From Candidatus Undinarchaeales archaeon (GTDB lineage: Archaea; SpSt-1190; JASMDC01), in NCBI GenBank assembly GCA_030753015.1, contig JASMDC010000051.1, positions 1-23,474 on the forward strand: 23,474 nucleotides of DNA, in the 5' to 3' direction. Positions 1-23,474 of the stretch are shown here, piece by piece (the first letter of the stretch is position 1; every line of letters starts with the position of its first letter). The translations under genes and the position numbers were made by a program. The notes below the pieces were generated by a model. The model saw nothing but the letters and a program-made list of their open reading frames with translations, was not told the origin of the DNA and did no database searches.

Positions 1-60
1 AACTGGGTGGTCGACCTGACTGTCGAAGAGGACAAGGGATTGGAGCCGAGAAAAGGTTAG
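1..60 (+). CDS. C-terminal end of an upstream gene (partial)
   Basis: Frame 1 is open from the window edge to a TAG at 58-60 and encodes 19 residues ending in LEPRKG. Frame 2 closes within the first 20 bases. The charged composition and codon use fit the GC-rich neighbours. The gap to the next start codon is 37 nt. No family can be recognised from so short a tail, and a chance open frame cannot be excluded. Confidence 0.35.
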   Translation, partial: NWVVDLTVEEDKGLEPRKG

Positions 61-85
61 TTATGCAACAAAGCAGTCCCGGACT

Positions 86-99
86 ATAACAATTGTTAT
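86..99. promoter_or_regulatory. 14-bp perfect palindrome over the start codon of the surface-protein gene
   Basis: Positions 86-99 read the same on both strands (ATAACAA/TTGTTAT) and include the first two bases of the ATG at 98. A weak TATA-like stretch lies near 58-66. With archaeal TATA-to-start spacing the palindrome would fall at the transcription start, a normal place for a repressor operator. No Shine-Dalgarno is visible. The operator role is inference. Confidence 0.35.
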
Positions 100-3000
100 G
101 AGGAAGCCGAAGGCTCTCGTAATACTGTTCACTATGATGGTCTCGATCGTCGTGCTGTCCACGTCGCTGTCGGGAGATAGGCTGGACGCCGTCATCCTGG
201 CGACCTCGGGGAACTATCCGGACGCCATCATCGCGGGCGCGGGCTCGGACAAGAGCGGCATCCCCGTCCTCCTGACCCCGCCCGACGTGCTGCCCGGGAA
301 GGTGGCCGATTTCCTGAACGAGACACGACCGGAGAGGATCATCCTCGTTGGCGGGAGCGCGGTGATCTCTTCGAACATCGAGGACGCGCTGACGGCCGAC
401 GGCTTCGAGGTGGTCCGCACGTGGGGCGTCAGCCGGTACGGGACGGCGGCCGAGTTCGCCACCTACATGTGGCAGGAGGGTGCCGAGGAGGCCGTGCTGG
501 TGTACGACGTCATGGGCAACGCCGAGGGCTTCGAGCATATCCAGCTGGCCATGGCCAAGGGCCTGGCGGCCGCAAGGAAGGTCCCCGTGCTCCTTACTGC
601 GGGTGACGCCCTCTCGGCCGAGACCAGCAACGCCCTCAAGGAGCTCGGTGTGGCAAAGGTCCTCCTTGTAGGCACCAGATTCGCCGATAACGTGACCGCC
701 GAGCTAACGTCCCTGGGCATCGGGATCGAGGTCATCACGGGCAAGGACGAGAACGAGGTCATAAAGAAGCTCGAGGACCGGGCCATCAAGGAGCTTAGAG
801 AAGAGGTCGTGGTGGATACGCTCGTGGTCATCGCCACCGCTGCCAACGACTTTTTGTCCACCATCTCCATGCCGAACACCGTCGAGGCGTCAGCGCGCAA
901 GGTGATCTCCGACGAGTCCGGGATCGTGGACGTCATCGAGTTCGTCAAGGCCAACGGGATCACGGAAGTCAAGGTGGTCGGTATCCCTGTTCTCGTGAGC
1001 AAGGTGGCCGCCCAGCTCCTGCTCATCGAGGGCATCCAGGTGACGGCCCTCTCCACGACCGACGTCGAGAAGAAGCTCGTCGACCTCGTCGAGCGGGACC
1101 GGGACAAGTGGAAGGAGAAGCGCACGGCCGAGCTCAAGAAGATCCATGAGAGGCTTGAGGAGAAGCGTGCCGAGGTGGCCGGGAGAGTGACCGGCGAGCT
1201 CGAGAAGGCTGCGGCCCTGCTCGACGAGACCGAGTCCTACCTGCAATCGCTCGAGTCGGAGGCCGAGACCGATGACCAGGTCGCGTCCCTCAACGAGGCC
1301 ACGAAGGTGCTGGAGAAAGCAAGAGAAGTGTTAGAAGGGGCGCATAGCGCCCTCGACTCCGCCGAGAGTTCCGGCAGCGTGGATGACTATGTTCGGGCAC
1401 TACGCCTCATCAAGAAGGTCTTCAGCCTTGCCAAGTCGGCCAGCTACGAGGGCGCCAACGACTTCTACGGTGCGGACGCGGGCCGGAGACGCGAGGTCGT
1501 GGAGGAGTTCCTGGACCGCGAGAGCCAGAACATGGACAGGTTCGTCGACAGGTTCCAGGGCGAGCTGGACAAGTTCAAGGAGTTCTACGAGGGGGCCGAG
1601 GAGGCAGGACTGCTCGCCGATGAGTGCTCGAACCTGGTGGACGAAGCCGAGCAGCTCTACGAGGAAGCGGACGGTGCCTACCACGCCAATGACTACCACA
1701 AGGTAAAGGAGCTGGCGTCCCGGATCAAGAAGAACCTCCAGAAGTGCGTGACCCTTACCATGCAGAAGGGCAGGGATGACAAGGGGCAGCTCGTCAGCTT
1801 CAAGCAGGAGCTCGCTGATCACCGTAACAAGGTCGCGTTCGCGGACCGCATCACGGCCTGTCGCGACAAGTGCACGGGCCGCGTGGACCGGTGCATGGAC
1901 CTGATCGACAGCTGTGCCGACACGTGCGGCTCGATCGTCGAGAAGTGCGTCGAGGGCACCCGAAAGATGGAAGCCCAGTGCGAGGCCATCGCCGGACAGG
2001 ATGATCAGGTCAATATCCCCGAGGACCACCAGGAGTGCATCGCCTGGTGCAGGTCGATGAGCGCCGCCGCGAACGATCCTGATCTGTTCAACTACTGCGT
2101 CGACCGACACTGCCCAGATGACCAGGGCGCCGGCAAGGACACGTCCGCCCGCGAGGGCTGTCTTTCCGAGGTGAAGGACTACACCTTCTCGTGCGAGGCC
2201 GAAGCAGAGGACTGTTACGAGGGATGCGACGTCCTCAGCGAGGACAAGTGCCGCCTTGAGCTTAAAGATTGCGTGCCCGGGTGTGTCGGCGAGCGCCTCT
2301 CCAAGGACCCGAGGTTCGCCGGCGAGGTGTGCGACATCGCGTGCGCCGGGGACGCCGGGTGCATCGATGATTGCACGAACCCCGGGCCCGGCCTGGAACC
2401 TACCGGATGCACGAGCAACGACGACTGCGATGACAACGACGCCTGCACTACTGACCTGTGCTCGTCGTCGAACGTGTGCCACAACCCGGTCAATCCTGAA
2501 TGTTGCAACAGCCAAGACGAGTGCGACGACGGCAACCCCTGCAACTTGGACCGGTGCATCGCGAACAAGTGCCGGTACTCACCAAACATCATCGCCGGCT
2601 GTTGCACGAGCGACACCGAGTGCGACGACGGTGATCCCTGCACCACTGACCTGTGCTCGAATGAGAACGTGTGCCAGTACAATGACATCACCACCGGCGA
2701 CTGCGGGAGGGGCCACCCAGGGGTGGCTCCTATGTGCCTGTCGGACGACGACTGCGTGTGCCACAAGAACACTGGCTGCATCCTGGGTACAACGCTCGAC
2801 GAGCTCCTGGAGCCGGGCTCGGTCATGTCATCTACTTGGTTCAATTGCGCTATAAGGAACTGCGTGTGCGAGGACGGCCGGTGCGTCAATAGGCCCGTCG
2901 AGGACGGGGACCAACTCGTCGACCCGGACAGCCCGGCGGCAATCCACTGCAAGGACAAGGGCAACGACTACACGGTCCGCATCGACGATGACGGGAAGAA

Positions 3001-4282
3001 GGTCGGCGTGTGCGTGTTCGCGGACAGGAGCGAGTGCGACGCTCAGGACTTCAAGGACAAGAGCTGCGGGCCAAGCCTGGAGCCTGCCGGATGCACGAGC
3101 GACGAGGACTGCGATGACAACGACGCCTGCACCATCAACCTGTGCTCGTCGTCGAACGTGTGCCACTACGAAATCAATTCCGACTGCTGCAACGACCACA
3201 ACGAGTGCGACGACTACAATCCCTGCACCCTCGACCGGTGCATAGGTTCCCTGTGCCGCCACTCACCAAACATCATCCCCGGCTGTTGCACGAGCGACAC
3301 CGAGTGCGACGACGGCAATCCCTGCACCGGAGACCTCTGCTCCTCGTCGAACGTGTGTCACAACCCCGCCATCCCCGAATGCTGCACGAGCAACGCCGAC
3401 TGCGACGACGGCTTCGCCTGCACCCAGGACCTGTGCTCCTCGGCCCTGTGCCATCACCAGGCGATCACCACCGGCGACTGCGCCCCCGCTCCAAAGACGT
3501 ACTGCGGTGACGGCACGTGCAACGGTGACGAGGACCAGGCCCTCTGCTGCGCTGACTGCGGCTGCTCCGGGTTCTACGTGTGCCACGACGGCCGGTGCCT
3601 CCCGCCCAAACCGCCAGCAAGCGACGAGTGCGCCGTGTGCGAGTGGGAGTGCGATATCCAGATCGGCGGAGATCACGAGGACTGTATCCACCAGCGGTGC
3701 GACAGCGTTTGCTACGTGCCATCTGTCTGCGGTGACGGTACGTGCGATGCCGACGAGGACCAGACCAACTGCTGCACTGACTGCTTCTGCCACGGTGACG
3801 ACCAGTGCCACAGCGACGGCCGGTGCCTCCCGCCCAAGCCACCTCACAACGACGAGTGCGGCACGTGCGAGTGGGACTGCAAGGTCCAGATCGGCGTTGG
3901 GTACGACGACTGCCTCGACCAGCGGTGCGGGGGCGTGTGCCCTGCCGCCACCGCCGACGAGACGCCTCCTGATTGTGCGATCACCGATCCTGTCGCAGGG
4001 GACGTTGTAAGCGGTGCTACATATGGCCTGACGGTGACGTTCAAGGCACATGACGACGGTGGATTATCCAACTATGTCATCAAAGTGATAGGCGACGACG
4101 GGTCCGGGAACATACCCGTGGTCCTCGTCAGCGATATCATGCCCGGGACCTCGTTCAGCGGTTCTGCTACGGGGAACCTGGCACCTGTGTTCAATTCGTT
4201 CAAGGCGATCACGCTCAAGGTAGTTGATGATTCCGACAATGTCTGCAGGGACGCGGTACATGTCACAGGGTCCTTGAACTGA
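98..4282 (+). CDS. Secreted Cys-rich mosaic surface protein with cell-wall-binding (CWB2-like) repeats
   Basis: Protein of 1394 residues. Residues 1-26 form a signal peptide (basic start, hydrophobic core). Residues about 28-330 hold three repeats like cell wall binding repeat 2 (PF04122); the first is clearest, with PVLLT, ILVGGSAVIS and a WGVSRYGTA motif. Residues about 335-580 are charged, helical and coiled-coil-like. Residues about 585-770 are Cys-rich. About 771-1128 hold repeats of the form CxxDxDCDDxxxCTxDxC...VC...CC, interrupted near 945-991 by a DUF333-like segment. Two copies of a CGDGTC...DGRCLPPKPP...CEW module follow at about 1136 and 1211. The last 100 residues look like an Ig-like domain. 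It is probably exported and disulphide-rich, acting in the envelope or adhesion. Its ligand cannot be told from sequence. Confidence 0.85.
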   Translation: MRKPKALVILFTMMVSIVVLSTSLSGDRLDAVILATSGNYPDAIIAGAGSDKSGIPVLLTPPDVLPGKVADFLNETRPERIILVGGSAVISSNIEDALTADGFEVVRTWGVSRYGTAAEFATYMWQEGAEEAVLVYDVMGNAEGFEHIQLAMAKGLAAARKVPVLLTAGDALSAETSNALKELGVAKVLLVGTRFADNVTAELTSLGIGIEVITGKDENEVIKKLEDRAIKELREEVVVDTLVVIATAANDFLSTISMPNTVEASARKVISDESGIVDVIEFVKANGITEVKVVGIPVLVSKVAAQLLLIEGIQVTALSTTDVEKKLVDLVERDRDKWKEKRTAELKKIHERLEEKRAEVAGRVTGELEKAAALLDETESYLQSLESEAETDDQVASLNEATKVLEKAREVLEGAHSALDSAESSGSVDDYVRALRLIKKVFSLAKSASYEGANDFYGADAGRRREVVEEFLDRESQNMDRFVDRFQGELDKFKEFYEGAEEAGLLADECSNLVDEAEQLYEEADGAYHANDYHKVKELASRIKKNLQKCVTLTMQKGRDDKGQLVSFKQELADHRNKVAFADRITACRDKCTGRVDRCMDLIDSCADTCGSIVEKCVEGTRKMEAQCEAIAGQDDQVNIPEDHQECIAWCRSMSAAANDPDLFNYCVDRHCPDDQGAGKDTSAREGCLSEVKDYTFSCEAEAEDCYEGCDVLSEDKCRLELKDCVPGCVGERLSKDPRFAGEVCDIACAGDAGCIDDCTNPGPGLEPTGCTSNDDCDDNDACTTDLCSSSNVCHNPVNPECCNSQDECDDGNPCNLDRCIANKCRYSPNIIAGCCTSDTECDDGDPCTTDLCSNENVCQYNDITTGDCGRGHPGVAPMCLSDDDCVCHKNTGCILGTTLDELLEPGSVMSSTWFNCAIRNCVCEDGRCVNRPVEDGDQLVDPDSPAAIHCKDKGNDYTVRIDDDGKKVGVCVFADRSECDAQDFKDKSCGPSLEPAGCTSDEDCDDNDACTINLCSSSNVCHYEINSDCCNDHNECDDYNPCTLDRCIGSLCRHSPNIIPGCCTSDTECDDGNPCTGDLCSSSNVCHNPAIPECCTSNADCDDGFACTQDLCSSALCHHQAITTGDCAPAPKTYCGDGTCNGDEDQALCCADCGCSGFYVCHDGRCLPPKPPASDECAVCEWECDIQIGGDHEDCIHQRCDSVCYVPSVCGDGTCDADEDQTNCCTDCFCHGDDQCHSDGRCLPPKPPHNDECGTCEWDCKVQIGVGYDDCLDQRCGGVCPAATADETPPDCAITDPVAGDVVSGATYGLTVTFKAHDDGGLSNYVIKVIGDDGSGNIPVVLVSDIMPGTSFSGSATGNLAPVFNSFKAITLKVVDDSDNVCRDAVHVTGSLN
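2391..2672 (+). repeat. Internal coding duplication, copy 1 (partner 3075-3356)
   Basis: The block is nearly repeated exactly 684 bp (228 codons) downstream. Both copies begin with a Leu-Glu-Pro-x-Gly-Cys-Thr-Ser segment and run through the DCDDNDACT, CNxxxECDD and SPNII(A/P)GCCTSDTECDDG modules. Nucleotide identity is high, including silent sites, which suggests a recent segmental duplication or gene conversion rather than old repeat divergence. Confidence 0.75.
3075..3356 (+). repeat. Internal coding duplication, copy 2 (partner 2391-2672)
   Basis: Second copy of the Cys-rich block, in frame and exactly 684 bp after the first. The DUF333-like segment lies between the two copies, so the duplicated unit probably included it or it was inserted later. 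Confidence 0.75.
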
Positions 4283-4318
4283 TGTGGAAGGACCGCTTGG
4301 CGGCGGACAGGGGCCGGA

Positions 4319-5062
4319 CTATCTGTCGCCGAACAGGTGCCTGAAGTAGTCGCCGATGGCAAAGCCCACCTTGGCAAGCCCGCTCGCCTCGCGCCGAACT
4401 CTTGCCTCGCGCGCCATGTCCATGAAGTTGTCCAAAAGCATGTTACCGTCCTGGTTCTCCATCCCCTCCTTCTCCAGCTGCGCGGCCCACTCGGGGTGGA
4501 ACTGGACGGAGTACACGGGCCGGGTCCGGTGGCGCATGGCCTCGACACCGCAGTTGTCGGAATAGGCCATGACCTCGAAGTCCTCCGGGACGGCAAGCAC
4601 CTCGTCGACGTGGTGCTCGGCCATGGTGATATCCTCTGCAAGCCCCTTGAACAGGGGATCGTGTCCGTTCAGATGGATGGTGGTGGGGCCCCGTTCAAGA
4701 TCGTAGCCGGGTGCCTTGCCGCTGACGCCGCCGTAGGCCTCTGCCATGAGCTGGTGTGAGAAGCAGATCCCCAGGACCGGCCGGTCGGTCGTGAGGTACA
4801 GCTGTGCCTCTGCCTCCTTCCAGGGATCGTTGCCGTGCACGCTGTAGGGCGCGCCCGAGCCCACGATGCCGTCGAACTCGTCCGGGTCGGGAAGCTCACC
4901 GTCGTACGCAAGGAACGTGTGCACCTCGGCCCCCGTACTTTCAAGGTAGGAGGCGACCATGCTCCCCGTGTAGGCGTCGGGATGGTTCAGGAGCACGGCG
5001 ATGCGCACGGCGTCCTGCTCAGGCCCGCGATCGAGCTCTTCCGGATCCCCCAGATCGTACAC
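4319..5062 (-). CDS. Class I glutamine amidotransferase (GMP synthase GATase-like)
   Basis: Protein of 247 residues of the triad-type class I glutamine amidotransferase family, which hydrolyses glutamine and passes ammonia to a substrate. The nucleophile elbow GICFSHQ has Cys100, and the C-terminal SVQFHPE motif supplies His189 and Glu191, so the triad is intact. The length suits a stand-alone GATase1 protein; the partner or acceptor is unknown. The start is GTG at 5060-5062, chosen because a TATA-like box lies about 25-30 nt upstream (5087-5094) and no ATG fits; this implies a leaderless mRNA. It converges on the surface-protein gene with a 36-nt gap and diverges from the alanine dehydrogenase-like gene. 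Confidence 0.85.
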   Translation of the reverse strand: MYDLGDPEELDRGPEQDAVRIAVLLNHPDAYTGSMVASYLESTGAEVHTFLAYDGELPDPDEFDGIVGSGAPYSVHGNDPWKEAEAQLYLTTDRPVLGICFSHQLMAEAYGGVSGKAPGYDLERGPTTIHLNGHDPLFKGLAEDITMAEHHVDEVLAVPEDFEVMAYSDNCGVEAMRHRTRPVYSVQFHPEWAAQLEKEGMENQDGNMLLDNFMDMAREARVRREASGLAKVGFAIGDYFRHLFGDR

Positions 5063-5086
5063 GGATTACCGCGGCCCGCGAGGTTG

Positions 5087-5094
5087 TATTTATA
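5087..5094. promoter_or_regulatory. TATA box between divergent genes
   Basis: TATTTATA on the plus strand reads TATAAATA on the minus strand. It lies about 25-30 nt before the GTG of the amidotransferase (5062). It is also about 40-47 nt before the ATG at 5134 of the dehydrogenase-like gene. One AT-rich element in a GC-rich 70-bp gap may serve both directions. Promoter activity is inferred from spacing only. Confidence 0.5.
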
Positions 5095-5133
5095 CATTCC
5101 GCTCAATCCTTACCGGGCGGGGTTGAACCGGGA

Positions 5134-6099
5134 ATGAAGATCGGCATACCGAAGGAGACGATAGCCAACGATCCTCGGGTGGCCATCCTTCCCGAGGACG
5201 TGGAACGCATCATCGCGGCAGGGCACGAGCTCTTCGTTGAAAAGGATGCGGGAAGGGAGATCGGTATCGCGGTCGAGGACTACGAGCGCGCGGGTGCAAC
5301 TATCGTTCCCGGTCCTGCCCGGATATTCGACAAGGAGCTGGTGGTGAAGCTCAAGGCCCCGACGGAGAAGGAGTTCGGCATGATGAAGGGCAACAGGCTC
5401 TTCTGCATGCTGCACACCGCCCAGAACCCGCACGCAGTAGAGCTCATGAGGGAGAACGGCATCCTGGGGATCGCCATGGAGGAGGTTAAAGACGACGCCG
5501 GGGGCAGGTTCGTGGATGCCACGGACATGACCGGCGAGCAGGGGATGCTGTACGCGTTCAGCGAGCACGGCCGATCCCCGTCCGAGTGCAACGTCATGTT
5601 CCTGGGCTACGGACGCGTGGGGACGGCGGCCATACGGATCGCCAGCCAGCTGGGGGCGAGCGTCAAGATCCTGAGAAAGGCCGATTGCCCGAACCTCGCC
5701 TACTTCCTGCGGGGGACGGACATAGTCGTCAATGCCATGTCGTGGCCGGAGGAGAAGCGGAGGAACAAGGAGTACGTGATCACCAAGGACATGCTCCATC
5801 ACATGAACAGGGGAGCGATCGTCCTGGACCTTTCTGTGGACTTCCCGGGTCCGATAGAGACCTGTCGGCCCACCAGCCTGGACGATCCCTTCTACTTTGT
5901 GAGCGTTCGCGACGAGCATGGCACGGAAAGGCGGATCAAGCACATCTGTATCTACGGGTATCCGGGGCTGGCCCCCCTCTCCTGCGTGGAGAGGTACAGC
6001 AAGCAGATCACGCCGCTCCTTCTCGAGATTGCGAACGGAGATGTGGGCGACTGGCCCGACCACCTGAGAAGGGCGGTCCGTCCTGCAAAGGACCCGTAG
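5134..6099 (+). CDS. Alanine dehydrogenase / N5-(carboxyethyl)ornithine synthase-like NAD(P) dehydrogenase
   Basis: Protein of 321 residues. It starts MKIGIPKE, the usual N-terminus of the AlaDh/PNT family, and that fixes the ATG at 5134 although the frame is open from further upstream. The family's substrate residues appear as Arg15, Lys74 (LKAPT) and His94 (MLHTAQ). A Rossmann motif GYGRVG is near residue 155. The C-terminal half (NAMSWP, VLDLSVDFPG, IETCRPTSLDDPFY) resembles, from memory, N5-(carboxyethyl)ornithine synthase at least as much as true alanine dehydrogenase, and it is shorter than typical alanine dehydrogenases (about 370). The expected reaction is NAD(P)H-linked reductive amination of pyruvate, or reductive condensation of pyruvate with an amino acid. 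The substrate is unresolved. It ends 5 nt before the convergent next gene. Confidence 0.75.
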   Translation: MKIGIPKETIANDPRVAILPEDVERIIAAGHELFVEKDAGREIGIAVEDYERAGATIVPGPARIFDKELVVKLKAPTEKEFGMMKGNRLFCMLHTAQNPHAVELMRENGILGIAMEEVKDDAGGRFVDATDMTGEQGMLYAFSEHGRSPSECNVMFLGYGRVGTAAIRIASQLGASVKILRKADCPNLAYFLRGTDIVVNAMSWPEEKRRNKEYVITKDMLHHMNRGAIVLDLSVDFPGPIETCRPTSLDDPFYFVSVRDEHGTERRIKHICIYGYPGLAPLSCVERYSKQITPLLLEIANGDVGDWPDHLRRAVRPAKDP

Positions 6100-6104
6100 G
6101 GGGC

Positions 6105-7754
6105 TCACACTTCGATAGCAGCGCCTGCCGACCTGACCGCAACCCCGGCCGGGTCATGGATCGAGCCGACGATCATTGCATATCCGTCCGAGAGCTCGTC
6201 GCTGTACTTCTCGGCGTCGCGGAAGACACGTCCTGCCATCCTTGTGTGCTCGGCCTCCCAGCCCGCCACGAGCATCGCCTCCTGCCCCGGCGCGAATCCG
6301 TCGCTGAAGCCGCGTATCACAGAATAAGGGCGCTCGCACGGTAACGACGAACCCTCGCAGAGGTCCCACTTGGTCACCCCGAGCTCTCTTGCCAGCGAGT
6401 TGACCGACGGTCCGCCGACAACGATGACCCGGTGCGCTGCAAGGTCGCTGGCGCTCACCTCGCTGTCCAGCATCGCCCTGACCAGGAACTCCTGCGAGCC
6501 GAGGTACTGGCCGATCTCGGCGGCAGCGATGCTGTCGTCCGCCTTCGATCCCTCGCCGACGACGACGAGCACGGTCTCGCGTCCTGACCCGCCGATGGCC
6601 CCGGACACGGTGAACAGCCCCTGGCCGTACAGCTCCCTGGCCCTGTCATCGGGATCGTAGCTGGAGATGATCTCGCCCACGACCGACTGTGCGATGGACA
6701 GAGAGTACTCCGCTTTGAACTCGTCCCCCGCAGCGAGCCGGTGCACGATCACCTCACCCCCGGACCCGGAGTACTTGAGCAGGAACGCAGTGGGTCCCGG
6801 GCTCAGGTCACCGGGGATGTCGAGGTCCAGCACGAGGTGCAGGTCCATGGGCTCGTCGAGAGTGAGCTCTTCTACGGCCGCGACGATACCCACCATGCCC
6901 CTGGCGTACTCCTGGGGGTCTTTCGTACGTATCGCGTCGACCTCCAGCTTGAACGCAGCGAGCCTTTCCTCGACTTCCGCATCGAAGGTCGCGTGCGCCT
7001 CCCGGATGCCCCCGAGCGACGTCTTCAATGATCCTGTCTCGAGCTCCTCGCGCGCCCCGTTCACATCGTCGCGTATCCTCTCGAGCTCTGTCTCGTTCCA
7101 GAGCGGCGGGCCGTACCCGTTATCGTCGTAATCGCTCACCAGGGTCAGTTTGTCGTTGAGCATGAGCCAGGCCAGCTTCAGCAGCCTCGCACGTTCCTCG
7201 TCGGTGATCGTCGGGTCGGCCGCACGTTCGAGGGTAATATTGATCACCTTGTCCAAAAATCCCAACGCTTCGCCCCAGGCCTCCGCCTCCATTGGATTGC
7301 CCAGGCCCAGCCCCTCCTTCCCATTGCCCGAGATCCTGTCCCAGGCCGTGTGGTGCTCGGAATGGTACTTCTCGTGGACCAGCGTCTTTGCGAGCGACAT
7401 CATCCAGCTGACGTGCACGGGGTTCGACGGGTCAAAGGGGAGGCTGGGAGGATTGAACGCCCGGGGATCGACGAAGACCGGTCCGCCGTACTCGTCGTTC
7501 TTGCCCAGCGCGCCTCCGTCCAGCGGCTTCACGATGATCTTGCCGTTGCCCAGGTACAGTGCGATGTTGTCGGCAGTGGCGTTCTGCCCGATGGAGCGAA
7601 GGTAGTCGATGATCTTCTGTATCTCCTGTCCATGGAAGTTGGACGGGCTTGCCACCGTCACTGCCTGGACGACGATGGCGCCCAGCAGGATGCAGAGCAC
7701 CAATGCCAGCACGAGGCGTCCGTGATCAGTTCTGTCCTTGGCCGTCCCCTTCAT
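6105..7754 (-). CDS. Exported protein with HExxH motif and S-layer-like C-terminal domain
   Basis: Protein of 549 residues. Residues 14-33 are a strong hydrophobic segment (signal peptide or anchor). HEKYH at 127-131 fits the zinc-metallopeptidase motif HExxH. Glutamates at 156, 158 and 162 (PMEAEAWGEAL) are placed to give the third metal ligand, as in gluzincin-like proteins. A helical middle region (about 210-290) follows. The last 130 residues carry VIVVGGPSVN and a LVAGWEAEHTRMAGRVF motif resembling the C-terminal domain of archaeal S-layer proteins (VxxGGP...AGxxAxDTR). It is likely an envelope protein, perhaps a wall-associated peptidase; activity is unproven. The ATG at 7752-7754 has a TATA-like box about 25 nt upstream, suggesting a leaderless mRNA. 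Confidence 0.75.
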   Translation of the reverse strand: MKGTAKDRTDHGRLVLALVLCILLGAIVVQAVTVASPSNFHGQEIQKIIDYLRSIGQNATADNIALYLGNGKIIVKPLDGGALGKNDEYGGPVFVDPRAFNPPSLPFDPSNPVHVSWMMSLAKTLVHEKYHSEHHTAWDRISGNGKEGLGLGNPMEAEAWGEALGFLDKVINITLERAADPTITDEERARLLKLAWLMLNDKLTLVSDYDDNGYGPPLWNETELERIRDDVNGAREELETGSLKTSLGGIREAHATFDAEVEERLAAFKLEVDAIRTKDPQEYARGMVGIVAAVEELTLDEPMDLHLVLDLDIPGDLSPGPTAFLLKYSGSGGEVIVHRLAAGDEFKAEYSLSIAQSVVGEIISSYDPDDRARELYGQGLFTVSGAIGGSGRETVLVVVGEGSKADDSIAAAEIGQYLGSQEFLVRAMLDSEVSASDLAAHRVIVVGGPSVNSLARELGVTKWDLCEGSSLPCERPYSVIRGFSDGFAPGQEAMLVAGWEAEHTRMAGRVFRDAEKYSDELSDGYAMIVGSIHDPAGVAVRSAGAAIEV

Positions 7755-7774
7755 AGTGATGGGGGGAGGACCAA

Positions 7775-7784
7775 GCTTTATCCC
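7775..7784 (-). promoter_or_regulatory. TATA-like box of the HExxH/S-layer gene
   Basis: The minus strand reads GGGATAAAGC, centred about 25 nt before the ATG at 7754. This is the spacing expected when transcription begins at the start codon. No ribosome binding site is seen. Confidence 0.45.
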
Positions 7785-7815
7785 TCTTTTGCCATGATCC
7801 TACAAGAGCGATGGG

Positions 7816-7862
7816 AGGGGACGGTAACAGGGCCGAGAAGCAGGACCGGGCACGGCGTAGAG
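7816..7862. repeat. Partial copy (left end) of the island's dispersed repeat
   Basis: This stretch aligns without gaps to the left end of the repeat at 15027 onward: 14 of the first 15 bases (GGGGACxGTAACAGG) match, and about 36 of 49 overall. It lies before the first ATPase gene and may mark the left edge of the accessory island. It is short and diverged. Confidence 0.45.
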
Positions 7863-7910
7863 GCGCCATTTTCCCGGACGGTACGGGTACGACCGGCGGT
7901 AGTAAGGAAC

Positions 7911-7949
7911 ATTTATATTCACCAAGTGAATAATACAGTTAGTGTATTA
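7911..7949 (+). promoter_or_regulatory. Promoter with two tandem dyad operators for the first ATPase
   Basis: TTTATATT at 7912-7919 is a TATA box about 33-38 nt before the ATG at 7951. Two inverted repeats follow directly. The first has 7-bp arms around CAA (TATTCAC/GTGAATA, 7916-7932). The second has 7-bp arms around GTTAG (TAATACA/TGTATTA, 7931-7949) and ends just before the start codon. A protein bound here would block initiation, so autorepression by the ATPase's own winged helix is a reasonable hypothesis. Confidence 0.55.
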
Positions 7950-7950
7950 A

Positions 7951-9324
7951 ATGCGGTTCATCGATAGGGAGCCAGAACTGGAGGAGCTGGGACGGATACG
8001 GTCCCTTTCCGAGCGGAAGCTCTTTGCCATCGCGGTCTACGGCATACGGAGGGTGGGCAAGACACGGCTCGCGCTGGAGTTCCTAAAGGACGGCGGGACC
8101 TACCTCTTCGTCAACCGCAACAAGAGGTCCTCGGACCTCCTGAAGGAGTTCGAGGGGGTTCTGCGGAGCGGGGGTCTTCTCGGTGAGCTCGAACGGCTCG
8201 ACTCCTGGGAGCGGTTCGTCGACGTCATCATAGCGAGGTCACAAGGACCTGTCGTCATCGACGAGTTCCAGAACTTCCACCACGTGGAGCCGTCCTTGTT
8301 CGGGACGCTGCAGCAAGCTCTTGACACCCACGAGGACACGCCCGGCTGCATCGTACTGCTCGGCTCGGTCATGGGGCTCGTGAGGAGGACGTTCGAGGAC
8401 AGTAGGGAACCGCTGTACGGCAGGGTGAAACGGGCCATCCGGCTGCGACCGCTGTCCCTCGCGGCCACCCTGGAGGCCGGACATGAGCTCGGGCTCTCGC
8501 GGGAGGACGCGGTGAAGTGCGCGTGCATCTTCGGCGGGTACCCGAAGTACTACGTCACCATCGAGGACTTCGCCCTTCAGGGGCGGACCGCGGAGGAGAT
8601 CATCGACGCGCTCGTCCTGTCGGGGAACGCGCCGCTCGAGGACGAGGTGAACATGGTGCTCTCCCAGGAGTTCGGCCGACGGGGGGGCAGGTACTACTCG
8701 GTCCTGGAGGCCATCGCCAACGGGAGCACCACCCTCTCCTCCATCGCCGCGTACATGAGGGTGCCACCGACGTCCATCACACGGCACCTCAAGGAGCTCC
8801 GGGACTACTTCGAGCTCATCGGGCACGAGCTGCCGTTCGAGGGCAAGCGGGGCATCTACCTGATCAGCCATCCCCTCCTCAGGTTCTGGTTCGCGAACGT
8901 CCACAAGGACCTCACCCGCTACGTCGCCCGGGACCCCTCGTTCATCGAAGGCATCAGGAGGGGCCTGCCCGCCTACCTCGGGAGGGCGTTCGAGCCCATC
9001 GCCCGGGAGTTCGTTGTCGGCAAGCTCGGTCTCACTGAGGCCAGAGGGCAATGGGGGAGGGTACCGGGCGCCCCCAAGGGGGAGAACACCTACGAGATCG
9101 ACCTCATCGGACGCTCAGGGACGGGTACCTGTGCGTTCGAGTTCAAATGGCAGTCGCTCGATGTCCGTGATTGTCACACCATCCTGGCCGGATTGGAAAG
9201 GAAGACGTCCCTCGTCCGCACCCTTACCCCGGACACGCGGCTCGGTATCGTTGCGCGCAGGATCAGGGGAAAGCGGACGCTGCGGGAAGAGGGTGCCCTG
9301 GTCTACGATATCGACGACTTCTGA
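7951..9324 (+). CDS. Archaeal ATPase, ATPase_2/DUF234 family, with C-terminal nuclease-like domain
   Basis: Protein of 457 residues. The N-terminal P-loop domain has Walker A GIRRVGKTRLA (31-41) and Walker B VVIDEFQ (101-107), as in the archaeal ATPase_2 family (PF01637). A winged-helix region lies at about 255-300 (STTLSSIAAYMRVPPTSITRHL). The DUF234-type C-terminus has QWGRVPGA, then NTYEIDLIG near 384 and FEFKW near 396. This D...ExK layout suggests a PD-(D/E)xK nuclease-like fold. These ATPases are abundant, often horizontally moved and of unknown cellular role. The ATG at 7951 is placed by the TATA box and family N-terminus. A paralogue of the same architecture lies at 13541. Confidence 0.85.
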   Translation: MRFIDREPELEELGRIRSLSERKLFAIAVYGIRRVGKTRLALEFLKDGGTYLFVNRNKRSSDLLKEFEGVLRSGGLLGELERLDSWERFVDVIIARSQGPVVIDEFQNFHHVEPSLFGTLQQALDTHEDTPGCIVLLGSVMGLVRRTFEDSREPLYGRVKRAIRLRPLSLAATLEAGHELGLSREDAVKCACIFGGYPKYYVTIEDFALQGRTAEEIIDALVLSGNAPLEDEVNMVLSQEFGRRGGRYYSVLEAIANGSTTLSSIAAYMRVPPTSITRHLKELRDYFELIGHELPFEGKRGIYLISHPLLRFWFANVHKDLTRYVARDPSFIEGIRRGLPAYLGRAFEPIAREFVVGKLGLTEARGQWGRVPGAPKGENTYEIDLIGRSGTGTCAFEFKWQSLDVRDCHTILAGLERKTSLVRTLTPDTRLGIVARRIRGKRTLREEGALVYDIDDF

Positions 9325-9330
9325 CGACAT

Positions 9331-9473
9331 CAGTGCCCAAGAAGGAAGGTCGGACATGATGCAGCGGGGGGAAGGAAATTAATCCAGGTGCCACACCATG
9401 CCCTGTACATACTAAGGCGTCCATAGTTAATGAACCTGTCGTATTGGTTGTCGTTACGGTATTGGGAACGCCC
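9331..9473. repeat. Dispersed island repeat, copy A
   Basis: About 143 bp that aligns along its length with 12101-12259 and 15027-15193. Shared blocks include AAGAAGGAAG, ATGATGCAGCGGGGGGAAGG, CAGGTGCCACACCATGCCC and TGTCGTTACGG...GGGAACGCC. It starts just after the stop of the first ATPase. Its right end runs into the 3' end of a DUF1016 remnant on the minus strand. No ORF spans it. Confidence 0.8.
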
Positions 9474-9492
9474 GCTCCATCGGGATCACATT

Positions 9493-9511
9493 TGGCAGAC
9501 AGTGTCTGCCA
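9493..9511. repeat. Palindrome in the DUF1016 remnant (8-bp arms, 3-nt centre)
   Basis: TGGCAGAC / AGT / GTCTGCCA. It occupies the place of the palindrome at 15946-15970 of the intact gene but has a different arm sequence that is still perfectly symmetric. Confidence 0.85.
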
Positions 9512-9609
9512 GATCTCTTGTTCCGGTGATCGCGAGGTGTAATCGGAGATAAGGGTCTGCCGGGTTCGGGGATACGCAGGTCATATCGAAGGCCGTAGAG
9601 GATGTAATT

Positions 9610-9628
9610 GTGGCAACCGTGTTGCCAC
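9610..9628. repeat. Second palindrome in the DUF1016 remnant
   Basis: GTGGCAAC / CGT / GTTGCCAC, with 8-bp arms. It corresponds to the palindrome at 16012-16030 of the intact gene. Spacing to the first remnant palindrome is 117 bp instead of 63. Confidence 0.85.
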
Positions 9629-9670
9629 TTTTCTTGGTGTCTGACATCTTGAAGGCAGCAGCTCATAAGC

Positions 9671-11077
9671 TCAGGGCATCAATCTCATCTGGAAGTCACT
9701 GCGTTTCTTCTTGCTTTCCTTCATCTTTTTCTTAATGACCTGATCGAAGTCTTTGGCCCTGATGAAGATGTACTTGTTACCGATCATCCGCCTTTCTATG
9801 AAGCCCAGATTCTCCAAGTGGAGCAGATCCGACCGTGCGGTCTGGTACACGACGTCGAAGGTGTTCTTGGCCTCGTTTATCGTGAGTGTCCGTTTCGAGT
9901 CCTCTGACAATTTGTTCAGGATGTACCGTTGACGATCGTTAAGACCATCGATCTGCAGGAACTTGAACAACTTGTCCTTTTCCTTGATCTTCTTGGATAT
10001 GTACTCCTTGAGGTCCTTGAGGGCGATATGGATCGTCCTGATCTTGTACTTGATGAAATAGGTGACATCGTTCTCGTCCTTTTCCGAGTGAAGATATGCT
10101 CGAGCGTACTGTGAAGGCGCTCGGATGATCGTCTTGGAGATGGGCATGTACTCGATCAACCAGTACTCGTTGGATATGAGGTACCAGTAGAATATGGCCC
10201 TCGCGGCCCGTCCGTTCCCGTCCTCGAATGGATGGACGAAGCCGATGAGGAAGTGGAGGATGCTCGCTTTGATTATCGGATGGATGAACTTCTGCTTCTG
10301 CATCTTGTTCGCGAAATCGCACACGTCCCGGACCAGTTGCGGGACCAGCTTGTGATCTGGCGGTACGTGAACGGATTCGCCCGTCATCCGATCGATGACG
10401 TGGACATCGTTCGTGTCGCGGAACCGACCCTCGTATTTCTTATCATCGAGCGTGTTGCGTGTGATGAGTGCGTGGATCTCCAGAAGTCGTTCGGTCGTGA
10501 GCGGATCGTTCTTCAGCTCGATGATCCTCTTGATCGTAAGGTAGTTGTTCAGGATCATCTGTTCGGACCGGTCCCTGGGCTTCCGTGACGTCCTCAACAT
10601 CTCCTTCGCCACCTTCCGCGTCGTTACAGCACCCTCCAGCTGGCTGGAAGCGATGGCCTCCTCCATGAGCGAGCTGATCAGGTACCTATCCCGGTCCTCT
10701 TCAGGGATGATGCTTGTCGTCGATATCGATCCTCCCAGATTCATGTCGAACTCGTGCAGCTTCTCGAGGATCGGGTTCGAAAGATTGAACTTGATATCCA
10801 ATAACTTTGTTTTACCGATGTTGATCTGTGTGGCTTTCAATGTTCGCAATAATTTGATCAGTGCCCATAAGGAGTCGTTCTTGATGTCCTTTGGCGGAGA
10901 GCGGTAGCGGATCTCGTCCCAATAATAGTAATTATCATTGACCTTATCAACGAACTTATGTACATCCGCTCGTTCGAGGTTCTTGATCACTTCCTGCATC
11001 TTGTCCTTATCCCCGAATATCTTCGATACATCCGGAGGATCGCTTGGCATCTTCATTGGATAGTATTGTGTGCTCAT
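9671..11077 (-). CDS. Fic family protein (predicted AMP transferase) with C-terminal winged helix
   Basis: Protein of 468 residues. The Fic motif HPFEDGNGRAAR is complete at 282-293, with catalytic His283-type and nucleotide-binding residues as expected for AMP transfer from ATP to a target hydroxyl. SSQLEG at 144-149 fits the inhibitory [S/T]xxxE[G/N] motif placed N-terminal to the Fic core (class II), so the enzyme is probably self-inhibited. A winged-helix domain at about 390-445 could bind DNA. The target is unknown. The gene is clearly richer in A, T and Lys/Ile codons than its neighbours, suggesting recent transfer. It sits between a DUF1016 remnant (3' side) and a deleted DUF1016 copy (5' side). 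The start is ATG at 11075-11077. Confidence 0.9.
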   Translation of the reverse strand: MSTQYYPMKMPSDPPDVSKIFGDKDKMQEVIKNLERADVHKFVDKVNDNYYYWDEIRYRSPPKDIKNDSLWALIKLLRTLKATQINIGKTKLLDIKFNLSNPILEKLHEFDMNLGGSISTTSIIPEEDRDRYLISSLMEEAIASSQLEGAVTTRKVAKEMLRTSRKPRDRSEQMILNNYLTIKRIIELKNDPLTTERLLEIHALITRNTLDDKKYEGRFRDTNDVHVIDRMTGESVHVPPDHKLVPQLVRDVCDFANKMQKQKFIHPIIKASILHFLIGFVHPFEDGNGRAARAIFYWYLISNEYWLIEYMPISKTIIRAPSQYARAYLHSEKDENDVTYFIKYKIRTIHIALKDLKEYISKKIKEKDKLFKFLQIDGLNDRQRYILNKLSEDSKRTLTINEAKNTFDVVYQTARSDLLHLENLGFIERRMIGNKYIFIRAKDFDQVIKKKMKESKKKRSDFQMRLMP

Positions 11078-11080
11078 GGA

Positions 11081-11200
11081 TATTTATGTCTTACTAAAAA
11101 CTACTAATATCTGTCAAATTAGTAGTTAATTTGTTCTACCCTGCATATAATACAATAAACACGACAATGCGACGTAGTATGAACTACTATTTTCTTTACA
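11081..11200 (-). promoter_or_regulatory. Fic promoter region with repeated inverted operator
   Basis: AACTACTAAT (11099-11108) and ATTAGTAGTT (11118-11127) form a perfect 10-bp inverted repeat with a 9-nt spacer. A second pair lies at 11172-11180 and 11191-11200 (AACTACTA / TAGTAGTT). A minus-strand TATA-like element (TTATATGC, about 11145-11152) lies between the pairs. Its predicted start site falls within the first pair, leaving a leader of roughly 40 nt. Two copies of one dyad suggest cooperative repression, possibly by the Fic protein's own winged helix. Confidence 0.55.
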
Positions 11201-11366
11201 ATTAGTAGTTTTCTTGAGTTTAGGCATTAAGATCACGCTTTTTTCACGCCGCTTAGCTCCTTCATATATCCCGGATAATGAACGTTCTTATTGGGATTGT
11301 TATTATCGTGGGAAGGAACTGGGGTGATTACCGCTATCCTGGCGGCGTTCCCTGATGATACGCCCC
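11201..11366. other. Short gap without a supported gene
   Basis: AT-rich near the Fic promoter, becoming GC-rich toward the DUF1016 pseudogene. It lacks the full dispersed repeat that follows the other DUF1016 copies, so the 3' flank here seems truncated. Nothing else is recognisable. Confidence 0.4.
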
Positions 11367-11520
11367 CTACCCGTCAGCTGGCAGCATGTCCTCCCGTCTC
11401 ATCTGCTCTTCCAGGAACCGCTGGATCTCCTCCTTTTCCGGCAGCTGCAGTCGATAGCGGTGAGCTGTTCCAGATGGGTGTACGATAGCGATGACAGTAG
11501 TCTTCCGGAAGTAGTGACAA

Positions 11521-11545
11521 ATTGTTGCGTCAGTGACGCAACAAT
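11521..11545. repeat. Coding palindrome in DUF1016 pseudogene (site 1)
   Basis: ATTGTTGCGTC / AGT / GACGCAACAAT: perfect 11-bp arms. Minus-strand coding sense is IVASLTQQ. Confidence 0.9.
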
Positions 11546-11586
11546 CTCTGATGGAGGACAATCCGGGGATGGTAATGGATGTGATT

Positions 11587-11605
11587 GTTGCGACACTGTC
11601 GCAAC
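11587..11605. repeat. Coding palindrome in DUF1016 pseudogene (site 2)
   Basis: GTTGCGAC / ACT / GTCGCAAC: perfect 8-bp arms, 63 bp from site 1 core to core. Coding sense is KVATVSQQ. Confidence 0.9.
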
Positions 11606-11649
11606 TTTTCCAGGTAGCATTGTTCTGGGGAATCGCAGACCACCGAGCA

Positions 11650-11674
11650 ATTGTGGAGACAGTGTCTCCACAAT
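11650..11674. repeat. Coding palindrome in DUF1016 pseudogene (site 3)
   Basis: ATTGTGGAGAC / AGT / GTCTCCACAAT: perfect 11-bp arms, 66 bp from site 2 core to core. Coding sense is IVETLSPQ. Identical to the site at 16072-16096. Confidence 0.9.
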
Positions 11675-12100
11675 CTTTGGATAGCACAGGTAGAACCGCC
11701 GATAACGATACAATGCGATCCTGTCGCAGCGTCTCATCCCTTTTTCATGCAAGGCCTTTGCCAGATCGTCCATCAGGCGGTCGCCGTAGGTTGCCCGGTC
11801 CACGCCCTTGCGTTCGTACTCCTCGATATGGAACCCGATCAGCCAGTTCCTGATGGTCAGGCTGATGTTCACGGCCTTCGTAGCATGAACGGCCAATCGC
11901 TCGTGGACCTCGGCGATCGTGCCGACAAGGGCCCCAAAGCTCAATGACCCGCCGGTCCCCTTACCCCTCGCCACCGTTCTCTTTGTGGCCATGGCATCAC
12001 ATGTACACCATGGGTACTATCCCTTATTCCGTCTCGTTACTACCCGGGGTCGTCCTTTGGGCGTCCAAGAGGCACCATGACGTGCATCATCACCCGGGTG

Positions 12101-12259
12101 ACGGGGACGGTATCAGACCAGGGAAAGAAAATCGGGCATAGTGCAGCGGGGGGAAGGAAGTAAATTCCAGGTGCCACACAATGCCCTTGTTCCCGTGTAA
12201 TGCGTCCGGAGTTAATTAATCTGTCGTTTCGGGTGCCGTCACGGTTCCGGGAACGCCCC
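12101..12259. repeat. Dispersed island repeat, copy B
   Basis: About 159 bp aligning with copies at 9331 and 15027: GGGGACGGTA, GCAGCGGGGGGAAGGAAGTA, ATTCCAGGTGCCACAC, TTCCGGGAACGCC. It lies just 3' of the TPR gene (minus strand) and upstream of the deleted DUF1016 copy, whose 5' flank (11993-12075) matches that of the intact DUF1016 gene (16415-16488). Confidence 0.8.
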
Positions 12260-13288
12260 CTACCCGTCTCTTGGCAGCATGTCCCCGGGCCGGAGCGTCC
12301 GCATCACGTCCCGCTTCCACGTGTCGAGCGACCCCGACAGCCTCTTCGCGAACCACTCGAGCGAGCCCTCGGTCTCCACCCAGCCCCCGTGCGCGTCCGC
12401 GACGTACGACACGGCCTCGGACTCGTCCCCGATCCCTATGGAGTCCGGCAGGGTTCCGGGGATCGGCCTGAGCCCCAGGAGGTAGAGGGGGACGAACGGG
12501 TTCGCCCGCAGTGCCTCCTTCAGGCGGGCGTTCGCCCTGCGGCCCGCGCCCTCGCGCCTGAAAGTCCACAGCGCGCGGCCGTAGAGCCAGAAGGCGGAGC
12601 CCTCGTCGTGCCGGTCCAGGAGCTCACCCGCCTCGTCGTCCGAACCCGCCTCCAGCAGCGCGCCGAGGAGGAGGTGGCGCACACCCTGGTTGTCGTCGGG
12701 ATTGAGCTCAAGGAGCGCCCGGTAGTGATCGAGCGCCGCCTCCCGCTCCCCGAGCTCCCAGAGGGTCACCGCGAGCCCGAGCCGCGCGCGCATGTACGGC
12801 CGGGTCCCCGACTTGCTCCAGAAGCGGCCCTCGGCCTCCACCTCGGCGAACAGCTCCTCGCCGAGCACCCGCTTGCCGGCGACCACGCCCTTCGCGTAGA
12901 TCTCTTTCGCCTCCTCCAGGTCCCTTGCAGACTCCTCGGCGAGCAGAACGTGGGCGTCGGCGCAGTCCTTGGAGATCTTGAGCGCGCGCCTGGCGAGGGC
13001 GATGCGCTTCCGACGGTAAGGTTCCTCCCACGCCGTGAACATCACGTCCTGGGCCCTTTCCACCGGTGTCAGCTCCCGTTCCGGCGGCGGGATGGACCTG
13101 CCAGGGCCCATGAACTGCTGGACGTAGGCGTTCATATCCTCGATCGAGCCGAACCGCTTGTCCTCCACGAGCCGCTCGATGTCGGTGAAGTGCTTCTCCA
13201 TCGCACGGCGCATGAAGACGGGGTTCGGCGGCGGGTCGCCACGCCTCTTCCGCTTTGAGCCCTTCTTGTGCTTTCTCACATGCGTCAC
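12260..13288 (-). CDS. TPR protein resembling the ST7 family
   Basis: Protein of 342 residues. The N-terminus is basic (HKKGSKRKRRG) and then helical. From about residue 85 TPR-like helices run to about 260: RRKRIALARRALKISKDCADAHVLLAEES, RARLGLAVTLWELGEREAALDHYRALLELNPDD and similar. The ALxxNPxxPxYLLG and GDESEAVSY motifs resemble, from memory, prokaryotic ST7-like TPR proteins. It is probably a cytosolic scaffold of unknown function. The start is GTG at 13286-13288, chosen for a TATA-like box about 25 nt upstream (13310-13317), implying a leaderless mRNA. Its last residues DMLPRDG match tails of otherwise unrelated sequences at 11367 and about 16509. Confidence 0.75.
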   Translation of the reverse strand: MTHVRKHKKGSKRKRRGDPPPNPVFMRRAMEKHFTDIERLVEDKRFGSIEDMNAYVQQFMGPGRSIPPPERELTPVERAQDVMFTAWEEPYRRKRIALARRALKISKDCADAHVLLAEESARDLEEAKEIYAKGVVAGKRVLGEELFAEVEAEGRFWSKSGTRPYMRARLGLAVTLWELGEREAALDHYRALLELNPDDNQGVRHLLLGALLEAGSDDEAGELLDRHDEGSAFWLYGRALWTFRREGAGRRANARLKEALRANPFVPLYLLGLRPIPGTLPDSIGIGDESEAVSYVADAHGGWVETEGSLEWFAKRLSGSLDTWKRDVMRTLRPGDMLPRDG

Positions 13289-13309
13289 CGTGCGAGCGGA
13301 CGTGATGTG

Positions 13310-13317
13310 ATAAAAGG
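13310..13317 (-). promoter_or_regulatory. TATA-like box of the TPR gene
   Basis: The minus strand reads CTTTTATC about 22-29 nt before the GTG at 13288. The spacing suits a leaderless archaeal transcript. Confidence 0.4.
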
Positions 13318-13385
13318 ATATGCTCCACAGGGACGGAAGATGGGAAACCCCTTATGTCTCCCCCTCCTGACCACTGGCTGGGAAG

Positions 13386-13451
13386 ATGGTGCAGTACTCC
13401 GACCGGGAGCTGATCGACGCGCTGAAGCGGGCCGCCGGGGCGAGGCGGTAG
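13386..13451 (+). pseudogene. N-terminal fragment like an HNH-associated repeat protein
   Basis: A 21-residue frame (MVQYSDRELIDALKRAAGARR) resembles the start of homing-endonuclease/HNH-associated repeats (xYSDEELIEALRxAA). It ends at TAG 13449-13451 before the rest of the repeat. A TATA-like stretch (CCTTATG) lies about 30 nt upstream, so it may be a promoter plus start of a lost gene. The match is short and from memory. Confidence 0.35.
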
Positions 13452-13508
13452 ACAAAGGTTTGATTTGGGGTGGGGTACGGGGGCGATCGTTCCCGCGGGG
13501 AGCAGAAT

Positions 13509-13551
13509 GTATATATAGTTGAGACTAAAGTATACTACTTGTGTCTCAACT
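13509..13551 (+). promoter_or_regulatory. TATA box and 35-bp dyad operator of the second ATPase
   Basis: TGTATATATA (13509-13517) lies about 25-30 nt before the GTG at 13541, indicating a leaderless mRNA. A large dyad follows at once. Outer arms AGTTGAGAC (13517-13525) and GTCTCAACT (13543-13551) enclose inner arms AAGTA (13528-13532) and TACTT (13536-13540) around TAC. All share one centre at 13534, giving 28 of 35 positions in matched pairs. The right outer arm is inside the coding sequence. This is an ideal repressor site covering the start of transcription and translation. Confidence 0.65.
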
Positions 13552-15007
13552 CTTTGTCGACAGGGGCCCTGAACTCGGTTTCCTGAAGGAACGGCTCGGC
13601 TCGAACGAACCGGAGTTCGTGGTGATCTACGGCCGCAGGAGGGTCGGGAAGACCAAGCTCGTGCTGGAGTTCCTGAGAGAGGAACGAGGTATCTATCTCC
13701 TGGCCACGGAGGAAGGCGACCGCGAGAACATACGCGCTTTCGCTACGGAGTTCGGGAAGTTACTGGGTGACGACGGTTTTTCGAAGGCGACCTATCCCGA
13801 CTGGTCCTCCCTTTTCGATTCCCTCTGCAACCACGCGGCCTTCACGAAGGAGCGGGATGAAAAGACCATCATAGTTATCGACGAGTTCCCGTTCCTGATC
13901 CGCGGCAACAGGGCGGTCCCCTCGATCTTCCAGAAGATCTGGGAGCAGGTCCTGGAACGACGGAACGTCATGCTCGTCCTCCTCGGCTCCTCGGTGAGCG
14001 CCATGGAATCAGAGGTGCTGGGCTACAAAAGCCCCCTGTACGGGCGGAGGACGGGGCAGTGGCAGATAGCGCCGCTCGAGTTCCGTTTCCTGGGGGAGTT
14101 CTTCCCGGACTATACGATAGAGGACCTTGCGAACGTGTGGTTCGTCGTCGGCGGGATACCGGCCTACCTGCTTAGGTTCGATCCGCACCTCTCGTTCTTC
14201 GAGAACGTCGAGCAGAAGGTCCTGAAGAAGGGCTCATACCTCCACAGGGAGATGGACATCCTGCTCCGGGACGAGTTCCGTGAGCCGAGGAACTACAGGC
14301 TCATCTTCAAGGCGATCTCGCTAGGGTACCACCGTCTGGCCGAGATATGCGACCAGACCGGGCTCGACAAGAGCATGGTCTCCAAGTACCTGGACGTGCT
14401 CGACAGGCTCCACCTGATCGTGGAAGAGAAGCCCGTCCTTGCCCCCGCGAAGTTCAGGAGGAAGCGCCATCTCCTCTCGGACCAGTACTTCTCCTTCTGG
14501 TTCAGGTACGTGTACCTGAACAGGATCGAGCTGGAGGCCATGCGGTACGGGGAGGTCCTTGGTCTGGTGAAGAACGATTTCCCTACCTATGCGGGCAGGG
14601 CCTTCGAGTCCCTGGTGAAGCACCTGCTCCTGACAGGGACCGTCCGGGGACCCTTCCCGTTCACGAGGATCGGTCGGCAGTGGGGAAAGGTCCCCGGGGC
14701 AAAGAGGGGGAAGAACACCTACGAGATCGACCTCGTGGCCGTGAACGAGGCGACCGTGGACATCTTGTTCGTCGAGTGCAAGTGGAAGGAGGGGGTCAGC
14801 GCACGACGCGTGCTGGCGGAGCTCAGGGAGAAGGCGGGGCACGTCGACTGGCGAAAAGGCTCCCGGAAGGAGCACTTCGCCATCTTCGCGAAGTCGTTCT
14901 CCCGGCGCTCCGATGACTGTCTATGCTACGACCTGAAGGACCTGGAGAAGACACTCCCGGGACGGGGACGTGAAGGCACGGGTCCGTCGCCCTCGATGAC
15001 CTCGTGA
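13541..15007 (+). CDS. Archaeal ATPase, ATPase_2/DUF234 family (second copy)
   Basis: Protein of 488 residues. Walker A is GRRRVGKTKL (31-40), Walker B is IIVIDEFPF near 110-118. LGSSVSAMESE and the GGIPAYLL motif are typical of this family. A winged helix lies near 265-300 (RLAEICDQTGLDKSMVSKYLDVLDRL). The C-terminal domain has QWGKVPGAKRGKNTYEIDLVA near 395 and FVECKWK near 411, a PD-(D/E)xK-like D...ExK arrangement. The architecture matches the ATPase at 7951 but the sequences are well diverged, so they are separate lineages rather than a recent duplication. The GTG start at 13541 is supported by TATA spacing and by SQLFVDRGPEL matching the family's usual F-x-x-R-x-x-E-L start. Confidence 0.85.
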   Translation: MSQLFVDRGPELGFLKERLGSNEPEFVVIYGRRRVGKTKLVLEFLREERGIYLLATEEGDRENIRAFATEFGKLLGDDGFSKATYPDWSSLFDSLCNHAAFTKERDEKTIIVIDEFPFLIRGNRAVPSIFQKIWEQVLERRNVMLVLLGSSVSAMESEVLGYKSPLYGRRTGQWQIAPLEFRFLGEFFPDYTIEDLANVWFVVGGIPAYLLRFDPHLSFFENVEQKVLKKGSYLHREMDILLRDEFREPRNYRLIFKAISLGYHRLAEICDQTGLDKSMVSKYLDVLDRLHLIVEEKPVLAPAKFRRKRHLLSDQYFSFWFRYVYLNRIELEAMRYGEVLGLVKNDFPTYAGRAFESLVKHLLLTGTVRGPFPFTRIGRQWGKVPGAKRGKNTYEIDLVAVNEATVDILFVECKWKEGVSARRVLAELREKAGHVDWRKGSRKEHFAIFAKSFSRRSDDCLCYDLKDLEKTLPGRGREGTGPSPSMTS

Positions 15008-15026
15008 CGGGGACCGTGCACTTCTT

Positions 15027-15193
15027 CAGGGGACAGTAACAGGCTCAAGAAGGAAGAATGGGCATGATGTAGCGGGGGGAAGGAAGTATTAATTCCAGGT
15101 GCCACACCATGCCCTGTGCATTATTAGGTGTCCAGAGTTTATCAACCTGTCGTATCGGGTGTCGTTACGGTCTTGGGAACCCGCCTGGTCGTG
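15027..15193. repeat. Dispersed island repeat, copy C
   Basis: The best-preserved copy. It starts 20 nt after the second ATPase and ends at the 3' end of the intact DUF1016 gene. GGGCATG (15060-15066) can pair with CATGCCC (15108-15114); the stem is largely kept in copies A and B. Read on the minus strand its right end encodes DVTRPGGFPRP plus stop, a frame also present in the fragment at 16686. Confidence 0.85.
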
Positions 15194-16414
15194 TCACGTC
15201 GGTGGCACCTGCGTCCGTTCCCTTCTCATCTGCTCTTCCAGGAACCTCTGGATCTCCTCCTTTTCCGGCAGTTGCAGTCGATAGCGGGAGACGAAGAGCT
15301 GGTTGTCCATCCCGGCAAGGGCGTATTCCACCAGAGCACGGTCCTTCTGCGTGCAGAGAAGGAGGCCCACTGGAGGATTGTCACCACTGGTCATCTCATT
15401 GTCGCGGTACCAGTTGAGATAGGTGTTGAGCTGGCCGAGGTGTTCGTGGCTGAAGCCATCGACCTTCAGCTCGATCAGCACGTGGCACTTTAGGATGCGG
15501 TGGTAGAGGACCAGATCGACGAAGTAATGTCCGTCGCCTATGAGCATCCGCTTCTGTCTGGCCTCGAAGCAGAAGCCGTGCCCGAGCTCCAGCAGGAACT
15601 CCTGGAGCCTGTCCAGCAGCAGGTCCTCCAGTTCCGACTCGCCCATCACCTCTTTGGCCCGTATCCCGAGGAACTCGAACACATAGGGGTCACGTACCGT
15701 CAGGCGAGGCGAATCCACTTCCGCGCCCGATCGTACGAGCTCGGCCAGCTTCTTCTTGTCCCTCGACAGCCCCGAACGCTCGAAATAGAGACTGGCGATC
15801 TGGCGCTTGAGCTCCCGCACGGACCAGTTGCCCCGGACGCATTCTATCTCGTAGAAGGAGCGCTTCAGCGGGTCCTCGATAGCGGTGAGCCGTTCCAGAT
15901 GGCAGTACGATAGCGATGATAGGAGCATTTCGGGAGACGTTCCCAATTGTGGCAACAGTGTTGCCACAATCTCTGGTGCAGGGCATATCGGAGCCGGTAA
16001 AGGATGTGATTGTGGGGACGATGTCCCCACTTTTACTGATGACCGATATCCTCTAGGTAGAAGAGAATGGAATTGTGGAGACAGTGTCTCCACAATCTGA
16101 GGATAGCACAGGTAGAACCGACGGTAACGATACAATGCGCCCCGGTCACAGCGTCTCATCCCTTTTTCGTTCAAAGCCTTTGCGAGTTCGTCCATCAAGC
16201 GCTCGCCATAGGTGGCCCGGTCCACGCCATCGCGTTCGTACTCCTCGATATAGTAGCCGATCAGCCAGTTCCTGATGGTCAGGCTGATGTTCACCGCCCT
16301 CGTGGCATGAACGGCCAGTCGCTGATGGACCTCGGCGATCGTGCCGACAAGGCCGTCAAAGCTCAATGCTGTACTGAACGCCCTGCCCCTCGCCTCCGTT
16401 CTCTTCGGGGCCAT
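15194..16414 (-). CDS. DUF1016 / YhcG-like PD-(D/E)xK nuclease-domain protein (intact)
   Basis: Protein of 406 residues. The DUF1016_N domain (about 20-180) is helical with TIRNWLIGYYIEEYE and YRYRRFYLCYP. The C-terminal PD-(D/E)xK domain (about 240-385) has FVD300, IELK (Glu315, Lys317) and Gln328, so the likely catalytic set is complete. RGNWSVRELKRQI (194-206) and RSGLSRDK (213-220) are family hallmarks. Between residues 107 and 156 three repeats (IVETLSPQ, KVGTSSPQ, IVATLLPQ) recur every 21 residues, encoded by perfect DNA palindromes. Cellular function is not settled; a role in restriction or mobile-element biology is commonly suspected. The ATG at 16412-16414 is supported by the paralogue starting at the same residue. 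Confidence 0.9.
   Translation of the reverse strand: MAPKRTEARGRAFSTALSFDGLVGTIAEVHQRLAVHATRAVNISLTIRNWLIGYYIEEYERDGVDRATYGERLMDELAKALNEKGMRRCDRGALYRYRRFYLCYPQIVETLSPQFHSLLPRGYRSSVKVGTSSPQSHPLPAPICPAPEIVATLLPQLGTSPEMLLSSLSYCHLERLTAIEDPLKRSFYEIECVRGNWSVRELKRQIASLYFERSGLSRDKKKLAELVRSGAEVDSPRLTVRDPYVFEFLGIRAKEVMGESELEDLLLDRLQEFLLELGHGFCFEARQKRMLIGDGHYFVDLVLYHRILKCHVLIELKVDGFSHEHLGQLNTYLNWYRDNEMTSGDNPPVGLLLCTQKDRALVEYALAGMDNQLFVSRYRLQLPEKEEIQRFLEEQMRRERTQVPPT
15946..15970. repeat. Coding palindrome in intact DUF1016 (site 1)
   Basis: ATTGTGGCAAC / AGT / GTTGCCACAAT: perfect 11-bp arms, coding sense IVATLLPQ (residues 149-156). Confidence 0.95.
16012..16030. repeat. Coding palindrome in intact DUF1016 (site 2)
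   Basis: GTGGGGAC / GAT / GTCCCCAC: perfect 8-bp arms, 63 bp from site 1 core to core, coding sense KVGTSSPQ (128-135). Confidence 0.95.
16072..16096. repeat. Coding palindrome in intact DUF1016 (site 3)
   Basis: ATTGTGGAGAC / AGT / GTCTCCACAAT: perfect 11-bp arms, 63 bp from site 2 core to core, coding sense IVETLSPQ (107-114). Confidence 0.95.
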
Positions 16415-16685
16415 GGCCTCACACGTGTACGATGACGTCCATCCCTTAATCGTTCTCGTTACTACCCGGAGTAGTCCCTAGGGCGTCACTGTCGGCCTCT
16501 GGGACCTACCCGTCCGCCAGAAGCATGTCCGTAAGGTCCGGTCATCATAGGGAGCGGATTTGTCGCAGTATGACGTGACACATACGTCGTCGGGGGCTGT
16601 GGGGACGCACGACCATGTAACGGTCGCCCCTAGAGTGCCCAGGGAAGGTTATGATCAATCACACCATGGCATGACCTGTGCGCCC
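16415..16685. other. 5' flank of DUF1016 plus repeat fragments
   Basis: 16415-16488 matches 11993-12075, the 5' flank of the other DUF1016 copy (shared CGTTACTACCCGG and GGGCGTC blocks), so it probably holds the promoter. A weak minus-strand AT-rich element lies near 16442-16450. Around 16505-16530 the minus strand reads DMLLADG plus stop, like the tails at 11367 and 12260. From about 16655 a partial copy of the dispersed repeat begins (ATCACACCATGGCATG...). No gene is supported. Confidence 0.5.
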
Positions 16686-16722
16686 TCACGGTCCCGGGGA
16701 CCCGCCCGGCCGCGTCACGTCG
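16655..16722. repeat. Partial copy (right end) of the dispersed repeat
   Basis: CACACCATG...CCTGTGC, then ACGGTCCCGGGGACCCGCCCGG and CGTCACGTCG, matches 15103-15200 with an internal deletion. It forms the right edge of the accessory island next to the lysine locus. Confidence 0.55.
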
Positions 16723-16815
16723 ACGACGCCCTCGCCCGTCCCCAGTACCTCGTACCCGCTGTCCCCGTCCACGTCGGCGAACACGAACCCCTCGATGTTC
16801 CCGCTGTCGTTCCTA
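16686..16815 (-). pseudogene. C-terminal fragment of a DxDGDxG-containing (FG-GAP/dockerin-like) protein
   Basis: The minus strand encodes GNIEGFVFADVDGDSG, YEVLGTGEGVVDVTRPGG and a stop at 16686-16688. The FADVDGDSGYEVLG motif is typical of calcium-loop repeats in FG-GAP/VCBS or dockerin-like surface proteins. The frame is open only from the end of the ACT-domain gene, so the 5' part is lost or fused out of frame. Its DVTRPGGSPGP end is also encoded in repeat copy C (DVTRPGGFPRP). Confidence 0.5.
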
Positions 16816-17511
16816 GGTCCGGTACGAGATCCGATACTTCTCCCGTTCCTCGGAAAAGTGTTCACGGATCATCTCCTGGAAGGCACTGTACGCCTTCACT
16901 GCGTCCTTCTCGCCGATGATGTACGTCAGCTCGGTCATGGTGGAGATGTTCTCGAAGATGTTCACGTTCTCCCAGGCGAGCCTTCGTGTGACCAGTGAGA
17001 GTATGCCTGGCGTGTGCAGGAATTCCTCGCCCAGACTGAGGGTGATGGCGACCAGGTCCTTTTCGATGTTCAGGACCGTCTCATCCTTCAGGATCGTTCT
17101 CAGTTCATCGAGGTGCTTTTGGGAGATCACAATGGTGATCTCGTAGTTCCCCTGGATTATGTTGAGGGTCTCACCCTTCTCATAGTCGACCACTCGGTGT
17201 ATCTGCTCGATCCTGGCAAGGGCCGACGGGGCCTTGACGATGCAGACATCGCACAGGTTGGTCTTCATGATGATCTCGTTACTCCATGTTATCGGCTTTT
17301 GGATAATGGTCTCCTTCTTCAGCCGTTCTCCATGCCGCCGCAAGGCCATTATGATGGCCGTGTTCTTGACCTCGGTGCCGAGCTCTGCCTCGATCCGTGG
17401 CCTCAGCTTCTGGGCAAGGCTCGAGTAGTTGACGATCCCCTCCATTATCGCTTCCTGCAACCGGGGTCGCGCATTGATGATGCTCTTGACGACGTGGCTG
17501 ATCGTTACCAT
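16813..17511 (-). CDS. ACT-domain protein with N-terminal HTH-like region, probable lysine-operon regulator
   Basis: Protein of 232 residues. Residues about 15-65 (RLQEAIMEGIVNYSSLAQKL, then TAIIMALRRHGERL) look like a helix-turn-helix. Residues about 150-215 (HTPGILSLVTRRLAWENVNIFENISTMTELTYII) match the ACT fold found in aspartokinases and amino-acid-sensing regulators; an earlier ACT-like segment lies near 85-145. The family is known in archaea but poorly studied. Divergent position next to lysW suggests an amino-acid-responsive regulator of that operon. ATG at 17509-17511 follows a TATA-like GTTATAATAC by about 25-30 nt. No enzyme domain is present, so it is not an aspartokinase. Confidence 0.75.
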   Translation of the reverse strand: MVTISHVVKSIINARPRLQEAIMEGIVNYSSLAQKLRPRIEAELGTEVKNTAIIMALRRHGERLKKETIIQKPITWSNEIIMKTNLCDVCIVKAPSALARIEQIHRVVDYEKGETLNIIQGNYEITIVISQKHLDELRTILKDETVLNIEKDLVAITLSLGEEFLHTPGILSLVTRRLAWENVNIFENISTMTELTYIIGEKDAVKAYSAFQEMIREHFSEEREKYRISYRT

Positions 17512-17612
17512 AACACATCCGCCTACTTTTTTGTTAGTATTATAACATCACGTTTATTAATAAGGCTTTCTTTCAGGCACACCTGGTCAACATCACCAAG
17601 AGGCGAATACGA
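17512..17612. promoter_or_regulatory. Divergent promoter between the ACT-domain gene and lysW
   Basis: The minus-strand element GTTATAATAC (about 17537-17546) fits near-leaderless transcription of the ACT gene. The plus-strand TTATTAATAA (17554-17563, itself a 10-bp palindrome) is a TATA box whose start would lie near 17584, leaving a leader of about 30 nt for lysW with a weak GAGG before the ATG. The two boxes lie within 30 bp, so one bound regulator could control both directions. Confidence 0.55.
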
Positions 17613-17777
17613 ATGGATGAATGTGTAACGTGTGGAGGAGAACTGAGCGTTCCCACAGGGACCGAGATCAACGAGATAATCACCTGCGACGACTGCGGCT
17701 CCGAGCTCGAGGTCGTGAGCATGGAACCCTTGACCCTGCACCTGGCGCCGGAAGAGGAGGAGGACTGGGGCGAGTAG
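17613..17777 (+). CDS. lysW: LysW, amino-group carrier protein
   Basis: Protein of 54 residues. Two CxxC pairs (Cys4/Cys7 and Cys25/Cys28) form the zinc site of the LysW/ArgW family. The acidic body ends in EDWGE, the signature tail whose terminal Glu side chain is joined to the amino group of aminoadipate (or glutamate). LysW both protects the amino group and presents the intermediate to LysX, LysZ, LysY, LysJ and LysK. It is the first gene of the operon, 101 nt from the divergent ACT-domain gene. A bifunctional lysine/arginine role, as reported for Thermococcus, is possible. Confidence 0.95.
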   Translation: MDECVTCGGELSVPTGTEINEIITCDDCGSELEVVSMEPLTLHLAPEEEEDWGE

Positions 17778-17820
17778 GTCTTTGCCTGGCCCTGCCGACT
17801 CCGTACCGAGGGGATCTACG

Positions 17821-18057
17821 ATGGTCTTGATACTGGATCCAACGTTAGAAGCGGGCGAACAGACCCCGGGCGTGTACTTCGCACCCCACATCAAGCTGGC
17901 CATCGTCGGCCTTCCTGACCGCATCGGCGCAGACCTTGTCGAAGCAGGTCATCCAGCCGAAAGCGACGAGATCGAGCACATCGTCCGATGGTGTGAGGAG
18001 CACCACGACATAACGGACCGTGTCCACCGACAAAGGAGGGAGCGCACATGCGCGTAG
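17821..18057 (+). CDS. Uncharacterised 78-residue protein inside the lysine operon
   Basis: Not a family I recognise. The ATG at 17821 is chosen because GAGGGGAT lies 5-12 nt before it; the frame is open further upstream but lacks such a site. The protein has a hydrophobic N-terminal stretch (MVLILDP), a middle part [15 protein letters not shown], and an acidic then basic C-terminus with a WCEEHH cluster that could bind metal. It ends at 18057, overlapping the lysX start by 10 nt, so it is probably translated and coupled to lysX. Its place between carrier and first enzyme suggests a link to LysW function or control, but that is inference. Confidence 0.65.
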
Positions 18058-18887
18058 GTTTCCTGCACTCACTGATACGTAAGGATGAAAAACATCTTCT
18101 GAAAGAACTGAAACAACGGGGCGTCGAGCCGGTCCGGATCGATGACCGGCGACAGGTCTTTGATCTGCACGATGTCGAGGATGACTACGATGTGGTCATC
18201 GAACGCTGCATCAACCACTCACGGGCCCTTTATGCCCTGAAGCTCCTGAACGACAGTGGGGTCCGGACCGTGAACACCTACGAGGTGGCCAACGTGTGCG
18301 GCAGCAAACTACTGACCACAGCGGCCCTGATCAAGGCAGGTGTCCCGACACCACGGTGCTTTACCGCCTTCTCGTCCGAATCGGCGCTCGAGGCCATGGA
18401 GCGACTGGGCTATCCCTGCGTGGTGAAGCCGGCCACGGGTTCATGGGGACGGCTTTTAGCGAAGGTCAACGATCGCGAGGCCGCCGAGGCGGTCCTCGAG
18501 CACAAGCAGGTCCTGGGCAGTTATCATCACTCCATCTTCTACATCCAGGAGTACATCGAGAAACAGGGTCGTGACATCCGCAGCTTCGTGGTGGGGGACG
18601 AGTGCATCGCCGCCATCTACCGGAATTCCGGCCACTGGATCACCAACACGGCACGGGGCGGGGTGGCGAGCAACTGTCCTGTAACGCCCGAGCTTGGTGA
18701 TATCTCGCTCGCCGCGGCCCAGGCCGTGGGAGGGGGCGTGGTCGCCGTCGACCTGTTCGAGACGGACGACGGGCTCACTGTGAACGAGGTGAACTACACC
18801 ATGGAGTTCAAGAACAGCATCGATGTCACCGGTGTGAACATCCCGGCAAAGGTCGTGGAGTACGCGCTCGAGGTGGGGGAACGATGA
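18048..18887 (+). CDS. lysX: LysX, LysW-aminoadipate ligase (ATP-grasp)
   Basis: Protein of 279 residues, the usual length. It is an ATP-grasp ligase that joins alpha-aminoadipate to the C-terminal Glu of LysW using ATP. Visible features are the N-terminal sensing region, [13 protein letters not shown] (ATP loop, near 125-137), [17 protein letters not shown] and the metal-binding [12 protein letters not shown] near the end. A strong Shine-Dalgarno AAGGAGGG (18033-18040) sits 7 nt before the ATG. The GHWITN substrate loop favours a LysX over ArgX assignment, but dual use for glutamate cannot be excluded. Confidence 0.92.
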
Positions 18888-19906
18888 GGGCCAGTATCGT
18901 CGGGTGCAGCGGATACGTCGGCGGAGAGCTTTTGCGTCTGCTCCTCCAGCACCCTCACGTCGAGGTACACCAGGTCACGTCGGAACGCTTTGCCGGAAAG
19001 CCCGTCAAGCAGGTCCACCCGAACCTGCGAGGATCGAGCGACCTGAAGTTCGTCAGCGCAAAGGACCTGGAGGACGTGGACCTGCTGTTCACGGCCCTGC
19101 CGCACACGAACCTCATGCAACGTTTCGACGAGTTCGACGCCCGTGCCGGGCGCATCATCGATCTTTCCGCGGACTTTAGACTCAAGGACCTGGAGGCGTA
19201 CCGCGAATGGTACGACCTCGACCACCCGCGACCGGAGCTTTTGGAAGAGTTCGTGTACGGCATAGTCGAACTGCACCGCGACCAGATGCGGAGCGCGCAT
19301 TACATCAGCAGCGCCGGGTGCAACGCAACGGCCGCGATACTGTCGCTACACCCGCTCTTTGCGAACGGTGTGGTGGACCGGGAGAGACCCGTGGTCGCGG
19401 AAGCGAAGTGCGGGTCCTCCGAGGCCGGGAACAAGTCCTCGGAAGCATCCCATCATCCCGAGCGGAGCGGCTGCGTCCGTTCGTACAAGCCGATCCGGCA
19501 CCGGCACACGGCAGAGATGGCCCAGGAGCTGGGCGGCCATGTCAACTTCTCGGCCACGTCCATCGAGATGGTGCGGGGCATCCTGATGACGGCCCACGTG
19601 TTCGTCCGCGACGGGGTCACCGAGCGCGACATCTGGAGGACGTACCGCTCCGAGTACGGCACCGAGCCCTTCGTCAGGATCGTGAAGGAGCGCACGGGCC
19701 TCTACCGCTATCCCGAGCCCAAGATCCTTGCAGGCACGAACTACTGCGACATCGGCTTTGCCATGGACGGTGACCGGCTCGTCGTCATGGGCGCCATCGA
19801 CAACCTGATGAAAGGTGCTGCGGGCCAGGCCGTGCACGCCATGAACGTGATGTGCGATTTTTCCGAGACCGCAGGTCTCTCCTTTACGGGGTTGCATCCG
19901 ATATGA
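18884..19906 (+). CDS. lysY: LysY, LysW-aminoadipate semialdehyde dehydrogenase (ArgC-like)
   Basis: Protein of 340 residues. N-terminal Rossmann motif GCSGYVGGE (7-15). Catalytic Cys146 lies in SSAGCNAT, and HRHTAEM (about 206-212) supplies the paired His region. It reduces the LysW-bound acyl phosphate made by LysZ to the semialdehyde with NADPH. The ATG overlaps the lysX stop (ATGA at 18884-18887), so translation is coupled. Confidence 0.93.
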
Positions 19907-20691
19907 TCCTTGTCAAGGTCGGCGGTGCCGTTGGTATCGATTACGACCGCGTCCTGCAGGATGTGGCGCGGTACCAGGACGTCGTCATGGTCCACGGCGG
20001 GTCCGCGGAGCTCAACAACATCTCAACGCTGCTGGGCAAGCCGCCCCGGATGCTGACATCGGCCTCGGGTCACGTGTCCCGACGGACCGACCCAGAGACA
20101 CTTGCGATCTTCAACATGGTCTACTGCGGCAAGATGAACAAGATGATCGTGGAGAAACTGCAGCAGCTGGGCGTGAACGCAGTAGGGCTCAGCGGGATCG
20201 ACGGTCGGCTTCTCGTGGGCAAGCGAAAGCATCCACGGGTCGTGGAGAACGGCAAGAAGAAGGTCCTCCGCGACGATTATACCGGGCGCGTGGACCGCGT
20301 CAACGTCGATCTGATCACCCTGCTCCTCGATAACGGCTTCCTGCCGGTGATCACACCACCGGCCCTGAGCTATGACAACGAGGCCATCAATGTCGACGGC
20401 GACCGGGCCGCAGCCAGTATCGCCAGCGCCCTGGATGCTGAGGCCCTTGTGATCCTCTCTAACATCCCCGGACTCCTGCGCGACGTCGATGACGAGGCCA
20501 GCCTGATCGAACACATCGATGCGGACAGGGCCGAGGAATACATGCCGTTCGCACAGGGCAGGATGAAAAAGAAGCTGCTCGGGGCCATCGAGGCCCTGGA
20601 CCAGGGAGTGGGCACGGTGATCTTCGGGGACGCCCGGGTGGATGAGCCCGTGACCCGTGCCCTGCAAGGCCGGGGGACCGTGATCCAATGA
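19903..20691 (+). CDS. lysZ: LysZ, LysW-aminoadipate kinase (ArgB-like)
   Basis: Protein of 262 residues of the amino acid kinase family. The start [11 protein letters not shown] carries the phosphate-binding Lys and Gly-Gly; it is chosen over an upstream in-frame ATG (19852) because it matches the family and overlaps the lysY stop by ATGA. HGGSAELN, INVDGDRAAASIA and ILSNIPGLL are the expected ArgB-like motifs. It phosphorylates the side-chain carboxylate of LysW-aminoadipate. Confidence 0.93.
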   Translation: MILVKVGGAVGIDYDRVLQDVARYQDVVMVHGGSAELNNISTLLGKPPRMLTSASGHVSRRTDPETLAIFNMVYCGKMNKMIVEKLQQLGVNAVGLSGIDGRLLVGKRKHPRVVENGKKKVLRDDYTGRVDRVNVDLITLLLDNGFLPVITPPALSYDNEAINVDGDRAAASIASALDAEALVILSNIPGLLRDVDDEASLIEHIDADRAEEYMPFAQGRMKKKLLGAIEALDQGVGTVIFGDARVDEPVTRALQGRGTVIQ

Positions 20692-21839
20692 ACGTAATAG
20701 CCGTCGAGGACGCGTGCGAGGTGGACGTGTACCCGCGACGTGACGTGGTCCTCGTCAGAGGGCAGGGGAGCACGCTCTACGACCACCGGGGCAGGGCGTA
20801 CATCGACTGCGCCGCCAACGTGGGCGTCTCGAACATCGGCCACGGGAATGAACGCGTGGCCCGCGCTATTGCCGAGCAGTACCTGACGCTGGGCAACTGC
20901 TACGGCATGTTCTACAACGATGTACGCGCACGCCTGGCACAAAAGCTCGTGACCATCACACCACCCGGTCTGGACAGGGTGTTCTTCTGCAACTCGGGCA
21001 CAGAGGCCGTGGAGGCGGCCATCAAGTTCGCGCGCGCGACAACGAACAGGCACGAGATCGTCTGTGCCATGCGCGGGTTCCACGGCAAGACCATGGGCTC
21101 ACTTGGGGCGACCTGGGGCAAACACTACCAGGAACCGTTCTTGCCCATGCTGGCAGGCTTTCACCACGCACCCTTCAACAAGTTCGAGAGACTGGAGGCC
21201 GCCATCAGCGACGACACGGCCGCCATCCTGCTCGAGGTCGTCCAGGGCGAGGGCGGTGTTCGTGTCGGCGATCCGGACTTCTTTGCAAAGGTCCGACGAT
21301 GCTGTGACGACCGGGGCATCCTCCTCCTAATCGACGAGGTGCAGACGGGCTTTGGCAGGACCGGGAAGATGTTCGCGCACGAGCATTACGTGGTCCCCGA
21401 CATCCTGTGCCTTGCCAAGGCCATCGCCGGCGGCGTCCCCATGGGCGCCGTGGTGTGCAACGAGAGGGTGCGCGTGCCCAGAAAGAGCCATACGACGACC
21501 TTTGGCGGCAGTCCGCTGGCCTGTGCCGCGGCCCTTGCATCGCTGGAGGTCATCGAACAGGAAGGGCTGGTCGCACAAGCAGCCGACCAGGGTGCGTACT
21601 TCCTGGACCGGTTGCGGACCATCGAGAGCGACCGGATCAGGGAGGTCCGCGGTCTGGGCCTGATGATCGGTATCGAGCTGAAGGGGAAGGCGGCACCCTA
21701 CGTCCGCGCCCTGATGGACCGCGGCATCATCGCCCTCCTGGCGGGCAAGTGCGTGATCCGACTGCTGCCACCTCTAATCATCACAAGAGACGAGATCGAC
21801 CGAGTGCTGGCGTGCCTGCAAGAGGTCTTTGCATGCTGA
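20688..21839 (+). CDS. lysJ: LysJ, LysW-aminoadipate semialdehyde aminotransferase
   Basis: Protein of 383 residues, a class III PLP aminotransferase (ArgD-like). Lys244 in LCLAKAIAGG is the PLP Schiff-base lysine; IDEVQTGFGRTGK carries the PLP-binding Asp216. NSGTEAVEAAIK is the phosphate-binding motif. It converts the LysW-bound semialdehyde to LysW-lysine using glutamate. The ATG overlaps the lysZ stop (ATGA at 20688-20691). Confidence 0.93.
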   Translation: MNVIAVEDACEVDVYPRRDVVLVRGQGSTLYDHRGRAYIDCAANVGVSNIGHGNERVARAIAEQYLTLGNCYGMFYNDVRARLAQKLVTITPPGLDRVFFCNSGTEAVEAAIKFARATTNRHEIVCAMRGFHGKTMGSLGATWGKHYQEPFLPMLAGFHHAPFNKFERLEAAISDDTAAILLEVVQGEGGVRVGDPDFFAKVRRCCDDRGILLLIDEVQTGFGRTGKMFAHEHYVVPDILCLAKAIAGGVPMGAVVCNERVRVPRKSHTTTFGGSPLACAAALASLEVIEQEGLVAQAADQGAYFLDRLRTIESDRIREVRGLGLMIGIELKGKAAPYVRALMDRGIIALLAGKCVIRLLPPLIITRDEIDRVLACLQEVFAC

Positions 21840-22834
21840 TCGAAGATATGGTCTCCATCTACAGCCCCACGGGCTCGGAAGGCGAGCTGGTGAGCTTTCT
21901 GATCGAGTGGGCCTCTGCGCACGGGTTCAGGGCGTACCGGGACGAGGTCGGCAACTTCGTTGCCGAGAAGGGCTCGGGCACAGAGGTCCTGCTCGTCGGG
22001 CACGTGGACACCGTGCCTGGCGAGATCGGGGTCCGACAGGTGGGGCGACGACTGTACGGTCGAGGTGCCGTTGACGCCAAGGGGCCGCTGGCCTGCTTTC
22101 TGGAGGCTGCCGCGGCCGTCGACGTGGGCAAGGTCCGCGTCATCGGGGCAGTGGACGAGGAGGGCGGTTCGCGCGGCGCTCGGCACGTCCTCGACCGGTT
22201 CGATCCGGCGTTCATCATCGTTGGCGAGCCCAGCGGCTGGAGCAACGTGACGCTCGGGTACAAGGGACGGGTCACCCTATCCTACCACAGGGAGCAGGCC
22301 AAGGTGCACAGCTCGAATTCTGCTGCGAACGGTCATGAAGAGGCCATCGACTTCTACAACGAGCTGCGGTCGTACACGGACGGTATCAACCGCGGTAAGA
22401 GCCTGTTCGGTCAGCTGGGGATGAAGCTTGTGGCCGTCAATACCCAAGATGACGGGTTTTGCGAGCACACCGACATGGTGATCGATCTCCGGCTCCCCGT
22501 GGACCTTGACGCGACAACGTTGCAGGCGTTCGTCCACGACATCCAGGGTGATGCACGGGTGACGTACTCGCGCATGGAGGCCCCGGTGCGCGTCGGCAAG
22601 GGCAACAGGCTCGTTACGAGCTTCATGCGTGCCATCCGCTCGAACGACGGGAAGGTGACGTTCAAGCTGAAGTCCGGTACCTCTGACATGAACGTACTAC
22701 AGGCGTACAATGTTCCCATGGTGACGTACGGCCCGGGCGATGCGACCCTTGACCATACACCGGACGAGCATCTGGACCTGGACGAGTACGAGCGGGCCGT
22801 GAGCGTTCTCACCGCCGTACTGAAGATGCTGTGA
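21833..22834 (+). CDS. lysK: LysK, LysW-lysine hydrolase (M20 family)
   Basis: Protein of 333 residues, an M20 metallopeptidase-type deacylase that frees lysine from LysW. Metal ligands are visible as GHVDTV (His57, Asp59), GRGAVDAKG (Asp81), VDEEGG (catalytic Glu109, ligand Glu110), GEPS (Glu132 region) and LDHTPDEH near residue 308. The ATG at 21833 lies inside the last codons of lysJ (7-nt overlap), so coupling is likely. It is the last gene of the operon. No clear poly-T terminator follows. Confidence 0.93.
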   Translation: MLIEDMVSIYSPTGSEGELVSFLIEWASAHGFRAYRDEVGNFVAEKGSGTEVLLVGHVDTVPGEIGVRQVGRRLYGRGAVDAKGPLACFLEAAAAVDVGKVRVIGAVDEEGGSRGARHVLDRFDPAFIIVGEPSGWSNVTLGYKGRVTLSYHREQAKVHSSNSAANGHEEAIDFYNELRSYTDGINRGKSLFGQLGMKLVAVNTQDDGFCEHTDMVIDLRLPVDLDATTLQAFVHDIQGDARVTYSRMEAPVRVGKGNRLVTSFMRAIRSNDGKVTFKLKSGTSDMNVLQAYNVPMVTYGPGDATLDHTPDEHLDLDEYERAVSVLTAVLKML

Positions 22835-22960
22835 GATCGCGACAGGGGATAGGTTAACAGTGTGAGATACAACACAGTAATGGGAAAGGGTTCATGACAG
22901 AACCGTGAACTCTTGCTGGGAATGGGTGGGACGTAGAATGGCCATCCTGAGTGGTCTTTC

Positions 22961-23150
22961 CCCTGCCGGGAAGGCCGGGGGTGCATAAAAGCCACACCCA
23001 AAACGAGCGTTTTCGCGAAATGCCACGATATGCGGGACTTCCCTGCCGGGAAGGCCGGGGGTGCATAAATGCCCCATCCTAACCGTGACTTTTGTAGAAA
23101 TGCCACGATATTCGGGACATCCCTGCCGGGAAATCGCTAGGTGCGCACTT
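22961..23150 (+). repeat. 80-bp tandem repeat, two full units and a partial third
   Basis: Units begin at 22961, 23041 and 23121, exactly 80 bp apart. Each starts CCCTGCCGGGAA; the first two share 29 identical bases through GGTGCATAAA. A variable stretch of about 28 bases follows, then AAATGCCACGATATxCGGGAC. The third unit decays after about 15 bases. Alternation of conserved and variable blocks is clear, but units are too long and too few for a CRISPR array. Confidence 0.85.
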
Positions 23151-23225
23151 GCCACGCGAAAAAGCACGGCTACTATGCATTTTGCGAGGGCGTGAACGGG
23201 GAAGTAACTGATCATTCGGCACTCA

Positions 23226-23242
23226 AGCCGGGAATTGAACCC
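23226..23242 (-). other. tRNA T-arm-like hairpin, possible tRNA 3' fragment
   Basis: The minus strand reads CCGGG-TTCAATT-CCCGG, a 5-bp stem with a 7-nt loop matching the TpsiC arm consensus (TTCRA). It is followed by CTTGAGT, where the 3' acceptor strand would be. ACTCGAT upstream on the same strand could pair at six of seven positions, but only about 33 nt lie between it and the T arm, too few for D and anticodon arms. No full tRNA folds here. A fragment left by integration at a tRNA gene is possible. Confidence 0.3.
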
Positions 23243-23474
23243 GGAGATGGGTACTAAAATGGTGCTGTTGGATTTGAATCGAGTCTGGGGGGAGCATCGT
23301 GAACGGGGCGAAGGACAAGGAGAAGATCCTGCACATCCTGGCGAAGACCATGGGCAACGGCAAGGGTGCTGAGTGAGCGTATTGGAAACGGACTAGGGTG
23401 GTGGAAGGGCGCCCGTCTGAATGAGTCCATCAATCGTGAGCCTATATCCCACATTGGAAGAAATAAATTGAATA

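Follow-up and report, generated by a model that had tools for sequence, protein, structure and literature searches.

The window, the whole stretch of 23,474 nt that was analysed, contains an intact gene of the YhcG/DUF1016 family, a truncated paralogue and a DUF1016 remnant. The intact gene has the architecture of the family, a DUF1016_N domain (Pfam, E 6.7e-23) followed by a YhcG_C domain (E 4.9e-54), and is classed by PADLOC as PDC-S02, a phage-defence candidate. All three carry palindromes:

15194 to 16414, minus strand: intact DUF1016/YhcG gene, 406 amino acids, DUF1016_N (PF17761) and YhcG_C of PD-(D/E)XK type (PF06250), PADLOC PDC-S02
16072 to 16096, minus strand: palindrome 1 of the intact gene, ATTGTGGAGACA C TGTCTCCACAAT, coding for IVETLSPQ, 12-bp arms, 1-nt centre
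16012 to 16030, minus strand: palindrome 2 of the intact gene, GTGGGGAC ATC GTCCCCAC, coding for VGTSSPQ, 8-bp arms, 3-nt centre
15946 to 15970, minus strand: palindrome 3 of the intact gene, ATTGTGGCAACA C TGTTGCCACAAT, coding for IVATLLPQ, 12-bp arms, 1-nt centre
11399 to 11992, minus strand: truncated DUF1016 paralogue, its N-terminal part 72% identical and joined to the last 23 residues
11650 to 11674, minus strand: palindrome 1 of the paralogue, ATTGTGGAGACA C TGTCTCCACAAT
11587 to 11605, minus strand: palindrome 2 of the paralogue, GTTGCGACA G TGTCGCAAC
11521 to 11545, minus strand: palindrome 3 of the paralogue, ATTGTTGCGTCA C TGACGCAACAAT
9610 to 9628, minus strand: palindrome of the DUF1016 remnant, GTGGCAAC ACG GTTGCCAC, at a weak tblastn match (9521-9682, E 0.02)
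9493 to 9511, minus strand: palindrome of the DUF1016 remnant, TGGCAGACA C TGTCTGCCA, coding for EIWQTLSAK

All eight palindromes of the original prediction (three in the intact gene, three in the paralogue, two in the remnant) are thus present. Arms of 11, 8 and 11 bp around a 3-nt centre had been given for the intact gene, which for the outer two amounts to 12-bp arms around a 1-nt centre. The 63-bp spacing of the cores within this gene is also correct, with centres at 15958, 16021 and 16084 (63 and 63 bp apart); those of the paralogue are 63 and 66 bp apart and the two palindromes of the remnant 117 bp.

An intergenic duplicate (12103-12187 and 15029-15115, 77-96% identical) flanks the DUF1016 copies and is a trace of segmental duplication. 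Archaeal genes of the ATPase_2 + DUF234 type lie at 13541-15007 and 7951-9324, and an inverted repeat at 13517-13551 (16-nt arms, 88%, 3 nt between them) spans the GTG start of the former. DUF1016_N is present in only 2 of 61 genomes (the window genome and archaeal relatives) and the window genome has several loci, which makes a horizontal gain likely.

The AlphaFold2 model of the window protein has a pLDDT of 85, with low confidence for the linker that is encoded by the palindromes. Since nuclease-domain matches filled the fold search with the full-length model, the N-domain was also searched alone (pLDDT 88). The C-terminal domain is the following:

15245 to 15700, minus strand: PD-(D/E)XK nuclease domain that spans residues 239-390 and has the family-invariant residues E259, E276, D300 and K317

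These four acidic and lysine catalytic residues are invariant in 92 sequences. The best structural match of the C-domain model is EndoMS (Z 12.0, 111 aligned residues, 3.0 A), and several PD-(D/E)XK enzymes exceed Z 8; as modelled, the domain is a PD-(D/E)XK fold and a predicted nuclease. The ten best matches of the N-domain are all DNA-binding domains of ParB, Noc or Spo0J at Z 5.5-7.0, which for helical folds is too low to be safe, and the next unrelated match has Z 4.4. A resemblance of the modelled N-domain to the ParB/Noc DNA-binding domains is therefore suggestive. A PDB sequence search returned no relative among solved structures, NCBIfam has no model for the DUF1016 protein and PHROGs leaves its function unannotated. 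According to the analysis by Kosinski 2005 (PMC1189080), YhcG/DUF1016 proteins are predicted PD-(D/E)XK nucleases with an N-domain of no known fold or function; the window gene is a member of this family. Little else is published on yhcG; another study reports synthetic lethality of yhcG with alleles of dnaB, dnaN and parE (PMC2672614).

Homologues were gathered by profile from genome contigs, viral contigs, plasmids, E. coli and whole genomes, which gave 298 distinct genes, reduced to 208 representatives from bacteria, archaea and phages. Sampling was uneven, alignments were automatic and many loci come from metagenome assemblies. An odd palindrome centred on codon position 1 (phase 1) sits in the same linker in most members of the family; 236 palindromes fall into this class, and the five remaining phase classes add up to 38, odd and even ones counted. 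For 83% of the 208 representatives the best phase-1 palindrome scores at least 8, which synonymous shuffling of the codons yields in 4%; for a score of at least 10 the two values are 59% and 0.5%. About 17% of the representative genes lack a site scoring at least 8. The suspicion that the palindromes are a DUF1016-wide feature is borne out by these numbers, and the codon-preserving shuffle shows that their symmetry is far above what the encoded protein brings about. The helical register proposed for the window did not hold up as a general feature: palindromes are spaced by 24-183 nt across the family, which makes the 63 bp (six helical turns) a local accident.

E. coli K-12 yhcG has three intragenic palindromes. 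An extra one (AATTCTGCAGACAGTGTCTGCAGAATC, L014 ~6971-6995) lies about 16 nt past the stop codon in the gap before nanQ, and strain 21F61 (L151) has a compensated variant of it, CTCCAGAC...GTCTGGAG. The gene was matched in 4417 of 5426 E. coli genomes (region of loci L147-L150); several alleles have been cut short by IS elements or fused to other DNA, and in L149 a foreign segment (an ORF of ~101 aa labelled transposase) starts exactly at the third palindrome. At gene position ~335 of L255 and L210 the linker palindrome is even-centred (GAAATTGTGCACACGCGTGTGCACAATTT) instead of odd.

The outer AATT of the palindrome is conserved and positions 2-9 of the arms are variable. When sites were picked by the TxS protein motif alone, arm positions 6-8 paired in 75-83% of cases compared to 31-40% after permutation of the arms among genes. 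Mismatches are rare (111 versus 2,579 pairs), so that arms which vary widely stay complementary; the statement that the opposite arm follows each change holds family-wide. Inverted repeats this close to perfect, with centres of 1-3 nt and inside a transcribed gene, could be selected as an mRNA hairpin that serves in translation control, as a processing site or as a guide RNA. Selected RNA stems tolerate G-U pairs, but coding-strand G-T mismatches (16) are fewer than A-C mismatches (48) and after control for codon composition they are not commoner either (1.6% versus 2.7%, p = 0.15). Matching sites also occur in non-coding flanks, and the residue-to-base code described below suits the reading of DNA. 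The hairpin option of the original prediction is thus very improbable, and the symmetry, judged by its mismatches, is of the double-stranded DNA type and not that of an RNA stem. An antisense-strand hairpin, at which the raw excess of A-C mismatches had hinted, was dropped as not significant after the codon control.

A correlation of N- and C-domain matrices with the arms proved uninformative as both domains correlate, the C-domain more strongly (0.28 versus 0.13), and it was replaced by a column-wise test. For this, the linker was removed, the proteins were aligned and the mutual information between arm bases and protein columns was computed for 244 genes (about 166 effective). The leading pairs were position 7 with column 282 (z 15.4), position 8 with column 285 (z 14.6) and position 3 with column 504 (z 10.6). 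With a second scoring the top three reached z 13.6, 13.2 and 11.3 against 8.8 for the largest z of 200 clade-preserving shuffles. Weaker pairs connect position 2 with columns 473 and 505, position 4 with 476 and positions 5-6 with 286; position 2 with column 473 and the other weaker pairs are within the range of the clade-preserving maxima and have their support in the sister-pair test. The leading pairs recur when the three disjoint subsets (genome-contig, viral and whole-genome) are analysed one by one. Placed by the AlphaFold2 model and the covariation, the columns fall into three helices of the window protein:

16106 to 16144, minus strand: predicted reading helix 1, residues 91-103, columns 282, 285 and 286 (G92, Y95, R96), arm positions 5-8
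15884 to 15907, minus strand: predicted reading helix 2, residues 170-177, columns 473 and 476 (C171, E174), arm positions 2 and 4
15794 to 15820, minus strand: predicted reading helix 3, residues 199-207, columns 504 and 505 (V199, R200), arm positions 3 and 2

The correspondence between residues and bases is simple. Arginine in column 282 goes with G at position 7 (76.8 of 77.3 effective genes) and glutamate in column 285 with C at position 8 (18 of 18), while Tyr, Trp, Phe or Ala in the latter column goes with T (~44.6 of 45) and Lys or Arg mostly with G. Arg or Lys in column 504 is accompanied by C at position 3 (38 of 41), Arg in column 505 by C (97 of 98) and Arg in column 476 usually by C, which in all three cases is a G on the other strand. 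The covariation reads as a chemically sensible putative recognition code of Arg/Lys with G and Glu with C. The window protein is an exception at column 282, where it has Gly92 with Arg91 beside it; Y95 and its T fit the code. A counterexample is provided by L190 and L159, which differ at arm position 6 and have the same helix 1.

Residue and base also change together among 122 disjoint sister pairs, nearly always in the predicted direction. Of 28 pairs, 23 gained or lost arginine in column 282 and G at position 7 jointly, without exception in the predicted direction (23:0, p = 3e-13); the base at position 7 changed in 6 of 78 pairs without a change of residue in column 282. When the training proteins were limited to less than 50% identity, positions 3, 4, 7 and 8 were predicted correctly in 73-82% of cases compared to 48-53% for the majority base; the values were 77% for position 8 and 82% for position 7, for which the majority base gave 53% and the nearest neighbour 43%.

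Symmetry might also arise without function, through correction templated by a hairpin, gene conversion or a swap of entire palindromes. Arm changes between genes whose nuclease domains share more than 95% identity are more often double, with compensation, than single (18 versus 13), and palindrome patches are swapped between alleles. Since double changes prevail even in near-identical genes, templated copying, which the original prediction had listed, could help to keep the arms symmetric; alone it cannot explain why arm bases track amino acids. That arm bases and synonymous codons follow residues encoded at least 31 nt away (columns 282 and 285) is not predicted by any such process. We consider functionless symmetry improbable by a wide measure; as the sole cause a mutational process is contradicted, and it may contribute to how sites change.

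Because the arm bases also encode the linker, synonymous codons were compared. Linker Ser(+2) is encoded by TCN in 10 of 10 genes with Arg in column 282 and by AGY in 8 of 8 genes without it. Val(-3) is GTG in 41 of 41 genes with this arginine versus 3 of 16 otherwise, Arg(-3) is CGG in 14 of 14 versus 0 of 12, and Leu(-3) has a wobble G in 15 of 15 versus 0 of 16. For Gly and Arg at +2 the wobble base A, C or G is set by column 285 (GGA, GGC or GGG for Gly). Synonymous codons thus follow the reading residue, which argues that the protein reads DNA and that the site lies within its own gene. Docking of the linker peptide on the DUF1016_N helices, so that peptide and protein rather than DNA and protein coevolve, would agree with the fact that the arm bases largely fix the linker residues and that some linker-residue information is left after conditioning on the base. 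The same amino acid is, however, encoded by different codons depending on columns 282 and 285 (as above for Ser, Arg and Gly), the linker is predicted at low confidence and the symmetry of the DNA would stay unexplained, so we hold peptide docking to be highly improbable. Shuffles, pairing at the TxS sites, covariation and codon choice agree that the symmetry exceeds the protein constraint and is kept at the nucleic-acid level, as had been proposed, and of the roles then listed a binding site is favoured by the covariation with helix residues and by the codons.

Natural alleles point in the same direction. The E. coli alleles L145 and L143, which share 93-100% identity in the vicinity of the site, have a different helix 1 (SAKNLRQ versus STRNLWQ) and different bases at arm positions 7-9 (CGC versus GTG), with positions 1-6 unchanged. 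The archaeal alleles L303 and L304 differ in helix 2 (WYHAI versus WFHNC) and at arm positions 2-4, with positions 5-8 unchanged. Compared at the level of sequence, the two pairs are a double dissociation in which a change in one half of the putative reader is accompanied by a change in the corresponding half of the site.

Copies of the palindrome within one gene agree at positions 2-9 in 73% of cases, compared to 40% between genes and 29% for flanks. In 840 kb of loci the 19-mers of the individual genes turned up 326 times, and 317 of these copies lay inside the ORF they came from. The site of the window occurs five times in the 3.85 Mb of its own genome, each time in a DUF1016 copy; the respective site is found once in G062, at DUF1016, once in G063, adjoining its YhcG_C match, and twice in G065, one copy being intragenic and the other ~200 bp upstream. 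The site is thus essentially private to the DUF1016 locus in these four genomes. Among the paralogues of one genome, avoidance of shared arms was not seen (31 pairs). An upstream palindrome is present in 7 of 38 genes without an intragenic site versus 8 of 231 genes with one (p = 0.002, small numbers; background 3 of 240). Consensus palindromes were also noticed on two viral contigs on which no DUF1016 gene was found: two perfect tandem copies just upstream of a serine recombinase (L336, ~9938-9986) and one perfect copy between genes, not far from one for an ATPase (L338, 3423-3449). They are possibly relics or targets.

The Rickettsia palindromic elements, described in PMC4316617 as selfish sequences of ~100-150 nt in many genes, RNAs and intergenic regions, also place palindromic DNA in frame within protein genes. 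The DUF1016 palindromes could accordingly be selfish invaders of coding sequences with DUF1016 as their usual host, and an in-frame position together with a copy number that differs between homologues would suit such elements. The palindromes of DUF1016 are, however, much shorter (~19-39 nt) and confined to a single gene family, their arms are specific to the individual gene, and no dispersed copies were present in the genomes searched, where the sites occur at DUF1016 loci only. This origin is scarcely credible to us.

We propose that the intragenic palindromes are sites in double-stranded DNA, each bound by the protein of the same gene, most likely as a homodimer in view of the symmetry of the site. 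Contact would be made through the three DUF1016_N helices, whose coding sequences lie shortly before and after the site; the site itself encodes a probably disordered linker between the reading helices. DUF1016 genes thus seem to encode both a DNA-binding nuclease and its site, and recognition of the palindrome by the protein of its own gene is very probable on the strength of the comparisons above. Reader and site would diversify together, and one to four intragenic operators could block elongation and thereby cause autorepression. This role is favoured because the site is private to the locus, some copies lie upstream and an upstream palindrome is commoner in genes without an intragenic site. 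Taken as a whole (binding by the same-gene protein, joint diversification, autorepression favoured), this is in our view the best explanation and a probable one; that autorepression is the main purpose is an evenly balanced proposal. With the site inside the reader a mobile gene would carry its own control element. One recombination event would move both, an advantage to a gene carried around by phages, plasmids and islands.

The closest parallel is ParB/Noc with parS/NBS (PMC7383237), where a palindromic site is likewise read by a helix-turn-helix and adjacent helices, a few residues set specificity and R201 of Noc pairs with cytosine 6; the DUF1016_N model has its best, suggestive structural matches among domains of this kind. 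DUF1016 proteins differ by carrying a nuclease domain. Pfam at E 0.001 returned DUF1016_N and YhcG_C only and reported no ParB domain (the N-terminal CTPase), an absence that at this cut-off is not proof. Furthermore, parS is an even palindrome of 16 bp, whereas the DUF1016 sites have 25-27 bp, an odd centre and a variable core, vary widely between genes and are located in or beside the gene of their putative reader. Sites within transcribed genes have precedents: parS of B. subtilis is found inside spo0J (parB), and PurR at purB is a non-autogenous intragenic operator. The proposed repressor site within a transcribed gene resembles the latter. To our knowledge, intragenic operators have been found only as single cases in single organisms, whereas DUF1016 would be a whole family whose reader and site co-diversify in bacteria, archaea and phages. 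Neither the palindromes nor a DNA-reading code is described in the available parts of PMC4316617, PMC1189080 and PMC2672614; subscription literature is thinly covered here and an earlier report is possible.

The palindrome could instead be a target for cleavage or nicking, where the nuclease cuts its own gene or is poised on it. It might in this way sense copy number, act as a self-destruct switch or a homing-like device, or exclude elements with the same allele. Since the PD-(D/E)XK domain to which the reader is joined looks intact, with E259, E276, D300 and K317 invariant, self-cleavage, copy sensing and same-allele exclusion stay candidates. The near-privacy of the site, the presence of the family on phages and plasmids, its PDC-S02 class and some E. 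coli truncations that end at or near palindromes are in line with such a role. An unprotected site in its own gene would, however, be cut at once if the activity were not gated; beside the genes inspected there was no sign of a dedicated methylase or immunity gene, and the sites persist as multiple perfect copies. We regard self-cleavage as rather unlikely. Equally tentative is the wider proposal of a nuclease whose sole target in the host genome is the gene-private palindrome of its own coding sequence, so that the gene would sense, limit or cut its own copies, or mobile elements of the same allele, with escape by a joint switch of reader and site.

If binding by the same-gene protein is true, a widespread family that includes E. 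coli yhcG and a phage-defence candidate class gains a concrete function, the sequence-specific binding of a 25-bp site. The residue-to-base code would make specificity predictable from sequence. A gene that unites reader and site would let the coevolution of protein and DNA be followed through many independent solutions, as an experiment done by nature, and might be a means to control mobile nucleases. An amino acid in one part of a gene could, moreover, determine which synonymous codons are used elsewhere in that gene. Some genomes contain many family members: 17, 14, 11 and 10 YhcG_C matches were found in G178, G092, G209 and G172, and the palindromes vary among the copies read. On a Methylomonas plasmid (L008, 2956-4113) a DUF1016 gene separates pglX from pglZ in a BREX system.
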